Virus record (IMG/VR): IMGVR_UViG_3300021093_003813
Span: 36,968-100,967 of that record
Length of the DNA stretch: 64,000 bases
Direction: 5' to 3' (one strand)
Origin: a virus
The first letter of the stretch is position 1. Each line of letters begins with the position of its first letter. The notes beneath the pieces are model-generated. The model searched no databases. It was given only the letters and a program-made list of their open reading frames with translations, and was not told where the DNA came from. A program made the translations under genes and the position numbers. Positions 1 to 64,000 of the stretch are shown piece by piece.

Positions 1-197
1 CCTTTGGCATCAATGATTTCCACGTAATCAAACGCAGTCAGTTCTTTGTCACCTGCTTGAGCCCAGCCTTTGGCATCTTTCACTGTGTCAATGAAGTCTG
101 TGAACCATCCTAGACTGCGAACCCAGTGTTTAGTTTCCAGAACCCAATGCTGTGTGAACAACTCGCTATGTGCCAACCATGTTTCATTATTCAGCAT
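1..197 (-). CDS. Hypothetical protein, N-terminal part only
   Basis: The gene enters from its start at 197 and runs off the left edge, so only about 65 residues are visible. It begins MLNNETWLAHSEL and is rich in Trp and His. The start is supported by a GAGG Shine-Dalgarno five bases upstream and by an 11-base overlap with the end of the glycosyltransferase gene, the tight coupling seen across this strand. I recognise no family. Its position next to a glycosyltransferase and the tail fibre suggests a late accessory gene, but that is inference. Confidence 0.6.
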   Translation of the reverse strand, partial: MLNNETWLAHSELFTQHWVLETKHWVRSLGWFTDFIDTVKDAKGWAQAGDKELTAFDYVEIIDAK

Positions 198-903
198 TCT
201 TCCTCACTTTTTTCATTTTGGTGATTTTCTTCACTTCATTATCAATACGTTTTTCTTCATTCACACCCAAGTTGGCACCAAAGGCCCATTGACCTACGTG
301 CTTCACTTGGAAACTTAAATTCATGTCAATCCAAATTTTGTATCCGGCTTTTCGGAGTTTTTCTTGAAAATAGAAATCTTCTCCATGCCAGTTTCCATCA
401 TAGTACTCAAAGTTGAAGAAAGGGGGTTCGATGTTCTTCAAGATTTCTGTTTTCATCATCATACATCCCATACCTACACCTTCCACTTCCTGAAGTTCCT
501 GGTCACCTTCCAATGGCAACCAGTTGTTCCAATCGCCTCGTTCAGGATATGCCACTGTTTGTAAAGGCACTGAACGTTTCATATAGTTGGAACACACCAC
601 ATCAACATTATGACCCATCAATCTCATGGCGGTGGTGCTGGGAAACAGCATGTCAGAATCCAACCACAAGGAATAATCTGCGTTTATTTGCAGAGCCTGG
701 TTTGCCAAACGTTCACGTTGAGCCAACAAGATGGTGCTTTGGTCATACAAAACATGAACATCAATACCAGCCATGGTAGTGGTCTTCACCAACTCTACAA
801 GAGCTGAAGTAAACAAACTATACATGGATTCTTTGCATGGAATCAGAATAGCAAGTTTTGTGGGACGCGTTTTCCAGATGCTTAAATCATAGATGTTCTT
901 CAT
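187..903 (-). CDS. Glycosyltransferase-like protein (GT-A fold)
   Basis: The 238-residue protein has the layout of a small GT-A glycosyltransferase: an N-terminal strand with AILIPCKE (about 18-25), an acidic metal- and nucleotide-sugar-binding motif LDSD (81-84), a GED motif near 174-176 and a late KHVG histidine (about 201). Such enzymes move a sugar from a nucleotide sugar to an acceptor, using a divalent metal at the DxD motif. Donor and acceptor cannot be read from sequence. It lies in the late-gene direction just beyond the tail fibre, so fibre or host-surface glycosylation is possible. Confidence 0.75.
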   Translation of the reverse strand: MKNIYDLSIWKTRPTKLAILIPCKESMYSLFTSALVELVKTTTMAGIDVHVLYDQSTILLAQRERLANQALQINADYSLWLDSDMLFPSTTAMRLMGHNVDVVCSNYMKRSVPLQTVAYPERGDWNNWLPLEGDQELQEVEGVGMGCMMMKTEILKNIEPPFFNFEYYDGNWHGEDFYFQEKLRKAGYKIWIDMNLSFQVKHVGQWAFGANLGVNEEKRIDNEVKKITKMKKVRKNAE

Positions 904-1358
904 AGACCTGCCACTCCAGACGCCAATGTTGACGCTTGGTTGGTGATTTCACGAATCATCGTAGTAATTTCTTGAACTCGTTTGACAAAAAGTTGATAAT
1001 CGGCTAACGGAAATTGCGTGACTGTATTTAATGTTTCAATACTATACTTGTCAAAGATAAGAATTTCCATGGAAGCTTGGCGGGCCCATTTCTCAATCAT
1101 GGCAAATCTAGTGGTCTGCGGGTCATTGTTCAACAGATTCAACAGATGTTCTGAATCATGTTGTGCCAACACATCTTCCAAGAAAGCAATTCTTTCTGGC
1201 CACTGACCTTCTTCCTTCAGATACTTCAATTCATACAGAAGTTCTGCCAGTTTCTTTTTGTCATACCCAATGGAAACCCATCGGACATAACGTTCTTCGT
1301 ATTCCGATGGGTGGTCATTGATGGCGTTAATCAATATGTCCAATGTAATGTCTGTCAT
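900..1358 (-). CDS. Hypothetical protein, helical
   Basis: A 152-residue, mostly helical, acidic protein without signal peptide or membrane segment. The ATG at 1358 (MTDITLDILINAI) is preferred to a GTG three codons upstream because GGAG lies eight bases before it. The end overlaps the glycosyltransferase start by four bases, so the two are probably translated together. A segment near residues 110-150 (VKRVQEITTMIREI) could form a coiled coil. I recognise no family. Confidence 0.75.
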   Translation of the reverse strand: MTDITLDILINAINDHPSEYEERYVRWVSIGYDKKKLAELLYELKYLKEEGQWPERIAFLEDVLAQHDSEHLLNLLNNDPQTTRFAMIEKWARQASMEILIFDKYSIETLNTVTQFPLADYQLFVKRVQEITTMIREITNQASTLASGVAGL

Positions 1359-1390
1359 GATGCTCACTCCACATAAAAATAGTATAAAGA

Positions 1391-1419
1391 AATTTATATA
1401 TGTGCTACAATTTTGTCAA
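1391..1419 (-). promoter_or_regulatory. Candidate promoter, sigma70-like overlapping a late-type motif
   Basis: Reading the minus strand, TTGACA (1414-1419) is followed after 17 bases by TAAATT (1391-1396). The same bases include TATAAATT (1391-1398), one mismatch from the T4 late core TATAAATA. The site lies about 35 bases before the 152-residue gene. Early and late signals may overlap here. Confidence 0.45.
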
Positions 1420-1422
1420 GTC

Positions 1423-1599
1423 TCAGTATGTGAATGGTGTTGTTCGGCCGCCAAAGTCAGTTGACAAACGAATCTGACCAGCAGTAATACCAATTTGTGC
1501 GCCTAAATTGCCACGTAATGTAACTTGACCAGACAGGCCGTATGCATTACGCACACGCCCCATCAATATCTCTGAACCTGTATTTGGAATTATTCCCAT
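1423..1599 (-). CDS. Small structural-type protein, 58 residues
   Basis: This small gene fills most of the space between the tail fibre and the next gene. It starts MGIIPNTGSEILMGRV and ends in DFGGRTTPFTY. The start is well supported by GGGAG seven bases upstream. The composition is glycine- and threonine-rich with few charged residues, like fibre or capsid decoration peptides. Its place right after the fibre suggests an accessory virion protein; the function is unknown. Confidence 0.7.
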   Translation of the reverse strand: MGIIPNTGSEILMGRVRNAYGLSGQVTLRGNLGAQIGITAGQIRLSTDFGGRTTPFTY

Positions 1600-1622
1600 C
1601 GTATACTCCCTGAAGGCCTAAA

Positions 1623-3578
1623 TTATTTATTGCAGTTGCAAATCTTCTTTACTTCATCAAGTTCCAACTTTAAGGCCTTGATGGCTTCCACTAATAATGG
1701 AACCATTTTCTCGTACTTCACTGTAAGATATTGTTCATCAATGGGTGCTGGTGCCACCACTTCTGGTAGAACTGCTTGTACTTCTTGTGCGCTTAAACCA
1801 ACTTGCATTGCATCATTGTTGTAACCTAGTGACTTGGCTACTTCATTTTCTGTGAAGTAGTAACCATTCAATGATGCCACCTTGTCCAAGGCATTGTCAA
1901 TAGTGCCTTGGAAGTTCTTCAAACGAGCATCTGAATAGAAAGCGGTGATTTCATTGGTGGCTCTGATTTCACCTGCTGTTCCTGAGCCTGCTGTACCCAC
2001 ACCCAAAGAGTTGAATTGTACATTGGAGCCTGTACCTACTGCTTGCCCAATGCTGATGGTGACGGCGCCTGTGGCACCGGACACTGAAACACCTGTGCCT
2101 GCCACATTGCTAGTGACACCCGCGTTGGTCAATGTCACAGAACCACCAAGTGACACTGAACCGCCACCTGACATACCAGTACCTGCTGTGACTGTTACTG
2201 CACTGTTCACCAAGCCACCGTTTGGAAGACCTGTGCAATTGGTCAATGTGCCTGAGCTAGGTGTGCCTAGAGCAGGTGTCACAAGGGTTGGGCTGGTTGC
2301 CAACACCACAGAACCTGAACCAGTGGTGCCATTGCTCAAGTTGGAAGCAGCAATTTGTGAACCGTTGATGAGATAGTTCTTACCGGTTGGGATGTTGATG
2401 TGTTCTGAACTGCTCCAAGAGTTAGTGCCGTTGCTGTAGGTCCAAGTTTTGTTACCTGCAGTTGTGGCTTCCACAGTTAGACCTGCGCCATCTGCACCTG
2501 CGTTTGTGGCGTTGCCCTTGGCAACAGTCAAGTTCAAATCATCAATATCAACTGTGGTGCTGTTCACTGTGGTGGTGGTACCGTTCACAGTCAAGTCACC
2601 TGATATAGTAACAGCATTACCACTCAATGAAATGGCAACTGCGCCTGTTGAGGACTTGATGTCATTACCTGTCACAGTTAAATCACCCTTCACTTCCACA
2701 TCAGCGGCATTCAATGTGATGGCAGTGGCACCTGTTGAGGACTTGATGTCATTACCTGTGACTGTTAAATCACCTGTGATAGCAACATCTGCTCCTGCCA
2801 TGGTGATGGCGGTGGTGGCGCTGGAGCTGGAGGCAACAACTAATTGACCGCCAGATTGTGTGAAGCGACCGAATTCTGTGCCACCGTCTCGCAAAATGAT
2901 GTCACCGCCATCAGCATCCAGAACAATGTCAGCAGCAGCATCCAGAGTGAAATCTGCTGATGCATTCACTTGTGCAATGGTGGGTGTGGTGATGGTTGGG
3001 CTACTGTTGAACACCAACAAACCTGTACCAGTTTCATCAGACACAGCAGCAAGCATTTGTGCTGATGTGGCAGTCAATGTGTTGCTGGCAAGGCTGATGG
3101 TTTTATTGGTCAATGTTTGTGTAGTGTCAGTGCCCACCATGGTTGTGGTAGCATCAGGTATGGTGACCACTCTATCTGCTGTAGGATCCACCACAGTCAA
3201 TGTGGTTTCAAATGCATCCGCAGTGGCACCTTCAAAGAACAAACCGTTGGTGACAATAGCAGCATCCAAAGTCTTGTTGGTGAGTGTTTGTGCACCATCC
3301 AGTGTGGTTAAAACACGTGTGGCAGCTCCTGTGTAGAACTTGAAATCACCGGCATTGTTCCAGAAGTCACCTGAAACAGGTGATGTTGGGTCGGCACTAC
3401 CAGCTACAACACGGACGCTAGCTGTGGAAGCACTGCTGGTGACTGTTGTCAGTTTACCAGTCATGGAGTTACTGCCATCTTTCTCCAGTTTATCAGAGTT
3501 CAAATTACTGAAGTTGGTGTCTACTTCAGTATTTGTAAGTGGTGTACCTTTGACGTTTCTTAAGGTTAATGTGGACAT
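1623..3578 (-). CDS. Tail fibre protein with C-terminal S74 chaperone domain
   Basis: The 651-residue protein is a trimer-type fibre. The shaft is Thr/Ser/Gly-rich with repeated TLTNKT and GDLTVTG units, including two copies of a 29-residue repeat. About the last 110 residues form a peptidase S74 intramolecular chaperone domain, recognised from SDARLK near residue 546, a later LSAQEV segment and a C-terminal coiled coil ending CNCNK. In this family the domain folds the trimer and then cuts itself off just before the SDxR serine. A late promoter core sits 68 bases upstream inside the preceding gene. This is the best candidate for host recognition in the window. Confidence 0.9.
   Translation of the reverse strand: MSTLTLRNVKGTPLTNTEVDTNFSNLNSDKLEKDGSNSMTGKLTTVTSSASTASVRVVAGSADPTSPVSGDFWNNAGDFKFYTGAATRVLTTLDGAQTLTNKTLDAAIVTNGLFFEGATADAFETTLTVVDPTADRVVTIPDATTTMVGTDTTQTLTNKTISLASNTLTATSAQMLAAVSDETGTGLLVFNSSPTITTPTIAQVNASADFTLDAAADIVLDADGGDIILRDGGTEFGRFTQSGGQLVVASSSSATTAITMAGADVAITGDLTVTGNDIKSSTGATAITLNAADVEVKGDLTVTGNDIKSSTGAVAISLSGNAVTISGDLTVNGTTTTVNSTTVDIDDLNLTVAKGNATNAGADGAGLTVEATTAGNKTWTYSNGTNSWSSSEHINIPTGKNYLINGSQIAASNLSNGTTGSGSVVLATSPTLVTPALGTPSSGTLTNCTGLPNGGLVNSAVTVTAGTGMSGGGSVSLGGSVTLTNAGVTSNVAGTGVSVSGATGAVTISIGQAVGTGSNVQFNSLGVGTAGSGTAGEIRATNEITAFYSDARLKNFQGTIDNALDKVASLNGYYFTENEVAKSLGYNNDAMQVGLSAQEVQAVLPEVVAPAPIDEQYLTVKYEKMVPLLVEAIKALKLELDEVKKICNCNK
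2641..2787. repeat. 87-bp direct repeat inside the tail fibre gene
   Basis: The stretch beginning CCTGTTGAGGACTTGATGTC recurs 87 bases on (from 2644 and from 2731), encoding two 29-residue copies of GDLTVTGNDIKSSTGA. The near-identical bases suggest recent duplication or recombination in the shaft, a usual way for fibres to change length. Confidence 0.8.
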
Positions 3579-3580
3579 CG

Positions 3581-3778
3581 TTATCCTCTATTGGCAATTA
3601 ATAGTTGTAGCATTTTTTTAATATCTGTTAATTCTTGTTTTACACTATTTATATCAGTTTCAAGTTCTTTCATTTTGTCTTTACTGAAACGTCTGGCTTT
3701 ATATGCTGCCAACCCCTCTAAATCAGTGTTTACAACCGCAGAACTGTGACTGTCTCGTCGAATTTTAATTTCATCCAT
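3581..3778 (-). CDS. Small coiled-coil protein before the tail fibre
   Basis: A 65-residue charged protein. Residues from about 30 onward (FSKDKMKELETDINSVKQEL) show heptad spacing of Leu, Ile and Met typical of a coiled coil, ending LLIANRG. It lies two bases before the tail-fibre gene and contains that gene's late promoter core. A fibre assembly or attachment role is inferred only from position and shape. Confidence 0.75.
   Translation of the reverse strand: MDEIKIRRDSHSSAVVNTDLEGLAAYKARRFSKDKMKELETDINSVKQELTDIKKMLQLLIANRG
3646..3653 (-). promoter_or_regulatory. Late promoter core for the tail fibre
   Basis: Exact TATAAATA followed by GTG on the minus strand, 68 bases before the fibre ATG and inside the coiled-coil gene. 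It matches the T4 late promoter core read by a gp55-type sigma factor with the gp33 coactivator, which this window encodes. Confidence 0.7.
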
Positions 3779-3782
3779 GGTA

Positions 3783-6014
3783 TTATGCCATTATAGCCAG
3801 AGCACGCATGCTGTTCACCGCAGGAATGTAGTAGGAATCCACACTAAGCATCACGATTTTCACAGCAAATGCAGTGAATTGACTGAATGTGGAACCACTG
3901 GATGTGTAGGTAAACACACCAGAGCTGTTCAATCCTCCTACCACCGTGTCCTCATCATGACCATTTTTGTTGAACTTGTACACCAGCTCTCCAGCACCTA
4001 GACTGTTGCTGTTGGCACTTACAATCATCTGTGTCCAAGGACGGTTCTTGGGGTCTGTGGTATCACCTGGTGCTATTAGTTTTGCATACACTTTGATATC
4101 AGCTCCTGATGGAATTTCAGCATCCAAGAACACCAACAAATCATCAGCATCAGATCCAGTGGGCAATGAAACCAGTCTGGTGTGATACTTGGAATTGCCT
4201 TGCACGTCTGTGGCTTCGTAATCCACAGTGATGATGTCATCTGTGCCATCAATTGCTGCGTTAGATTCCAATGTGATGCCGTCTCTGGCTGTGACCGCAC
4301 GAACCACGCCAATCACCTTGCCTGCAGAATTACGAAGTACTGAACCATTGATAACTTGGTCAATGAAAGCAGTTTCATCACCTGAAGTTTTACCTGTCAC
4401 GGTGGTGCTGCCAGTGTTGAAGGTGGATGTGCCTGACAATGTTCTACGTACACTACGAATCACATGCTCATATCCAATCACCTGTGACTTGGTGATGTCC
4501 ACGATGGGTGAGATGTTGGAATTGTTGGTGGCAAAGTTCACTTTCACCAACACAGACCCCAAAGTGTCGTCTGAGATGTTCAACCCACCTGCCAGTGTTT
4601 CATAACTGTGTGAATACACCGTCTTTTCTTCGCTCAATGTGAAAATACCTTCTTTTTTCATCGGTGTGAAATCGGCAGGTTGCACTTCAGAAGAATTGTA
4701 GATTTTATGTTCAAATGAAAGAGAAGAATCATTGTATTCCACATAGGAAATGCCAGGTGACATTTGATGAATCAATTTACCTTCAACGTCATCTTCATAT
4801 GGTTCTAAAGTTATCACAGCAGTTCCTGAGCTAGAAGCTGTAGATGTTCTCTTGATAGTTACAGTTTCACCTTCAGAGAATGTACCAGATGTGATTTCTG
4901 TATGTGCCACTTTGTTGTATCGGTCAAAATACAACACAGAACCAATGGCACCACTGGTGCCACCTGTCAAGGTGTCACCCGCCAGAATTTCAACAGAATT
5001 GCTACTGATGCCAAGATAATCAATCTTTTTGTTCTTCAAAATCAAACTACCGCTGGACACAGTGAAGTTGGCTCGATATATAGTGAATTTCATGTCACTG
5101 GTTTCTGACACGGTCCAATTTACGCTGTTGCTGGACACATAGAAACGACCCGCAGCTGGTTGTTTGTCAATTTTTTCTTCTGTACCAATTTTGTTTTGAC
5201 CCAACACAGCAGTCCATACTTCATATCCTTCTCTACCACCTGCTGGCAACAACACCATGGCATATTCTTCATTGTTCTTCAAGTACACAGGTGATGAAAA
5301 TGTGAACTGTGTAGGTGCAGTAGCATCAGTTGATGCATTCACATCTTTAGGATTCAATGTCACAGTGCTGAAAGGAATAATTTCTGTACCTGGATTTCCA
5401 TTTGTAGTGGTACGAATTTGCAATGTGATGGGCACTGTGGCAGAAGTTGGCCTGGTCTTGAAGTATATATCCACCTTTGTGATGAAAATACCATTGTCCA
5501 AACCAGACACAAAGAAGGTTTGAGCTATTGGATCCTTGAAGGTGGTTGTGGATGGATTCACTGTAACAGTGCGTTCCACTGACAACTCTCTGGGAGAAGT
5601 GGAACGAGCGAATGTGATGTTGGGTGCTCTGGTGGATGCAATCTTACCTGTATCGTAGGTGATGGCACCGTATGAATTATATGTTGTGATGGCTACACAA
5701 TCTGTCTGAGCATTTGGATCAGTGGGATGATTGATAAGTGTAAACAATCTGGTGCCAGTTTTGAATGTTTCAGCAGGAATACGAAACACACCATCAAGTT
5801 CACCGCTATTATTTGTGACAAGATTTCCACCAAACGCAGTTGCAACAATAGGACGGCAATGGTCTGTGACTGACTGTCCATCAAAGAAAGGAAACACCTG
5901 AGTGTTGGGTTTCAATCCCTTGGCAGTGAAGTTGATGGTGGCACTGCGCATATAGGATAGTGGTACATCTGTTGGCAGTTGTAGAGTTGGGAGTCCGGCG
6001 CCGAGTTCGGTCAT
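3783..6014 (-). CDS. Large baseplate or fibre-attachment structural protein
   Basis: A 743-residue beta-rich, Thr/Ser-rich virion protein. The segment DPIAQTFFVSG, then GIFITKVDIYFKTRP and LKNNEEYAMVLLP, is a pattern I know from large structural proteins of marine T4-like phages, where it usually follows the DUF4815 protein, as here 12 bases after it. No enzyme motif is seen. It probably belongs to the outer baseplate or fibre-attachment ring. Some relatives may carry this and the upstream protein as one chain; that is from memory and not certain. Confidence 0.75.
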   Translation of the reverse strand: MTELGAGLPTLQLPTDVPLSYMRSATINFTAKGLKPNTQVFPFFDGQSVTDHCRPIVATAFGGNLVTNNSGELDGVFRIPAETFKTGTRLFTLINHPTDPNAQTDCVAITTYNSYGAITYDTGKIASTRAPNITFARSTSPRELSVERTVTVNPSTTTFKDPIAQTFFVSGLDNGIFITKVDIYFKTRPTSATVPITLQIRTTTNGNPGTEIIPFSTVTLNPKDVNASTDATAPTQFTFSSPVYLKNNEEYAMVLLPAGGREGYEVWTAVLGQNKIGTEEKIDKQPAAGRFYVSSNSVNWTVSETSDMKFTIYRANFTVSSGSLILKNKKIDYLGISSNSVEILAGDTLTGGTSGAIGSVLYFDRYNKVAHTEITSGTFSEGETVTIKRTSTASSSGTAVITLEPYEDDVEGKLIHQMSPGISYVEYNDSSLSFEHKIYNSSEVQPADFTPMKKEGIFTLSEEKTVYSHSYETLAGGLNISDDTLGSVLVKVNFATNNSNISPIVDITKSQVIGYEHVIRSVRRTLSGTSTFNTGSTTVTGKTSGDETAFIDQVINGSVLRNSAGKVIGVVRAVTARDGITLESNAAIDGTDDIITVDYEATDVQGNSKYHTRLVSLPTGSDADDLLVFLDAEIPSGADIKVYAKLIAPGDTTDPKNRPWTQMIVSANSNSLGAGELVYKFNKNGHDEDTVVGGLNSSGVFTYTSSGSTFSQFTAFAVKIVMLSVDSYYIPAVNSMRALAIMA

Positions 6015-6026
6015 GATTTATCTTTG

Positions 6027-9000
6027 TTAAATTTGGTTAACATCTTGGAAAGCAAAAGAAGATATTTGATCGAATTCTCCACTGAGCGAGGGCACCCCGC
6101 CGCCACCGTATGATACGGGTTCACGACCACCGCTGCCTCCGCCGCCAAGGTCTGCGGGGATGTAGGTTGATGGTGTTTCTTCTACAGGAGCAGGTGAATC
6201 TATTGGCAAGGAGATAGGGAATCCTTCTTCTAAAATTATTGGTGTGACTTCAATGATGGCTGGAGGTCCTAAAACACCACCCACAGCGTTAATCTTGATG
6301 GGCTTCAAATTCCAATCCTGTTCAATGAATACAGGAGGTCTTTCCTTTTTGACAGGGGGAGGAGGGGGCTCGATAAGGATGATTGGCTCGGTGACACCTA
6401 CACAAGTAGGAACAAAAGTTTCTACAATTTTTTCCAAGTGACGAACCACTTCCACTTGTTTCTCCACTTCCTTGATGATGACTTCTGTGTTGTAATTATT
6501 AATGATTTGTGGTTGTGTTCTGTGTTCAAACCAAACATCTTCTGCTGGAATCAATCCGATGCTACCTTCATAACCGTAAACCACATTGTTGGTCACAGAC
6601 ACAGATTCAGAGGCATAGGGATTTTCAGAGAACACTTCATGTTCATATGGCAGCGTAGCAATTTCACCATCAGATGGATAACTCACCAGGTCTGGACGGA
6701 AATCTTCTGCCAAAATGGCTGCTGTGATGTTGGTGTAGGTGATGAGACCTGTGGTGCTGGTGGTGGTGCCTGTGACGGTGAATGCCGTGTTGGCCACAAA
6801 AGTTCCTGTGCAATTCACCAAGTACAATCTTGACCACTTGAAGTTTCCACCACGTGCAATTTCCACAATATGTTCTATTTCACCCGTGGCACTTGATGTG
6901 GCTTGTGACACTGTTTCACCCACAGCAAATTTGGTGGCACCTACTGTTTGACGAACCACAATTTTAGCATCTTTAGGAGCCAACACCACACTGCTGGTGC
7001 TAGACACTTCAAGGTCAATTGGGTCAGAGTCCAATCTAGGTGACAAAACTCCTCGGAAAATCAAACAGTTATTGGTTTCATTATTGATATTGACTTTGTC
7101 CGCTCTGTCAAATGAATCCACCAACACACCATTCTTGAATCGTTCTTCACCTGAATCATTGTAAATCAGAGTGTTGATGGTCTTTTGTTCCAAGAAGGAC
7201 AACTTGGTGAATTCTTCCAAATTACCCAAACGCTTGTCAATCACACCAATGTCCGCCATGGTGTACCGACGTTGTAAAGCTGCCTTGCTGAAACTGGAAG
7301 CGTTGGCGGGACGACCTGCCAACTTGGCAGCTTTAGGTGACAATGCCGGGAAGGGAGGTAGTTGCAACACACCTAGATCCATACAATTGGATGGCAATCT
7401 TGGCGTCAAGGGATTTTCAGATGCCTGTCCTTCAATCACTGTGAAGTTGCCATCAGCATCCAGAATCACTCTGTCCACACGCGGCAGATTCCATTCAACA
7501 TCTGTGATGAATTCTTCTTGTGGATGAGGAAGAAAATGTGGTGTGAATCCTGTGAAGGATTTTGTGGATGCGGTGTAACCAATAGGATTGATGTTGGATG
7601 AAGTCAGTGTGGTGGTGGAAGTTGCCACGTTGGCCACAGTGACACGGAAATCCAAAACATCTCTCATTTCATATTTCTTACCATTACTACCTACGTACAA
7701 TGGCATCTTGTGCCAATCAATTTCTGAGGCGGTAGGGCTATCACCTTGTGTAGGCAAAGGATAGCTGTCCACATTGAAGAAGGCACCTGCATTGTGTACA
7801 AAGTGATCCACACGAATCACATAGCGACGTTCTTCCAGGAAGCTTCCACTCACAGTTCCTAAATTGTAATGACTGTCTGTTTGTCCGTTTTTGATTTTGA
7901 ATTGACCTGTAAAGTCATCACCTGAAGCATCAATGGTGGCCCAGGCGGTTTCCACGTCACCTGCCTTGATGTAATCCAACGCATAAATGTCACACAGACC
8001 CAATGAAGGTGAGGTGGTGAACTTCTTGGCCACCACATCCCAGTTTGGATGCACCACACGAAGAGGTGTGCTACTTGTAGTGGTGATGTTAGCGGCGGAA
8101 TTGGCTGTCAACACTACAATTGGACCAGTTGAAGTTCCATCATTTCTTGCTGTCACAGATGACACAGTGCCCAACAAAGCATTGGCGGAGGTGTAGATGT
8201 TACTGCCTGCTGGACAATCTTCTGAAGTGATGTTCACAGCAGCGTTATATGCAAATGTGATGTTGGCAGAACCAGTGCTTGCTGTTGCCACTAGGTAGGT
8301 GCTACCACTGACAAAACCTAGTTTCTTGGTGGCTTGAATTCTGATGTATCGGTCTTTGTTCAAAGTTTTGGTTCTGGGAGTGACATCAGAACGTGACACT
8401 GAAGCCAACACAGACACCGTGGGTGAACCAGTCAAACCACCAGGTGTATGAATATTGAAATTGATGGTGTTGGTGCCAGGTGTCACAGTCATGTTGCCAC
8501 CAGTCATGTTGATGACTTGACCGGCTGTGTAAACAGCACTACCTGTGCTTACCGCAGTTTCTGCTACCACAATGAATTCAGCTAGAATAGTGGCGTTGGT
8601 GGCAGAAGTGAAAGCGAATGTTTCATCACCTGACACACTGATGGAAGCTGAACCGTTAGCAGCTACAGCCACAGATGTGAAATGTTTTCTGTATGTGAAT
8701 GAATTGTCAAGTGTGTTGGGTTGCAACGTCTTGACATAATTGTATGTGGTGGGAAAGATGTAAGGTGAGTATGTAGATTCTTTCAACACAGCAGGAGTAG
8801 TTACCACGTCAGCATGAAAGTCTTTGGCTGCATTATCACGATACAATCCACGAATGTCTGCCACACTACCGCCAGTCATTTCAATATCATACAAGTACAC
8901 ACGATATTGTGCGGCTGCGGCACCAGGTGTGCCTGTGATGTATTCCACAGTGGCAACACGTGCTGTACCAATTTCTGAACCTGGAGCTGATGTTGCTGAA

Positions 9001-10235
9001 TATGTTGTGGCTGTGACAGCACCTGCAGCTGTTCCTCGTAGTGAAATCAAGGCACCATTGGAAGGAAAACTACCACACAATTCATCCACAATCAAATAGT
9101 TGCCGTAGGCTGTGGACAATCTGACGGCTGTTCTTTCAAGGGTGTTTGTGGGCTTCTCAACATCCAAATATTTGGTGGCAAACAGCTCATATTCAAAGCC
9201 TCGTACATAGGCTTTGCCAGGTTCCACTCCTAGGGCCAGTTTGCCATTGTCACCACCTTGTCCTGATGTGTACACACCATCAGTGTCATCATCCACAAGA
9301 TGTTCACGAATATGATAGTTGAAAGGACGTACCACGTAGTCACCTGATTCATCATAGGTTCTACGTGCCAATGTGTTGTTTAATTCTGCAAATTGTGTTC
9401 TGTCATACCGACGGCTGATGGCACCAGCATTCACTTCATACAGAATGAAGAATCCTTCCACTGTTTCATTGATAGGGAAAGCCACCAATTCAGTAGACAG
9501 TTTGAATCTATCAGCACCTGGAGCAGTGTAATTGAATGCACCTTGTGCTGGATCCAACAATGTTTCATCATCATCAGAGGTGATGATTTCTTCATTTACT
9601 GAGAAACCTACTTTTTTGCTAGGTGTCTCACTGTACTTTTCCAACACGATGGTTTGTGCGTAATGACGAATGAAGAAGCCGTTGGCATACACCACACCAT
9701 CACCCACAGAGAACAATGAACCCTTGGTGATAGGTGTTTCTGAAACGTCAGCAATGATTACTGTGATGTTTTCATCATCATCTTGGGTGAGCACTTCATC
9801 AGCAGCAAATGTTTCTGTGGTACCACTATCACCTTGTGAGATGTACTGGAGGAACAATGCCTTGTATGTGGTGGTTTCACTACCAGTAGCCACCTTCTTC
9901 ACAACAGCTTTTACATTATCATCAGCACCTACCAATGTTTTTCCTTCCAATGCCAACAAATTTTCGTCTGTGATTTCTTGACCGGAAGTATCAGTATCAA
10001 GAATTTTCACAACATCCACACTAAAGTTTGTGGATTCTGGACATCCAGAAATCACACTACCTTCCTTGAAGATGTTGTCACCAAATCTCTTGACTTGATC
10101 CTGTAGGATGGTTTGAAGTTGTGTTAGCTCACGAGCTTGAACTGAAAACCCTGGTTTGAACAGAACCTTGTGAAAGTTCTTGTTCAAATCAAAGTCATCA
10201 TAGTATGGATAGGTGTTGAGATTAAGCTTGGCCAT
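6027..10235 (-). CDS. DUF4815-type giant baseplate protein
   Basis: The longest protein in the window, 1402 residues. The N-terminus (PYYDDFDLNKNFHKVLFKPG, then QARELTQLQTILQDQVKRFG) is the hallmark of DUF4815 proteins of marine myovirus baseplates. The middle is beta-rich with many Thr/Ser repeats. The C-terminus has a Glu/Val-rich probable coiled coil (about 1255-1280), a proline run and a Gly-rich tail. It likely replaces T4 gp9/gp10 as connector between wedge and fibres, judged by order after the gp8-like protein. Confidence 0.8.
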   Translation of the reverse strand: MAKLNLNTYPYYDDFDLNKNFHKVLFKPGFSVQARELTQLQTILQDQVKRFGDNIFKEGSVISGCPESTNFSVDVVKILDTDTSGQEITDENLLALEGKTLVGADDNVKAVVKKVATGSETTTYKALFLQYISQGDSGTTETFAADEVLTQDDDENITVIIADVSETPITKGSLFSVGDGVVYANGFFIRHYAQTIVLEKYSETPSKKVGFSVNEEIITSDDDETLLDPAQGAFNYTAPGADRFKLSTELVAFPINETVEGFFILYEVNAGAISRRYDRTQFAELNNTLARRTYDESGDYVVRPFNYHIREHLVDDDTDGVYTSGQGGDNGKLALGVEPGKAYVRGFEYELFATKYLDVEKPTNTLERTAVRLSTAYGNYLIVDELCGSFPSNGALISLRGTAAGAVTATTYSATSAPGSEIGTARVATVEYITGTPGAAAAQYRVYLYDIEMTGGSVADIRGLYRDNAAKDFHADVVTTPAVLKESTYSPYIFPTTYNYVKTLQPNTLDNSFTYRKHFTSVAVAANGSASISVSGDETFAFTSATNATILAEFIVVAETAVSTGSAVYTAGQVINMTGGNMTVTPGTNTINFNIHTPGGLTGSPTVSVLASVSRSDVTPRTKTLNKDRYIRIQATKKLGFVSGSTYLVATASTGSANITFAYNAAVNITSEDCPAGSNIYTSANALLGTVSSVTARNDGTSTGPIVVLTANSAANITTTSSTPLRVVHPNWDVVAKKFTTSPSLGLCDIYALDYIKAGDVETAWATIDASGDDFTGQFKIKNGQTDSHYNLGTVSGSFLEERRYVIRVDHFVHNAGAFFNVDSYPLPTQGDSPTASEIDWHKMPLYVGSNGKKYEMRDVLDFRVTVANVATSTTTLTSSNINPIGYTASTKSFTGFTPHFLPHPQEEFITDVEWNLPRVDRVILDADGNFTVIEGQASENPLTPRLPSNCMDLGVLQLPPFPALSPKAAKLAGRPANASSFSKAALQRRYTMADIGVIDKRLGNLEEFTKLSFLEQKTINTLIYNDSGEERFKNGVLVDSFDRADKVNINNETNNCLIFRGVLSPRLDSDPIDLEVSSTSSVVLAPKDAKIVVRQTVGATKFAVGETVSQATSSATGEIEHIVEIARGGNFKWSRLYLVNCTGTFVANTAFTVTGTTTSTTGLITYTNITAAILAEDFRPDLVSYPSDGEIATLPYEHEVFSENPYASESVSVTNNVVYGYEGSIGLIPAEDVWFEHRTQPQIINNYNTEVIIKEVEKQVEVVRHLEKIVETFVPTCVGVTEPIILIEPPPPPVKKERPPVFIEQDWNLKPIKINAVGGVLGPPAIIEVTPIILEEGFPISLPIDSPAPVEETPSTYIPADLGGGGSGGREPVSYGGGGVPSLSGEFDQISSFAFQDVNQI

Positions 10236-10241
10236 GTGTTA

Positions 10242-12899
10242 TTAGAAGTTGATAAACAATTTGAATGTTTCTGTTTGTTCAGACTGACGCACCAATGGTG
10301 CGATATTACTCAGATAGATAACTTCACCTGCACGTTGAGAAATTTCAGGCTCAACCAATGAGGTGATGGTCAACCCAGATTCACCTGTTGTGACATTTTC
10401 CAATATGGATTCATCACTGATATTATTTATCACTGGTAGCAGATAAACAGTTGTGTTGTCCACATATGCCACGATGTACTCTCCATTACTATCTGTAGTC
10501 ACAACATCATCAAGATTGTATTTGGTTCCATCAGGCACTGTTATCACGAAACATGCGTTACCTGTGTTGGCAGAGAACAAAGTTTCATTGTCAAATGTCT
10601 TAATGTTTTTGATGACGCCATATTGACGAAAATCATTTTCTAGGAAAAAATCTTCTTGAAAATCTTCAATGGCTACTGCGATGCCTATTGTTGTGGCAAA
10701 CAATTCTTGTGGAATATTGGAACCATGACCGCCTTGAGGTGAAATCACGGCACGAAGTTCACCCTCTGTGCCATCACCACTGATGTTCAATTCAGCAAAT
10801 GAGTATCCTGTGCCACGGTCTGTGATGGTGACGGCAGTGATTTCACCATCCACCACTGTCAACTCAGCTGCAGCTCCAGTGCCATCACCGTTGATGGACA
10901 CACTAGTGGTGGCTTGAACATATCCGGAACCACCATCAACAATTTCTATGAAATCAATTTGTCCGTTGGTGGCAACAGCATATCCAGCAACATTTTGATT
11001 CACAATGTTGGGCAAGTCTGTGGTTTCAATAACCACAGAACCTGAAGCACCTGTACCACCACCACCAAGAATCAACACAAATGCAAAGCTGTATCCAGAA
11101 CCGCCATCAGTGAGATTCAATTCTGTAACCAGACCTGCGGATATCTCAGCTGTGGCTTCAGCACCAACACCATCACCTACAATGATGACTGTTGGTGTTG
11201 TGGTGTAGCTGGATCCTTGGGAATCTAGAATTATTTCACTGATGGTGCCGTTATGGTCAAATCGTGTGGATGTACCATAGAATTTCACTGGGATGTAATC
11301 ATCATTCAGAAATTTCACACGGTCTGCAGCAGGAACTTCATACATCAACTGCCAGGTGTATCCATCAGACAATGTTTTAGGACCCACTTCTGAGAAGGCA
11401 GGTAGCACTGTGGATGGATTGCCATTGTTGTTGTCCAAACACTTGTAGATTCTGAAATTGTTACTGTTGAACGCATAGAAATCTTCATCTGATATATCCA
11501 CAGTGTCATCATATTGCACATAGATGGTGTCAGCTTCCCAATCAATTCTTCTTGCCATCAATGTAATATCACTAGGATTCACCTTCTTCACACCTAAAAT
11601 GTTTCTCTTTACAGAACTGTCCTCAGAACGTGTGTCCACAGGAGTAGGTGCTGTAGGTTCTGTTGCCCATTCCAAAGGACGAGACAAGAACACGTAGAAG
11701 AAATCATGTGGGTTGGGAAAATTGGTTATGGTGAAGGTGTTGATGGTCACAGTTTGATCCAAGGGACCTGTCAACGTGGTGTCACCCAGTCCGAATAGAG
11801 GAGTGATGTTGATGGCAGTACCAGCATCAGCATTGGCAAATGTAGTGGCCAACTTGATGGTATCGGCTGTCACTTTGATGATGAAATAATTAGTGCTATC
11901 TGTCAATGTTGCAATTGAGCCAGAATCTTCCGTGTATGTGACTTCTTGTCCAGTCACAAAACCATGGTCAGGTAGATAGAATGTGTTGTCAATTTTCAGA
12001 AATGCTTGTGCACTGTTTCCTGTGCCTGTGAGATTGATGGCTGATCCTCCAGATGTCGAGGACACTTGGAAGGTGTTTGCGGTGGCTCCCACCACAAAGT
12101 ATTCAGTCTCATTTACCAATCCTCCGATGGCAGTGCCACCATTGGAAAAGTAACTAACTATATCACCGTTAGAAAATCCATGGGAGGAACTGGTGATGGT
12201 TTCTGTGGCTGTGTTCACACCTGAGGTTAACACATTCACACCATGTAAATTCAACAGTTGTTCATCCACTGCAGCACCTTCAATGTATTCTTCCACAAGA
12301 ATCAGTTGAAAGGCAGAACCTGATGCAGCGGATGCATTTATATTGATGGCAGTAGGTGAGGATGCAATGGCAAATGCCCGACTTGTTGCCAGTTTGATGG
12401 TGTCATCATCTATCACAATAATGAAATAGGACACAGCGTTCACCAGATTGGTGATGCCAGCTGCGGCGCCATTTTCGAAATAAATCACCTTGTCACCTTC
12501 ATTGAATCCATGATCCACGTAGGTGATGGTGTCTGCACCGTCATCCACATCAGCGGCCGCGAATTCTATTCCATTGATGGTGAGTGTGGTGACTTCTTCA
12601 CCTATGGGTGTCAGAAGTTCCACACTGGTACCATCTGTGGCAATGTAGTCCTCAGTTAACACTTTGTCACCATCTACAAAGACTTCAATTCTTCCAGGTG
12701 TGTATGTCAAAGTTTTACCTTTGATGTCCTCACCTGTGAATGTAGTGTCTCCAGCAGTTGCCGAATAGGTGTACATTGTGGTGTCCAAAGTGTTCAGAGT
12801 GTTCAACTCTCCACTAGGGACATTCAATGTGTTTACAATATCTCGGTGAAAACTGCGTGCAAGTTCCGTCCGGAACCTAATCGGCAATAATGCTGGCAT
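10242..12899 (-). CDS. 8: Baseplate wedge protein, gp8-like with long N-terminal insertion
   Basis: An 885-residue structural protein. The core from about residue 375 (FFYVFLSRPLEWATEPTAPTP, later RRIDWEADTIYVQYDD, YKCLDNNNGNPST and DGYTWQLMYEVP) follows the pattern of gp8 wedge proteins of T4-like marine phages. Before it lie two or three repeated beta modules containing DHGF and GDKVIYFENG. After it come repeated GGSGY and GDGTGA modules also found in the gp7-like protein. T4 gp8 is 334 residues, so this form is strongly enlarged. It ends seven bases before the DUF4815 gene. Confidence 0.7.
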   Translation of the reverse strand: MPALLPIRFRTELARSFHRDIVNTLNVPSGELNTLNTLDTTMYTYSATAGDTTFTGEDIKGKTLTYTPGRIEVFVDGDKVLTEDYIATDGTSVELLTPIGEEVTTLTINGIEFAAADVDDGADTITYVDHGFNEGDKVIYFENGAAAGITNLVNAVSYFIIVIDDDTIKLATSRAFAIASSPTAININASAASGSAFQLILVEEYIEGAAVDEQLLNLHGVNVLTSGVNTATETITSSSHGFSNGDIVSYFSNGGTAIGGLVNETEYFVVGATANTFQVSSTSGGSAINLTGTGNSAQAFLKIDNTFYLPDHGFVTGQEVTYTEDSGSIATLTDSTNYFIIKVTADTIKLATTFANADAGTAINITPLFGLGDTTLTGPLDQTVTINTFTITNFPNPHDFFYVFLSRPLEWATEPTAPTPVDTRSEDSSVKRNILGVKKVNPSDITLMARRIDWEADTIYVQYDDTVDISDEDFYAFNSNNFRIYKCLDNNNGNPSTVLPAFSEVGPKTLSDGYTWQLMYEVPAADRVKFLNDDYIPVKFYGTSTRFDHNGTISEIILDSQGSSYTTTPTVIIVGDGVGAEATAEISAGLVTELNLTDGGSGYSFAFVLILGGGGTGASGSVVIETTDLPNIVNQNVAGYAVATNGQIDFIEIVDGGSGYVQATTSVSINGDGTGAAAELTVVDGEITAVTITDRGTGYSFAELNISGDGTEGELRAVISPQGGHGSNIPQELFATTIGIAVAIEDFQEDFFLENDFRQYGVIKNIKTFDNETLFSANTGNACFVITVPDGTKYNLDDVVTTDSNGEYIVAYVDNTTVYLLPVINNISDESILENVTTGESGLTITSLVEPEISQRAGEVIYLSNIAPLVRQSEQTETFKLFINF

Positions 12900-12909
12900 T
12901 AGTTTTTAA

Positions 12910-13368
12910 TTATGAAAGTGTGACAGTCCAAGTGATGGTCATAGCGTCTGATGCACCTTTGTTCACTACTGAGAACACAGTGCGGCACAACATGGTACCT
13001 GCTGATGAAGCATTGAAGATACCTGCTTCCACTAGAGCACCTGTACCTGTACCAGCTGCGAATGTACAAACATATTGCACAGAGTCGTTGGCGGTTGATG
13101 AGGTGGTTTGTGTTGATGATGTCAAAGAAGTACGTGAGCCTGCCACAGCTGCACCTAGAGTGGTGTTGCCAGCTGCTGCTGCTGTGTTGTCTGTACCCAC
13201 TTCCATGTGTGACATCACACCTGAAGATGTGCCAATCATACGTGAAGAGATGTATGCTTTACCTACAGTCACCACTAGATTGTCAATGTTCCGTTCTTCT
13301 TTTACTACACCATTTTCATCATGTACTACAATCTTCACCTTACCGGTTGCTTTGATTAGTTCTTCCAT
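12910..13368 (-). CDS. Small tail or baseplate structural protein
   Basis: A 152-residue protein starting MEELIKATGKVKIVVHDENG with a central VMSHMEVGTDNTAAAAGNT and a C-terminal TMLCRTVFSVVNKGA then ITWTVTLS. The last part is typical of small beta-sandwich phage structural proteins seen between gp7- and gp8-like genes in marine T4-like phages, from memory. The start has AGAGGA nearby and a near-perfect late promoter upstream. No enzymatic motif is seen. Confidence 0.75.
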   Translation of the reverse strand: MEELIKATGKVKIVVHDENGVVKEERNIDNLVVTVGKAYISSRMIGTSSGVMSHMEVGTDNTAAAAGNTTLGAAVAGSRTSLTSSTQTTSSTANDSVQYVCTFAAGTGTGALVEAGIFNASSAGTMLCRTVFSVVNKGASDAMTITWTVTLS

Positions 13369-13414
13369 TGTTTTCCTCTGGTTTTAAGTTGATGAAACTA
13401 CGAATCAATACTAG

Positions 13415-13422
13415 TATTTATA
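13415..13422 (-). promoter_or_regulatory. Late promoter core, best match in the window
   Basis: TATAAATACTAGT on the minus strand, close to the T4 consensus TATAAATACTATT, 47 bases before the small structural gene at 13368 and in the only real gap between baseplate genes. Confidence 0.8.
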
Positions 13423-13428
13423 CAAAAT

Positions 13429-16320
13429 TTAGAAACTGCTAGTGGTTCCCACGTAAGTGGATGTAGTGGTTTGTGTGGTTGTGTAATTTGCCTCAAAATA
13501 ACTTTCTAGAACTATATCTCCCCCAACATCTGTCGGGGTGATGCTGTCTGTGACATCCTTTTCTACATCTTTGTCGTCTGCGTCACTGATTGTGATGGTG
13601 TCTGTGGGAATCACATAATCCAGATTCAATTCTACATCATCTCCCACTGTTACATCTTCTTGCAGGTCACTGGATGCATCATTCTGTTGGTTGAAGTTTC
13701 TGACCATGGTGTCAGACAATGTAACAGTATCCGACAAGGTGAATTCCAATTCCTTCACAACCACGTCAGACATGGAGGCGTTATCTGCCAGAGTTAGTGG
13801 AATCACAATCAACAAGTTCACATTGTCTGATGTTGAAACAGAATCAGTCAATGGAGTGCTGACATCCAAAGACAAATTATCCGTGTTGTTTTGTGTATCA
13901 ACTAACGTGTAATCAACATTCTTGGTCAATACATCTGAGGTGCTGATGGTGTCTGTCTTGTTTAAATTCACATTCACAACACTGGCATCAGTCTGGTTGA
14001 AACTGTCTGTGAACACATAATTGGTGTTCAATGTCAACTCATCAGAGAAGGACACATCTTCTTGTAAATCAGATGTGGCGTCATTCTGTTGGTTGAAGTT
14101 TCTGACCATGATGTCAGACACATTAAGGGTGTCTGTGAATGCCATTTCTGTATTCAAGGTGACAATTTCTGTCGTGCCTATAGCATCAGTCTTGAATGGT
14201 TCCACAGAATTCACAGACACGTCTGAGGTTACCACATCATCAGAGAATGGCTTGGTCACTGTGAATGCTGTTGCATCATTCATGGACACATCATCTTGCA
14301 AATCAGATGTGGCGTCATTCTGTTGATTGAAATTGTAATTCAATGTGTCTGTGACACCCACGGAATCTGCCAACACAATGGCACTGCTGAGTATCACATT
14401 TTCAGACACAGTGACACCATCTGTGGCTATAGGCTCTAATGAAATGGTCAACACATCAGCACTGTTAACAGTATCAGTCTTACTGATGCTGTTGTTGAAT
14501 GTCATCAAGTCTGAACTGTTGAAGGTGTCTGTTAAGGTTTCTAGAATTACGAGCGAAGCATTGAATGTTTCACTCAAGGTTACTGATTCAGTGAATGGCT
14601 TGCTGATGGTCTTGAGCACCAGTTCTGACGCTGTGACCGTGTCTTCCAGTTCACGGTATGGGAGGTCTTCAATATCCACCTGGTCAAATTCATCTTCTAT
14701 TGTGACGGTGGGAGGTATGATGTCACCTGTGAGCAACAGATTGGCAAACATCTTGAACCCTGCAGGGTGTGTGCTCTTTAAGTAGATGTTTTTCCAGTTG
14801 GACAACTGTTCTGTGGTTTCAATGACATAGGAATAAGGCTGGTAGTAGTCATTGTCTTGCAGTTTAATGATGTCAGACAAGAAGCCTGCATTATCCACAT
14901 ACTCACCTGGTGCATGATAGATGTGACCTGTGCTGAAGGTGATGGTGGCGGTAGAGGAACCAGAACGACCATTGTTGACATCCACGGTGAATGTTTCCAC
15001 CGGTGTGAAGTCTGTGGAGATGTTCAGTTCCAACACAGCACCTGTTCCAGAACCAGATGCTGTCAATGTGGTCAATGGAAGTCCTGTGATGAGATCCAAT
15101 TCACTGCTATAGTTGGCACCACCATTCACCACAGTGACCTGTGTGATTTCTCCATCAGCCACCAACACACGGAACTCAGCACCTGTACCGTCGCCCACCA
15201 GATTTACTGCTGTGGCACCCACAGCATATCCAGAACCACCATCCAGAATGGTGACAGATTCAATCACACCTGTCTTGCGAACCAGGAACTTTTCACCACT
15301 ATCCACAATGGACAACAACTTGATTTTACCACGTGTGGGAGCTGAAGCATAATCACCAAACAAAGTGTAATCTTCCAGGAAGTATTGTTCAGCAAAGGTG
15401 TTTTCAGTTTTCACCACACGAACAATGGCGTTGTTCTGTAAAGATTCAAAGGCGTAGGCAGCAGAACCTGTGGTGACTTCTGTGTAGTCGCCTGCAAAGT
15501 ACAACCCTTCAATACCTGTTTCTGAGATGAAAAAGGTGTCATCTCGACGGAACCTGCTACCTGCTTCATCAACACTTACTACACGGGTCAACTGTTTGGA
15601 AATGGTGCCATAGGTGGTGGTGGTGTCACCAACAAATTGCACGTACACGTGTGTATCATAGTTACCCAGACTGACAGCCAAATCAGTGTCAGCAGAAATA
15701 TCATCCGGAAACACAAAATCAGGATTGATGTCCACTTCCAACTGATAGATGTTGGGACGAGAGGTTTCATACACATCCAAACATCGTGTTGTAGTGGTTC
15801 TGGAGAAATTACCTGCACCTGAAATGAATTCCAGATAGGACAAGGTGATGATTTTTTCCTTCAACTCAAAGATGTTTTCATCAGGGAATCTGGTGGTTTC
15901 CACTTTGATGAAACGTTTTCTGCTCCATCGACCGTCTGAGGCGCGAAGGATAAAATCACCTGGATATTTTACTTCAGCTGTGTCATTGAACATGAAACGG
16001 AAAAACATTTCCGTGGCTGTTTCTGATCCCTTGGCTTCATAGTACTGATTGATGTACTTGATTAATTTTCTGTTGGCAAGGACGGTGTCACTGGGAAAAT
16101 CATGAGTGAATTGAGCTCTGAAATATGGAATGAAGGCATCTAGTGTGATGTCAATATCTGTCCAATCAGAATTACTTAACAGAACATCATGAGCTTCACC
16201 CTCTTGTTCCAGAAATTTATAATAATATTCCAGAAATGTTACAAACTGCGGGTGTTCCACCCGCACAAATTCCGGGATTTGCCCGGAAATCAGATGATGT
16301 AACTTTCTCTTGATAGACAT
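13429..16320 (-). CDS. 7: Baseplate wedge protein, gp7-like
   Basis: A 963-residue protein. The N-terminus (IPEFVRVEHPQFVTFLEYYY, then AKGSETATEMFFRFMF and DGRWSRKRFI) matches the wedge protein that follows gp6 in marine T4-like phages and takes the gp7 place; T4 gp7 is 1032 residues. A GGSGY/GDGTGA module lies near 350-430. About the last 400 residues are low-complexity repeats built on SDTVTxSD-like units, with three copies of FNQQNDATSDLQEDV. The repeat tail looks like an extended, flexible beta arm. The gene starts two bases after the gp6 stop. Confidence 0.65.
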   Translation of the reverse strand: MSIKRKLHHLISGQIPEFVRVEHPQFVTFLEYYYKFLEQEGEAHDVLLSNSDWTDIDITLDAFIPYFRAQFTHDFPSDTVLANRKLIKYINQYYEAKGSETATEMFFRFMFNDTAEVKYPGDFILRASDGRWSRKRFIKVETTRFPDENIFELKEKIITLSYLEFISGAGNFSRTTTTRCLDVYETSRPNIYQLEVDINPDFVFPDDISADTDLAVSLGNYDTHVYVQFVGDTTTTYGTISKQLTRVVSVDEAGSRFRRDDTFFISETGIEGLYFAGDYTEVTTGSAAYAFESLQNNAIVRVVKTENTFAEQYFLEDYTLFGDYASAPTRGKIKLLSIVDSGEKFLVRKTGVIESVTILDGGSGYAVGATAVNLVGDGTGAEFRVLVADGEITQVTVVNGGANYSSELDLITGLPLTTLTASGSGTGAVLELNISTDFTPVETFTVDVNNGRSGSSTATITFSTGHIYHAPGEYVDNAGFLSDIIKLQDNDYYQPYSYVIETTEQLSNWKNIYLKSTHPAGFKMFANLLLTGDIIPPTVTIEDEFDQVDIEDLPYRELEDTVTASELVLKTISKPFTESVTLSETFNASLVILETLTDTFNSSDLMTFNNSISKTDTVNSADVLTISLEPIATDGVTVSENVILSSAIVLADSVGVTDTLNYNFNQQNDATSDLQDDVSMNDATAFTVTKPFSDDVVTSDVSVNSVEPFKTDAIGTTEIVTLNTEMAFTDTLNVSDIMVRNFNQQNDATSDLQEDVSFSDELTLNTNYVFTDSFNQTDASVVNVNLNKTDTISTSDVLTKNVDYTLVDTQNNTDNLSLDVSTPLTDSVSTSDNVNLLIVIPLTLADNASMSDVVVKELEFTLSDTVTLSDTMVRNFNQQNDASSDLQEDVTVGDDVELNLDYVIPTDTITISDADDKDVEKDVTDSITPTDVGGDIVLESYFEANYTTTQTTTSTYVGTTSSF
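13659..14336. repeat. Three-copy coding repeat in the gp7-like gene
   Basis: A block of about 50-60 bases occurs near 13659-13720, 14051-14120 and 14281-14336, each coding FNQQNDATSDLQ-D. The last two copies keep AGATGTGGCGTCATTCTGTT unchanged, a sign of recent unit duplication. Weaker SDTV-type repeats lie between them. Confidence 0.75.
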
Positions 16321-16322
16321 TG

Positions 16323-18206
16323 TTATTGTGTGAATGGACGACAGCTAATAATCAAACCTGCTGAAATATTAGCTTCTGAATTGCTTTCACTATCATCTAG
16401 TGTTAGAATGTTATTTCTGGAAGGAGTTGCTTCTATAGAACTTGTAGCTGTCTCAGCTGTACGAACAATACTACTGGAAATGTTTTGATATAGTGGTTGA
16501 GGTTGTACATTTACATACACTTCATTTACATTACCCACATATTCTGTGACAATAACATTTCGCAGTGTTACAATTCCTTGATTGTAATTAATGGTGCCTA
16601 CATTTGCAATAGGTAAACGTGTATCTTGGTCCACAAATTTTATAGTTCCTTCTCCATCCCTATTTGCAATAACATCATTGGCAAAATCTTGTAGATGTCC
16701 AAAATATGATAGGTTATTTACTGTAGTGATGAAGTTACTGCTTCTGAAGGTCTCTGGCTCAATAGCAGTTAAAAAATTCAATGTTTCAGAATATCCAGAT
16801 GTATCACTAGTTCCAATAACAACACGTTTTTGTAGTCGAATTTGAAACACAGAACCTACAATGGAAGTGTTCAATTGTTTCACGGTTTCTGAAATTTTAG
16901 ACAAAAAGAACGTTCTGTCCAAAGTACCCAATTCATTGTCAAAATAATCTTGAATACCTGCAATCACCAATGAACTCAATTCTGAAGCTTTCAATGAGGT
17001 CAATTTAGGATTGTAATTCACAATACCTTGCAAACCAAGATAAACATATTCTGGATCCACAAACTCATGTTTGATGCTCATCACACTTCGTGGACGAAGA
17101 ATGGTTTCTTTGATGAAGTCTTTATCAGCATTAGTTATGACTGCGTTCGTGATGGGATCAACAGAAATGAACACGGTACCGTAAACTGGAGGATCATTTT
17201 CTTCTCCTCCCCAAACAGTGACTTCTCTGGCTTTAGAAAAATTTTGTTTGATTAATGTTCGATAATCTGCTGCTGTAACAGCTCTGTTTCTGTTGGCATT
17301 GAACTTGGGTGCATTGAAACGAATACTATCAACTGATTCTCTGAAAGAACCACCTGTTGCGGGTGAAACCAAAGTTATGGTAACCTCAGTTTCTCCATCA
17401 ATATCACCAATAAGAGAAAAATCTCTGGCGCCATTTGGTGCAGAACCTTCAGACACAAGGTAGGTCACAGTCACAATGTTTCCAGGTATAAGTGTAGCAC
17501 CAACATTGCCATCACCAAACACAATGTGATATTGACCTGAATTGTTTTCTTCCACGAAGAACACTTTGCTGGTGTCAGTTATATTTACTATAGATGATGT
17601 TTTGGACCAATCTGTTGATGACAGGTCGGCTGAGGAAGTTTGAACAGCAACTTGTATTGTCGTGGTGTCTACGTTTCCATTAGGAATAATCAAAGGTCCA
17701 GATGTGTTGTCTGAACCAATCAAAAATGTGTTGGAAAGATAGATTCCTTCAATCAGTTCCACATCTTCAAACACAAACACCTCACCTTCACTTACTGTGG
17801 CTGTTTGATTTTCATTCACATTAAAGGTGTAGGTTTCTCCATTTATAGCTGCATTAAATTTAGTGCTATTAGTAATGCTTAATGTGTTACCTGCTGTGAC
17901 ATCCTTTGTTACTATCAGATCCACGGTGGCTTTTGCTGAAGTTGTGGACCTTGGACTGTATCCCAACATCTTAGCCAATGACACCACAGATGTTCTTTTG
18001 ATGGCTGTATCAATGAACATCTCATTGGCTTGAAGATTTGCCAACACAGCATTGTAATGTGTGTTGTATGCCAACACATCCAACAACAAACTCAAAGCAG
18101 AACCACTGAAGTCATAATCTGTGAATTCAGTTTGTGCTGCCAGATAGGTTCGTAGATTGTTTTTAATAGTGTCAAAATCTAGCTCTGTGACATTTAGTTC
18201 AGCCAT
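16323..18206 (-). CDS. 6: Baseplate wedge protein gp6 (baseplate J family)
   Basis: A 627-residue protein, close to T4 gp6 in length. The N-terminal FDTIKNNLRTYLAAQTEFTD then DYDFSGSALSLLLDVLAYNT is the classic gp6 start. The middle has the RDFSLIGDIDGE and FNANRNRAVTAADY segments of baseplate J proteins. gp6 forms the dimeric ring that ties the six wedges around the hub. It overlaps the gp25 stop as TAATG, so the two are probably coupled in translation, matching their joint assembly. Confidence 0.92.
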   Translation of the reverse strand: MAELNVTELDFDTIKNNLRTYLAAQTEFTDYDFSGSALSLLLDVLAYNTHYNAVLANLQANEMFIDTAIKRTSVVSLAKMLGYSPRSTTSAKATVDLIVTKDVTAGNTLSITNSTKFNAAINGETYTFNVNENQTATVSEGEVFVFEDVELIEGIYLSNTFLIGSDNTSGPLIIPNGNVDTTTIQVAVQTSSADLSSTDWSKTSSIVNITDTSKVFFVEENNSGQYHIVFGDGNVGATLIPGNIVTVTYLVSEGSAPNGARDFSLIGDIDGETEVTITLVSPATGGSFRESVDSIRFNAPKFNANRNRAVTAADYRTLIKQNFSKAREVTVWGGEENDPPVYGTVFISVDPITNAVITNADKDFIKETILRPRSVMSIKHEFVDPEYVYLGLQGIVNYNPKLTSLKASELSSLVIAGIQDYFDNELGTLDRTFFLSKISETVKQLNTSIVGSVFQIRLQKRVVIGTSDTSGYSETLNFLTAIEPETFRSSNFITTVNNLSYFGHLQDFANDVIANRDGEGTIKFVDQDTRLPIANVGTINYNQGIVTLRNVIVTEYVGNVNEVYVNVQPQPLYQNISSSIVRTAETATSSIEATPSRNNILTLDDSESNSEANISAGLIISCRPFTQ

Positions 18207-18604
18207 TATCGTAATCTCTCTAAAGTAACCGTAAGGGAAGTTGGTTGATTGATACCTATGACAGTGAAATACAGAGAAATCTCATAGGCATTGTCATCTT
18301 CAAAAGGAAACACCACCACTTGTTCCAAAGCAATGCGAGGCTCATACAAACTGATGGTGTTTTCAATACTACGTTTTATAGCCATGGTTGTGATAGCATC
18401 CACAGGCTCAAACAACAAATTACGTAAAGGTGACCCAATGTTAGGTTGAAACAATCTTTCTCCCAAGTTGGTGTTCAACAATAATTTCAAAGATTGTTTT
18501 ATAGAATTGGCATCTATTTTTTTCAACACATCCTGAGTTTGTGGATGTGCTGCAAAAGACAAGTCCAAATCTTTGTACAGTTTGTTGGGAGAAAGAATAG
18601 GCAT
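18206..18604 (-). CDS. 25: Baseplate wedge subunit gp25
   Basis: A 132-residue protein, the same length as T4 gp25. QSLKLLLNTNLGERLFQPNI then GSPLRNLLFEP carries the EPR-type core known from gp25 and the type VI secretion protein TssE. gp25 binds gp6 and starts sheath polymerisation. No Shine-Dalgarno is visible: a TATAAATA motif lies only nine bases before the ATG. Confidence 0.92.
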   Translation of the reverse strand: MPILSPNKLYKDLDLSFAAHPQTQDVLKKIDANSIKQSLKLLLNTNLGERLFQPNIGSPLRNLLFEPVDAITTMAIKRSIENTISLYEPRIALEQVVVFPFEDDNAYEISLYFTVIGINQPTSLTVTLERLR

Positions 18605-18613
18605 TTTATTGAA

Positions 18614-18621
18614 TATTTATA
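18614..18621 (-). promoter_or_regulatory. Late-type motif just before gp25
   Basis: Exact TATAAATA on the minus strand, nine bases before the gp25 ATG. A transcript from here would have only a few leader bases, so it is either a leaderless late promoter or chance. Confidence 0.5.
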
Positions 18622-18624
18622 TGG

Positions 18625-21153
18625 TTATGCGAGGGCTATAAACTTGTTGAATTCCTTCTGACGGTCTGCCAATCCATTGTACCCACCGTTCACAACTTTA
18701 GTTACAGGAGAGACAGCTTCCAGACCTCCGTCTGCCTTGGAGTTAAGATTTCTGGTGCTCCAGAACCAGGCAGCTGACAACAAAGGATATTTGGTGGCTA
18801 CCAGGTCAGGGTTGGCCACCACATCGTCAGGAACAAACTTCCTGAATGCTATATAGTTGGATTTACCCGTCAATTGAATGTAACCACGACCACGATACTT
18901 GAATCCTTCACCTGAGGCTTCTGGGCCATTACCTATTCTATTAGCATAGGCGCGACTAGCAATTCTTTCAGGCTGTCTTTCATATTGTTTGGCTATCTCA
19001 TCAGTAGGGAAATATTTGCCAAAAACAGCTCTTAAACTTTTCCAGCTGTAGTTTAGATTTTCTTGCACCGCTTTGAAATGACCGGACTCATGTGAACATT
19101 GTGCCAGGAAGTGAGACAGACGTTGTGGTGTGTTGATTTTGAATTTACACACCACTTCAGGAATCTGTAGCCGCACTGTTTCTGGGATTTTGTTCTTCAA
19201 TTTTTCTATGTAAGTAGCCATTGCTGGTGATAGACAATCATCCGTAACTGTTGCAGCGGGGGCGGGTTCCTGACAGCTATCTGGAAGATGAACAAATTTC
19301 ATCTTTCTGCCGGGATTAGGATACTTCACAAAACATCCACATCCTGAGCGATCGAATCCAGCTCCCCCAGTGGTGTTTCCTTCAATAGTTTTTAATCGTT
19401 TGTCAGGAGCTGCATCTGGATAGATGCCAGCCACGATACCTATGTGATTGGCATGGTTGGGTCTGGCTGGATCACCATAATATAAAATAGCAGCTCCCAA
19501 CTTGGGTGTATTAGACAATAGACCTTTAGCCTCTCCCCATTCATGCCAACCACGGCAGGCAGCTGGATCTTTGGGAGGTGTTGGAGCACCTGCAGCTTTC
19601 CACCAATAGGTCACAGCTGAAGCACACCACTCAACACCTTTACCTGTGTTTTTCAATTGTTGTTGATGGAATGCATAAGATGTGGTGCTCTTCACCATTT
19701 CATCTATGATGCCTAACTGCCCGGCGGGTAGTTCACCGCCACCTACCTTACCACCTGTGTTTTTTGCTGCTCCTGCACCAGTACCTGTTTCCAACATACC
19801 AACGTGTTTCATGGCTTCTTCAATAACTTGCTTGGCAAGCTCACATGTGGCTTGTTGTGGTTCAGGATTGGATGCAGGGGCAGAAATGACTTCTGCCACA
19901 TCTCCTTCAGATTGTTTCAATGATGCATATTCTTGGGACATTGGGTCATCTAAAGCTCTGGCTTCCAATGCTTCAGCAAAATAAGCAGCACGTTGTTCAG
20001 GTGTCAGTGTGAATCCAGGAGGTGTGATTTCTGGTTCTTCCGGTGTTTTTTCCTCAACTGCGTCAGCAGGTGTGGCTGCGGTGTAAGGAACAGGTGTTGG
20101 AGGAGAAACTGACAAGGCTCCTTTGAATGTACCTTGAATGATGTTTCCTGATGTGATGGGACTGGTGAGAGAAGTTTTTGTGGCAGCTTCCAATTTCAAA
20201 TTGGATCCTGAATTTATGCTAATGTCAGAAGAAGAAACCACATCAATAGATCCCTTGGTATCAACATTGACATCTTTGCCTGCAATCATATCAATTTTTC
20301 CTGCCACATTCAATTCATAATCACCGTGTACTTGTGTTTTTAGGTTTCCATCCACCTGCAAATTGCAATTGTTTTTCACATAAATGTTGCAACTACCTTC
20401 CACAGTGATATTGGCTTTACCTTTGATATTAACAAAACCATTACAATCAATGATGTGATAATCATCACCGACAATATGACGAATCATAGTACCGGCTCCA
20501 TCCACTTCTACATAAGTTCCTTTGGTGTGATAGATGTGTAATCTTTCAGCACCAGGACTATCATCCAGTTCAATAACATGACCGCTTTCTGTTTGTGTTA
20601 CATGATTGTAAGGATATTTCGGGCCGTAAGGAATTTCTGGTTGTTCCCAGGTACCACCGTTATTGGCAACATCCACTAAAGTGACACGTGCCTCCTTCTT
20701 TTTTTCAACAATGGTTTCTTGTACTTTTTGATTTCTGGCTAAACGATTGGTGTCAGGTTCATTGATGTATTCAGGGAGTGGATATTTGTTGGTGGGATCT
20801 TGGAATCCATAATTACTGGTGTTTTTCAACTTGTCATAGTAGGAACGAGCCATGACACCACCAATGGTTCCCATTATCAAAGGTTCTTGACAATCTTCAC
20901 CATCTCGGAAGAATCCCACAACCCAAGTGCCTTCCACTGGACCTATAGGTGTGGTTCCAATACCTGACATGGCAGCAGAGGTGATGGGTTGCATGGGATA
21001 TGCCCATGGCAAACTATAAGTGGGTAGTTCTACTTTGTCTGCGGTGTGATAACCAACACAGCGAACTTTACATCTACCTAAAAAAAGTGGGTCATTTCTA
21101 TCTTCAACAACACCCACCCACCAGAAAAATCCATTGCCGTAAATGTTTTCCAT
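18625..21153 (-). CDS. 5: Baseplate spike gp5 with CHAP and GH19-like lytic domains
   Basis: An 842-residue hub spike. Residues about 1-130 are the gp5 OB-fold (NGFFWWVGVVEDRNDPLFLG, then GPVEGTWVVGFFRDGEDCQE). About 190-345 form the triple-stranded needle (repeats such as GKANITVEGSCNIYVKNNC). After a Pro/Ala/Glu-rich linker come a CHAP amidase/peptidase domain (WCASAVTYWWKAAG, NHIGIV, EGNTTG) and a chitinase-19-like domain (CSHESGHF with catalytic Glu, RGRGYIQLTG). T4 gp5 has a GH24 lysozyme before the needle; here two different lytic domains sit after it. It should pierce the wall during infection. Confidence 0.9.
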   Translation of the reverse strand: MENIYGNGFFWWVGVVEDRNDPLFLGRCKVRCVGYHTADKVELPTYSLPWAYPMQPITSAAMSGIGTTPIGPVEGTWVVGFFRDGEDCQEPLIMGTIGGVMARSYYDKLKNTSNYGFQDPTNKYPLPEYINEPDTNRLARNQKVQETIVEKKKEARVTLVDVANNGGTWEQPEIPYGPKYPYNHVTQTESGHVIELDDSPGAERLHIYHTKGTYVEVDGAGTMIRHIVGDDYHIIDCNGFVNIKGKANITVEGSCNIYVKNNCNLQVDGNLKTQVHGDYELNVAGKIDMIAGKDVNVDTKGSIDVVSSSDISINSGSNLKLEAATKTSLTSPITSGNIIQGTFKGALSVSPPTPVPYTAATPADAVEEKTPEEPEITPPGFTLTPEQRAAYFAEALEARALDDPMSQEYASLKQSEGDVAEVISAPASNPEPQQATCELAKQVIEEAMKHVGMLETGTGAGAAKNTGGKVGGGELPAGQLGIIDEMVKSTTSYAFHQQQLKNTGKGVEWCASAVTYWWKAAGAPTPPKDPAACRGWHEWGEAKGLLSNTPKLGAAILYYGDPARPNHANHIGIVAGIYPDAAPDKRLKTIEGNTTGGAGFDRSGCGCFVKYPNPGRKMKFVHLPDSCQEPAPAATVTDDCLSPAMATYIEKLKNKIPETVRLQIPEVVCKFKINTPQRLSHFLAQCSHESGHFKAVQENLNYSWKSLRAVFGKYFPTDEIAKQYERQPERIASRAYANRIGNGPEASGEGFKYRGRGYIQLTGKSNYIAFRKFVPDDVVANPDLVATKYPLLSAAWFWSTRNLNSKADGGLEAVSPVTKVVNGGYNGLADRQKEFNKFIALA

Positions 21154-21154
21154 A

Positions 21155-22411
21155 TTATGGTAGTTCCTTTTGATATGAATCTTTCATGACTTCCATGTAC
21201 ATTGTATGCTTTTTAGCCACAATGCTATGCCGAATAGCTGTCACCAGATAGTTTCCTGAAAGATATTGGTCTATTAAATCTCTACCAGTTGCTTGATTTA
21301 AATCACGTTCTGTTGATTTCGGAATGTTCAGAACAACTACTTTTCCCACTTCCATGTCTGTTCTTCCTAGGACTTCAACCATCAAATGAAAGTTACTGGC
21401 TTCATACATCAAACTGTTTCTTTGTGCTGCCCATTTTTCAAACAATGGATCCTTGGTTTCTTCAAACATGCTGTATTGTTTGGTTCTTACACGACGAAAC
21501 ATATCTGGTTTTCTTGGTATTGTTTGAGGAAATGTTTGAGATTTTCCTGTATCATGCAAATTCAACACTTTGTTATGATATTCAAACTGATTATGAAAAT
21601 TTTCATAATATTGTTTCAACGTGATGTCATGAGTTATCAAATTGCTAGCATAGTATCCAAAATCTTGAGCTTGAAACACGTCAAAAAATGTGGAAGGACT
21701 GATGTTCAAAATTCTTCTGAATTGAACACTAACATTCAATGCTTCTTCTGTGGCCGCAGTGGCACTGTATTGAAATGTGTCATATGGATTGCTTACACCC
21801 TGGCGAATCAAGTGTTCAATGCTAGTCAAATAGAAATTTTTGTTGCCTTCAAAGAACACCACATTAGGAGCATTTTTGTAACTTCTGGTGACTATCCAGT
21901 TGATTAATTTCAATGGTGACCAGTAAGGTGACACCACAGTAGTGCTGGACAGATGTTCCTCTAGAATTTTTAATTCTTTTTTATCTTTCAGGTATTTGTT
22001 AAACACAGCCTGAATGATTTCATGAGTTTTTCCAGAAAACTGTTTACTGATACGTGTGATGTTGTCTGTTAATGCTTCCAATGAAATCAAACTGATGCTG
22101 TATATTTGTTGTGTGTTGTCTATAATACGTTCTTCCACACCATTCACATAGAACTGCTTTTTAAACACACTTTCTCGAAATTGCGGTGTTCGAAATTGTA
22201 TTGTGACTTGTTCAATACCTGCCAAGGGCAATTGTGTGATGAAGCTGGCAGAGTCTTTAACCACGATGTATCCAGTCATCACACTGGAAAAAATGTCCTC
22301 GTAGATGGATGTTTCCAACACCAGGTTACGAATGTCAAATTTTTTACCGCCCGCAGTTACAGATATTTCTTCAATTTTGATATCACCTGCTTCTAGAATT
22401 GCATCCGGCAT
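21155..22411 (-). CDS. 27: Baseplate hub protein, gp27-like
   Basis: A 418-residue protein; T4 gp27 is 391. It lies directly before the spike gene and after gp53. Segments such as NLVLETSIYEDIFSSVMTG (about 29-47), SISLISLEALTDN and TGRDLIDQYLSGNYLVTAI near the end fit hub proteins of the gp27/VgrG-N fold. By family, three copies form the torus that holds the gp5 spike at the tube end. It overlaps gp53 as TAATG. I identify it from position and fold features rather than strong identity. Confidence 0.7.
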   Translation of the reverse strand: MPDAILEAGDIKIEEISVTAGGKKFDIRNLVLETSIYEDIFSSVMTGYIVVKDSASFITQLPLAGIEQVTIQFRTPQFRESVFKKQFYVNGVEERIIDNTQQIYSISLISLEALTDNITRISKQFSGKTHEIIQAVFNKYLKDKKELKILEEHLSSTTVVSPYWSPLKLINWIVTRSYKNAPNVVFFEGNKNFYLTSIEHLIRQGVSNPYDTFQYSATAATEEALNVSVQFRRILNISPSTFFDVFQAQDFGYYASNLITHDITLKQYYENFHNQFEYHNKVLNLHDTGKSQTFPQTIPRKPDMFRRVRTKQYSMFEETKDPLFEKWAAQRNSLMYEASNFHLMVEVLGRTDMEVGKVVVLNIPKSTERDLNQATGRDLIDQYLSGNYLVTAIRHSIVAKKHTMYMEVMKDSYQKELP

Positions 22412-23115
22412 TATCCATCACCATTAATTAAATCAGTGAATTGTTGTACCACAGCTTCTACATACAGGCTGCTCAACACTTTGATGGGTCTTTTGGCATC
22501 ATTCACATCCACTTCATGTTGATAGTTTGTGACAGGATTGGTGGAGGCAGAATATCCTTCATCCACAATGTATCCTATTTCTGTATCATAATAATGATGC
22601 ACATCTTCTTCTGGATCCGTTACAGAACTGATAGGCAAATCTTCTGTTTCTTGCGTGATGTTGTTCAACACATTGTCTGTTGTTAGAATAATTTTTCCCA
22701 CCTGAGAACGCATGTGTACAACATCATCTACAATTTTAGTTACCAGAAACTTTCCATCATTGTCTGAGGTGATGACATCATCAGCAGCATATTCTGATGA
22801 ATCCGGCACTTCAATTTTGAAATCATACTTCAGATACACCAAGTCTGTAACTTGTGCATCTGGGATAGGCCATTCTTCTCTGGGATTGGTGATGTCATTC
22901 ACCAGCAACACCAACCAGTGATACATTGGTTTTCCGTAGAACAAATTGCTCACCATTTCAGGTGTTTCACCATCTTTCACTAGATGTTGATCCATGAACA
23001 CTGTGTTTTCACGAAATTTTTCTGACAAGGAAACTCGACGAAGAAAATCCGTGATGATGATGGGTTTGTTGTTGCTTTGAACCAGTACTGCAGGAAATCG
23101 TGAAAAGTAGTCCAT
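22411..23115 (-). CDS. 53: Baseplate wedge protein gp53
   Basis: A 234-residue protein; T4 gp53 is 196. The N-terminal block IIITDFLRRVSLSEKFREN then SNLFYGKPMYHWLVLLVND, followed by NPREEWPI, is the conserved gp53 signature. gp53 clamps adjacent wedges during closure of the baseplate around the hub. The middle (about 105-185) is a poorly conserved acidic insertion. Confidence 0.9.
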   Translation of the reverse strand: MDYFSRFPAVLVQSNNKPIIITDFLRRVSLSEKFRENTVFMDQHLVKDGETPEMVSNLFYGKPMYHWLVLLVNDITNPREEWPIPDAQVTDLVYLKYDFKIEVPDSSEYAADDVITSDNDGKFLVTKIVDDVVHMRSQVGKIILTTDNVLNNITQETEDLPISSVTDPEEDVHHYYDTEIGYIVDEGYSASTNPVTNYQHEVDVNDAKRPIKVLSSLYVEAVVQQFTDLINGDG

Positions 23116-23117
23116 GA

Positions 23118-24329
23118 TTAGAACCCAGCAGTAGCAATGCGGTCGCGAAACAACAATTCCAATTCCAAAAAAGTCAATGATAGAGAAATTTCTGAAGGAG
23201 CACCACCAGTACCACGTACAGATATGAAATCACTGCCACCATATTCCACTTTCATGTTGGTGAGTGCACAGCTACTGGTTCTAAACAAATTGGTGTTTCT
23301 TCCTTCATCTTTGAAGTGATATTCAATCTGAAATTCAGCAGGATAGGACACGAAAAATTTTTCGTCACCTAGTGTAGGATGCATATAGTATTTGAATAAA
23401 TCAATGATATCCAACACTTGATTCATTTCATAATCATTTTTTGGAATGAATGTGTAATCAAAATTGAAGGTACGAAAATTCATGGTCTTGAACAACTGTG
23501 ATTTGAAAGGATTTACAGCAGTTCCAGAAAATGCACTGGCTGCAGAAGCAATACTACCCATGCCACCCAATCCCATTTCATTCATGGCACTGTCAGCATT
23601 TTGCAATGCAATAGCTGCACCTGCGCCACCTGCGGTTTTGATAGCGTCCAAAGCAGCTGAGGCACGGCCGGCCATACCGTCACCGTTACCAGTCATTATA
23701 CCTCTTATTGCACCAGCAGCTTCACTTGCCATGCCTCCTAAAGCTCCTAAATCTTCATCTGCCCACGTGGCATTGTATTCAGTTCTGGGTTTGTTGTTCA
23801 TGTACAATGCCACAACGTATTTCAAAAATTTTGCATCTCTGGCAGAACCACCTTCAGCTGTGGCTACTGTGGCGGCGAGGGTACCACCGGCTACACCACC
23901 TGCTACAGTAGCTCCAGTTGTGGCAACGTTGGCTAAATTTTGTTTCGTGGTGTCAATAACCCTAACACCTGTTTTTTGATTCAACCCAAAGAAACTAGTA
24001 GTTCTTCTGGCAACTCCTCTAGCCACACTGGCACCACCTACAGCACCTGCAGCTCCTGACACAGCTGCGGCCGCAACTGGACCCACTTGTGTTTCTGGAC
24101 GAAATTGTGAGCTGGGTTCCACAAGATTTAATGCTTTCACAGCCTTGTCACTTGCCAATTGTTCCTTGGGAGTGACACCAGAACGTTCTGAGATGTAGAA
24201 CATCATGTAATGCGGCGTGGTTTCACTGCCCACATCCTGAGGATATCTGTACACTGTCAGTTCATTGGCTTCTAAACCTGTAATGGCATTGCCAGGTGTC
24301 AGGGTGTTTGCACTTCGATATTTGGCCAT
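23118..24329 (-). CDS. 48: Tail-tube baseplate cap gp48
   Basis: A 403-residue protein. The C-terminal half (FRTFNFDYTFIPKNDYEMNQ, then FKYYMHPTLGDEKFFVSYPA and SSCALTNMKVEYGGSDF) is diagnostic for gp48, which sits on the hub and with gp54 starts the tail tube. Residues about 85-255 are an Ala/Gly-rich insertion with glycine-zipper character not needed for the core fold. A late promoter and AAGGAAA Shine-Dalgarno precede the start. It is transcribed away from gp4. Confidence 0.88.
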   Translation of the reverse strand: MAKYRSANTLTPGNAITGLEANELTVYRYPQDVGSETTPHYMMFYISERSGVTPKEQLASDKAVKALNLVEPSSQFRPETQVGPVAAAAVSGAAGAVGGASVARGVARRTTSFFGLNQKTGVRVIDTTKQNLANVATTGATVAGGVAGGTLAATVATAEGGSARDAKFLKYVVALYMNNKPRTEYNATWADEDLGALGGMASEAAGAIRGIMTGNGDGMAGRASAALDAIKTAGGAGAAIALQNADSAMNEMGLGGMGSIASAASAFSGTAVNPFKSQLFKTMNFRTFNFDYTFIPKNDYEMNQVLDIIDLFKYYMHPTLGDEKFFVSYPAEFQIEYHFKDEGRNTNLFRTSSCALTNMKVEYGGSDFISVRGTGGAPSEISLSLTFLELELLFRDRIATAGF

Positions 24330-24334
24330 AAATA
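24327..24334 (+). promoter_or_regulatory. Possible weak late promoter for the plus-strand block
   Basis: CATAAATA, one mismatch from the late core, 32 bases before the gp4 ATG and overlapping the gp48 start codon. Proposed only because the plus-strand block needs a promoter in this very short gap. Confidence 0.35.
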
Positions 24335-24358
24335 GTTTCCTTGGGAATACTTTACAGA

Positions 24359-24366
24359 TATTTATA
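24359..24366 (-). promoter_or_regulatory. Late promoter core for gp48
   Basis: Exact TATAAATA on the minus strand, 29 bases before the gp48 ATG, with AAGGAAA correctly placed between. It touches the gp4 start codon on the other strand, so the divergent transcription units share this 36-base gap. Confidence 0.75.
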
Positions 24367-24824
24367 TGGCTTATACCAAAGACACATACAAAGGAAGATT
24401 CATCCCGAACAACCCCAAGAAATATGTCGGGGATGTCATGGAAATCATCTATCGCAGCAGTTATGAATTGAAATTCATGAAATGGTGTGACAACAATGAT
24501 GCTGTGTTACGATGGGCCAGTGAAGAAATTGTCATTCCCTATGTCAGTCCAGCAGATGGATTGGTTCACAGATACTATGTGGACTTTTACATAGAAGTTC
24601 AGGACAAAACTGGCAAACGAAAAAAATATCTGGTGGAAGTGAAGCCCTACCGTTTCACTGTACCACCCAACATTCCACAAAGAAAAACCCAACGCTTCAT
24701 CTCGGAAGTGAAGCAGTGGGGAGTGAATAATGCCAAATGGACAGCAGCACGGCGTTTTGCTTCTCAGAACGGATGGGAGTTTATGCTGATTACAGAGAAG
24801 GATTTAGGGACTACTTATAAATAG
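24366..24824 (+). CDS. 4: Head completion nuclease gp4
   Basis: A 152-residue protein; T4 gp4 is about 150. YKGRFIPNNPKKYVGDVMEI then IYRSSYELKFMKWCDNND, EEIVIPYVSP, RYYVDFYIEV and KKYLVEVKPYR give the PD-(D/E)xK-like core of the gp4 (gp50/65) head-completion family, with Asp in YVDFY and E-x-K in VEVKP. In T4 it acts after packaging to make heads competent for tails. It opens the plus-strand tail block. The start has no clear Shine-Dalgarno. Confidence 0.9.
   Translation: MAYTKDTYKGRFIPNNPKKYVGDVMEIIYRSSYELKFMKWCDNNDAVLRWASEEIVIPYVSPADGLVHRYYVDFYIEVQDKTGKRKKYLVEVKPYRFTVPPNIPQRKTQRFISEVKQWGVNNAKWTAARRFASQNGWEFMLITEKDLGTTYK
24816..24823 (+). promoter_or_regulatory. Late promoter core, plus strand
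   Basis: Exact TATAAATA followed by GTAAGTAG, overlapping the last codons and stop of gp4 and about 80 bases before the next ATG. It would drive the gp54 to gp29 block. Confidence 0.7.
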
Positions 24825-24904
24825 TAAGTAGTTTTTAACTTCATACCGGACATAGTGAATTTATCACCTTGTCAAGTAGTAGTCAAGCCCTGAATTTCAC
24901 CATA

Positions 24905-25477
24905 ATGCTAAACAAATCCATTCAACAACTGCGAGACCGAGAAACACCCACTAGCACGTTCCGGTGGTACCAGGACATGATTCGAAAGTTGGGTATGACC
25001 AATATCCAACCACAAAAAGTATTGAAAAGTGACATCGGTGAATTTGTCAACACCATCATCACTGGTCAAATGTATTTGTTCATGTACGATCCCAAGATGT
25101 CTGCCAAACTACCATACTATGACACACTACCTGTAGTCGTGGTGTTCAGAAAAGTACCTGAAGGATTTTTTGGATTGAACATGCATTATCTTCCACCATT
25201 GTTTCGAATGAAGTTGTTGGACAGAATGTTGGAACTGGTAAATGATGAAACCATGGGTGAAGATACCAGAATGATGGTGACTTGGAAGTTGTTGAGTAAT
25301 TTCACACGATATCCAGGTGCCAATGTGGCAGTGAAACGGTACTTGTATGAACAACTGGGTTCCAGATTTATGAAAATCTATCCTAAAGATTGGAGAAAAA
25401 CCATCATGTTACCCATTGACAATTTCGAAAAAGCCTCACGTAATCAAGTGTTCAACGACGCACGGAGCAAAATTTAA
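24905..25477 (+). CDS. Conserved T4-like virion assembly protein
   Basis: About 190 residues from the ATG at 24905 (MLNKSIQQLRDRETPTSTFR); a TTG at 24869 is also open but neither start has a clear Shine-Dalgarno. The core has MYDPKMSAKLPYYDTLPVVV then FGLNMHYLPPLFRMKLLD, and a basic C-terminal half ending in PIDNFEKASRNQVF. I know this pattern from unnamed or variously named structural proteins of marine T4-like phages beside gp4 and gp54. I cannot assign a T4 gene number. It ends as TAATG with the gp54 gene. Confidence 0.75.
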   Translation: MLNKSIQQLRDRETPTSTFRWYQDMIRKLGMTNIQPQKVLKSDIGEFVNTIITGQMYLFMYDPKMSAKLPYYDTLPVVVVFRKVPEGFFGLNMHYLPPLFRMKLLDRMLELVNDETMGEDTRMMVTWKLLSNFTRYPGANVAVKRYLYEQLGSRFMKIYPKDWRKTIMLPIDNFEKASRNQVFNDARSKI

Positions 25478-26514
25478 TGAGTCTTAACGCGATAGGAAAT
25501 GTTATCAAGAATACAGCTAAAGGTTTAGTAAATCTTACCAAACCTGTGAAACCAGAAGGAGATACAGGAACGGCTGCCCCTCAGGTGAAACAAATTGAAA
25601 GTGTGAAGATTCCTTCACTTCTACAATTCATCGCATTCATCAAACAAAACAATTTGGCTCGTTCTGAAAGATTTTTCGTGGATTTTCCAGGTGTGAGCCA
25701 AGGTGAAACACTCACATTGTTGTGTCATCAAGCTTCTTTGCCTGGTAGAAACATCGCTACTAGAGCACTCAGAATCAATGGATTGGACAGACAATTTGCG
25801 CACACAGCAGATTATGGTCAAGAAATGACATTGGAATTTCTCATGGACACAGACTACACACCGCGAGCTGTGATGGAAAACTGGATGAATGACTGTGTGT
25901 CAGCTTTTGAAAAGGATACTAGCAATGAAGTGGGATTCTACAACGATTACGTCAAAAACATAACTTTGAATGTGTTGATACCTGCAGGTATTCCAGGAGA
26001 AGCATTATTCAACTGGAGTCCAACACAAATGGATTTGGGGTTGCGTGATAAAGTCACCACCAGCAACAAAGGAACTAGTCTTGCGGTGGACAAATTGTTC
26101 ATGCGTGGTAAAAGAACTCTAGACAATAAATTCACTAAATTGAAGTCTCAGGCATTTGGTGCTGTTCGTAGTATAGCAGCTCCTATATTGGAACTGTTGA
26201 CAGATGCTGACCAGATTGTTTGTCAAGTCACATTGGTGGATGCCTGGCCCAAGAGTGTGGTCACGATGCCACTAGGATGGGATAATGTAGGTGTGCAACG
26301 GTTGAGCGTCACTTTCACATATCATCATTATGAATACGCCATTGCCAAGGTGGCATTGTCAGGTGAGGACACAGCAAACAACATTTCAAAGAACATGGCC
26401 AAGGGATTGCAGAAGTACACAGACAAAATACCCAAGACTGATTTGAGTAAGTTGGGTGTAGATTTGAAGGCAGGAGTAAAAAATAGTGCAACTAGATTAT
26501 TTGGACGTGGTTAA
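25477..26514 (+). CDS. 54: Tail-tube initiator gp54-like
   Basis: A 345-residue protein; T4 gp54 is 320. The central region has ASLPGRNIATRALRINGLDR, YGQEMTLEFLMDTDYTPRAV then ENWMNDCVSAF, the tube-protein-like fold shared by gp19 and gp54. A C-terminal VCQVTLVDAWPKSVVTMPLG then VTFTYHHYEYA closes the barrel, with an added basic tail. With gp48 it forms the ring on which gp19 polymerises. It is translated from a TAATG overlap. Confidence 0.82.
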   Translation: MSLNAIGNVIKNTAKGLVNLTKPVKPEGDTGTAAPQVKQIESVKIPSLLQFIAFIKQNNLARSERFFVDFPGVSQGETLTLLCHQASLPGRNIATRALRINGLDRQFAHTADYGQEMTLEFLMDTDYTPRAVMENWMNDCVSAFEKDTSNEVGFYNDYVKNITLNVLIPAGIPGEALFNWSPTQMDLGLRDKVTTSNKGTSLAVDKLFMRGKRTLDNKFTKLKSQAFGAVRSIAAPILELLTDADQIVCQVTLVDAWPKSVVTMPLGWDNVGVQRLSVTFTYHHYEYAIAKVALSGEDTANNISKNMAKGLQKYTDKIPKTDLSKLGVDLKAGVKNSATRLFGRG

Positions 26515-26528
26515 CACAAGGAGATGAT

Positions 26529-27227
26529 ATGAGTATACCTAAGGTAAAAGTTCCGACATTCACAACCACTCTGCCAGTCACAGGAGAGAAAGTGAACTTC
26601 AGACCTTTTCTAGTGAAGGAAGAAAAAATATTATTGTTGGCAAGTGAAAGTGAAAACACCGAGGACGTGATACATGCACTGAAAGATGTGGTGTTGTCTT
26701 GTACCTATGATAAGGTGAATATACATGAATATTGTTTGGCAGACATGCAATGGTTGTTTTTACAAATTCGTGGTAAGTCTGTAGGTGAAGAAATAGATTT
26801 ATATTTGGTATGTGGAGAATGCCAAGCCAAACAACCCTACACATTGAATGTAGCAGATTTTGAGGTGGTGAATCCTGGATTGAGCAAAACTATAGCATTG
26901 GATGCGTCCACTAAAGTGGAGATGAGATATCCAACATTGGAACATTATGCTGCCTTGTTTGAGACAGATGCAGAAGAAACGTTGTATGCTGTGGTGGCAG
27001 ATTGCATCACCAAGGTGTACAATGAAGATGAAATGTTTGTGAATGATGGTAACAGTCAGGCAGAGTTATTGGAATTTATTGACAATCTGACACCTGAACA
27101 GTTTGCACCGTTTGAAGGATTTTACAAGAATATGCCTGTGTTGCGGAAACAAATTTCATTCACATGCAAGGCCTGTAACAAACACAACAACCTTGTGGTG
27201 GATGGAATCAATCATTTTTTCGGATAA
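26529..27227 (+). CDS. 26: Baseplate hub assembly protein, gp26-like (zero-frame product)
   Basis: The 232-residue zero-frame product begins VKVPTFTTTLPVTGEKVNFR then PFLVKEEKILLLASES, the start typical of gp26 hub-assembly proteins in T4-like phages (T4 gp26 is 208). Four cysteines in two CxxC pairs (CGEC near 97-100, CKAC near 216-219) suggest a zinc site. AAGGAGATGAT precedes the ATG. The last sense codons lie on a T TTT TTC slippery heptamer two codons before the stop, so a longer -1 product of about 286 residues is likely. It precedes the tape measure, as tail chaperones do in other tailed phages. Confidence 0.85.
   Translation: MSIPKVKVPTFTTTLPVTGEKVNFRPFLVKEEKILLLASESENTEDVIHALKDVVLSCTYDKVNIHEYCLADMQWLFLQIRGKSVGEEIDLYLVCGECQAKQPYTLNVADFEVVNPGLSKTIALDASTKVEMRYPTLEHYAALFETDAEETLYAVVADCITKVYNEDEMFVNDGNSQAELLEFIDNLTPEQFAPFEGFYKNMPVLRKQISFTCKACNKHNNLVVDGINHFFG
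27215..27221 (+). other. Candidate -1 ribosomal frameshift site
   Basis: T TTT TTC fits the X XXY YYZ rule in the gp26-like frame and is followed by one sense codon and the TAA stop. Slipping back one base continues into a 55-codon ORF that has no start codon of its own near its 5' end. A GGTGGATGG stretch lies about ten bases upstream and could act as an internal Shine-Dalgarno-like stimulator. No strong downstream stem was seen by eye. Confidence 0.65.
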
Positions 27228-27388
27228 CTCTTTCTCATGACAATTTGGTGAATTTCTACAAGACCAATTTCTTGTTGATGCATATACACAAATATTCTTT
27301 GACAGAAATTGAAAACATGATGCCATGGGAAAGAGAGACTTACATAGGATTACTACTAAAATACTTGGAAAAGAAAAATAACGAGTAA
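27221..27388 (+). CDS. -1 frame extension of the gp26-like protein (T-domain-like)
   Basis: This 55-codon reading frame follows the slippery site: RITLSHDNLVNFYKTNFLLM then IENMMPWERETYIGLL. It has no upstream ATG; the first internal ATG would remove the conserved LSHDNL part. The MPWERETY segment resembles the MPWWE-type motif in the C-terminal extension of G/GT-type tail assembly chaperones. The same peptide is known to me as a conserved reading frame in marine T4-like phages, sometimes listed separately. The likely product is a fusion with gp26-like residues 1-231. Confidence 0.7.
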   Translation, partial: RITLSHDNLVNFYKTNFLLMHIHKYSLTEIENMMPWERETYIGLLLKYLEKKNNE

Positions 27389-27393
27389 CTTAA

Positions 27394-29163
27394 ATGGCCA
27401 AATCTACAGCAGCTAGCAAAGTAAAAAAGACAAAAAAGGAAGTGGCAAAAACCATTCGAGCGGATATCTTGCAGTCCAGAGATATGCCGGCAAAAGAAGA
27501 GCCCACACAATCCGTAGACACAGCACAAAATGTTGCTGCAGTTGCAGCTGCCATTGAAGTGATGTCTGACTCACAAGAAGAGGTGTTGTTGGACATTCTG
27601 AAAGCTTTAGAAAAAATTCCACAAAATCGTGAAGAACAGGAAAAACAATCCCAAGACACTTTGGAAAAACTCATCAAAGTGATTGTCAAGTTGGACAAAC
27701 AGATAGAGGAAGCAACAGAAGCCGGTGACACAGAAAAAGCCAGCAAGTTGCAAGGCTTGCGTGACACACTTCGTGGTGAAGCTGAAACTCAGCAAAACCT
27801 TTCTTTACAGAGCTTGGACGCAGCACCTAAAACATTAGGTGAGACTTTTGGTCGTGCCATGGGTGTGGAACCCACCATGATGCGTGAACAAGGGGGAGGC
27901 GTAAAAGGTTTAGCTAAATCTATATTCAAAGGTACCAGAGATTACATTGGTGCCGTCACTGATCCAGATAAATTCAACCAATCATTCATTCCTTCTGTTG
28001 ATGAAAAAATTCAAAGGGAGCAACAAGAGCAAGCTGCCAAAGAAAAAATTTCAGCAAGTTTAGGTGAGGCACGCAAGGCTGAGATTGCTGAAAAAATCAA
28101 GGATGTGCCAGACCATCTACGTGTGAAGGTGGATCCAGAAACTGGAATGCGTTATCGAACTGGAAAATCCGGTTCTAGAATTGATGAGTTTGAAGAATCT
28201 GGTGCTAAAAGTTCTAGATTTGAATTTGGTACGCTTGGGGGCCTGGTGGATGAAAGCACTGGAAAGAAATATGACTATGATACACCAGCATCAGAAACCA
28301 AAGCCACAGCATCTACGGCCGCTAGACCTGCCGCTAGTAGCATATTTGAAGGAGAATCCGGTTCTGATACTGCCACGGACACTGGCACCCGAGACATTGT
28401 AGATAAATTGGATGAAGTGAAAATGTCTATTGAAGAACTGAACACCACGCTGGAAAACAAGGACATGGGCGGCGGTGGTGGCGGCGGTGGTCTGATGGAC
28501 AATGCGTTGGACATGGTGACACGTCGAGGAGGACGCAGAGGTGCCAGACGTGCAGCCAGAACTGCTTCTCGTGGTGCTTCCCGTGCTGTTGTTAGCGGGG
28601 GCGGTAAAGGAATAATGAAAGGTGCTCTGAAAGGTGCTGCCAAGTTTGCAAGATTTGCCGGTCCTGTGGGTGCCGCCATAACCTTGGGTATGGGTGCCTA
28701 TGATGCCGTACAAGGATTCGGCGCAGATCCAGATGCTAGCACTGGACAGAAAATTAAAAATGCAGGTAGTGCTTTGTTGAACAGTTTCAGCTTTGGTTTG
28801 CTAGGCAAATCTGCCAATGACATCAAAGAAGAAAAGGCTCAGCAAGAATCAGCTCAAGCACAATCTCGTCAAACCACACCAGGAGCTACTATAGAGGGTC
28901 AAGCCAGAGATAGTGCTCAACCTCCAGGAGGAACACCTCCCTTCAGAAGCAGTCAAAGAGCAGCAGCACAAGTGGAAACAGCTTCCGCAGCTGCGGCAGC
29001 TCCTGTAGCTGCTGCCGCACCGGTCATTGTGAACAACTCACCACAAACAATTGCCCCACAGGCGGCTCCGAAAGCCAACACCGGTGGGGCAGTTACTACG
29101 GTTCGAGATATGCGAAACAGTCACATGAGATTTCAGGACCGTCGCATGGTTCGAGTGATGTAA
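27394..29163 (+). CDS. 29: Tail tape-measure / hub protein gp29
   Basis: A 589-residue protein; T4 gp29 is 590. The N-terminal third is charged coiled coil (EEVLLDILKALEKI, then LIKVIVKLDKQIEEATEAGD). The middle is hydrophilic with a Gly run near 360, followed by Arg/Ala-rich repeats. A hydrophobic segment (ARFAGPVGAAITLGMGAYDA, near 425-445) is typical of tape measures that pass into the host membrane. An Ala-rich, then basic, C-terminus ends the chain. Length agreement and position after the gp26-like gene support the call. Confidence 0.82.
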   Translation: MAKSTAASKVKKTKKEVAKTIRADILQSRDMPAKEEPTQSVDTAQNVAAVAAAIEVMSDSQEEVLLDILKALEKIPQNREEQEKQSQDTLEKLIKVIVKLDKQIEEATEAGDTEKASKLQGLRDTLRGEAETQQNLSLQSLDAAPKTLGETFGRAMGVEPTMMREQGGGVKGLAKSIFKGTRDYIGAVTDPDKFNQSFIPSVDEKIQREQQEQAAKEKISASLGEARKAEIAEKIKDVPDHLRVKVDPETGMRYRTGKSGSRIDEFEESGAKSSRFEFGTLGGLVDESTGKKYDYDTPASETKATASTAARPAASSIFEGESGSDTATDTGTRDIVDKLDEVKMSIEELNTTLENKDMGGGGGGGGLMDNALDMVTRRGGRRGARRAARTASRGASRAVVSGGGKGIMKGALKGAAKFARFAGPVGAAITLGMGAYDAVQGFGADPDASTGQKIKNAGSALLNSFSFGLLGKSANDIKEEKAQQESAQAQSRQTTPGATIEGQARDSAQPPGGTPPFRSSQRAAAQVETASAAAAAPVAAAAPVIVNNSPQTIAPQAAPKANTGGAVTTVRDMRNSHMRFQDRRMVRVM

Positions 29164-30075
29164 TTAATCCTCAGCCAACTTGCTGAAATAACTCAGGGTA
29201 TCATCGTCATCATCAGGAACAGATGACTTGGGAGCTGCTGGCTTGGCAGCACGTGGAGCAGGAGCTTCTGCCACAGGTTCAGCTTCCATGCGACTCTCGG
29301 AAATCTTGTCGGCTGACACAGAGCCAGGACCGCCCTTCAACACCAGGTCCAGCTTACGCTTCAACTCCTCATAGCTCTTGAAGTTCTTGGCATCTGTGAA
29401 TTCATTCAAAGAATGTTGCTGATTCCAGATGACTTCAATAGCAGAATCATCTTCAGCAATGGATGACACAGGTTCAAACTCTGACTTGTCATAGTTTCTG
29501 TATCCTTCCACATTGCGAATCTTCAACTTGAAATTGGCACCTTTCCAGAAGTCAAAGGGATTGGTGGGATCCTCATCCTCGAACTGAGGTTGCATCACAT
29601 CCTTAATCTTGTCGAAAATCTTCTTGCCATACTTGTACAAGAACACCTTGCCCTCGTTCTGAGGATTGGCGGAGTCTTTGATGACCAGGATGTTTGAGAT
29701 GTACTGAAGCTTACGCTTCTGCTTGCGAGCAATTTCCTTGTTGCTCTCCACGCCAGAGTTCCATAGTTCATTGTTCAATTCTGACACAGGATCAGGAAGA
29801 TTCAATGTGGTCAAGCTGTTCTCAATGTACCAGCGACCTGAAGGACCTTGGAATCCATGATTCCAGATGCGTACCCAAGGAAGCTCTTCTCCCTTGGAGG
29901 GAGGCAGAAAGCGAATCACGGCGTAGCCGTTGCCTGCCTTGTCCACTGCCGGATTCCAGAAACGGTCATCATCACGGCGTTCAGTTGTGGGCTTTGCAAT
30001 CTTTTCCACCTCTCTCATGAGGTTATCGAAGTTGCCACGATTCTTGCGTAAATCTGATAGACTACTGAATGACAT
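29164..30075 (-). CDS. 32: Single-stranded DNA-binding protein gp32
   Basis: 303 residues from the ATG at 30075, chosen because AAGGAG lies just upstream; the frame stays open for 21 further codons into the leader repeats. The N-terminal LRKNRGNFD is the cooperative-binding B domain; the core keeps GRWYIEN and NEGKVFLYKYGKKIFDKIKD; the C-terminus is the acidic A domain ending DDDDDTLSYFSKLAED. gp32 coats ssDNA in replication, recombination and repair. The His/Cys zinc ligands of T4 gp32 are absent: the place between WYIEN and the QKRKLQYISN block has NLPDPVSELNNELW instead. Confidence 0.93.
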   Translation of the reverse strand: MSFSSLSDLRKNRGNFDNLMREVEKIAKPTTERRDDDRFWNPAVDKAGNGYAVIRFLPPSKGEELPWVRIWNHGFQGPSGRWYIENSLTTLNLPDPVSELNNELWNSGVESNKEIARKQKRKLQYISNILVIKDSANPQNEGKVFLYKYGKKIFDKIKDVMQPQFEDEDPTNPFDFWKGANFKLKIRNVEGYRNYDKSEFEPVSSIAEDDSAIEVIWNQQHSLNEFTDAKNFKSYEELKRKLDLVLKGGPGSVSADKISESRMEAEPVAEAPAPRAAKPAAPKSSVPDDDDDTLSYFSKLAED

Positions 30076-30088
30076 TGTGTTTCTCCTT

Positions 30089-30125
30089 GTATAACGGTGT
30101 ATGTAACGGTGTGTGTAACGTGTGA
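30089..30125 (-). repeat. Three tandem repeats in the gp32 leader
   Basis: Read on the minus strand, CACGTTACA, CACCGTTACA and CACCGTTATA follow each other at about 12-base spacing directly before the gp32 Shine-Dalgarno. T4 gp32 represses its own translation by binding its leader cooperatively; short unstructured repeats placed here are a natural candidate operator. The role is inferred. Confidence 0.55.
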
Positions 30126-30140
30126 CCTGCCATAACAAAA

Positions 30141-30326
30141 CTACTCCTCATCAAAATCATCATATTCTACAGCTCTGTTCTCTGAATAATAATCATCCTC
30201 ATCATCATCGTCAAGCATATCAAAGATGGCATTGCGATGCTTGCCAAACTTGTCTTTGTCTATTTTCTTGGGACGTTTGAAATCACGATAATCATCTTCA
30301 TGGTCCCAATCTCGCTGTCTACTCAT
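30141..30326 (-). CDS. Small acidic protein between gp59 and gp32
   Basis: A 61-residue protein with a basic first half (KRPKKIDKDKFGKHRN) and a very acidic second half (DDDDEDDYYSENRAVEYDDF). It overlaps the gp59 end by eight bases. The charge pattern resembles the acidic tail of gp32 or a DNA mimic. A replisome link is inferred only from position. Confidence 0.75.
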   Translation of the reverse strand: MSRQRDWDHEDDYRDFKRPKKIDKDKFGKHRNAIFDMLDDDDEDDYYSENRAVEYDDFDEE

Positions 30327-30900
30327 AGAAAGCCTTGTGTGTAATCATTGAAAATTTATCCTTCTCCACTTTGATGAAAGGTGAGTACTTGTGTATGGTT
30401 CTGGAGACAGAATTCCAAACTGGATCCAACACCAGCTGTTCATCCACCTCTGTAGTAAATCTATACAATTTATTTAGAATTACAAGTGTTTCCAACCGAC
30501 ATCTTTTACCACAATACTCCCTGAGAATCACAGGATGTCCCTGGGAACAATCCCAGGCATCTTCCAGAGTGGTGACATTCCAGGCTAAATTTTTCACATC
30601 TTGTGTGTAGGTGTAGGTCAAACTTTCCTGGATACGTTTCCATTCTGTGTAGATTTCTGGACCTGTGTTTTCAAAAATACCCCACTCATTACCATTCAGA
30701 AAATTGGCCACCAGATAGTTGATGAATTCATCCTGATTGTAATTGTATTGCTTCATCAACACTTCCAACTTCTTTTTGAAGTTGACCTTGACTCCTGACT
30801 TGGGAGGCCGAGGTGTGATGCCACTTCGGATGTCATAGTTGTCTGTGGTGAAGTGAAGCCGTAATGCAGTGTAAATCTTGTAAGCGTCAGATATGTTCAT
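30319..30900 (-). CDS. 59: Helicase loader gp59
   Basis: A 193-residue, basic, mostly helical protein; T4 gp59 is 217. DAYKIYTALRLHFTTDNYDI at the start, FINYLVANFLNGNEWGIFEN (about 59-78) and LVILNKLYRFT then LDPVWNSVSRTIHKYSPFIK near the end match the gp59 pattern. gp59 loads the gp41 helicase on gp32-covered forked DNA. The order gp33-gp59-gp32 is the same as in T4. Start and stop overlap the neighbours. Confidence 0.85.
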   Translation of the reverse strand: MNISDAYKIYTALRLHFTTDNYDIRSGITPRPPKSGVKVNFKKKLEVLMKQYNYNQDEFINYLVANFLNGNEWGIFENTGPEIYTEWKRIQESLTYTYTQDVKNLAWNVTTLEDAWDCSQGHPVILREYCGKRCRLETLVILNKLYRFTTEVDEQLVLDPVWNSVSRTIHKYSPFIKVEKDKFSMITHKAFYE

Positions 30901-31166
30901 ACAGGAAGTTTGGCGGTTTTCTTCAACAGATTCATTTCCTCGGCTTCTGCTTGTATCTTGGCCTTCAATGAACTGGTAATCATGGTGGCCACCGCCACAG
31001 GTTCTATCCCCTTTTGTTCACAGTATTCCAGAAGTGCCTCAAAACATCCAATGTTTCTTTTCACAGCTTCTCGTTCAATGTGTATGGAAAAATCTGTGGA
31101 ATTGGTGAACTCTCGTGTGATGAGATATTCCACAGTGAGAAGCTTCGGGTCTTGTTCATCAGTCAT
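30897..31166 (-). CDS. 33: Late transcription coactivator gp33
   Basis: An 89-residue protein; T4 gp33 is 112. The central FSIHIEREAVKRNIGCFEAL then LEYCEQKGIEP and the C-terminal LKAKIQAEAEEMNLLKKTAKL follow the gp33 pattern of marine T4-like phages. gp33 bridges RNA polymerase to the sliding clamp to activate late promoters, consistent with the TATAAATA sites in this window. It starts in an ATGA overlap with the lysin gene. Confidence 0.82.
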   Translation of the reverse strand: MTDEQDPKLLTVEYLITREFTNSTDFSIHIEREAVKRNIGCFEALLEYCEQKGIEPVAVATMITSSLKAKIQAEAEEMNLLKKTAKLPV

Positions 31167-31648
31167 GTTTTAGGCTCATAGAAAATGTGACCCCCGATAC
31201 GTACCACAGGTCGGGCAAATGTCCAATTGGGTGTCACTTTGGTGTTGTGAAAATATAGTGCATTCTCTAAACTAACAAGTTGTCTTTGGTTTGTCAAGAC
31301 AGCTTTGGCAATTTTCATGGATTCATTGTAAATTTTTTCATTGAACTTCATACGAGCACCACAAGTCCAGGAGAACTGACACCCTCTGGAATTTCTCTGA
31401 TACACCACATCACAAATGGTTTTAGGAAAGTCAGGATGCCGAACACGATTCATGGTGACCATGGCCACAGCCAGTTTACCTAGATAGGGTTCCATGGGAG
31501 CTTCGTAATGAATGTTTTCTGCCAGACATCTTAATTCCTTCTCAGAGGTCATGGAAATGACTTTTATTGCAGGAATGTTCATGTTGGTTTTCAATGATAC
31601 AGGATACAGCATCAACAACAAAATGAATATTGCAACAATTCTTTTCAT
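31163..31648 (-). CDS. SleB-type cell wall hydrolase with signal anchor
   Basis: 161 residues with an N-terminal hydrophobic segment (KRIVAIFILLLMLYP, residues 2-16) preceded by a positive charge: a signal or SAR-type anchor. The catalytic domain has LRCLAENIHYEA with the family Glu, then NRVRHPDFPKTICDVVYQ and GCQFSWTCG, hallmarks of the SleB/Hydrolase_2 family of peptidoglycan-cleaving enzymes. It probably acts as an endolysin in the periplasm. GGAGGAT precedes the start. Confidence 0.85.
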   Translation of the reverse strand: MKRIVAIFILLLMLYPVSLKTNMNIPAIKVISMTSEKELRCLAENIHYEAPMEPYLGKLAVAMVTMNRVRHPDFPKTICDVVYQRNSRGCQFSWTCGARMKFNEKIYNESMKIAKAVLTNQRQLVSLENALYFHNTKVTPNWTFARPVVRIGGHIFYEPKT

Positions 31649-32262
31649 AAATCCTCCTGATAATCAAAAAGTAGAAAATCATCTTGAAACAAGTGTTGAA
31701 CAATTTTTTGAAATACCGGGTGTTGAAAATCTAAATGGTCCAAATGATGTTTATCAGTTTTTCCTATTTGTTGCAGTTTTGTTGTATCATATCCTAGGTG
31801 TGTTTCAATCCATTTGTTGAACTGTTGTAGATTTTCATACTTGAACCAAGTGACTTTTGGATGATATGCCCAATACACCTGAGTTTGAAAAAATGATTCA
31901 TGGTATTTAAGGTAATCAACTGAAAAAATGTTTTCCAACGTATGTTTGGGTACACAATTTTTATCAAAGTTGGTGAATAAAAAATCTGCTAGATTCCCTA
32001 TTGTATCAGATGGCATATTCCCCAACAGGTCAAGTTGACTCAAATGTTTCAACGCGGAAATGAAGCGTGTTCTGGGATGTCTGATGACCGTGAACCCTGA
32101 GTGCTTCTTCTGATGGTGGTTATATAAGGTGTGGAAGGTGTAGTGAAAATGTAGTGAGGAATCCACATCTGGATAAAACATTTTTAAATAAGCTCGGGTG
32201 CCAGTTTTGGGAACCTTCACCCATATCCATTTTTCATCTGTTATTTTGGAAGAGATTATCAT
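31645..32262 (-). CDS. Sulfotransferase-like protein
   Basis: A 205-residue protein with the two PAPS-binding motifs of sulfotransferases: WVKVPKTGTRAYLKMF (about 14-29), matching the 5'-phosphosulfate loop, and FTVIRHPRTRFISALKHL (about 57-74), matching the 3'-phosphate motif with Arg and Ser. Such enzymes move sulfate from PAPS to sugars or other acceptors. The acceptor is unknown; the next genes encode an SGNH protein and a protease. It overlaps the SGNH gene by 29 bases. Confidence 0.72.
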   Translation of the reverse strand: MIISSKITDEKWIWVKVPKTGTRAYLKMFYPDVDSSLHFHYTFHTLYNHHQKKHSGFTVIRHPRTRFISALKHLSQLDLLGNMPSDTIGNLADFLFTNFDKNCVPKHTLENIFSVDYLKYHESFFQTQVYWAYHPKVTWFKYENLQQFNKWIETHLGYDTTKLQQIGKTDKHHLDHLDFQHPVFQKIVQHLFQDDFLLFDYQEDL

Positions 32263-33016
32263 GTGTTAACCTATCAATGATGTTACTGGCTATCACCTCA
32301 TGACACAGTTTGGATGGATGGTAGTCGTTTCTTGGCTTCTTAAAGTTAACATAGTCTGTGGCTATTGTCAACTCAGGTCTGGATGTATTAGTGGTATCAA
32401 ATTTTGAGGTTCGCATATCAAAAAATTCACCTAGGATTTTGGTGAAACTTGCTATAGGTTTTAGTGGAGTATCCATCAAATTACCAATGGTTTTATAGGT
32501 CTCACCTTGGTAGGACAATGTAATTAATCTATCCATCAACCAAGAATGTGGTTGGATGTAAGATAATGTAGTGTGAGGCCAGCACAAGATGTAGATGGGA
32601 AATTTATGCTCATGCTGTTGTAGAAAATTCAAAACAGTGAGAACATCATGTACCTGGGCTTGTTCAATGTAATCATCTACGGAACTATTGTTTTTCCTGG
32701 CCCACTCATGAAAAAATTTTGCATGGGTTGATGAAAGCAAGTCAATATGTGATACACCAGGTAAAAGCAAACTATCACTTCTTGTCCATCTGGTAAATTG
32801 AAAAACAAATGCGTCTAAAGTTTGGTGCTCAAGAAAAGATTTCCACCAACTGATAATTTTAGTATGAGAACCGCCTGGAAAGGACTGATTAAATGCATGT
32901 GCGTTAAAATGAGAAGCCACTAGATGTGAAAATCTAGTGGTTTCTCTACTTCCAAAATAATAATCTAACCCTGCGCCATGAGTGAAAGAACATCCCGCAA
33001 ACCCAATTGTTGTCAT
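32234..33016 (-). CDS. SGNH/GDSL-like hydrolase
   Basis: A 260-residue protein with block I GFAGCSFTHG (5-14; Ser in GCSFT replaces GDS), a Gly-Asn-like block FPGGSHTKI (about 46-54) and a C-terminal DYHPSKLCHEV (about 230-240) carrying the Asp-x-x-His pair. These are the catalytic elements of SGNH esterases and acetyl-hydrolases. It is one of four such proteins here, the others being at 42075-43019, 52055-52852 and 56464-57345. The substrate is unknown. Confidence 0.7.
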   Translation of the reverse strand: MTTIGFAGCSFTHGAGLDYYFGSRETTRFSHLVASHFNAHAFNQSFPGGSHTKIISWWKSFLEHQTLDAFVFQFTRWTRSDSLLLPGVSHIDLLSSTHAKFFHEWARKNNSSVDDYIEQAQVHDVLTVLNFLQQHEHKFPIYILCWPHTTLSYIQPHSWLMDRLITLSYQGETYKTIGNLMDTPLKPIASFTKILGEFFDMRTSKFDTTNTSRPELTIATDYVNFKKPRNDYHPSKLCHEVIASNIIDRLTHDNLFQNNR

Positions 33017-33022
33017 ACTATA

Positions 33023-34531
33023 TCATGTATCAGCGCAAGAACCACCGAAACATACCTGATTCTTAGCACAATCGTCATTATACACGCATGCCCCAGTAAC
33101 CACTGTTAGCGTGTCTACTCCATCTATTTCTGTAAGGTATTTTTCAATCTCTACTGTATCCAATTCACTTACTTCTTCATTATACACACCCAGATAATAT
33201 CCTGTGAAATACTTCTCATTTTTGGCATCAGTTGAGGTTATTTGAATCAGGTATTTTCCTACCACAACATCTTCAGTTGGTGCTACTGTTAGTGTGAGCA
33301 CTCCATCTGCAAAAGAACCAGACACCCAGGGAAGTTTTTTATAGAAATTGGTTTGAAGTTGACAATCCACATATTCTGCTGTTGTTATTGGTGTTGTTGT
33401 GGTGAAAGACAAGGTTGTGGTTTCTTGTTTTTTAACTGGGAACATGCTGAAGATGTTAGGACTCCAAATTTTTGTTCCGGCAATATACAGTGCCTTCACC
33501 AGACGGTTGGGTGTTGTTCCATAGATGGCTTCATTACGAAACAACATATCTTCTGCTGCATATTCCAACAACATATCCTTCAGTGTTTCAGCATCTGCTT
33601 CTGGATGTTGCTCAATGTATTGAGCTAGAACACCAGACACTACACCAGCACTGATGGAAGTACCTGAAACAGTTGCATAGCCACCATAGATGGAAGCTGC
33701 AGTGACATCTACGCCAGGAGCAGTTATGTCCACTTCAGGACCATAGTTGCTTGATAGTCCTGTAGCCCAAGACACCACACGGTCATAGGCATCTGATGCT
33801 GCTACACCAATAACAGTGTTCAATCCCACAGGAGATAGTGTGTCTGCTGCAACTCCAGTGTTACCTGCTGCAGCTACAACCACCAGTCCAGCATTTTGCA
33901 ATTCTGTTACTTTGCTGTCCAGCAATGCACTCTTGGGTACACTCCAGGAACAGTTCACAACTTTCACCACGTCGGGTGTGATTAAATGGTCTTCTAAAAC
34001 TGCATTGAATGCAATAAGCAATTTACCTATGGTGACTGAACCGAAAGGAATTTTCACACTTTTGATGGCGGCATTTCTAGACACACCAATAGTTTGACCA
34101 TTAATCACACTGGCAACAACTGTTCCGTGTCCTATAACATCAGAAAAATCTTCATTGAACGAATACAAGTGTTCAATGTTAGCTCCTTCGAATTCTGAAT
34201 GGCTATCATTCACTCCTGAGTCCATCAAATACACAACAGAATTATCTCCTTCAGAAATAGGATTGTATTTTTGTTTCATGGGAAGCGCATCTGTAACTAA
34301 GCGAAATTGATGCCACTCAGCATGAGATGTCACAGTTGTTTCTACATCCAGTTCAACTAGAATAACACCTTCAATAGATTCCAAAGTTTCTGCTGAAAAA
34401 TCATCTTCCACCTCTAGACCGATAACGCGAACACCTTCTAGATGATATAGAAGAGCGCCCTGAACGGTCAATGTTTCTAGAAGTGTTGTGGCACTGATGT
34501 CTGAAGAATAGGCAATATTAAATGTTTTCAT
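33023..34531 (-). CDS. Subtilisin-like serine protease (S8)
   Basis: 502 residues with a complete S8 triad: Asp104 in YLMDSGVND, His135 in IGHGTVVAS, Ser292 in SGTSISAG, plus Asn224 in AAAGN for the oxyanion hole. Residues 1-80 look like an inhibitor-type prodomain. About 350-480 is a beta domain. The last 25 residues hold four Cys (ACVYNDDCAKNQVC, then GGSC), probably two disulfides. There is no signal peptide. A late promoter and AAAGGAA precede it. It could be a virion-borne or maturation protease. Confidence 0.88.
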   Translation of the reverse strand: MKTFNIAYSSDISATTLLETLTVQGALLYHLEGVRVIGLEVEDDFSAETLESIEGVILVELDVETTVTSHAEWHQFRLVTDALPMKQKYNPISEGDNSVVYLMDSGVNDSHSEFEGANIEHLYSFNEDFSDVIGHGTVVASVINGQTIGVSRNAAIKSVKIPFGSVTIGKLLIAFNAVLEDHLITPDVVKVVNCSWSVPKSALLDSKVTELQNAGLVVVAAAGNTGVAADTLSPVGLNTVIGVAASDAYDRVVSWATGLSSNYGPEVDITAPGVDVTAASIYGGYATVSGTSISAGVVSGVLAQYIEQHPEADAETLKDMLLEYAAEDMLFRNEAIYGTTPNRLVKALYIAGTKIWSPNIFSMFPVKKQETTTLSFTTTTPITTAEYVDCQLQTNFYKKLPWVSGSFADGVLTLTVAPTEDVVVGKYLIQITSTDAKNEKYFTGYYLGVYNEEVSELDTVEIEKYLTEIDGVDTLTVVTGACVYNDDCAKNQVCFGGSCADT

Positions 34532-34541
34532 GAAAGTTCCT

Positions 34542-35132
34542 TTAAATGGTCGAAGTTTCTGTATTATTTATATCATTTATACCAAGCGCACCAACAGCCC
34601 AGGCTCTTTCCATACAGAAATAGCACCCACCACATCGTTTTAGTTTTCGTAACCCACAAGATTGTGTCAAACTTAACAAATCTAGTATATTATGCTCTTG
34701 ATATATTCTTAGTATTTCAATTTTGTCCAAATTGATGAAAGGTCGTATATGGTTTTCTGAACTCACTTCCCCTCGGATAGGAGGTGTATCTCCTTTAATA
34801 TACACGGTTGGAGTAAAATGAGTAACCACTTTGTTGCATCCTGTCAAAACTACTCCAGGATACACACTAAGAATATATTCAGCTGCTTCTCGAATAAGGA
34901 GTTTCTGTCTCCTGATGTTCACAACCTGAAACTTTCTTTCAAAACGTTGATCCAAATAATTTAAAATAGGAACAATCACATTCTGATAAACGTGTTTTGC
35001 AGGACTCAATGTATGTAAAACAATTGGTTTATTTGATTGTGTGGCCACAAGATACGCTAACAGCGTGCTGTCAGCTCCACCTGATATCAAAACATTGATA
35101 TGTTCAGCTTGTTCTGGAATAGTTATAATCAT
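34542..35132 (-). CDS. QueC-like PP-loop ATPase with zinc cluster (copy 1)
   Basis: 196 residues from the ATG at 35132; the open frame upstream lies inside the tmRNA and is not used. The PP-loop LISGGADSTLLAYL binds ATP for adenylation. The C-terminus has SCGLRKLKRCGGCYFCMERA, a C-x7-C-x2-C-x2-C pattern like the zinc site of QueC (7-cyano-7-deazaguanine synthase). No QueD, QueE or FolE is in the window, so preQ0 synthesis is not shown. A paralogue lies at 60347-60904. No Shine-Dalgarno is clear. Confidence 0.7.
   Translation of the reverse strand: MIITIPEQAEHINVLISGGADSTLLAYLVATQSNKPIVLHTLSPAKHVYQNVIVPILNYLDQRFERKFQVVNIRRQKLLIREAAEYILSVYPGVVLTGCNKVVTHFTPTVYIKGDTPPIRGEVSSENHIRPFINLDKIEILRIYQEHNILDLLSLTQSCGLRKLKRCGGCYFCMERAWAVGALGINDINNTETSTI
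34565..34572 (-). promoter_or_regulatory. Late promoter core for the subtilase
   Basis: Exact TATAAATA on the minus strand, 33 bases before the subtilase ATG, inside the last codons of the QueC-like gene. A second TATAAATG lies nine bases upstream. Confidence 0.7.
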
Positions 35133-35142
35133 AAAATTTAGT

Positions 35143-35400
35143 GGGGTTTTCTGTTCCCAGGGAAACCCCGAACCCGGCATGCTACCTAATTAGGCAGCTA
35201 ATGCAAGAGGCATATTATTTGTGCCTGTTGATGTTTTTGCTCTGCTTACGGCAGTCGCCTATCGGGTAGCTCTCTCATCTAATCCTTAACCTGTCGAAAC
35301 CTGTCATCCCCGAAATTGGTGTACCTGAATGGAGATGGAGGGAATCGAACCCTCGTCCAAGCCATGTTTCAATTTGAGCTGTTCTACTACCATCCTACTT
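35143..35400 (-). ncRNA. ssrA: Circularly permuted (two-piece) tmRNA
   Basis: On the minus strand the 3' (acceptor) half comes first: a T-arm GGACGAGGGTTCGATTCCC and acceptor strand CATCTCC with discriminator A at 35330. After only 18 bases comes the 5' half, beginning GGGGATG at 35311, which pairs with the acceptor over 7 bp (one G-U), then GGTTTCGACAGG, the tmRNA signature. The tag ORF (35240-35190) encodes AKTSTGTNNMPLALAA and a TAA inside a hairpin; ALAA is the proteolysis signal. CCA is not encoded. Hairpins follow to about 35143. tmRNA rescues stalled ribosomes. Outer ends are approximate. Confidence 0.88.
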
Positions 35401-35402
35401 AG

Positions 35403-36062
35403 TTATTTATAGGCTTCGTACACATCACGATAGTACAGCAATTGTTCCACGTGATGGTCTCGTTTGCTTTCAAACACTTGCATGAATCCATCTGACACAG
35501 CTATCAGAATGGTCAATCTGCTCACTGGTATCTTGGTGCGTTCTTCAAACATGATGGCATAGGCAGCCGCCTGCATGAAGTAATGTTGGATATGTTCCAG
35601 ATCCTTTTCTCGGCGTGCCGTTTTGAAGTCAATCACACTCAACTTGCCATCAAACTCAGCTATACAATCCACACGTCCTGCCAAACGTAGATGATGTGAC
35701 CACAAGGCCACTTCTTGTGCTCGAATGTTGTCAATTCTATCCAACACAGGATTGGCCACCTTGAACATTTCATAATCCCAAAGTGACAAATCACCACCAG
35801 ACAAATTGTTCTGAAGATACTTTTCTGTGATGGTGTGAAATCTGGTACCCCACGTGGCAGCTTGTCGCGACACTTTGTTGGCTTCCATTTCTCCCACTCT
35901 GGCTCTCCATTCCTGGATGCCTTGTTTGGTGTGCTCAGCCAACACTGTGGTGACAGATGGATAGAGCCTACCATCAGGTGTCTGATAGGCTCTGGTTCCA
36001 TCTTCCTGGTTCACAGCGGAAATGGTTTCTATTGTTACCGGGTCATGTAGGAATGTTTTCAT
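35403..36062 (-). CDS. PD-(D/E)xK exonuclease, MGME1/RecB-like
   Basis: A 219-residue protein with YPSVTTVLAEHTKQGIQEW near the start, GTRFHTITEKYL (about 72-83) and the nuclease core AGRVDCIAEFDGKLSVIDFK: Asp in RVD and D-x-K in DFKTA. A late QAAAYAIMFEE helix completes the RecB-like motif set. Marine T4-like phages often carry this nuclease; a role in host DNA breakdown or recombination is likely. The ATG follows a -10 box by six bases with no Shine-Dalgarno. Its last codons contain the tmRNA promoter core. Confidence 0.85.
   Translation of the reverse strand: MKTFLHDPVTIETISAVNQEDGTRAYQTPDGRLYPSVTTVLAEHTKQGIQEWRARVGEMEANKVSRQAATWGTRFHTITEKYLQNNLSGGDLSLWDYEMFKVANPVLDRIDNIRAQEVALWSHHLRLAGRVDCIAEFDGKLSVIDFKTARREKDLEHIQHYFMQAAAYAIMFEERTKIPVSRLTILIAVSDGFMQVFESKRDHHVEQLLYYRDVYEAYK
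35404..35411 (-). promoter_or_regulatory. Late promoter core for the tmRNA
   Basis: TATAAATAACTAAG on the minus strand, spanning the last codons and stop of the exonuclease. A start about 6-8 bases downstream would begin exactly at the 5' part of the tmRNA acceptor half. Confidence 0.65.
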
Positions 36063-36068
36063 ACTGTA

Positions 36069-36097
36069 AACATAACATTCCTAGACCTGTTTGTCAA
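36069..36097 (-). promoter_or_regulatory. Sigma70-type early promoter for the exonuclease
   Basis: TTGACA (36092-36097), 17-base spacer, TATGTT (36069-36074). The exonuclease ATG begins six bases after the -10 box, so its mRNA may be leaderless. Confidence 0.65.
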
Positions 36098-36107
36098 GCT
36101 CTGTTAT

Positions 36108-36863
36108 TTAAGCCACAGCCATGCCCTCGCACGCCATTCTAGCCAGGATGTATTCCTTCACCAAGGGTCCACGAACAATGTCCTCCACCCCGAATTCCAC
36201 GTGACGGAAGGAAGGCATATGGTGAGCGATAATCATGAACTGCTTTAACCCGGACATATCTGACCGTTTCTGTAAATCTGTTTGGCGAAAATCACCACAG
36301 AAAATGATTTTGGTATTGGTACCAACCCGGGTCATGATGCTGTTCAGTTCCATGTCATTCATGTTCTGAGCCTCATCCACAATCACAATGCAGTTGTCCA
36401 AGGTCAACCCACGAACATAGGAAGTGACCATGAAATGAATTAAACTTTGTTCTTTCAGTTTGTTGTAGGCGCGTTCTCCAAATCTAGGGAACAAATCTGC
36501 GCAAATTTCTTGATAAGGTTGTGAATACACCTCCACTTTTTCTTTTTCATTGCCGGGAAGAAATCCAATATCCCGAGATGGTACTGCTGAGCGAACCACC
36601 ACCACTTTTTTGTAACCTGAATTTTCCAAAACCTCTTTGAAAGCGCTGTGCATAGCAATATAGGTTTTTCCTGTCCCTGCCACTCCATGACATAGAATGG
36701 CTTTGTGTCCTTTACGATAGTAGTTGAAAAAGTTCTCCTGATTTTCTGTGAGGGCCCAGATTTCTTTTAAATCTGAACCACGTACTTTGTGTTTGGATTC
36801 CTGATCCTCTTGAAGAATATAAGTTTGGGACGTGACCAACTTAAGGCGCTTTTTTCTGGACAT
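36108..36863 (-). CDS. phoH: PhoH-like ATPase
   Basis: A 251-residue protein with Walker A GVAGTGKT (60-67), RSAVPSRDIGFLPGNEKEKV typical of PhoH, Walker B IVIVDEAQN (159-167) and a sensor region IIFCGDFRQTDL. PhoH-like proteins are common in marine phages and act as ATPases linked to RNA or phosphate stress; the exact role is unsettled. The length matches phage PhoH, which lacks the KH or PIN domains of some bacterial forms. It lies just beyond a strong terminator. Confidence 0.92.
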   Translation of the reverse strand: MSRKKRLKLVTSQTYILQEDQESKHKVRGSDLKEIWALTENQENFFNYYRKGHKAILCHGVAGTGKTYIAMHSAFKEVLENSGYKKVVVVRSAVPSRDIGFLPGNEKEKVEVYSQPYQEICADLFPRFGERAYNKLKEQSLIHFMVTSYVRGLTLDNCIVIVDEAQNMNDMELNSIMTRVGTNTKIIFCGDFRQTDLQKRSDMSGLKQFMIIAHHMPSFRHVEFGVEDIVRGPLVKEYILARMACEGMAVA

Positions 36864-36885
36864 GAAATGCTCGTTGGGTTGGGGG

Positions 36886-36922
36886 TAAAAAATCCCGCCA
36901 AGGCCGAAGCCCAGACGGGATT
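36886..36922 (-). terminator. Rho-independent terminator
   Basis: On the minus strand AAATCCCG pairs perfectly with CGGGATTT around an inner GGGC-TTCG-GCC hairpin, followed by a run of six T. It ends transcripts from the zinc-ribbon gene side and separates them from phoH. It is the clearest terminator seen in the window. Confidence 0.85.
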
Positions 36923-36941
36923 TGAATAGGACGGAGAGTCC

Positions 36942-37208
36942 TTAGATGTAACTGCTGTTGTTTTTAAGTGTTGAGCCGGGAGTTTTTTCATGAATCTTTT
37001 GTAGTACCTCTTTGAATCCATTATCGGGCCGACGAACTCGTAGTCGAACGGCATCTCCGATGGTAGGTGCTGTGAACATTACTTTTTGCACCTTCATCTC
37101 ACCACACTTTGGACAGGGTTCCTCCGTAGGCTGATTCATGTTAGGTATACTTAGATACTTCGTGAAATACTCCCCACATTTTTCACACTGGTACTCATAT
37201 GTTGGCAT
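36942..37208 (-). CDS. FmdB-type zinc ribbon protein
   Basis: An 88-residue protein beginning MPTYEYQCEKCGEYFTKYLS with a second pair CPKCG near 33-37: the CxxC-CxxC zinc ribbon of the FmdB/regulatory-protein family. The C-terminus is basic (RLRVRRPDNGFKEVLQKIH). In this family the function is not settled; DNA or protein binding is likely. It is followed by a terminator. Confidence 0.85.
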   Translation of the reverse strand: MPTYEYQCEKCGEYFTKYLSIPNMNQPTEEPCPKCGEMKVQKVMFTAPTIGDAVRLRVRRPDNGFKEVLQKIHEKTPGSTLKNNSSYI

Positions 37209-37216
37209 ATTTTTAT

Positions 37217-37396
37217 TTATCTTTCGTAGTTTTCTGCAACACGTTGAACAGTATCACGAACCCATTGCAACAGCAACACAGCAGACTCATTGCCATGTAC
37301 CAACCGTTCAATGTTGTCCAGTTCTTCATGAATGTCTGTCACAAAATATCTTATTCTATTGTCAACTTCTTCATAATATTCTTCATGCTTTTCCAT
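37217..37396 (-). CDS. Small acidic helical protein, 59 residues
   Basis: The reading frame MEKHEEYYEEVDNRIRYFVT to VQRVAENYER fills the gap between the ligase and the zinc-ribbon gene. GGGGGAG lies two bases before the ATG, and the gene starts eight bases after the ligase stop. Predicted all-helical with alternating acidic faces. No family is recognised, but length, Shine-Dalgarno and packing support a real gene. Confidence 0.75.
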   Translation of the reverse strand: MEKHEEYYEEVDNRIRYFVTDIHEELDNIERLVHGNESAVLLLQWVRDTVQRVAENYER

Positions 37397-37404
37397 AACT
37401 CCCC

Positions 37405-38700
37405 CTACTTGATGGAAGATGAAGCATCAGCAATTGCCTTATCTTCACGAAGTTCAAGAAATACTGGAAGAAACAAACTGTGTTGCAAAGTCTTTTTGTC
37501 CTGAATTCTGGCATTGTACTTCACCGCCACAATCTTACCTACTGTTTCTTCTCTTGTGTATTTATCACGTTGTTCATCAGTGAAACCAGAGCCCACGTTC
37601 ACTTTCACTACACCATCATCAGATTCCAGAACCAAGGCACCCAACTTGCCCACATTTTTACCAGTTCCTTCCTGCCAATCCACACACTTCAAATCACATT
37701 CCAATTCTCCCTTGAACTTCACCTGGTGTTTCACACGCTTGTCTTCCCAAGGAGCATTGATGTCCTTCAAAATGATGCCTTCCTCACCCCTCTGAAAATA
37801 TTCCTCAAAGATGTGATGTGCCTCATCCTCAGTGGCCACTTCAATGTTCTCAATCAACGAGATGCGAACAGGCAGTTCCATTTGTTCCAGCATGTGGAAC
37901 CGGTCACCATAAGGTGTGTCACAATGTCCAGTCTGGAAATCTGTGAAAGGAATCACATCCCAGATGGTGGCGTGAACCATGCCAGCTTCCTTGTCTGTGA
38001 TGGTGCCCTTCACCGCCTTGTTCAGGATGCCATTGCCTTTCTGACGATTCATGATGCCAGTGCCATCCAACACCACCAGTTCACCATCAAACACTATTGT
38101 ATGGTTTCCTGCCAACTCCAAGAATTCCTGTTCCAGATGCCCCAACAAATCAATTTGCTTGCCATTTCTGGAACGAAACTCCACGGTTCTGTTCTTCACA
38201 ATGGCATTGAAACGCATACCATCTAGTTTCAATTGCACATAGGCAGGATAGGTCATCTTGTTCATGATTTTTTCATCAAAGCCAGATGCCAACATCACAG
38301 GATAGGTGGGAATCAATCCAGGCCAAATCTTGTTCACAGTGGCTTCAGACACACCACAGCGCAAATCTTTCTCAATGATGCGTTCAATCACTTTGGCATC
38401 ATCAGTTGTGACACTTTCCAAAATGATTTTCAGATGATGGATGGCAGCGTTACCGGTCACCACACGATTGATGATGTTGCTTAAATTATCCAAAGCACCT
38501 TCCAAACTCATGGTGCCTTTGGTGTAGTTTACAGTTGCATTGGTGTAGGTGGGAATCTTTCGAATGTAAAATTGTGTATATGGATCAAGAGCAAGAAACA
38601 ACACACGCTGAAATGTTGTATCCGCGTAATGTTGCTTCAAAATGGCCTCTTTTTCCAACCGACTGGAAGTAGCTGCCAGCGCCATAAAAATAGATTCCAT
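37405..38700 (-). CDS. 30: ATP-dependent DNA ligase gp30
   Basis: A 431-residue ligase. Motif I is LKLDGMRF with Lys158 as adenylation site; motif III FDGELVVLDGTG (about 204-215); motif IV EEGIILKDI (about 314-322); motif V VKHQVKFKGELECDLK. An OB-fold follows (KLGALVLESDDGVVKVNVGS). It is close in pattern and size to T4 gp30 (487). It seals nicks in replication and recombination. AGGAGG precedes the ATG, and an early promoter lies just upstream. Confidence 0.93.
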   Translation of the reverse strand: MESIFMALAATSSRLEKEAILKQHYADTTFQRVLFLALDPYTQFYIRKIPTYTNATVNYTKGTMSLEGALDNLSNIINRVVTGNAAIHHLKIILESVTTDDAKVIERIIEKDLRCGVSEATVNKIWPGLIPTYPVMLASGFDEKIMNKMTYPAYVQLKLDGMRFNAIVKNRTVEFRSRNGKQIDLLGHLEQEFLELAGNHTIVFDGELVVLDGTGIMNRQKGNGILNKAVKGTITDKEAGMVHATIWDVIPFTDFQTGHCDTPYGDRFHMLEQMELPVRISLIENIEVATEDEAHHIFEEYFQRGEEGIILKDINAPWEDKRVKHQVKFKGELECDLKCVDWQEGTGKNVGKLGALVLESDDGVVKVNVGSGFTDEQRDKYTREETVGKIVAVKYNARIQDKKTLQHSLFLPVFLELREDKAIADASSSIK

Positions 38701-38723
38701 AGTTCCTCCTAGAGTTACTATGG

Positions 38724-38752
38724 AATCTAATAGACTATAGGCGATTTGTCAA
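38724..38752 (-). promoter_or_regulatory. Sigma70-type early promoter for DNA ligase
   Basis: TTGACA (38747-38752), 17-base spacer, TAGATT (38724-38729) on the minus strand, about 24 bases before the ligase ATG. It marks the border between the AT-rich cassette and the replication genes. Confidence 0.6.
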
Positions 38753-38756
38753 GTCC

Positions 38757-39995
38757 TTAAATGGACTGATACCATTCTGCTAGTTCTGGGAAAATGGTCA
38801 CGAATTTCTCGTTTCGTATCTCGTCCAACGACTCGTTGAACATTTTAAAGTCTTTCCATACAGTAGGGTCCACTTCATCATAATTAATGTAATTTCTGAT
38901 GATGTTAATATCGGGACCTACACAACTGTAAGGGGGCATAGTTTGTAATAGCACGTCGAGTTTTTCTTTGGCTTTTTTCTTTAAATCAACAGGTAATGCA
39001 TTAACATCCAGGAAATTATAAGAGCTGATGGGATAAAGAATAACGCTAGTTTTTTCCCAATCTAATACTCCAGAGGCATTTAGTGAGTGTAGGAATTCAG
39101 AAAGTGTCAGGATATTATAGACACTCACGACACAATTAATACCAACATTAACATGAGGTACGTTTTTCTTTATCTCTAAAATATTAGCCACCACTTCATC
39201 CCACTTAGTACCTTTTCTCATATACTCAGCTCTAGTACCAACTGAATCCAAACTAGCTCGAAAATCTACAGACTTAAATTTCTGCCATAAATCAATCACA
39301 TTATAGTGCTTGTGTGTTATAGTGCTGCAATTACTGCTATATCTGAGTTTCACATCGGTTTTATTTTCATTGATTAGAGTCTCTAACACCTCATAATGTT
39401 CTTCTGTCATTAAAGGTTCACCGCCAGCAAAATACATATGTTCTACACCATGTAAGTGAGATTTAAGATTTTCTAGAAATGTGGGGACCTCATTACTCAC
39501 ATGGCGCAAAGTAGGTAGTCCTGACTGTTCTCCATACTTTCGGTTTTCAGCTGCCCAACTGGTAGAGAATTCTTCAGAACAATAGCGACACTTGAAGCTA
39601 CAAAGATTACTAAATCGAACATCAAAATATTTTATATCAACTTCTTTGAGAGAATAATCATCATTGGTATTTTCTATAAGTGAGGGGGCATGGTGTCGAA
39701 ACATATCAAAACTAGCGTGTCTGTAATTGCGCCGTTCGGTGAGTTCTCGTGTATAGCATTGATTACATTGCGAAACAGGAGTACCCTCAACCATATTTTT
39801 TCGTAATTCACGATATTTCTCATTGTTCCATATTTCTTCAATAGAATTTTGTTTCACATTGCCTAACGACATTTCTTTCCTGGTAGTTTCTGCAATGCAA
39901 CATGGATATACATCACCGCTAGTATGTACATACATATGTGTCCATGGAAAAAGACACATGGTTTTATTTTCCATCACGAATAATTCTTTTTTCAT
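38757..39995 (-). CDS. Radical SAM protein, twitch type (copy 1)
   Basis: A 412-residue protein. The radical SAM cluster is NLCSFKCRYCSEE with Cys132, Cys136 and Cys139; FAGGEPLM (about 188-195) binds SAM. Before the core lies a Cys-rich segment (Cys14, CC at 32-33, QCNQC at 76-80) as in proteins with an N-terminal twitch/SPASM-like auxiliary cluster. Such enzymes do radical chemistry on peptides or small molecules; the substrate is unknown. It overlaps the carbamoyltransferase stop by four bases and ends the sugar cassette. Two more distant copies lie at 52849-55788. Confidence 0.85.
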   Translation of the reverse strand: MKKELFVMENKTMCLFPWTHMYVHTSGDVYPCCIAETTRKEMSLGNVKQNSIEEIWNNEKYRELRKNMVEGTPVSQCNQCYTRELTERRNYRHASFDMFRHHAPSLIENTNDDYSLKEVDIKYFDVRFSNLCSFKCRYCSEEFSTSWAAENRKYGEQSGLPTLRHVSNEVPTFLENLKSHLHGVEHMYFAGGEPLMTEEHYEVLETLINENKTDVKLRYSSNCSTITHKHYNVIDLWQKFKSVDFRASLDSVGTRAEYMRKGTKWDEVVANILEIKKNVPHVNVGINCVVSVYNILTLSEFLHSLNASGVLDWEKTSVILYPISSYNFLDVNALPVDLKKKAKEKLDVLLQTMPPYSCVGPDINIIRNYINYDEVDPTVWKDFKMFNESLDEIRNEKFVTIFPELAEWYQSI

Positions 39996-41443
39996 AGAAC
40001 AGTAACGTTATAAGTGTTTTCGAAAATCAAAGCATCCTTTCTGTCATTTACCATAGGCTTCCCTTTGACATTTAAACTTGTGTTCAACACCATAGGGCAC
40101 CCGGTTTCCCGGTACCATTCTTGCAGAAACTCATAAAAGTCAGGGGAGTCTGTCTTGGATACTGTTTGAACTCTAGAGGTGCCATCAGCATGAATGATGG
40201 CAGGAAAGGCTAGGGGTTGTTTACATAAAGCAGTATACTGCATATACGGCGTTTCAGCGGTGGGCATATGAAAATATTTATAAGCATGTTCAGCCAGAAT
40301 AGCAGGAGCAAAAGGACGAAACTTCTGACGCTTCTTAATGGCATTCACTGCATCCTTGATGTCATCACCGCGCGGATCCGCCAACAAACTTCTGTGACCT
40401 AACGCTCTGGGACCAAACTCAGCTCTGCCAGATGCTACACCGACAATTTTTTGTTTTTGTAAAGTTTCAATTAATTGTTTTGTGGGGTATTTTGTTCCCA
40501 TCTTGTGTCCAAGGTATGGTCCCTGCCAATTTAAAAACTCTTGTTGATAGGCCGCGATTGCTCCAAGACTATTACCCGCATCTCCTGGATTAGGCATAAT
40601 CCACACACAGTCAAAGTACTGAAAAGCTATACTGTTGGCAACACAGTTCAACGCACATCCTCCACCCAACACTAGATTTTTACTATCAGTCAATTTCTTA
40701 GCTTTATCCAACAAATCATGTAGATACAACTCATACACAAATTGTGTGGCTGCTGCAATATCATACATATCCTGTTGTGTGGTCAATTCAGGTCGCCACC
40801 AAAGGCATCCACGATGTAGATTATGAGTCAACTTCAATGTTTCTCGGGTATCAAAAAAATCTTCCAGAATAATAGAAGTGTATTTCAATGGGTCACCATA
40901 TGCTGCCATACCCATTAAGATGTATTCTTCTTCGTTTGGTTTCAGCCCCACCCGTTGTGTCATGGCAGAATACCACAACCCTAGGCTGTGTGGATATTTG
41001 ATAGAGAACTTCTTTTCCAGTTTCTTGCCCTGCCCATGCCAAATCGTTGTGGTATCAAACTCACCGATGGCATCTATCACCAACACAGCGGCTTCATCAA
41101 AGTTTGAGGTATAGTATCCACCTGCCGCATGGCTATTATGGTGGTCAACTGTTGTGATAGGCGCCGTGATGTTATAGCTATGTAGATATTGCTTGATGTT
41201 GTTGTTTATCCACCCCTGTCCAGCGCGCAATTGCCTCAACGATTTCATGAACGGGCGCTCATACCATACTACTAGGTCAGGTTCACCGTATTGTTTAGCG
41301 TCAGAAATAATTCCAGGGTTCAGGTGAGCATCATTTTTCACCCCTGAATATCGCTCAGATTGCGACGCAAATAATATGTCGCGGTCATTAATAACCGAGA
41401 TGGCTGCATCATGACTGTTGGCGGAAATACCCCATATTATCAT
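39992..41443 (-). CDS. Carbamoyltransferase, NodU/TobZ family
   Basis: A 483-residue protein, somewhat shorter than the usual 550-600. The N-terminal Kae1-like domain starts MIIWGISANSHDAAISVIND and has VDHHNSHAAGGYY (about 98-110) with metal-binding His, and LGGGCALNCVANS. The C-terminal YrdC-like part has GRAEFGPRALGHRSLLADPR and FRPFAPAILAE. These enzymes make carbamoyl-adenylate from carbamoyl phosphate and transfer the carbamoyl group to sugars or antibiotics. In this cassette a sugar acceptor is likely. Confidence 0.9.
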   Translation of the reverse strand: MIIWGISANSHDAAISVINDRDILFASQSERYSGVKNDAHLNPGIISDAKQYGEPDLVVWYERPFMKSLRQLRAGQGWINNNIKQYLHSYNITAPITTVDHHNSHAAGGYYTSNFDEAAVLVIDAIGEFDTTTIWHGQGKKLEKKFSIKYPHSLGLWYSAMTQRVGLKPNEEEYILMGMAAYGDPLKYTSIILEDFFDTRETLKLTHNLHRGCLWWRPELTTQQDMYDIAAATQFVYELYLHDLLDKAKKLTDSKNLVLGGGCALNCVANSIAFQYFDCVWIMPNPGDAGNSLGAIAAYQQEFLNWQGPYLGHKMGTKYPTKQLIETLQKQKIVGVASGRAEFGPRALGHRSLLADPRGDDIKDAVNAIKKRQKFRPFAPAILAEHAYKYFHMPTAETPYMQYTALCKQPLAFPAIIHADGTSRVQTVSKTDSPDFYEFLQEWYRETGCPMVLNTSLNVKGKPMVNDRKDALIFENTYNVTVL

Positions 41444-41550
41444 CTACTCATCTCCAAATTATCATCCAACCAGTTGTTAACAATAGCTGCATACTCAATA
41501 TGTGAACTTCCATTCACATAAAAATATTCATACCCCTTGTACTTAGGCAT
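41440..41550 (-). CDS. Very small protein, possible remnant
   Basis: A 36-residue frame (MPKYKGYEYFYVNGSSHIEY, then AAIVNNWLDDNLE). It overlaps the upstream stop by eight bases and the carbamoyltransferase start as ATGA, the same coupling as real neighbours, but no clear Shine-Dalgarno is present. YVNGSSH followed by a helix resembles block I of SGNH hydrolases, so it might be the remaining N-terminus of a lost SGNH gene. Confidence 0.45.
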   Translation of the reverse strand: MPKYKGYEYFYVNGSSHIEYAAIVNNWLDDNLEMSR

Positions 41551-42082
41551 AATATAATTCAGGGTATTCTACCAACACATGAATACCAGAGTTATCCATA
41601 GCAGATTGATATGACGTAGCGATGTCCTCAGGTGTCCGTAAGTCGTAAAACTTTATGTTGGGACACATTTTCTGATACTCGCTAAAATAATTTCCTTTAT
41701 GTTGATGACCAGGGTCTAGTGGTTTATCACTACCTTTTCCTAGACGAATCATTATATGAACGTCCTTGCCCGTCATGTGCTTGAATTTATCTACATGGTT
41801 AATCAATTGATTCGAGGCGAGGATGATGAAATCCCATCTAGGATAGAAAGATACTACAACTTTCCCGGTCATTGCCAATCCTAACGTCATGCCCATCTGG
41901 GTTTCTTCCATGACAGGTAATTCAATCATTTTATCCTTGGAAACACCCCCTAAAGTTGTGCTCATAGGGTTTCCAGCATACACAATCTGTTGACCAATGA
42001 ATATACTGTCCTCAATTGCAGCAATAGATTCCATGGCTGTAGACAATGCATCTTTATAGGGTGACGGGACAGGATTACTCAT
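41543..42082 (-). CDS. TPP enzyme beta-like subunit (pyrimidine-binding domain)
   Basis: 179 residues from the ATG at 42082 (a TTG two codons upstream is less likely). The sequence matches the pyrimidine domain of E1-beta/transketolases: IAAIEDSIFIGQQIVYAGNP, then LPVMEETQMGMTLGLAMTGK with the Glu that activates thiamine diphosphate, and SFYPRWDFIILASNQLINHV. The usual third domain (transketolase C) is missing. The partner alpha-like subunit is at 48049-48678. Together they could form a compact split TPP enzyme; the reaction is unknown. Confidence 0.78.
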   Translation of the reverse strand: MSNPVPSPYKDALSTAMESIAAIEDSIFIGQQIVYAGNPMSTTLGGVSKDKMIELPVMEETQMGMTLGLAMTGKVVVSFYPRWDFIILASNQLINHVDKFKHMTGKDVHIMIRLGKGSDKPLDPGHQHKGNYFSEYQKMCPNIKFYDLRTPEDIATSYQSAMDNSGIHVLVEYPELYYA

Positions 42083-43019
42083 TTTCAATTCTCTTTATGA
42101 GAGTGTCAGCAATTAGCCGATGGCATCTTAAGGAAGGGTGATGGTCTTTTGGTGTGTTGTTAAATTCCTGAAAATCATATTTAATAGTCATAGTTCGTAC
42201 AGCATTCATAAGACTCTCCAATGAGTTGTAGCTATATCCCAAAACATCAAACACGATGTGTCTTTCTTTCAACCAAGAATCCTTTTCTATGTATTTGACG
42301 TAATAATCTGGCCATGTAAGAAGATATGTCTTGATTCCCTTACTTTCTAGAAATTGTAAATGAGTCTTAACATCATGCACGTTCAACTGTATCCCATATT
42401 CTTCCCAATCCTCAATCGTTATGTTATTTTCTAACAAATAATCAGTTAAAATGTCAGAACTTTTGTGTATGTTATTGTGGATATCTAATTGTTGCCCTTT
42501 ATAGTTGATGAAAATATGCTTACGTTGCCATTGCGTCATCTGAAACACACAATGCGAATAATCACTAAAATCAGCTGGTTTGTAATAATTGTCAGGATCT
42601 AAGAAAAGTTTTTGCATGCAGTATTCTATAGCTGATTCATTAGAACCGCCGTTAAAAGGTGCCACTTGCTCAAAGGTGTTGAAATGTTTGGCAACTAGGC
42701 GGGGATATCTTACTGTTTCCATGAATTTGATATGACTAGGATTCACCAACAGTGAATCAAAGCAATCTGGGGGAGGTTCGCGTAAAGAATCTAGATTGCT
42801 ATAATAGTATAACCCCTGACCCCAAGTAAACGAGCAACCAGAAAAAATCATTCCTTTGATAGGAGTTTTTTCCTTATGGCACTTGGTCCAAGGATAATCG
42901 TGGTCAATTCTCCAATCTCTTAACATACTGACATGGGAATAATTGGGGTGATCGATGGGTAAGTTAATACCATGAAATCTCTTATAAAATTCTTTCCTAT
43001 TTAACTGTATATCGCTCAT
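42075..43019 (-). CDS. SGNH/GDSL-like hydrolase
   Basis: A 314-residue protein with MIFSGCSFTWGQGLYYYS (about 57-74) as block I, FNGGSNESAIEYC (about 122-134) as the Gly/Asn block and DHHPSLRCHRLIADTLI near the C-terminus with Asp-x-x-x-His spacing. An N-terminal 55-residue extension is unique among the four copies. It overlaps the beta-like TPP subunit and the DUF2061 gene. Deacylation of a sugar is a reasonable guess in this context. Confidence 0.7.
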   Translation of the reverse strand: MSDIQLNRKEFYKRFHGINLPIDHPNYSHVSMLRDWRIDHDYPWTKCHKEKTPIKGMIFSGCSFTWGQGLYYYSNLDSLREPPPDCFDSLLVNPSHIKFMETVRYPRLVAKHFNTFEQVAPFNGGSNESAIEYCMQKLFLDPDNYYKPADFSDYSHCVFQMTQWQRKHIFINYKGQQLDIHNNIHKSSDILTDYLLENNITIEDWEEYGIQLNVHDVKTHLQFLESKGIKTYLLTWPDYYVKYIEKDSWLKERHIVFDVLGYSYNSLESLMNAVRTMTIKYDFQEFNNTPKDHHPSLRCHRLIADTLIKRIENE

Positions 43020-43209
43020 ATTTTATATTACTCCAAACACGTTCAAAAAAATAAAACGCAAAAAACCCGGTTATGTTCATTAACACTGCATTGTGAAAGT
43101 TAGTGTTCCCCACATCTAATGTCAATATAAGCCACGAATTGAAAACAGCCACAATTCTCCATGTGACGGTTTTCACCGTGGTTCTTTTTTTGGTTTCTAT
43201 TACCTTCAT
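42997..43209 (-). CDS. DUF2061 small membrane protein
   Basis: A 70-residue protein: a basic N-terminus with KTVTWRIVAVFNSWLILTLD, then a second hydrophobic stretch LMNITGFFAFYFFERVWSNI. The TWRIVA start and ERVW end are the DUF2061 pattern, giving two membrane helices. The family's function is unknown. It is coupled by ATGA to the gene before it. A second DUF2061 protein lies at 61854-62096. Confidence 0.75.
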   Translation of the reverse strand: MKVIETKKRTTVKTVTWRIVAVFNSWLILTLDVGNTNFHNAVLMNITGFFAFYFFERVWSNIKYERYTVK

Positions 43210-43622
43210 GCTTTCTTCTTCCAGCTAATTTCCCAATCCTTGAAGTCAGCAGCTAAACAATCCACTTTGTAATCTTTTCTTCCACCAACAGCTTCCTGGA
43301 TTACATTTTTAGCAGTGTTGCGAATACCGTTCAGCCCGTGCGTTAATTCAAGATTGTTACCATTTTTGATTCCTCTCCGATAATTCGATTCATTGTGCCA
43401 GATGTGAAGATTCATTTGTGCAACTACCACAATTGCTCGGATGGTTTCAGCGTCAATGACGCCCTTATGTTCATCCAATACAATTTGAATGTCGTGAGTA
43501 ATGTCCTGGATTTCTTTGGAATATTCTTCTTTGAATTCAGGAATAAAGACTTCTTTTAGCTGTACGATACTCAACCGGTCAATCAAATCACCTAGTGTGT
43601 GCAAATACTTTCTTTCTGGCAT
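43206..43622 (-). CDS. Conserved hypothetical protein
   Basis: A 138-residue soluble, helical protein with HTLGDLIDRLSIVQLKEVFI near the start, MNLHIWHNESNYRRG (about 70-84) and a C-terminal AADFKDWEISWKKKA. AAGGAG precedes the ATG. I have a weak memory of DLIDRLSI proteins in sugar and phage clusters but no assigned activity. Confidence 0.7.
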   Translation of the reverse strand: MPERKYLHTLGDLIDRLSIVQLKEVFIPEFKEEYSKEIQDITHDIQIVLDEHKGVIDAETIRAIVVVAQMNLHIWHNESNYRRGIKNGNNLELTHGLNGIRNTAKNVIQEAVGGRKDYKVDCLAADFKDWEISWKKKA

Positions 43623-43631
43623 GATAACTCC

Positions 43632-44570
43632 TTATAGGTTTGTGAAATTTCTATTATTATGGGTTATAACAACTTGATATGCATGTATTAACTGTTTGAT
43701 TCCATAATTTAAATCAAAGGCAGGACGCCATCCTAACTTTTCCAGTTTCTCGTTGGACACGATGTAATTTCTCTTATCAAAATCTTCCTTGAACTCATCT
43801 TGTTTAATGACCAACGAAGGGATATACTGCTTAATTTTTTCTGCTAATTCTAGCTTGCTCAAGTTGGCTGTTGAAAGCCCCACATTAAACGCCTGCCCTT
43901 TACATTTATCATAGTTTTCAATCACAAATTGAAACGTTCTCGCAATATCCTGAACATGGATATAGTTTCGTTTGAAATGCCCCTCAAACAAGACCAAATA
44001 TCCATCGACGATGGATTTGTATACGAAATCGTTTACCAATAGGTCTTGACGCATTCTTGGTGAAACGCCAAACACCGTTGCTAAGCGTAGTGAAACTCCA
44101 TTGCCATTTCTTAGCATAGCAGATTCAGCATCGCATTTGGTTTCTGCATATAGTGACAAAGGTTTGAATGGGCTTTCTTCGGTTATGATATGCTCGGATG
44201 ACCCATACTGACTATTGGTGTTAGGGAGAATCAATTTCTGAACGTCTGTCAGCACAGCTAGTATGTTTTCAATCTGTTTATAGTTTACATCAATAGTTAA
44301 CTGGGGATTCTTTTTACATGCCGGCATCCCTACAATTGCAGCTAATGGAATAATCACCTCATGTTCCTTTACTAACTTTTGTAACAAAGAAACATCACGC
44401 ACATCACCTAACATGAATTGGAAGTTTGGGTTCTTGAAAAGATGCAGTATGGATATTTGTTTGTACAACAAGTTATCTAGAATGGATACACTATACCCCG
44501 CCGATAATAGATGCTCGGCTATAGTAGAACCTAAATATCCCGCTCCTCCTGTGATTAATACCTTGGTCAT
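43632..44570 (-). CDS. NAD-dependent sugar epimerase/dehydratase (intact SDR)
   Basis: A 312-residue extended SDR. The Rossmann motif is LITGGAGYLGSTIAE (GxxGxxG); catalytic Ser-Tyr-Lys appear in TNSQYGS and YAETK (YxxxK). RLATVFGVSPRMR and NYIHVQDIARTFQFVIENY are the usual substrate-side segments. It acts on a nucleotide sugar with NAD(P), for example 4-epimerisation; the sugar cannot be named. It is the only one of the three neighbouring SDRs with a standard active-site Tyr. Confidence 0.85.
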   Translation of the reverse strand: MTKVLITGGAGYLGSTIAEHLLSAGYSVSILDNLLYKQISILHLFKNPNFQFMLGDVRDVSLLQKLVKEHEVIIPLAAIVGMPACKKNPQLTIDVNYKQIENILAVLTDVQKLILPNTNSQYGSSEHIITEESPFKPLSLYAETKCDAESAMLRNGNGVSLRLATVFGVSPRMRQDLLVNDFVYKSIVDGYLVLFEGHFKRNYIHVQDIARTFQFVIENYDKCKGQAFNVGLSTANLSKLELAEKIKQYIPSLVIKQDEFKEDFDKRNYIVSNEKLEKLGWRPAFDLNYGIKQLIHAYQVVITHNNRNFTNL

Positions 44571-44612
44571 ATCTTAAACCCCAAAAAATTTGTCTTGATG
44601 TGTGTAAAAACA

Positions 44613-45587
44613 TTATCCCCTAAATTCATCTTTATGTCTCAGATACCAATCATGGGTTTTAAGTAATCCATCTTCTAAACTCGTTTTCGCTTCCCAACCC
44701 AATAGTGTCTTGATTTTGCTAGAATCAATTTTTCTTACCGGTATCATGGAAGGTTTACCTTGAACATATTCAACAGGATTGGAATTGTTGACTAACTGTT
44801 TCATCACATCAAGCACCTCGTTCACCGAGTATACTTTGTTAGACCCCACATTGAAAACATCATAAGTGTTTTGCTGTTCCATGATTATTTGAATAGCCTC
44901 TACAAAGTCATCAATATACACTAAATCTCGCAGTTCTGAACCATCTCCCCATATGGGAATAGGATTCATGTTATCAGCCACTTTTCGTATAGTTGCAGGC
45001 GTTACATGGCATTTATTAAAGTCAAATTTATCATGAGGCCCATATAGATTTGCTGGGCGCACCACAACTGTTGTCATGGGATTTGGTAGATACTTAGCGT
45101 ATAGTTCGCATTGTACTTCAGCATATCGCTTCATCCACCCTACAGGAAAATACACGGGGTATGGTGGGTCAAACAGAAAATCGGATTCTGTTACAGGCTC
45201 ATCGCCCTTAGGCGGGTAGACTGTATTAGAAGAAATAAAGATGTACTTTTTAATTTTGTTGCGATAAGAACTGTCAATTAAGAAATTGTTCATTGCAACG
45301 TTGGGTGTTACATGCGCTAGAGGGTCAACAACCGTGTCTACAGCATTAGATGTGCTGGCAGCTGCATGTATAACAACATCTACACCCTTTGTGATGTTTA
45401 GGCATGTTTCATAGTCCATTAAATTCCCATGGACATATGTTACTGAGCTAAGAGGATTTCGCACCCTTCTTTTGTGCAAATGCACGACAAGATTTGTGTA
45501 TCCTTGCTCTACTAATCTATTTGTTAAATTTTGTCCAACTAATCCTGAACCACCGGTTATTAAAATCTTCATATCTTTGGTCATCAT
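44613..45587 (-). CDS. SDR sugar epimerase/reductase-like, catalytic Tyr replaced
   Basis: A 324-residue extended SDR with LITGGSGLVGQNL at the start and RPANLYGPHDKFDF and LRDLVYIDDFVEA later, a layout like GDP-L-fucose synthase. At the catalytic place one expects YGWxK; here the chain reads PVGWMKRYAE, so Tyr is Val. Lys is kept. It may be inactive, use another residue, or serve as partner of the neighbouring SDR. A late promoter and GGAGAG lie upstream. Of two adjacent ATGs either could start. Confidence 0.8.
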   Translation of the reverse strand: MMTKDMKILITGGSGLVGQNLTNRLVEQGYTNLVVHLHKRRVRNPLSSVTYVHGNLMDYETCLNITKGVDVVIHAAASTSNAVDTVVDPLAHVTPNVAMNNFLIDSSYRNKIKKYIFISSNTVYPPKGDEPVTESDFLFDPPYPVYFPVGWMKRYAEVQCELYAKYLPNPMTTVVVRPANLYGPHDKFDFNKCHVTPATIRKVADNMNPIPIWGDGSELRDLVYIDDFVEAIQIIMEQQNTYDVFNVGSNKVYSVNEVLDVMKQLVNNSNPVEYVQGKPSMIPVRKIDSSKIKTLLGWEAKTSLEDGLLKTHDWYLRHKDEFRG

Positions 45588-45621
45588 TACTCTCCATACT
45601 AAGTTATACTAAATACATATC

Positions 45622-46605
45622 TCATTCGTCTAAAAAAGACTTGTAACTATTTATAGAGGCTTTTATACCGTCATATAAACTAGTTTTAGCTGCGATGTTG
45701 TATTTTTTCTGGTTTTCAGTGCTTAACAAACGAAGCAGGTCCCCATTAGGCTTAGAGGTATCCCATACGATTGTCCGAACTTTCCCAGCACATTCCTCAT
45801 ATGCTGAAACAATGGTTTCAATAGTATCTTTAATCGTGATGGCTTCACCACAACCAAAATTTATAACATCATTTACTTCATATCTCACGACATCTAAAAT
45901 TCCGTCTGCAACATCCTCACTAAACACAAAATCTCGACGCGGTGAACCATCACCCCAACAAATCATATCACCTTCAGTATTGAATGCCTTCCAGATATTA
46001 GAACTTATCACAGTAGCATCAGGAGAGAAATTGTCGTTGGGTCCATAGATGTTGGAAGGTCTGATTATTGACCATTTTTTCCAGCCATACTGGACTTTTA
46101 AAGAATCTAATGCCAATTCGCCCATTCTTTTTGCCCAACCAGGATGCCAATCATTTTTAGATGGCATGGTTTCCCAAACACTATCCTCATACATCACTTC
46201 AGCAGGGCTATATACACCAACTGACGAGACATAGACAAACCATTCGACACTAGCTTCGAACGAGGCTTTAATCATGTTTGTATTGAACATCAACATTGGA
46301 AACACATAATCAGCAGGGCATTTGGCTGTTCTAGATGGAGACCCCTTGACACCGGCAACGTGCAATACAATGTCAACTTTTTCTTTTCGGAACAATTGCT
46401 CACAATTATGATAGTACGTCAAGTCTGTTTCCAGTAATTCTATCACACCAGAAGAATCTACTGCCATTCTAACCATGCGGTCAGAAAATTTCAAATCTAC
46501 TGCATATACTTTTGTTGCACCAGCTTCAACACACTTTCTAACAGTCGGCATACCAACTAGACCATTGGCGCCAGTTACTAGTACAACTTTATCTTTAAAT
46601 TCCAT
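45622..46605 (-). CDS. SDR sugar epimerase/dehydratase-like, catalytic Tyr replaced
   Basis: A 327-residue extended SDR: VVLVTGANGLVGMPTVRK, FVYVSSVGVYSP with the catalytic Ser region, RPSNIYGPNDNFSPD and RRDFVFSEDVADGI. The expected YGWxK reads HPGWAKRMGE, so the Tyr position is Pro. It shares GW-KR-E spacing with its neighbour at 44613-45587, which suggests one subfamily or a tandem pair. It overlaps the gene before it by 11 bases. Confidence 0.8.
   Translation of the reverse strand: MEFKDKVVLVTGANGLVGMPTVRKCVEAGATKVYAVDLKFSDRMVRMAVDSSGVIELLETDLTYYHNCEQLFRKEKVDIVLHVAGVKGSPSRTAKCPADYVFPMLMFNTNMIKASFEASVEWFVYVSSVGVYSPAEVMYEDSVWETMPSKNDWHPGWAKRMGELALDSLKVQYGWKKWSIIRPSNIYGPNDNFSPDATVISSNIWKAFNTEGDMICWGDGSPRRDFVFSEDVADGILDVVRYEVNDVINFGCGEAITIKDTIETIVSAYEECAGKVRTIVWDTSKPNGDLLRLLSTENQKKYNIAAKTSLYDGIKASINSYKSFLDE
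45648..45655 (-). promoter_or_regulatory. Late promoter core inside the cassette
   Basis: Exact TATAAATAG on the minus strand, 60 bases before the SDR gene starting at 45587, inside the last codons of the SDR before it. It shows that part of the cassette can be read late. Confidence 0.6.
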
Positions 46606-48064
46606 TGGTATCTCTCACTAGCTTTTTCAAAGCAGTTTCAAAGGGGTTAACATTATAATAACTCATTAATAAATTTTGATTGTGCTGCAATACATCTGTT
46701 ATAGAATAATACCAGTTATGAATTTCTTCTAGAGACATTTTGCGTAACTTCAATATCTCCTCACTTATCATTTTAAATCTTGTTCTGGCATCATCAACTG
46801 TGTCATAGCTCTCATCTATGAATGGATGGAACGTTTTAAATCCTATTTTGTGTAGTTCTTTTAGTGTGCCTGCATCACCTAGCATGATGAATGGCTGTAG
46901 ATTCGCTATAGGTCGATATGTTTTTTCTGAAAAGAATACACCTTTGTTTGCAGTGAATCTAGATTCAGTTGTTATGTTAACATAAGTTTGAGAATAGAAT
47001 TCTTTCTTGTTGTTGTTTGTTGTAAATCCACATTTTGCTTCTAAAGATAGATGCTGTGTATCGACTTCATATGGGAGTAGGTTAATTATTTTTTCTGTGT
47101 AGTAGTTAACTGGGCTAATATCAGCACCAACTAAAACAATTTCATGATTGAGATAACTGTCCAAATAATGACTTAAATCCCGCTGTACATCATTAAAGGC
47201 ATCATTTGTTAGGAACAATAAATCACCTCCCAAAAAGCTAAAAATGCCGTCATCAAGCAAATTATGTTTTAAGGCAGTATATGCCAATGCGACTCTGTGA
47301 TACCGTTTCATAGACCGGTTGAACGAAAGAAATTTTTTATCTCGCATCTGGGTCGCATCTAAATCTTCAGGTAATACATATTGACACTCATATCCAAGAC
47401 CACCCCGAAAATATTCTTTCGTTTTCTCGAACTTGTAGAGTTCAACGCCCGCTTGTGTTAATGGCAGATTAACCTCATAGGTCTTGATGTTATCTGTATT
47501 AACGTACTCGTTTCCGCCGACACACACAATGGCATCATCATGAAAAATACCATGTTCTTGTAAGGTTTTACGAAAGGTCACTACTCCTGACACATCATTG
47601 ATTGGCTCAAACGGAATACTAGCTACAATCTTCACTTTTTTCTCACGAAGTAAAGTTAATAATCGGTCAGAAAAAGTATCTATGACGGTATAGGTATGCT
47701 CTACTCCATTTAGAGTATATGTTTGTGGAATCCACAACATATCATAGTTCTTCAATTCAATGGGATAGATGTAAGTACAATTTTCTTCTATCTGATTTTC
47801 ATCAACAAGATTGTTTGCTTCATTATGTTTTTTAAAAAAGCTATAGAAATTGCAATGATAATACCGCAATATTTCCTTGTCATTCTCTTTGCTTAGCTCA
47901 TTCTCTAAAAAATTTTTATTATCTAAAATCCTGTGACCTTCATTTAGAAAGTGTTTATAAGCAAACTTAATAAGCGGGTCTGGCATTACGTTGGGTAAAG
48001 GATATCTGTTACCCAACTCATCAGTGAACCAGTTGCTGTAAACACATTTTAGAATGCTATCCAT
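46595..48064 (-). CDS. Glycosyltransferase-like protein, paralogue family (copy 1)
   Basis: A 489-residue protein. The C-terminal region has FFSEKTYRPIANLQPFIMLG, GFKTFHPFIDESYD and MSLEEIHNWYYSI, shared with the two proteins at 49217-52041. The EK-RP-PF arrangement recalls the donor-binding end of GT10-type fucosyltransferases, hence glycosyltransferase-like; this is weak. The N-terminal half is unlike the other two copies. It overlaps the alpha-like TPP subunit by 16 bases. Confidence 0.65.
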   Translation of the reverse strand: MDSILKCVYSNWFTDELGNRYPLPNVMPDPLIKFAYKHFLNEGHRILDNKNFLENELSKENDKEILRYYHCNFYSFFKKHNEANNLVDENQIEENCTYIYPIELKNYDMLWIPQTYTLNGVEHTYTVIDTFSDRLLTLLREKKVKIVASIPFEPINDVSGVVTFRKTLQEHGIFHDDAIVCVGGNEYVNTDNIKTYEVNLPLTQAGVELYKFEKTKEYFRGGLGYECQYVLPEDLDATQMRDKKFLSFNRSMKRYHRVALAYTALKHNLLDDGIFSFLGGDLLFLTNDAFNDVQRDLSHYLDSYLNHEIVLVGADISPVNYYTEKIINLLPYEVDTQHLSLEAKCGFTTNNNKKEFYSQTYVNITTESRFTANKGVFFSEKTYRPIANLQPFIMLGDAGTLKELHKIGFKTFHPFIDESYDTVDDARTRFKMISEEILKLRKMSLEEIHNWYYSITDVLQHNQNLLMSYYNVNPFETALKKLVRDTNGI

Positions 48065-48678
48065 TTACCGTTACCATAATGGGGATATTTTGATTTATAT
48101 GAGTAATGAATTACGTCTGACGGTATATCTCTTTTGACTTTCCACGTAGCTTCGGTGGGAGTGTATGTAGAAATTCCGTTATCCTCAACAACAAAATACA
48201 ATGGCAGCTCGAAATTTCTTGCATACTTATGCACTTCATAAAAAGCACCTGTCTCAAACGCCATGTCTCCTATGAAACACCATACTTTTTCTGTACCGTT
48301 ATTTTTTTTAATTCCTTGAGCTACACCTAACGCTATAGGCAACGTTGCCCCTACTATCGCAGAAGAATAAAACTTTTCTTCGATGTTGCATATAGTGATA
48401 GATTTACCTTCTAGGATTTGATTTTCTAGCCAGTTAGAATCAATACCTTTGAGCATTGCGTGATAATGAGACCTCCATGTGGAAAATACCCAGTCGTGTT
48501 TGTCTATGCGCTTGAATATTTCAATCAACTGTTCCTCATTCCCATCAGACAAATGAACAGGTCCCCGAATCTTGGCATTTTCCCAATGAGAGACAATCAA
48601 CGTTTCAAAGGCTTGCAAACTCTCCTTGTCATGGTAGCTGTCGTGAATTATTGGATATTGGTCAATATTTTTAATCAT
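48049..48678 (-). CDS. TPP enzyme alpha-like subunit (diphosphate-binding domain)
   Basis: 209 residues from the ATG at 48678, chosen for its ATGA overlap with the RmlC-like stop. It follows E1-alpha order: GPVHLSDGNEEQ, WVFSTWRSHYHAMLKG, SSAIVGATLPIALGVAQGI, and the TPP/Mg motif GDMAFETGAF to VVEDNGIS. The usual E1-alpha is about 320-360 residues, so this is a compact form lacking much of the C-terminus. Its likely partner at 41543-42082 is 6 kb away in the same operon. Confidence 0.8.
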   Translation of the reverse strand: MIKNIDQYPIIHDSYHDKESLQAFETLIVSHWENAKIRGPVHLSDGNEEQLIEIFKRIDKHDWVFSTWRSHYHAMLKGIDSNWLENQILEGKSITICNIEEKFYSSAIVGATLPIALGVAQGIKKNNGTEKVWCFIGDMAFETGAFYEVHKYARNFELPLYFVVEDNGISTYTPTEATWKVKRDIPSDVIHYSYKSKYPHYGNGKWIAF

Positions 48679-49220
48679 GAATCCCGCCGCTGTAATACTG
48701 GTGTTGTTGAAGGCCATTCTATATTGAATCTTGGGTCATTCCACTTTATCACACCTTGCTTAGACTCATCTACAAAGTCACCTGCGTAGAACAATGTATA
48801 ATGAAACATACAATCAGTCAGAGCAAAATGCCCATTAGCAAATCCGGGGGGAATCAAAACTTGATGCTGCAACTTATCTGTTATTATATATGATTCCCAT
48901 CTACCGTATGTTTTAGAGTGTTCACGCACATCTAATACAACCAAATAAATGTCTCCTACCGTTGCTTGCACCATCTTCCAGGTTTTGTCATCATAATGTA
49001 AGCCCCGTAACACACCTTTGTATGATTTAGAAAATCGATTATGGATTTCTGTGTTGGCGGGTAGCAAACTATTAACTGGGTGCAATTTTGTGTGATAGGT
49101 AGTGAAAATTTCACCGCGATATTCCCGATAAACCGAAGGAGTATACACAGGAACATCTGTGCCAAATGTTGTTAGATGTGAGACATCAAAATGATGCCAA
49201 GGGTTAATTTTATAGTTCAT
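48675..49220 (-). CDS. RmlC-like sugar 3,5-epimerase
   Basis: 181 residues from the ATG at 49220, which overlaps the previous stop as ATGA; a GTG at 49226 is the alternative. The cupin core is typical of dTDP-4-dehydrorhamnose 3,5-epimerases: FSKSYKGVLRGLHYD with catalytic His, MVQATVGDIYLVVLDVREHS, then LIPPGFANGHFAL. The normal Arg/Glu/Lys substrate pocket pattern is mostly kept. It suggests that the pathway handles a 4-keto-6-deoxy nucleotide sugar. Confidence 0.85.
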   Translation of the reverse strand: MNYKINPWHHFDVSHLTTFGTDVPVYTPSVYREYRGEIFTTYHTKLHPVNSLLPANTEIHNRFSKSYKGVLRGLHYDDKTWKMVQATVGDIYLVVLDVREHSKTYGRWESYIITDKLQHQVLIPPGFANGHFALTDCMFHYTLFYAGDFVDESKQGVIKWNDPRFNIEWPSTTPVLQRRDS

Positions 49221-50593
49221 ACACACCGTTCTCCCAATTCACGGAAAAAATTTATATAGGTTGCATCATCATATTTATAGAGTGTTAAGGCATGCCTGTG
49301 ATTGTGTACCAATATATCTTCCATCTGCCAATACCAGTTATGAAGTTCTTCTTTCGACATGCCACACAATTTTTGCACCTCATGGTATAGCATTTCTAAA
49401 CGAACATCTGTTCTAGGTTCATTGTCATAACTTTCATCGATGAAGGGATGAAAAGTTTTGAACCCCATATTTCTTAGGTGTTCAAGTGCTCCAGGGAAAG
49501 CAGCAAAAACGAACGGTTGAAAATTTACCAACGGCTTAAAGACCTTTTCTGTGAAGGCTTTATACTCCCCATCCATAAAAGTCTCAGATGCTATGTAGAA
49601 ATATGATGACAAGTTCCAAGCGCTACTTTTATCTTGATTCCCTGCCACGTTAAAAAATTCTACTCCTTGTTCTTCCTCTAGGTTGCGAGGAACCATAGAA
49701 ATGAACTCTCTAAACCTTTCTTCTACTGCGTGGTCAGGTATATTGGAAAGTAATGACCAGTTTCCCTTTTCAAGCAATCCATCCCGGTATAAGTTCAATA
49801 ATAATCTAACTCTATATGGGCGGTTTCTTCTGTTCGGAAACGTGAAATGATATTTCCTGATATCATCTTTTGATTTTGAAAAAGTTTCTTCAGTCAGTCT
49901 ATACTGTGGATTATGTGCATAATAATGTGAGATGTCATGCGCTAAGAAAGAAATATTTCTTACTAAGAATTGTTGTGTAATTTCTGGAAACCAAGACTCA
50001 TACACCTTTTGGGAATTTAACCCATTCATGACTAGTATGATTTGATTTTTAGGTATACCGCTATGCGCTAAAGCATTGTTTAGTGATTGAAAATCACCAC
50101 GGTCAATAACACTTTCGTTACACCATTCTAATAATATAGTGGCGTTTCCCTGTTTAGCATCGTTTAGCACTTCCGCTGAAATATGCTTCCAGAAATACTC
50201 ACCGTTCAACTTACTTCCAGACCAATCTTTACCCGTGAATTTAGTAAAGTGTGGGGTAACTTTAATAGAATAGATGTATTTCTTGTGTCCCTTTTTCTTT
50301 CCATAGTATACAGAGCTTTCAATAACATCAATCAAATCGTGCATACAATTGTTTTTGAAATACGAGCCATTATGTTGTACGCTATTAGGCCAAGTTCCCA
50401 ATTGTTCATCAAAAATCATTTTCATGTTGCTTGACGGTGTTTCTAGATTGATATCAAAGAAACTTTCTGTGCGCAGTTTATTAGAATACAGCGTGTGGAG
50501 ATAGTTTATCACACCTATCTCAGGTGGTGTAGCGTTCGGTAGAATGAAGTTTGGAAACACATAATCATAGAGGAAAAACACAGGTATTTTCAT
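49217..50593 (-). CDS. Glycosyltransferase-like protein, paralogue family (copy 2)
   Basis: A 458-residue protein beginning VFFLYDYVFPNFILPNA. Central LNGEYFWKHISAEVL and C-terminal TEKVFKPLVNFQPFVFAAFP, GFKTFHPFIDESYD and MSKEELHNWYW match the next gene closely over the whole length. No DxD motif is obvious. The TEK-KP-PF end resembles GT10-type transferases. It overlaps copy 3 as ATGA and is probably a recent tandem duplicate. Confidence 0.65.
   Translation of the reverse strand: MKIPVFFLYDYVFPNFILPNATPPEIGVINYLHTLYSNKLRTESFFDINLETPSSNMKMIFDEQLGTWPNSVQHNGSYFKNNCMHDLIDVIESSVYYGKKKGHKKYIYSIKVTPHFTKFTGKDWSGSKLNGEYFWKHISAEVLNDAKQGNATILLEWCNESVIDRGDFQSLNNALAHSGIPKNQIILVMNGLNSQKVYESWFPEITQQFLVRNISFLAHDISHYYAHNPQYRLTEETFSKSKDDIRKYHFTFPNRRNRPYRVRLLLNLYRDGLLEKGNWSLLSNIPDHAVEERFREFISMVPRNLEEEQGVEFFNVAGNQDKSSAWNLSSYFYIASETFMDGEYKAFTEKVFKPLVNFQPFVFAAFPGALEHLRNMGFKTFHPFIDESYDNEPRTDVRLEMLYHEVQKLCGMSKEELHNWYWQMEDILVHNHRHALTLYKYDDATYINFFRELGERCV
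49249..49279 (-). promoter_or_regulatory. Late promoter core(s) before the RmlC-like gene
   Basis: Exact TATAAATA at 49272-49279 and a near match TATAAATT at 49249-49256 on the minus strand, both inside the previous gene, 29-52 bases before the RmlC-like ATG. Confidence 0.6.
50168..50206. repeat. 39-bp perfect repeat shared by tandem paralogues
   Basis: The bases at 50168-50206 recur without change at 51601-51639 and encode NGEYFWKHISAEV in both genes. Flanking DNA has diverged, so the block is under strong constraint or was recently exchanged by gene conversion. Confidence 0.8.
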
Positions 50594-52041
50594 GTCGAAA
50601 CCCTTGTGTGTAGGTACTTGATAAACTCCAAACTTACAACATCATTCTTATACCATGATTGTGTATGGCTTCTATTATGTCGGAGAATAGATTCCATACT
50701 CCAATACCAAACATGAAGCTCTTCCTTTGACATGGAGCATATCCTTTTAATTTCTTTCCCTAGCATATTAAGTCTTTTACTTTCATTTAATTCTGTATCA
50801 TAGCTTTCATCAATGAAGGGATGAAACGTTTTAAATCCTAAATTGCGTAAAAGCTGTAATGCTCCTGGATATGCAACAAAAACAAAAGGCAGGTAATTAA
50901 CCATAGGTTTAAATACTTTCTCTGTGATGGACTTATAATCGCCATGCACTTGCGTAAACGTTTCACTGCAAATGTAAAAATAGGTATTGAGATACGACAC
51001 AGAAGTGGTGTCGTTCCATGCACTGACATTTGTGAAGTTACTCAACGGTTCGACTTGGAGATTGTGTGGGATTTTATCATACAGAGTTTTGACAACACTT
51101 TCATCCATGTAAAGGTCATAATAGTTTCGCATATAGTCAATTTCATTCTGCCGATAATCTAACGGAGACAAACAAGACCAATCCCCTAGGTCTAGAAGAT
51201 TTTCAGATGCCATATAAAATAGCAATGCCATTCTGTGCCCTCGGGGCCTGCGAATCTTGAAAAGAAATTTATTAGGTCTTGGTGTGTTCCTTGATTCTAT
51301 GAAATCTTGTTCAAGAACACAAGAGGGGTCTTTATGTTCTATCATCGAATTAAAATGAAACGAGGTGTTGGCAACAACACCTGGCCAGTTATGTACTTCT
51401 AACCGTCTTTCTTCTTCAGGAAACCACATTTCATATATCTGTTTCGAATTGAAACTATTAAATGCCAATATAATATTTTCCTTAGGTATTCTGCTATATC
51501 TTAGGCATTCATGTAGTCGATGATAGCTCTCTTTTTCAACATAATTTTCTTGACCAAAATCTAATAAAATTATAGCCGTGCCTTTTCTAGCATCATCTAA
51601 CACTTCCGCTGAAATATGCTTCCAGAAATACTCACCGTTTAATTTTGGGTAATTTTGAACGTTGACACCTGTAAATTCATCAAAGTGTGGAGATACAAGG
51701 ATGGGGTAAATATACTTTGGATACATTTTCTTACCAAAGTATACCGATTCTTCGACACCGTTTAAAATATGCCTATAGGCACCTGAGTGCAAGTGGGTTT
51801 CATATCCTTGGCTATTAGGGAAGTTTCCTAGTTCATAGTCAAATACTTTAGAAAGATTACCAAAAGAACTGCCATTCAAAAAGTTTTCTTGACTACCGAA
51901 ATCGAAAAAAGAATTCTTTTGTATTCTATTCGTGTACATGGTGTGTATGTAATTGATAATACCCAACTCATTTATTATTGCATTGGGTAATACTAAATTT
52001 GGGAACACATAATCATGTAAAAAAGGAATCGTGTATGTCAT
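50590..52041 (-). CDS. Glycosyltransferase-like protein, paralogue family (copy 3)
   Basis: A 483-residue protein, full-length paralogue of the previous entry: FLHDYVFPNLVLPNAIINEL, LNGEYFWKHISAEVLDDA, TEKVFKPMVNYLPFVFVAYP, GFKTFHPFIDESYD. Middle parts differ, so donor or acceptor may differ. The two genes share a 39-base identical stretch. Function is inferred only from the C-terminal resemblance and the surrounding sugar genes. Confidence 0.65.
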   Translation of the reverse strand: MTYTIPFLHDYVFPNLVLPNAIINELGIINYIHTMYTNRIQKNSFFDFGSQENFLNGSSFGNLSKVFDYELGNFPNSQGYETHLHSGAYRHILNGVEESVYFGKKMYPKYIYPILVSPHFDEFTGVNVQNYPKLNGEYFWKHISAEVLDDARKGTAIILLDFGQENYVEKESYHRLHECLRYSRIPKENIILAFNSFNSKQIYEMWFPEEERRLEVHNWPGVVANTSFHFNSMIEHKDPSCVLEQDFIESRNTPRPNKFLFKIRRPRGHRMALLFYMASENLLDLGDWSCLSPLDYRQNEIDYMRNYYDLYMDESVVKTLYDKIPHNLQVEPLSNFTNVSAWNDTTSVSYLNTYFYICSETFTQVHGDYKSITEKVFKPMVNYLPFVFVAYPGALQLLRNLGFKTFHPFIDESYDTELNESKRLNMLGKEIKRICSMSKEELHVWYWSMESILRHNRSHTQSWYKNDVVSLEFIKYLHTRVST

Positions 52042-52054
52042 GGGTTTATTAAGC

Positions 52055-52852
52055 TTATGAACTCATCCATTCAACTTTAGGCACATATTTTCTTTGAATG
52101 CTGTTACATATCTGAGATGTTTCTCTCTGTGTTTCCAGAGTCATATTATCTACTATTTCTTGGTAGTATCTATTCACAGTATCGTTATTGTATTGTGGAA
52201 ACTTACGCTTAAAATAATCAAAATGTATTTCTGTGGTCGGATGGCCATCATTTTCTGACCCTCCTTTCCAGGATATTCGAACATTATTCTTATGCTGGGC
52301 TTGAAATAATTCTAAATTTTCAGGATAATTAACAATGGCGTTGAATTTATTCTCATACATTAAGGCTAGTTGTTGGTCTGTGATGCGGTTATAAAAAATT
52401 TCAGAATTTGCGGGCCCTTGCAACAGAGTATGCTTTATATTAAGAGTTTCCAGCAGTTTTTTAACAATGAAAGCACTATGCCAAGATTGCTGAAGTCCAA
52501 ACTCTGGTGACCAAAAATGTTCATCTAGATACTTGTACTTTTCTTGGTATAATGGATGACATTCATCACCTCTTGGATATCCATTTAGCACATCTCCATT
52601 TGTGATCCATCCACTATCAGGTTTATAAAAAGAATAACGAGCATGTGTGGTGAACATCACTGCTACATAATCATTCTCAGTGATTTTTTGGTTTTCCAAA
52701 GCTTCACCGAGCATGTACAAGATGTACTGGTTAGATGCTCCTTCCTTAGCATAATTATAGTATTCTTTCGAATTTAAACCCACAGCTAAGTAATCTGCCC
52801 ATGTAGGAAAAGCCCACCTAGTGAAACTACACCCAAATGCAAAGAATCTCAT
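52055..52852 (-). CDS. SGNH/GDSL-like hydrolase
   Basis: A 265-residue protein starting MRFFAFGCSFTRWAFPTWAD with block I at once, then KEGASNQYILYM (about 37-48), YVAVMFTTHARYSF and a C-terminal GHPTTEIHFDYFK where a catalytic His may lie. The Asp-x-x-His pair is less typical than in the other copies. It overlaps the next radical SAM gene by four bases, suggesting joint action on one substrate. Confidence 0.65.
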   Translation of the reverse strand: MRFFAFGCSFTRWAFPTWADYLAVGLNSKEYYNYAKEGASNQYILYMLGEALENQKITENDYVAVMFTTHARYSFYKPDSGWITNGDVLNGYPRGDECHPLYQEKYKYLDEHFWSPEFGLQQSWHSAFIVKKLLETLNIKHTLLQGPANSEIFYNRITDQQLALMYENKFNAIVNYPENLELFQAQHKNNVRISWKGGSENDGHPTTEIHFDYFKRKFPQYNNDTVNRYYQEIVDNMTLETQRETSQICNSIQRKYVPKVEWMSS

Positions 52853-54294
52853 TGAGAATTATATACCCCAGGTTCATAGTGTTTGATGGACCCGTCAATC
52901 AATGTATCAATGATGTGAAAATATTTTCTAGTCTGTAAGCTGTCATACCATTGAACAACAGAGGGTGGAAAAGTGCTTCTAAAATCTTTTTTTCTCCTTA
53001 TATCATACTGAGTATAGAAACTCTTGAAGTCATGATGCAAGGCATTCTTGTCATCACTTACACTATTATGCCCTTTGTTCACAACTTCAATATAATCAAT
53101 CAATCGTTCAATCTGGGCTTTTTCACCATCGTTGAATAGGGGTGAATGTCTATTAGTGTCATACCACCACTTCAATTTTTCACGAACTTCATTTTTTAGG
53201 TGGTCAGGTAGTGCTAATGGACTCATGAATCCAGGCCAACGAAGGATGTTCAAATCCACGTGGGGCTTATGCCAGCCATATTTCTGTTTTAGCACTATCA
53301 TATCATCCAAGAAATCAGTAATGCTAAACAAACATAGGCTGTTGATGGTCATCATGATTGTTACTGCACGGAATTTGGCATTTTCAATGAAGAATACTAA
53401 ATTATCGCGCCATTTTTCATAAATCAATCCATCACGGATATATTCGGCATGGGGTCCGAACGACTCATTGCTTGTGTACAAGTCGAATTCCTTGATGGGA
53501 AGTTCATGTGTCAATGCCACAACTTTTTCCAACAACTCACGGTCCATACCTAAGTTGGAATTCACAGCAAATCTCATGTTAGGTGAAGGATGCTGCTTCA
53601 TGACATCTATGAATTTCCAAAAGTTATGACTGACGGATGCTTCACCCCCTGTGACACGCAATTCTTCCAAACTTTGTGAGAGTTCAGGCCACCATCGAAG
53701 GAATGCCTCTACATAAGGATTATTTTCTGAGTTTTTTCCATATGGCTCAGCCCAAGACCCGTCTGCTTGATAAGAGCCCCCACCTTCAGATGTGAAGTTT
53801 TGATATGCTCCGTTTTTAGCAATGTCCTTAGCCCACGTTGTACTATATCCAGCATTGCAATAACTACATGCAAAATTACAGGTTCTATCAAAACTTATCT
53901 CAACAGTTTTTAACAGTACGTCATCTTGCCAATTTACATCACGCAGCTTAGCAATATCTTCTTCTTTGTAAATTTGACTCTTATACACTCGGTCGGAAAC
54001 ATTACCTCTTCCGATGTCCTCGATTTTCCAACAATAGGAACATTCAGCAGGGCGCACACCACTCAACATCATTTGCCGAGCTTTCTTTTTATGCTCTGTG
54101 TTGTGTAGTGCTGATGGATTTTGTTGAATTTGTACTAGGTCTACTGGGTGGGGTAAAGGTAAATGGCAGGAACTAGTGTATCCATGCCCTAAATGTAAAC
54201 TAGCATTATACCATTTAGCCGCACAGAAACTAGGACTGATGCTATTTAGGTGTTTCTCCCTCCAGTTAACTAGTTCGTTAGATGCTTCAGACAT
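52849..54294 (-). CDS. Radical SAM protein, twitch type (copy 2)
   Basis: A 481-residue protein with the cluster RTCNFACSYCNAGYST (Cys139, 143, 146) and RVTGGEASVS (about 216-225). The N-terminal auxiliary Cys set is SFCAAKWYNASLHLGHGYTS, SSCHLP and ECSYCW. It is paralogous to the following gene over its whole length (CAKW, HLG-G, SCH, LHNT-HKK, YCW). Pairs of this type may act in sequence or as a heterodimer; no peptide substrate is seen nearby. Confidence 0.83.
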   Translation of the reverse strand: MSEASNELVNWREKHLNSISPSFCAAKWYNASLHLGHGYTSSCHLPLPHPVDLVQIQQNPSALHNTEHKKKARQMMLSGVRPAECSYCWKIEDIGRGNVSDRVYKSQIYKEEDIAKLRDVNWQDDVLLKTVEISFDRTCNFACSYCNAGYSTTWAKDIAKNGAYQNFTSEGGGSYQADGSWAEPYGKNSENNPYVEAFLRWWPELSQSLEELRVTGGEASVSHNFWKFIDVMKQHPSPNMRFAVNSNLGMDRELLEKVVALTHELPIKEFDLYTSNESFGPHAEYIRDGLIYEKWRDNLVFFIENAKFRAVTIMMTINSLCLFSITDFLDDMIVLKQKYGWHKPHVDLNILRWPGFMSPLALPDHLKNEVREKLKWWYDTNRHSPLFNDGEKAQIERLIDYIEVVNKGHNSVSDDKNALHHDFKSFYTQYDIRRKKDFRSTFPPSVVQWYDSLQTRKYFHIIDTLIDGSIKHYEPGVYNSQ

Positions 54295-55788
54295 TTAATC
54301 CTCGTATAGAAAAGTATTATGCACGTCATTTATTAATATCATACACTCTTCAAAAAATTCTCTGTATTCTGGGAAAGTTTCTGAGAAATTTGTTCCTCTT
54401 CTCTTGTCGTATTCCAATACATATTCTGCAAATTGTTTACGCAACAAATTTCTTTTCTTGTTATCAATGTTTTTCATCTCATCACGGACAACATAATAAA
54501 GACGCTCCATCCTGTTCATCTCATAATCAAAAAATCCCTTGCCACAAAGAGGTGGCCAGTTTAATTGATGTAGATTCAGGTACCCATATGACACAATATC
54601 TTCAATGTACCGAAGGAATGATGCAGGTAATATCCACGGAGCTAAATGTTCAGGCCATCTGACATATGCTATATCCAATGATACTGGATGCTTTCGAATC
54701 GGTTGAATAGTATAGCGATGCTTCATCACAACAATATCTTCCATCATTTTTTTAAATGATGGTAAACTAAAAATGTTAAAAGCAGCCATAATGGTTAAAT
54801 GGCTATTAGGAATCTCACCTAATACACGATGACAGTTGCTTATCCACTTCTTATAATTAATACCGAAACGTACATACTCGGATTGTTTGCCATGGGCTTC
54901 GTTACTAGTGTACACTTTAAACACTTTAACGGCCTGTTTGTCCTGAATAATCTTCATCTTCTCAATGAATTTATTAATAACCTCATCAGGCGCACCTAAG
55001 TTGCTATTGATATCCAATTCCAGCTCGGGTTGTGGATTCTCTATAATGTAATCTAGAACACGGAAGGTGTGCTTAGACAATAGAGGTTCTCCTCCTGTGA
55101 TTCTGAATACTTTCAAGCTCTTGATTAATTCAGGCCACCATTCCCAAAATGCGTCAATATAGGGATTTTCTTCTGATTGAGGAATAGGAAGAATTCTATT
55201 CTCCTTTAACCATTCTAGGTCATGAAGAATATTATGTGTGAGCTTATAGGGCCCATGCTGTTTTATTTCTTGCTGCCAGGTTGTTGAATATGACGGCGTG
55301 CAATAGGCACATTTGAAATTGCACGTGGTATCAAAGTCTACTTCCAGATATGTGGGATTGATGTCTCCTGTATACCCTGCTTCTTTAATTTTTTCTAAGT
55401 AGGGCAATGACCAAGTTTCTGCACTTTTGGTTACGCGGTCACTGAAAATTGTGCCTTCATTGCTGTTTTTACTTGAATCTTCAGCACGCCAGCAATAATC
55501 ACATTCTTTAGGGCGTTTACCCTCAAGCATCAATTTTCTTTGGCTCTTTTTATAGCTTGTATTGTGTAGAGCCTTTGGATTGTTCTTGATTTCTTCAACT
55601 TCAATTTTATGTGGAGGAGGATGGTGGCAACTATGTGAAGTCCCTGTGCCTAGATGCAAAGTTACCTGACTCCACTTTGCAAGACACATACTATCACTCA
55701 CCTCATTCAATACTCTTTGTGTTTCTTGAAACCTGGGCACATTGTTGGAAGAATCAAAGAATTTTTCATCATATATCGGCAGCTTCAT
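54295..55788 (-). CDS. Radical SAM protein, twitch type (copy 3)
   Basis: A 497-residue protein with TTCNFKCAYCTPSYSTTW (Cys156, 160, 163) and FRITGGEPLLSKH (about 240-252). Auxiliary cysteines lie in MCLAKWSQVTLHLG, SHSCHHPPPH and KECDYCWRAE. Its stop is directly followed by the ATG of copy 2. The pair sits between an SGNH protein and a methyltransferase-like protein, so modification of a sugar or lipid is as likely as of a peptide. Confidence 0.83.
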   Translation of the reverse strand: MKLPIYDEKFFDSSNNVPRFQETQRVLNEVSDSMCLAKWSQVTLHLGTGTSHSCHHPPPHKIEVEEIKNNPKALHNTSYKKSQRKLMLEGKRPKECDYCWRAEDSSKNSNEGTIFSDRVTKSAETWSLPYLEKIKEAGYTGDINPTYLEVDFDTTCNFKCAYCTPSYSTTWQQEIKQHGPYKLTHNILHDLEWLKENRILPIPQSEENPYIDAFWEWWPELIKSLKVFRITGGEPLLSKHTFRVLDYIIENPQPELELDINSNLGAPDEVINKFIEKMKIIQDKQAVKVFKVYTSNEAHGKQSEYVRFGINYKKWISNCHRVLGEIPNSHLTIMAAFNIFSLPSFKKMMEDIVVMKHRYTIQPIRKHPVSLDIAYVRWPEHLAPWILPASFLRYIEDIVSYGYLNLHQLNWPPLCGKGFFDYEMNRMERLYYVVRDEMKNIDNKKRNLLRKQFAEYVLEYDKRRGTNFSETFPEYREFFEECMILINDVHNTFLYED

Positions 55789-56467
55789 TTTTATACCCTA
55801 TAATCATATATCGTGTGAAAGTTTCGCAATCTAGTTCTCCTTCCCAAAGTATTTTTTGCAAAGGATTTTGTTTTTTGAAATCTTCTAGACTCGTTGCAAT
55901 GCGCACATGCTCAGGAATATCTAAATTATTACCCTGCAGCACTATTGGAACATCATCTGGAACATTGCTCAACCACCGATTAAAAACATCAGTGGCTATA
56001 TGCTCAACACTAGTATTTATTATCAGTCTAGGAGAAGAATACACAAAGACCTTATGTAACCCATAATGTAACCCATAGCTCTTCTCAGTATTGGTGTAAT
56101 TATCAAAAGTAAAATCTTCCATGGCCGATGTAACAAATTCTATCTTTAGACTTGTTTCTTGTTGGTCTAGTTCTTCACCAAATATCTTGCATGAACAGTC
56201 TGCATCTATGCTGTACACCTTTCTGAATCCACAGTTATCAGCTAACATGGACGCCATGACACCATACCAGCCGCCAAAAACATAAGCATCTCCGCCGCTG
56301 GTAATATTCAGTTCTTTCAACATGGTTATTATCCAAGCTTTACTCTTAATTTGGCTTTCCCAAAAATTTTCTAGTATTCTGTATTGAGTTTCGCCTGTAT
56401 GATGGCGTAAAGCGTTCATCCATGCAATGACCCTTGCAGAGGGTATCAAAACTTTAGTTGGCATCAT
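55769..56467 (-). CDS. Class I SAM methyltransferase-like protein
   Basis: A 232-residue protein. VFGGWYGVMASMLADN (about 63-78) resembles motif I of Rossmann methyltransferases, followed by VYSIDADCSC (acidic end of strand 2) and a later LIINTSVEHI. The ITMLKELNITSGGDAYVFGG lead-in matches a phage family I have seen listed as methyltransferase. The substrate is unknown. It overlaps both neighbours. Confidence 0.65.
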   Translation of the reverse strand: MMPTKVLIPSARVIAWMNALRHHTGETQYRILENFWESQIKSKAWIITMLKELNITSGGDAYVFGGWYGVMASMLADNCGFRKVYSIDADCSCKIFGEELDQQETSLKIEFVTSAMEDFTFDNYTNTEKSYGLHYGLHKVFVYSSPRLIINTSVEHIATDVFNRWLSNVPDDVPIVLQGNNLDIPEHVRIATSLEDFKKQNPLQKILWEGELDCETFTRYMIIGYKNEAADI

Positions 56468-57345
56468 AATTGTTTTTCCAAGAATGGTATAAGGACATCT
56501 TCACACCATAACTTAGCTCCGATAGCTCCGGGATGAAACCCATCTTTATTAAAGATATCTCTACCTGCGTCCAATTTTTTTCTCTCATCGTGGGTTAGTT
56601 CACCTGCGCCTTGTCTACTAACTGACAAATACTTATGCAGGTATTCAAACATTCCTTCGGTTATCATGTTCTTGTCTAATTGCTGAAATAAGTAACCTAT
56701 AATTTGATGCTGTTGGTTGTCTACAAAATCTTGATATACATGGTCCATGAAAAACTGATTTACAAGCTGTATTCCATGCAACTTACAAAAATTCTGTAGC
56801 ATGACAATGTTTTCTAGAGAAATATGAACCTTTCCCACGCCCGAATTCATCCACCCATCTAAGTCATAATGTTGCTGCACAAATTCCATCTGGCAATCGC
56901 TCCCATTGACGGTATAATACCACCCTCCGTCTGGGTTATACACAAAATCATCGCCATATGCAGTTTTAAAATATGCAGGAATCTCTGGTCCTTGATTTTT
57001 TAGGTCGAGGAATTGATTGCACATTCCTCCCTTGAAATTAGGCCAGAGTTTCACCATTCTTTCTATGATTTTTGAGTTGTCAATGTACCATGCCTTGCGA
57101 AACGTCCCGCTCCACATAACTGCCACTAAAATTTCATCTGATTTATACCCAGCATTCAATGCTTCAGTTATTGCTAACATCACCTTCTTCTGAATCAATT
57201 CTTGCCCTTGACTATTGTAACCAGTATGGTTGTAACTCATAGTCGGATTCACTTTTTGGAGATATTGTGTTAAATATCCCTTCCAGTTGGTATCATCTGT
57301 GAAGGTACTAAAACTACAACCTCCAGTTATCAAGTGTTTTATCAT
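56464..57345 (-). CDS. SGNH/GDSL-like hydrolase
   Basis: A 293-residue protein with LITGGCSFSTFTDDTNWKGY (5-24), NHTGYNSQGQELIQKKVM with the Asn/Gly block (about 39-56), VAVMWSGTFRKAWY and the C-terminal DGFHPGAIGAKLWCED with an Asp-x-x-His pair. This is the best-preserved SGNH catalytic set of the four copies. It opens the AT-rich cassette on the upstream side. Confidence 0.75.
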   Translation of the reverse strand: MIKHLITGGCSFSTFTDDTNWKGYLTQYLQKVNPTMSYNHTGYNSQGQELIQKKVMLAITEALNAGYKSDEILVAVMWSGTFRKAWYIDNSKIIERMVKLWPNFKGGMCNQFLDLKNQGPEIPAYFKTAYGDDFVYNPDGGWYYTVNGSDCQMEFVQQHYDLDGWMNSGVGKVHISLENIVMLQNFCKLHGIQLVNQFFMDHVYQDFVDNQQHQIIGYLFQQLDKNMITEGMFEYLHKYLSVSRQGAGELTHDERKKLDAGRDIFNKDGFHPGAIGAKLWCEDVLIPFLEKQL

Positions 57346-57347
57346 AA

Positions 57348-57458
57348 TCAGTTGTAGATGAATGGGTCCCGTTTCTTCAAATCTTGTAATTTTCTTTTGG
57401 TTTTATAGGCCATTAATTTTTTTAACAAGAAGTCTACGATTTTGTCTAGAATTTTCAT
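57348..57458 (-). CDS. Conserved 36-residue basic peptide
   Basis: The frame MKILDKIVDFLLKKLMAYKT ends KRKLQDLKKRDPFIYN. It begins two bases after the GMP reductase stop and ends two bases before the SGNH gene. The first half is an amphipathic helix, the second strongly basic. The KKRDPFIY ending is familiar to me from small unnamed genes in marine T4-like phages. Function unknown. Confidence 0.7.
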   Translation of the reverse strand: MKILDKIVDFLLKKLMAYKTKRKLQDLKKRDPFIYN

Positions 57459-57460
57459 TA

Positions 57461-58477
57461 TCACACCGTGTATTGCTCTAAAGAGCGGTTAAGGACGTTG
57501 TTAACTTGAATGAATTTTGCTTTTTGTGTCAATTCAGAAATATTTAGTGCCCCTACATAGGCACAAGTTGAACGAATTCCACCTAAAATGTCAGACATGG
57601 TGTGTTCCACCAAGCCTTTGTAAGGAATTTGCACCACTCTTCCCTCAGAAGCACGATAATTTTTCACTTGGTTGTGACGTTGTTGGGCTGCATGACTGCT
57701 CATCCCGTAAAAAGTCACCTTTCCATCACGAATTTCTTGTTCTGACTCATCATGACCCGCAAAAACACTGCCGGCCATCACCATTTTAGCGCCTGCAGCC
57801 AAAGCTTTTGAAAAATCTCCGGGAAAAACACATCCTCCATCACTTTGCACACCACCTCCCACTGATTCTGCGGCAGGAACACACTCTTGCAAGGCGGAAA
57901 ATTGTGGATAACCCACACCTGTTACACGTCGAGTGGTGCAAACAGCGCCGGTCCCGATGCCCACACGGGCTAAATCAGCACCGGACATGATGCACCGTTC
58001 AACTGCTTCAGGTGTCACCACGGTTCCTGCCATGATGAAGGCATCAGGAATGTAATTTCTCACCTTGGAAATGAAATCATAGAAGGAATTCATGTATCCA
58101 TTTGCCACATCAATGACAATTTTAGGGGTGAAGCCATCAATTTTGTTCTTCCATGCCTTCACAACATCAAAGGCCATCTCCATTTCATCATCATTCATTC
58201 CTATAGTGATGAAAGCATGGCTGACATCATGTTGATGCACCCAATCTGCCAGTGTATGATGTTTAGTAATGGCTGTGAAGGCATTGAATTTCTTCAAAGC
58301 ATGATGCATGCTGAAGGTTCCCACACCATCCATGTTGGCAGCAATGATGGGAACACCAGAAATTCTGGCGCCCCATTTGCCTTGGATGTTGGTTTCCACT
58401 TTTACTTGTTGTCGTGAAGTGATGTCAGAGAATTGTGGGACAATCAACACATCATCGAAATCCAGCTTCGCCGTCAT
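57461..58477 (-). CDS. guaC: GMP reductase
   Basis: A 338-residue IMPDH/GMPR-family TIM barrel; E. coli GuaC is 347. GVPIIAANMDGVGTFSMHHA, IVIDVANGYMNSF, VGIGTGAVCTTRRVTG with catalytic Cys180, SDGGCVFPGDFSKALAAGAK and FYGMSSHAAQQRH all match GuaC; no CBS domains as in IMP dehydrogenase. It reduces GMP to IMP with NADPH and releases ammonia. With the PurA-like enzyme at 62802 it could turn guanine nucleotides into adenine nucleotides. AAGAAGGTG precedes the ATG. Confidence 0.92.
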   Translation of the reverse strand: MTAKLDFDDVLIVPQFSDITSRQQVKVETNIQGKWGARISGVPIIAANMDGVGTFSMHHALKKFNAFTAITKHHTLADWVHQHDVSHAFITIGMNDDEMEMAFDVVKAWKNKIDGFTPKIVIDVANGYMNSFYDFISKVRNYIPDAFIMAGTVVTPEAVERCIMSGADLARVGIGTGAVCTTRRVTGVGYPQFSALQECVPAAESVGGGVQSDGGCVFPGDFSKALAAGAKMVMAGSVFAGHDESEQEIRDGKVTFYGMSSHAAQQRHNQVKNYRASEGRVVQIPYKGLVEHTMSDILGGIRSTCAYVGALNISELTQKAKFIQVNNVLNRSLEQYTV

Positions 58478-58479
58478 GA

Positions 58480-58740
58480 TTACACCTTCTTGGTTACCGT
58501 TTCATACAAAGATTCAAAATCCTTGTGTAGCTCCACCTCTTCATTGTAATTACCCTTGTGATAGGTCTTGGCCAACTTGTTCAACACCTTACGGTTCAGT
58601 TGTAAATCATCACACACATCCTTCTTCACATTCTTAATCAAATCACGTTCTGCTTCCATGCGAGTCATGCTGGAAGAAATTTCCTTGAGCGCATCAAGGA
58701 GTTTTAGCTTGTCGGCTGGTGTCGTAGGTAAAGGCGTCAT
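58480..58740 (-). CDS. dsbA: DsbA-like dsDNA-binding protein
   Basis: 86 residues from the ATG at 58740, chosen because GGAG lies just upstream and the longer frame only mirrors the amidase end. LLDALKEISSSMTRMEAERD, LIKNVKKDVCDDL and KTYHKGNYNEEVELHKDFES follow the T4 DsbA pattern (T4 DsbA is 89 residues). In T4 it binds double-stranded DNA near late promoters and helps late transcription. This is the phage transcription factor, not the bacterial disulfide enzyme. Confidence 0.75.
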   Translation of the reverse strand: MTPLPTTPADKLKLLDALKEISSSMTRMEAERDLIKNVKKDVCDDLQLNRKVLNKLAKTYHKGNYNEEVELHKDFESLYETVTKKV

Positions 58741-59224
58741 ACAATCTCCATAATTCAAAGTGTTCACCTGGGTCTTTTTTACGTTTCTTAGGATAGGCAA
58801 TGTCGGAATGACCCAGGATGGGTTTGTCCCGACTATCCGGATACCGCATATTAATGTAATTCTTCAACAATGTCAAGGCTTGATATTGTGCATCTGTGTA
58901 TCCCAACAGATTGGTGCCTTGCAAACAAATACCAATACTAAAATCATTCCAATCTCGTATACCTTGCCATAAACTCACACCCGCATGAAATGCCACATAT
59001 TTCAAATCCTTCCATTGATGTATCACACCATCTCGGGCAATGAAATAATGGTATGCCAATCTTCTTCTTTGCAACACATACCGTGTGGATCGTGCATTCA
59101 ATCCAGCTCCATCATTGTGTATCACAATGTAATTACGAGTGGTGTCCCGTAATATTTTACCCGGCAAGAAATTCTTTATTACCGGTGGTGCCAGAAGTTG
59201 TAGTGTTAGTGCCAGTGTTAGCAT
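58694..59224 (-). CDS. N-acetylmuramoyl-L-alanine amidase endolysin
   Basis: 176 residues from the ATG at 59224, fixed by AAGGAG seven bases upstream; an earlier ATG exists. A hydrophobic N-terminus (MLTLALTLQLLAPPVI) may act as a signal or anchor. The amidase_2 zinc site is NYIVIHNDGAG, a central FHAG, and LGHSDIAYPKKRKKDPGEHF. It cuts the bond between muramic acid and the stem peptide and is the second lysin outside the tail. It overlaps the PspC and DsbA genes. Confidence 0.88.
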   Translation of the reverse strand: MLTLALTLQLLAPPVIKNFLPGKILRDTTRNYIVIHNDGAGLNARSTRYVLQRRRLAYHYFIARDGVIHQWKDLKYVAFHAGVSLWQGIRDWNDFSIGICLQGTNLLGYTDAQYQALTLLKNYINMRYPDSRDKPILGHSDIAYPKKRKKDPGEHFELWRLYDAFTYDTSRQAKTP

Positions 59225-59414
59225 GTATGTTCTCCTTGTCAGGTACAATTAACCATGCTATAACATATCCCACCACAGCAGGAAGGGGTGACCAGATGGA
59301 TATGAACCACAAGAAACGAATCAGAGTCACATCTACGTTCAACATTTCACTCAACCCTGCACATACTCCTCCCAATCTTCCTTCTTTGCTGATGCGATAC
59401 CAGCGTTGTGTCAT
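59157..59414 (-). CDS. PspC-domain membrane protein
   Basis: An 85-residue protein that is almost only a PspC domain: WYRISKEGRLGGVCAGLSEM, LNVDVTLIRFLWFI, and a membrane helix PLPAVVGYVIAWLIVPDK. A Thr/Asn-rich tail follows. Bacterial PspC senses inner-membrane stress and binds PspB/PspA. It is coupled by ATGA to the UV endonuclease stop and overlaps the amidase start by 68 bases, so it may be part of the lysis set. Confidence 0.85.
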   Translation of the reverse strand: MTQRWYRISKEGRLGGVCAGLSEMLNVDVTLIRFLWFISIWSPLPAVVGYVIAWLIVPDKENIHANTGTNTTTSGTTGNKEFLAG

Positions 59415-60307
59415 GCTACCTCCAGGTATTTGAAATAGGCCAACTCTTTGCCCTTGGCCTCCAAATCAACATCTATATTTAGACCGAAATCATCAATCTT
59501 GCAGAAAGTGTAATCAGAATGTGCGCGAGGATTGCCACCTACATTTTCATTCAGATTCCTGCTTTCACTGTAATGAAACAAAGGCGTGGTGTCCCATGTG
59601 GATGCTGCCAGTTCAGCTGCCTGCTGTGAGGACAACCCATCAGTGTGAAATGTGTGATGAAAATAATCAAATGTGATGGGTGTTTTGATATGAGTATAGA
59701 TGTCCTGGTACAACTGCTTTACTGAGAAGGAATTGGCCTTGTCATCATTCTCCACCACCAACCGCTGTTGTGTGGAAGTGTTCAAGTTCTGAAATTGTTC
59801 ACAAAACTTGCTCGCCACATCCTGCGAATAGTTCATGCCTACATGAATGTTCAAGGGATAATAATGACCACCAGGAATTCCCATCATCTGGTACAGTAAG
59901 TTGTGATGATGTAAATTCTTGATGCTGCGTTGCAACACCAAAGGCTTGTTGGATGCCAGTTTCACAAAATGGTCAGGATGAAAACTCACACGCATACCAC
60001 TTGCCATGATGATTTCACCTGCCTCACGCAATGCCAACAGGATCTGCTGATAATCTGGCAGGTCTGTTTCATGATATTCTTCAAACCAAGGAAAGATGTT
60101 GCTGCCAATCCGAAACACACGAATGTTGTTGGTAACATTCCATTTCAGAATGGTCACCAGGTCTTGGGCATTCTGCAAAGTAAGCAAGGACGTCCGTTCC
60201 AGTTTTGTGTCCTGACGGAACGAAGCCTGACGTAACGTCCTGCCTGTGGTGATTTTCTGTTTGCCCAGTGTCAGATTGATACAGCAGTACCCAACTTGAT
60301 GTGGCAT
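59411..60307 (-). CDS. uvsE: UV-damage endonuclease UvsE/UVDE
   Basis: A 298-residue TIM-barrel nuclease: VGYCCINLTL at the start, TLRQASF, FRIGSNIFPWFEEY, HPDHFVKLAS, RLVVENDDK and TFDYFHHTFHTDGLS supply the His/Glu/Asp metal ligands of UVDE. It nicks DNA 5' of pyrimidine dimers and other lesions. T4 uses DenV instead; marine phages often carry UVDE. It has the strongest sigma70-type promoter in the window and a GAGG Shine-Dalgarno. Confidence 0.9.
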   Translation of the reverse strand: MPHQVGYCCINLTLGKQKITTGRTLRQASFRQDTKLERTSLLTLQNAQDLVTILKWNVTNNIRVFRIGSNIFPWFEEYHETDLPDYQQILLALREAGEIIMASGMRVSFHPDHFVKLASNKPLVLQRSIKNLHHHNLLYQMMGIPGGHYYPLNIHVGMNYSQDVASKFCEQFQNLNTSTQQRLVVENDDKANSFSVKQLYQDIYTHIKTPITFDYFHHTFHTDGLSSQQAAELAASTWDTTPLFHYSESRNLNENVGGNPRAHSDYTFCKIDDFGLNIDVDLEAKGKELAYFKYLEVA

Positions 60308-60332
60308 AACACCTCACTTGAAGTCATACTGT

Positions 60333-60361
60333 AATATAACACTTTGTTACGTGGATGTCAA
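60333..60361 (-). promoter_or_regulatory. Sigma70-type early promoter for uvsE
   Basis: TTGACA (60356-60361), 17-base spacer, TATATT (60333-60338) on the minus strand, followed by ACAGTATGA. The same ACAGTATGA follows the -10 box of the exonuclease promoter, which may be a shared start-region element. Confidence 0.75.
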
Positions 60362-60904
60362 GTCCTGAATATCACATTTTTCAAAAGCCCAGGCGCGTTC
60401 TCGACACTGCCAACATCTACCACAACGTCCCAAGGATTGTTCGGTGCAAGTATGAGTTAATGGTAACAAATCCATGATATCATGTTTCAGATACAATTTA
60501 AGAATGTCAATTTTCGTCATATGAAAAAATGGATATCTGGCTTTTTCACTGGACATTTTAATTCTTTTTGGCCCATCAGGTAGTTCATGTTCTGGATAAC
60601 TATTATCACCAATGTAAAAATAATCACATAGATTATGTCGAATCACCCGATTTATGGCATCACCTAGAATACGCTGATGTGGCAGGTCAGGGTCACCTAG
60701 TATGATGGGTGTGTGAATACAACATTCAGTTTTACTGGTCACCCAATCAATGATGGGTTGTACATAAGTGGCGGCACCATCATGCTTCGGAACTGTGAAA
60801 GTTTGAATACATGATGGTGTTTGTTGGGCCACAAGATATAAAAGCAATGCACTATCCATGCCACCAGATAGAAAAACACCTATTCTATGTTCTGTGATGT
60901 TCAT
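60347..60904 (-). CDS. QueC-like PP-loop ATPase with zinc cluster (copy 2)
   Basis: A 185-residue protein: PP-loop FLSGGMDSALLLYLVA (about 11-26), FYIGDNSYPEHE, and the zinc cluster TCTEQSLGRCGRCWQCRERA with C-x7-C-x2-C-x2-C as in copy 1 (34542-35132). Both share the order PP-loop, central SSE-aromatic segment, and a D(L/I)L-LT leading into the first Cys. It may activate a carboxylate by adenylation. It starts in an ATGA overlap with the 30-residue basic gene. Confidence 0.72.
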   Translation of the reverse strand: MNITEHRIGVFLSGGMDSALLLYLVAQQTPSCIQTFTVPKHDGAATYVQPIIDWVTSKTECCIHTPIILGDPDLPHQRILGDAINRVIRHNLCDYFYIGDNSYPEHELPDGPKRIKMSSEKARYPFFHMTKIDILKLYLKHDIMDLLPLTHTCTEQSLGRCGRCWQCRERAWAFEKCDIQDLTST

Positions 60905-60993
60905 CTCTTATGGCGATTTGACCTGGCTTTTCTTTTTTTGCTACCAATTTTTCTACGGCCACGGCGTGGGCGGTTCTTATGCGGATGTGGCAT
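60901..60993 (-). CDS. 30-residue highly basic peptide
   Basis: MPHPHKNRPRRGRRKIGSKK and KARSNRHKR: 17 of 30 residues are Lys, Arg or His besides Pro. AAGGAG lies six bases before the ATG and the stop overlaps the next start, so it is very probably translated. Small Arg/Lys peptides of this type occur in marine T4-like phages; nucleic acid binding is likely but unproved. Confidence 0.75.
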   Translation of the reverse strand: MPHPHKNRPRRGRRKIGSKKRKARSNRHKR

Positions 60994-61031
60994 GATTCAC
61001 TCCTTGACGGGTGGCTTGTTCTTTCAGAGCC

Positions 61032-61244
61032 TCAACATGCTGTCCACTCAATTCTGTAGCCATCTTCATCCACTCTGGGAAATTCTGTGATGTCAACTTC
61101 ACTTCGTTTGGGTGCATCATATAATCCTATCTCCTGTGAAAATGCAGTTAATTCATTTGCTGATTTATATGTATCTGTGTTCGGTAATCCACTGTACTCA
61201 CACATTTGTTCTTTCTTTACAAACGCATCTTCTTTATCGTTCAT
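61032..61244 (-). CDS. Hypothetical acidic protein
   Basis: 70 residues from the ATG at 61244 (MNDKEDAFVKKEQMCEYSGL), preferred because GAGAG lies five bases upstream; the frame is open ten codons further. It is acidic and soluble and ends DGYRIEWTAC. It overlaps the sulfotransferase-like stop. No family recognised. Confidence 0.65.
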   Translation of the reverse strand: MNDKEDAFVKKEQMCEYSGLPNTDTYKSANELTAFSQEIGLYDAPKRSEVDITEFPRVDEDGYRIEWTAC

Positions 61245-61854
61245 ATAAACTCTCGAATTTATGGTTGAAATCATTTACATCTTGTAACATTTCTTCATCT
61301 GAATACTTGGGAGGGTGATACTTATATCTACTTTTCACATATGGCAGATGTAATGTTTCCAAAACATATTCTGGACGTAACAACACATCTTCATCAAAAA
61401 AAGAATAATCACATTGATGTTCAAACTCCATGTGCTTTCTGTAAAATGTCAATCTTTCAGCAATCTCACCTTCTGTGACCACTAATGTTCCCACATAGGG
61501 ATTTCTGGCTTCTTTGTTGGCAAAAGAATCAGTTTTCTTGGCCACAAGAGCTTTCAACACTTGTTTTCTGACATCTTTGGGTTTCAAAAAAATTGTTTTG
61601 AATCTTTTTGTTTCAATGATACTTTCCACCATGGAAAAATTTTGATTGGATATAACTTTGAACAACGTAATAAAATCACCTTGCATTATATCATGGTATT
61701 TCTTTTCAATCTGTTCCGGTGTGTTATATCGTGGATTGAACATAGAGTGCGAGGATAATGCACGATATTTTACATCCTGCAGCACCAATGGAGCTTGAAT
61801 AAGATGCCATAGATTGGTGGAAGCAGTTCTGGGTAAAGAAATGATGCAATACAT
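61234..61854 (-). CDS. Sulfotransferase-like P-loop protein
   Basis: 206 residues from the ATG at 61854, chosen for the TAATG overlap with the previous stop; a start nine codons upstream is possible. MYCIISLPRTASTNLWHLI carries the PRTxST loop of sulfotransferase-type PAPS sites. A second motif TIFLKPKDVRKQVLKAL replaces the usual RxP-S segment and is degenerate, so activity is uncertain. It is unrelated in detail to the protein at 31645-32262. Confidence 0.6.
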   Translation of the reverse strand: MYCIISLPRTASTNLWHLIQAPLVLQDVKYRALSSHSMFNPRYNTPEQIEKKYHDIMQGDFITLFKVISNQNFSMVESIIETKRFKTIFLKPKDVRKQVLKALVAKKTDSFANKEARNPYVGTLVVTEGEIAERLTFYRKHMEFEHQCDYSFFDEDVLLRPEYVLETLHLPYVKSRYKYHPPKYSDEEMLQDVNDFNHKFESLYER

Positions 61855-62096
61855 TACATCTTCTTCATAAAATTGTTCCAACTGACATCAAAAACAAAGT
61901 ACAGAAATGTTTTGCCAATGAAATCCAAGGCTGAAATTCCCAAGCTGAGTTGTAGGCTTCCTGTCACAGCAAAAGAAATCAGAAATGTCACAATCACAGA
62001 AAAAAAGCGATAGATGACTGCCTTGGCAAACAACACTCGGTTACTGAGCCATCTTTTTCCTAATATCAGTCGCAGAAATGCTCTCAGTTTCCGCAT
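61854..62096 (-). CDS. DUF2061 small membrane protein (second copy)
   Basis: About 80 residues from the ATG at 62096; the frame is open further and a GTG near 62038 is also possible, so the start is unsure. The DUF2061 core is RVLFAKAVIYRFFSVIVTFL then LGISALDFIGKTFLYFVFD with two membrane helices, ending VSWNNFMKKM. It overlaps the kinase-nucleotidyltransferase gene. Function unknown. Confidence 0.65.
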   Translation of the reverse strand: MRKLRAFLRLILGKRWLSNRVLFAKAVIYRFFSVIVTFLISFAVTGSLQLSLGISALDFIGKTFLYFVFDVSWNNFMKKM

Positions 62097-62805
62097 CCAG
62101 GTGAATTCTTTCCACTTCATATCCCACGTCCCTCCCATAGTAGACACCGCAGATGTTGGGTGCTTGAATGACGATATATTTATTATGATATTCCTGAAGG
62201 GCTTCATTGATACCTCTCACCACATCTGCATACTGGAATGGATTCTTTTCATCCAACCCATAAGTATCACGAACCATAATCATCACTTGTCCCTGCTTTT
62301 CCAAAATCTTTTCAAATAACTTTTTATGCCCATCATGAAAAGGTTGGAATCTGCCAATCATCAATCCTGTAGGCTTCTGGGATTGAAATGCCACACCCAT
62401 GTTGATTCTCCACATGATGTCCTTGACCTGTTGTTCCACATCTCCCCATGCGGTAACTTCATAATCAGGATATAGGGGGCGTTCAAACACCTTGTTGGTG
62501 TCCTCAAATCGTCCTTCTTGAATGGTGTTCATGAACACCACAAAGTCAGCAGAAAAACGCCGGCGAGTTTGTTCTGTGGGACACACAAAGTCTGCCACCA
62601 CATGCTTCTGGTAATCTTCTGCCACCCAAGCCAGGTCTGCCATGCGTTGGGCTTGGCGAACTCTCCCTTCTTCTGTGAAATCCCAATCATTGTATTGTTT
62701 GCGAACATCATCTGCATTCAAGTAAACAGCATTCAACTTGTCTGCCAACACCTTTGCCAACGTGGACTTGCCTGACCCAGGTAGTCCCATCACTAGAATT
62801 CTCAT
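62041..62805 (-). CDS. Kinase-nucleotidyltransferase fusion (APS kinase-like + NMNAT-like)
   Basis: 254 residues from the ATG at 62805, which overlaps the purA stop as ATGA and has GGAGG five bases upstream. Residues about 1-135 are an APS kinase/AAA_33-like P-loop domain (GLPGSGKST, 7-15; NADDVRKQYND). Residues about 147-254 are a cytidylyltransferase-like domain with GRFQPFHDGH (151-160) and ISATDIRKKM at the end, as in NMN adenylyltransferases. The domain order differs from NadR, where the kinase is C-terminal. NAD or sulfate nucleotide chemistry is possible. Confidence 0.78.
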   Translation of the reverse strand: MRILVMGLPGSGKSTLAKVLADKLNAVYLNADDVRKQYNDWDFTEEGRVRQAQRMADLAWVAEDYQKHVVADFVCPTEQTRRRFSADFVVFMNTIQEGRFEDTNKVFERPLYPDYEVTAWGDVEQQVKDIMWRINMGVAFQSQKPTGLMIGRFQPFHDGHKKLFEKILEKQGQVMIMVRDTYGLDEKNPFQYADVVRGINEALQEYHNKYIVIQAPNICGVYYGRDVGYEVERIHLDAETESISATDIRKKMAQ

Positions 62806-63827
62806 ACTCCCTCCGGAGTGGTGGACCATATTATTGTATTCAATTCTGAACGATAATGCCACTTGATGGTGTCTTCCACAAATTGCTTGAATGCGGACAC
62901 CGTGTCAAACATATGGCGGGTGCCACGAAACACCACACCAAACTTCCCTACTTGTTGCATCACATCCACTTTGTTGATGATGAGGTCTGTGACATCATTA
63001 ATATACATGGCTTGAATCACGCCGTCAAGATGCATCCAACGCACCTGGCGCTTTCTGCCAGTAGTGGCACCAAATTCTTCACCTGCCACTTGTATCTGGT
63101 CCAGAACATCCTGGTCACCCTTGTCATTGAATGTCTTGAAGCCTGAATAGGTTTCGTACGCCTTCATGATGCCATACACGTTCCTCCAGGTTCTGGGAGG
63201 TACACCATTCAATGCCACAGCACCTGAGGTGCAATGTGAACTGGTGACATAGGGATAATCACCCCAATCAATGTCAATCTGGAATCCTTGTGCACCTTCA
63301 CACAACACCGTCATCTCACGATTATCACCATGAAAATAGCTGTAGGTGTCCACCATGTCATAAGGCAAATCCCAGCTGTTGTATTTCAACACTTCTTTGA
63401 TTCTGGTACCTGTTCGGGCATACTTGTCACGATAGGTGGGGCCAATTCCTTGCTTGGTGGTGCCAATCTTGGTGTCTTTGCCATCTTCTTTCAGATGTTT
63501 CTCCAAGGTGACATGGCAGCGAGCATCAATCATGATGGGTGCTTTGAATCCCAAGTTTTCCAACATCTCAATTTCATCTCGGAGTTTGGGAAGATTCACC
63601 ACACATCCTATGCCAATGATGCTGGGAATCCCGTAGAACACACCCACTGGCACCTGGTGTGTGACCACTTTCTGTCCGTTATGATAGATGGTATGACCTG
63701 CATTGGCTCCGCCATTGTATCGGAGCACAGCATCATACTTGTAGGTCTTGGCCAGCCAATGAGATACTTTGCCTTTGCCTGTGTCACCTGCTTGTAAATC
63801 CACCACAATATCTGCATGACGAATCAT
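62802..63827 (-). CDS. purA: Adenylosuccinate synthetase, short phage/archaeal-size form
   Basis: A 341-residue protein, about 90 shorter than E. coli PurA and near the archaeal and PurZ size. LQAGDTGKGK keeps the catalytic Asp (Asp15) but has Thr in place of the following Glu; NAGHT supplies the catalytic His45; IGTTKQGIGPTY, VLCEGAQGFQIDIDWGDYPY and EFGATTGRKRQ (aspartate loop) are present, with STTPEG at the C-terminus. It joins IMP and aspartate using GTP. Retained Asp argues against PurZ (dGMP-using), where I recall Ser. AGGA precedes the ATG. Confidence 0.88.
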   Translation of the reverse strand: MIRHADIVVDLQAGDTGKGKVSHWLAKTYKYDAVLRYNGGANAGHTIYHNGQKVVTHQVPVGVFYGIPSIIGIGCVVNLPKLRDEIEMLENLGFKAPIMIDARCHVTLEKHLKEDGKDTKIGTTKQGIGPTYRDKYARTGTRIKEVLKYNSWDLPYDMVDTYSYFHGDNREMTVLCEGAQGFQIDIDWGDYPYVTSSHCTSGAVALNGVPPRTWRNVYGIMKAYETYSGFKTFNDKGDQDVLDQIQVAGEEFGATTGRKRQVRWMHLDGVIQAMYINDVTDLIINKVDVMQQVGKFGVVFRGTRHMFDTVSAFKQFVEDTIKWHYRSELNTIIWSTTPEGV

Positions 63828-63836
63828 AATTTATCC

Positions 63837-64000
63837 TTAGGCGCTGAAGCTGCTCCCACACCCACAGCCGCCAGTTGCATTAGGGTTACTGAACTTGAAG
63901 CCTGAAGCTTCCAACGTAGATATGTAGTCCAGATTCAACCCATCCAGATATTGAATGCTGAAAGGATCCACCAGAAACTTGATGTCATCTGCCACATCCA
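63837..64000 (-). CDS. IscA/ErpA-like iron-sulfur carrier, C-terminal part
   Basis: The right edge cuts this gene; the last 54 residues are visible. [18 protein letters not shown], then [20 protein letters not shown] with the CGCG pair, are the A-type iron-sulfur carrier signature. Such proteins pass Fe-S clusters to apo-enzymes. Radical SAM proteins in the same window would be natural clients, though that link is inferred. Marine T4-like phages are known to carry such genes. Confidence 0.88.

Follow-up and report, generated by a model that had tools for sequence, protein, structure and literature searches.

Is the sequence downstream of an exonuclease gene in a T4-like aquatic virus a working tmRNA gene of the phage itself and, if so, when would it be used and how was it acquired? 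The window, the 64,000-nucleotide stretch of DNA analyzed here, comes from a virus record of 100,967 bases. The gene content is typical of T4-like myoviruses, with baseplate wedge and hub, tail sheath and tube, major head protein, prohead protease, a gp32-like SSB, a helicase loader, and gp33. Among isolates, Pelagibacter phage HTVC008M, Methylophilales phage Melnitz, and T4-like cyanophages come closest by gp6 and gp32. Phage-encoded permuted tmRNAs are already known: in one survey, 53 of 133 unique phage tmRNAs were permuted, 50 of these 53 from aquatic phages (PMC9004378), a recent database holds 79 phage tmRNAs (PMC11915505), and our pattern scan of IMG/VR returned at least 119 stretches. 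The late promoter, the corrected tag, and the block exchange described below are additions, giving this member of a catalogued class a probable time of use and a case of part swapping between viruses.

We consider it likely that 35143-35398 on the minus strand (Table 1) holds a working tmRNA gene of circularly permuted form that belongs to the phage, an inherited locus of the T4-like lineage that is transcribed late and tags stalled products with GTNNMPLALAA. What the analysis shows is the fold, the covariation, the tag frame, the late-promoter motif, the synteny, the absence of SmpB from the records searched, and the lack of an encoded CCA.

Table 1. Features of the tmRNA locus and its neighbors (window coordinates)
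Feature	Position	Strand	Basis or remark
Permuted (two-piece) tmRNA precursor	35143..35398	-	RF04321, RF01850, covariation; 5' end placed from promoter, 3' end from last hairpin
Acceptor piece	35330..35398	-	Structure, covariation; exact mature 5' end putative
Helix 2 strand GGTAG, acceptor piece	35391-35387	-	
T-arm	35354-35338	-	
3' acceptor strand CATCTCC	35337-35331	-	Pairs with GGGGATG 35311-35305
Discriminator A	35330	-	A after CTCC in all aligned sequences
Spacer TTCAGGTACACCAATTTC (18 nt), presumably excised during maturation	35312..35329	-	Sequence
Coding piece	35143..35311	-	Models, structure, covariation
5' acceptor strand GGGGATG, then GGTTTCGAC	35311-35305	-	
Helix 2 strand CTACC, coding piece	35269-35265	-	
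Tag frame, GGC resume codon to TAA stop (GTNNMPLALAA)	35190..35225	-	Relatives' frames, ARAGORN
3' pseudoknot, GGGGTT/AACCCC with CCGGG/CCTGG	35143..35178	-	Pairing across 18 sequences
T4-type late promoter TATAAATA	35404..35411	-	Motif enrichment, conservation; predicted transcription start near 35398
QueC-like PP-loop protein	34542..35132	-	PF06508 27.4 bits (cut-off 22); phrog_1550; start codon 35132 putative
PD-(D/E)XK exonuclease, upstream neighbor	35403..36062	-	phrog_298 226 bits; PF12705; synteny conserved
PhoH-like ATPase	36108..36863	-	PF02562 164 bits; synteny conserved
gp33-like late-transcription coactivator	30897..31166	-	PF16805 60.7 bits (cut-off 25); phrog_254

Identity and structure of the permuted tmRNA

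Searches with Rfam covariance models identified a tmRNA on the minus strand. RF04321 (tmRNA_permuted) matched 35391-35190 at 111.1 bits (cut-off, 47), untruncated and covering model positions 1-213 of 213, and RF01850 (beta_tmRNA) matched 35436-35123 (-) at 93 bits (cut-off, 84). A preliminary description of this DNA had proposed a phage-encoded, circularly permuted tmRNA, with the acceptor half preceding the 5' half, an 18-nt gap, and a 7-bp acceptor stem, and had named a covariance-model search as the check. In line with this, both halves fit one permuted tmRNA arranged as proposed. That description had also singled out the spacer as very short, which does not set this gene apart, as other viral permuted tmRNAs often have spacers of 5-9 nt; the spacer is the most variable part of the gene. 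ARAGORN missed the window gene and calls it in the clade relatives tried, so that ARAGORN-based surveys can miss such genes.

The structure was further assessed on 18 aligned sequences (the window and 17 relatives) with 500 shuffles and slid controls. The proposed structure was paired in 89.6% of cells, and 43 two-sided changes were observed against a shuffle mean of 14.3, a number reached in 0 of 500 shuffles, with the shuffle tests being inflated by sequence kinship. Pairing and covariation lay above all 500 shuffles, and the slid controls, which preserve kinship, were all far lower, bearing out the proposed tmRNA. Compensation was seen at three places: one of the 7 acceptor-stem pairs switches jointly from CG to UA, two T-arm pairs change on both sides together, and the coaxial helix on the T-arm side (helix 3) has three pairs with two-sided changes. 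In contrast, helix 2 (GGTAG/CTACC) did not vary across the 18 sequences and is therefore uninformative on covariation, for or against. In the 3' pseudoknot, 91-93% of cells were paired, with few informative changes. The single-strand fold of the window gene was not unusual relative to shuffles (z, -1.10); covariation was taken instead, since single-sequence folding is thus uninformative. The acceptor stem contains the G3-U70 alanine identity pair, with U-G in 18/18 aligned sequences. The CCA end is not encoded in the window clade, which has CTCCATTC or CTCCACTT there instead, so its addition would fall to a host enzyme.

Resume codon, tag, and partner proteins

The tag first proposed for this gene, AKTSTGTNNMPLALAA, proved correct in its ALAA end and wrong at its N terminus, where it is five residues too long. 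Its GCA start (35240-35238) was rejected as the resume codon: one extra base between GCA and the ALAA frame puts it out of frame in L017, L052, and L074, and the codon after GCA is a stop in L016. With a GGC or GAC start after [T/C]AANN, each of the 18 aligned sequences has a tag that ends in ALAA, and the same rule gave an open, ALAA-ending tag in 7/7 held-out relatives, which had not been used in forming it. ARAGORN independently chose the same start in relatives, with tags GTYNTPLALAA, GAYNAPLALAA, GTFNSPLALAA, DNNYMSFATSYALAA, and others. The 1-nt indels and the in-frame stop in relatives, together with these calls, indicate that the resume codon is GGC (35225) and hence that the window tag is the 11-residue GTNNMPLALAA, the right peptide for mass spectrometry. 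Other tmRNAs with glycine and aspartate resume codons are known (PMC1168896). At position -5 from the resume codon, the window has C and the other 17 aligned members have T. This position contributes to frame setting in E. coli, and tagging accuracy in the window may for that reason be reduced.

SmpB (PF01668) had no match in the window's record, which is probably incomplete, or in 16 others; self-sufficient trans-translation with a phage SmpB was thus not encountered in these 17 records. Neither the ClpX zinc-binding domain nor SspB was found in four records tested. A phage bringing its own SmpB, SspB, or ClpX is therefore unsupported in the records searched, so that the partners of the RNA must come from the host. 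One could imagine that the RNA acts as a decoy or modulator, vying with the tmRNA of the host for SmpB, AlaRS, or ribosomes and damping host trans-translation without tagging efficiently. The absence of a phage SmpB match in 17 records and the change at -5 would suit this role, and the tag-less tmRNA of phage DS6A is reported to inhibit endogenous tmRNA in E. coli (PMC11915505). However, the tag frame is open and ALAA ending in 25 loci, even though indels occur upstream of it and the tags are of two types. A decoy would not require this, and we regard the role as quite improbable.

A late-promoter motif precedes the gene

NATAAATA is established as the late-promoter sequence in T4-like phages and in cyanophages. 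In the window, TATAAATA was seen 10 times against 2.03 expected, and a gene start, often that of a structural gene, follows within less than 70 nt for over half of the NATAAATA sites. One such site is located 12 nt before the tmRNA model start, a distance that matches in 17/17 aligned relatives. The ATAAATA core is invariant in 18/18 aligned clade members, with differing flanks, and the motif lies 8-12 nt before the RNA in all 7 held-out relatives. A T4-type late promoter is expected to consist of TATAAATA/NATAAATA a few bases ahead of the transcription start, with no -35 required, and at the level of the sequence motif the site here conforms. The possibility that TATAAATA is a mere by-product of an upstream stop codon was rejected, as the motif is fixed while upstream sequences and frames differ between loci. 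Conservation of NATAAATA directly before the gene predicts that the tmRNA is expressed late, so that what had been a guess about late infection is now backed by a promoter motif; the gp33-like coactivator gene in the window also speaks for this reading. Its presence in 25/25 loci examined makes the timing, late and during virion production, testable. We found no report of late-promoter control of a phage tmRNA in the open-access literature.

This timing is at odds with the early use proposed by the authors of the Melnitz study, in which tagged host proteins would be degraded and their amino acids recycled (PMC9004378). TTGACA-17-TATAAA does precede the Melnitz tmRNA, but NATAAATA is the sole promoter motif in the window clade, and a search of the minus strand near the window gene turned up no sigma-70-like site, making early tagging very unlikely here. 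Many cyanophage-type permuted tmRNAs are preceded by TTGACA together with a TATA-type -10. The Melnitz tmRNA is also immediately preceded by TATAAATA (upstream of 46013), and TTGACA lies 17 nt further upstream, so that the site could act as both a sigma-70 and a late promoter.

Probable inheritance of the locus

A set of 43 relatives was retrieved with PhoH. In the window, the order is PhoH, exonuclease, and tmRNA, and genes for gp33, the helicase loader, and SSB follow at a distance of 4-6 kb on that strand. Melnitz has PhoH, a PDDEXK nuclease, two small ORFs, tmRNA, gp33, helicase loader, thyX, and SSB, and HTVC008M has PhoH, exonuclease, an unannotated permuted tmRNA (145161-145370), and a late-promoter transcription factor. 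Among viral contigs with enough DNA downstream of PhoH, the tmRNA was present in 29/31 loci where PhoH was at least 70% identical and in 0/4 at 48% identity, which argues for inheritance within the phage lineage. Its occurrence at the same place in HTVC008M and Melnitz likewise indicates an inherited phage locus and gives no pointer to the bacterial host. The host-group hint that the preliminary description drew from the permuted form therefore does not hold: a locus common to Pelagibacter (alpha) and Methylophilales phages tracks phage descent, and the models split a single phage clade into beta-like (RF01850) and alpha-like (RF01849) tmRNAs, so that an origin in Betaproteobacteria is not established. 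The alpha-like tmRNA of Melnitz has been taken to indicate a host transition (PMC9004378), but it could alternatively reflect common descent of the phages. Since SAR11 and Methylophilales phages have this locus in common, tmRNAs can be inherited with the phage, and the alpha or beta look of phage tmRNAs is not simply a record of the host or of a host jump.

It is highly improbable that the gene was recently acquired from a host ssrA locus, perhaps as a passive integration remnant: although host ssrA genes are common integration sites and prophages hold fragments of them (PMC9004378), here the gene is whole, no integrase lies among the neighbors examined, a host-type promoter is absent, the locus is conserved in the T4-like lineage, and the phage core motif was unmatched in 84,980 bacterial and archaeal genomes (exact patterns only). 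In BLAST searches of phage and plasmid sequences, the gene gave only short matches in the conserved core.

The QueC-like gene, which starts 10 nt past the tmRNA, is probably cotranscribed with it, and a subtilase-family (S8) peptidase gene (33023-34531) lies just downstream of this pair. The QueC-like gene (34542-35132), a GTP cyclohydrolase I, and a weak 4Fe-4S (radical-SAM-type) match, the last two located at L160:9731-10465 and L160:10455-11360, are possible 7-deazaguanine DNA-modification genes. The window also encodes NodU-like carbamoyltransferase and nucleotide-sugar epimerase-like genes (39992-41443 and 43632-46605) and a phage adenylosuccinate synthetase (62802-63827; PF00709, 256 bits).

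Relation to known permuted tmRNAs

Melnitz (MZ577096; PMC9004378) resembles the window in its PhoH-PDDEXK nuclease-tmRNA order, its permuted gene form, the lack of a phage SmpB, and an ALAA-ending tag (ANDNYVPVDYALAA in Melnitz). In contrast, Melnitz has a longer spacer, an encoded CCA, an Ala resume codon, a sigma-70-like -35/-10 before the tmRNA, and a glutamine riboswitch downstream, whereas in the window the spacer is 18 nt long, CCA is not encoded, the resume codon is Gly, the late promoter stands alone, and Rfam models gave no riboswitch match. HTVC008M (KC465899, 145161-145370) shares the location after PhoH and the exonuclease, the permuted form, and an ALAA-ending tag (ANFNEYALAA) but differs in its alpha-type match, encoded CCA, and lack of NATAAATA in front. 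Its tmRNA is unannotated in GenBank and partially overlaps the hypothetical CDS AGE60528.1.

With the betaproteobacterial two-piece tmRNA (RF01850), the window shares the two-half layout, acceptor stem, helix 2, 3' pseudoknot region, and resume context (UAAAU, then GNN). The window's score lies above the family cut-off by only 9 bits, however, CCA is lacking, and the tag is not ANDE-like; across the window clade, the resume codon is Gly or Asp, and some members match RF01849 instead. The cyanophage-type permuted tmRNAs in IMG/VR (e.g., L003 and L012) are likewise phage encoded and permuted, without an encoded CCA, but have a sigma-70-like TTGACA and TATA-type -10 in front, and the L012 tag is of the ANNIV type.

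Exchange of parts and possible loss of the gene

The window and L041 are identical in the promoter flank (23/23) and 3' end (47/47) and match in 60/62 positions of the body, and they differ in the T-arm, acceptor strands, and spacer (22/29, 6/21, and 8/12). L065 and L120 show the same pattern; some contigs are possibly assembly joins, and the members of both pairs are separate records. L017 and L074 are alike in 61/62 positions of the RNA body, with different tag types. From these comparisons, relatives exchange a block of ~55 nt comprising T-arm, acceptor strands, and spacer as a whole. Because the permuted gene form places the two acceptor strands no more than ~55 nt apart from end to end, one short tract can replace the whole pairing unit.

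In L131 and L038/L153, distinct deletions share a 5' breakpoint within the tag and take away ALAA, the stop, and the 3' pseudoknot; these could be real deletions or assembly joins. Because two related loci are deleted through the tag and 3' end, the tmRNA gene may be dispensable.

Proposed function

Processing, charging, rescue activity, timing, and the fate of tagged products are predicted from sequence as follows. Transcription from the NATAAATA promoter would occur late and depend on the phage late-transcription machinery. Host tRNA-processing enzymes would excise the 18-nt spacer, leaving two mature pieces held together by the acceptor stem and helix 2, and the host CCA enzyme would complete the acceptor end. 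Host AlaRS would then charge the phage RNA via G3-U70 and, with host SmpB and EF-Tu, the tmRNA would enter ribosomes stalled on truncated mRNA. The appended GTNNMPLALAA would direct the stalled product to ClpXP-type proteolysis, and the freed ribosomes would resume late virion-protein synthesis. Host tmRNA stays stable during T4 infection (PMC9697503), which fits a continuing need for rescue during translation of phage mRNA.

A broader scheme, which we think unlikely, is a late phage quality-control branch in which phage-specific tags beginning with Gly or Asp, from the late-promoted tmRNA, lead to proteolysis with a phage ClpP-like subunit and the permuted form allows the acceptor/T-arm block and, separately, the tag to be exchanged by short tracts with pairing intact. 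A ClpP-like protease is encoded in another part of the record, at L160:1562-2158 (record G000:C1:1562-2158) (-) (phrog_1827, 211 bits; PF00574, 34.9 bits); any link between it and the tag is speculative. It is distinct from the prohead protease, and its Ser, His, and Asp positions are consistent with a catalytic triad. The protein had no match in Melnitz or HTVC008M and is kept in a 178-kb relative (G001:C1:148654-149028). A peptide deformylase gene adjoins the ClpP-like gene.
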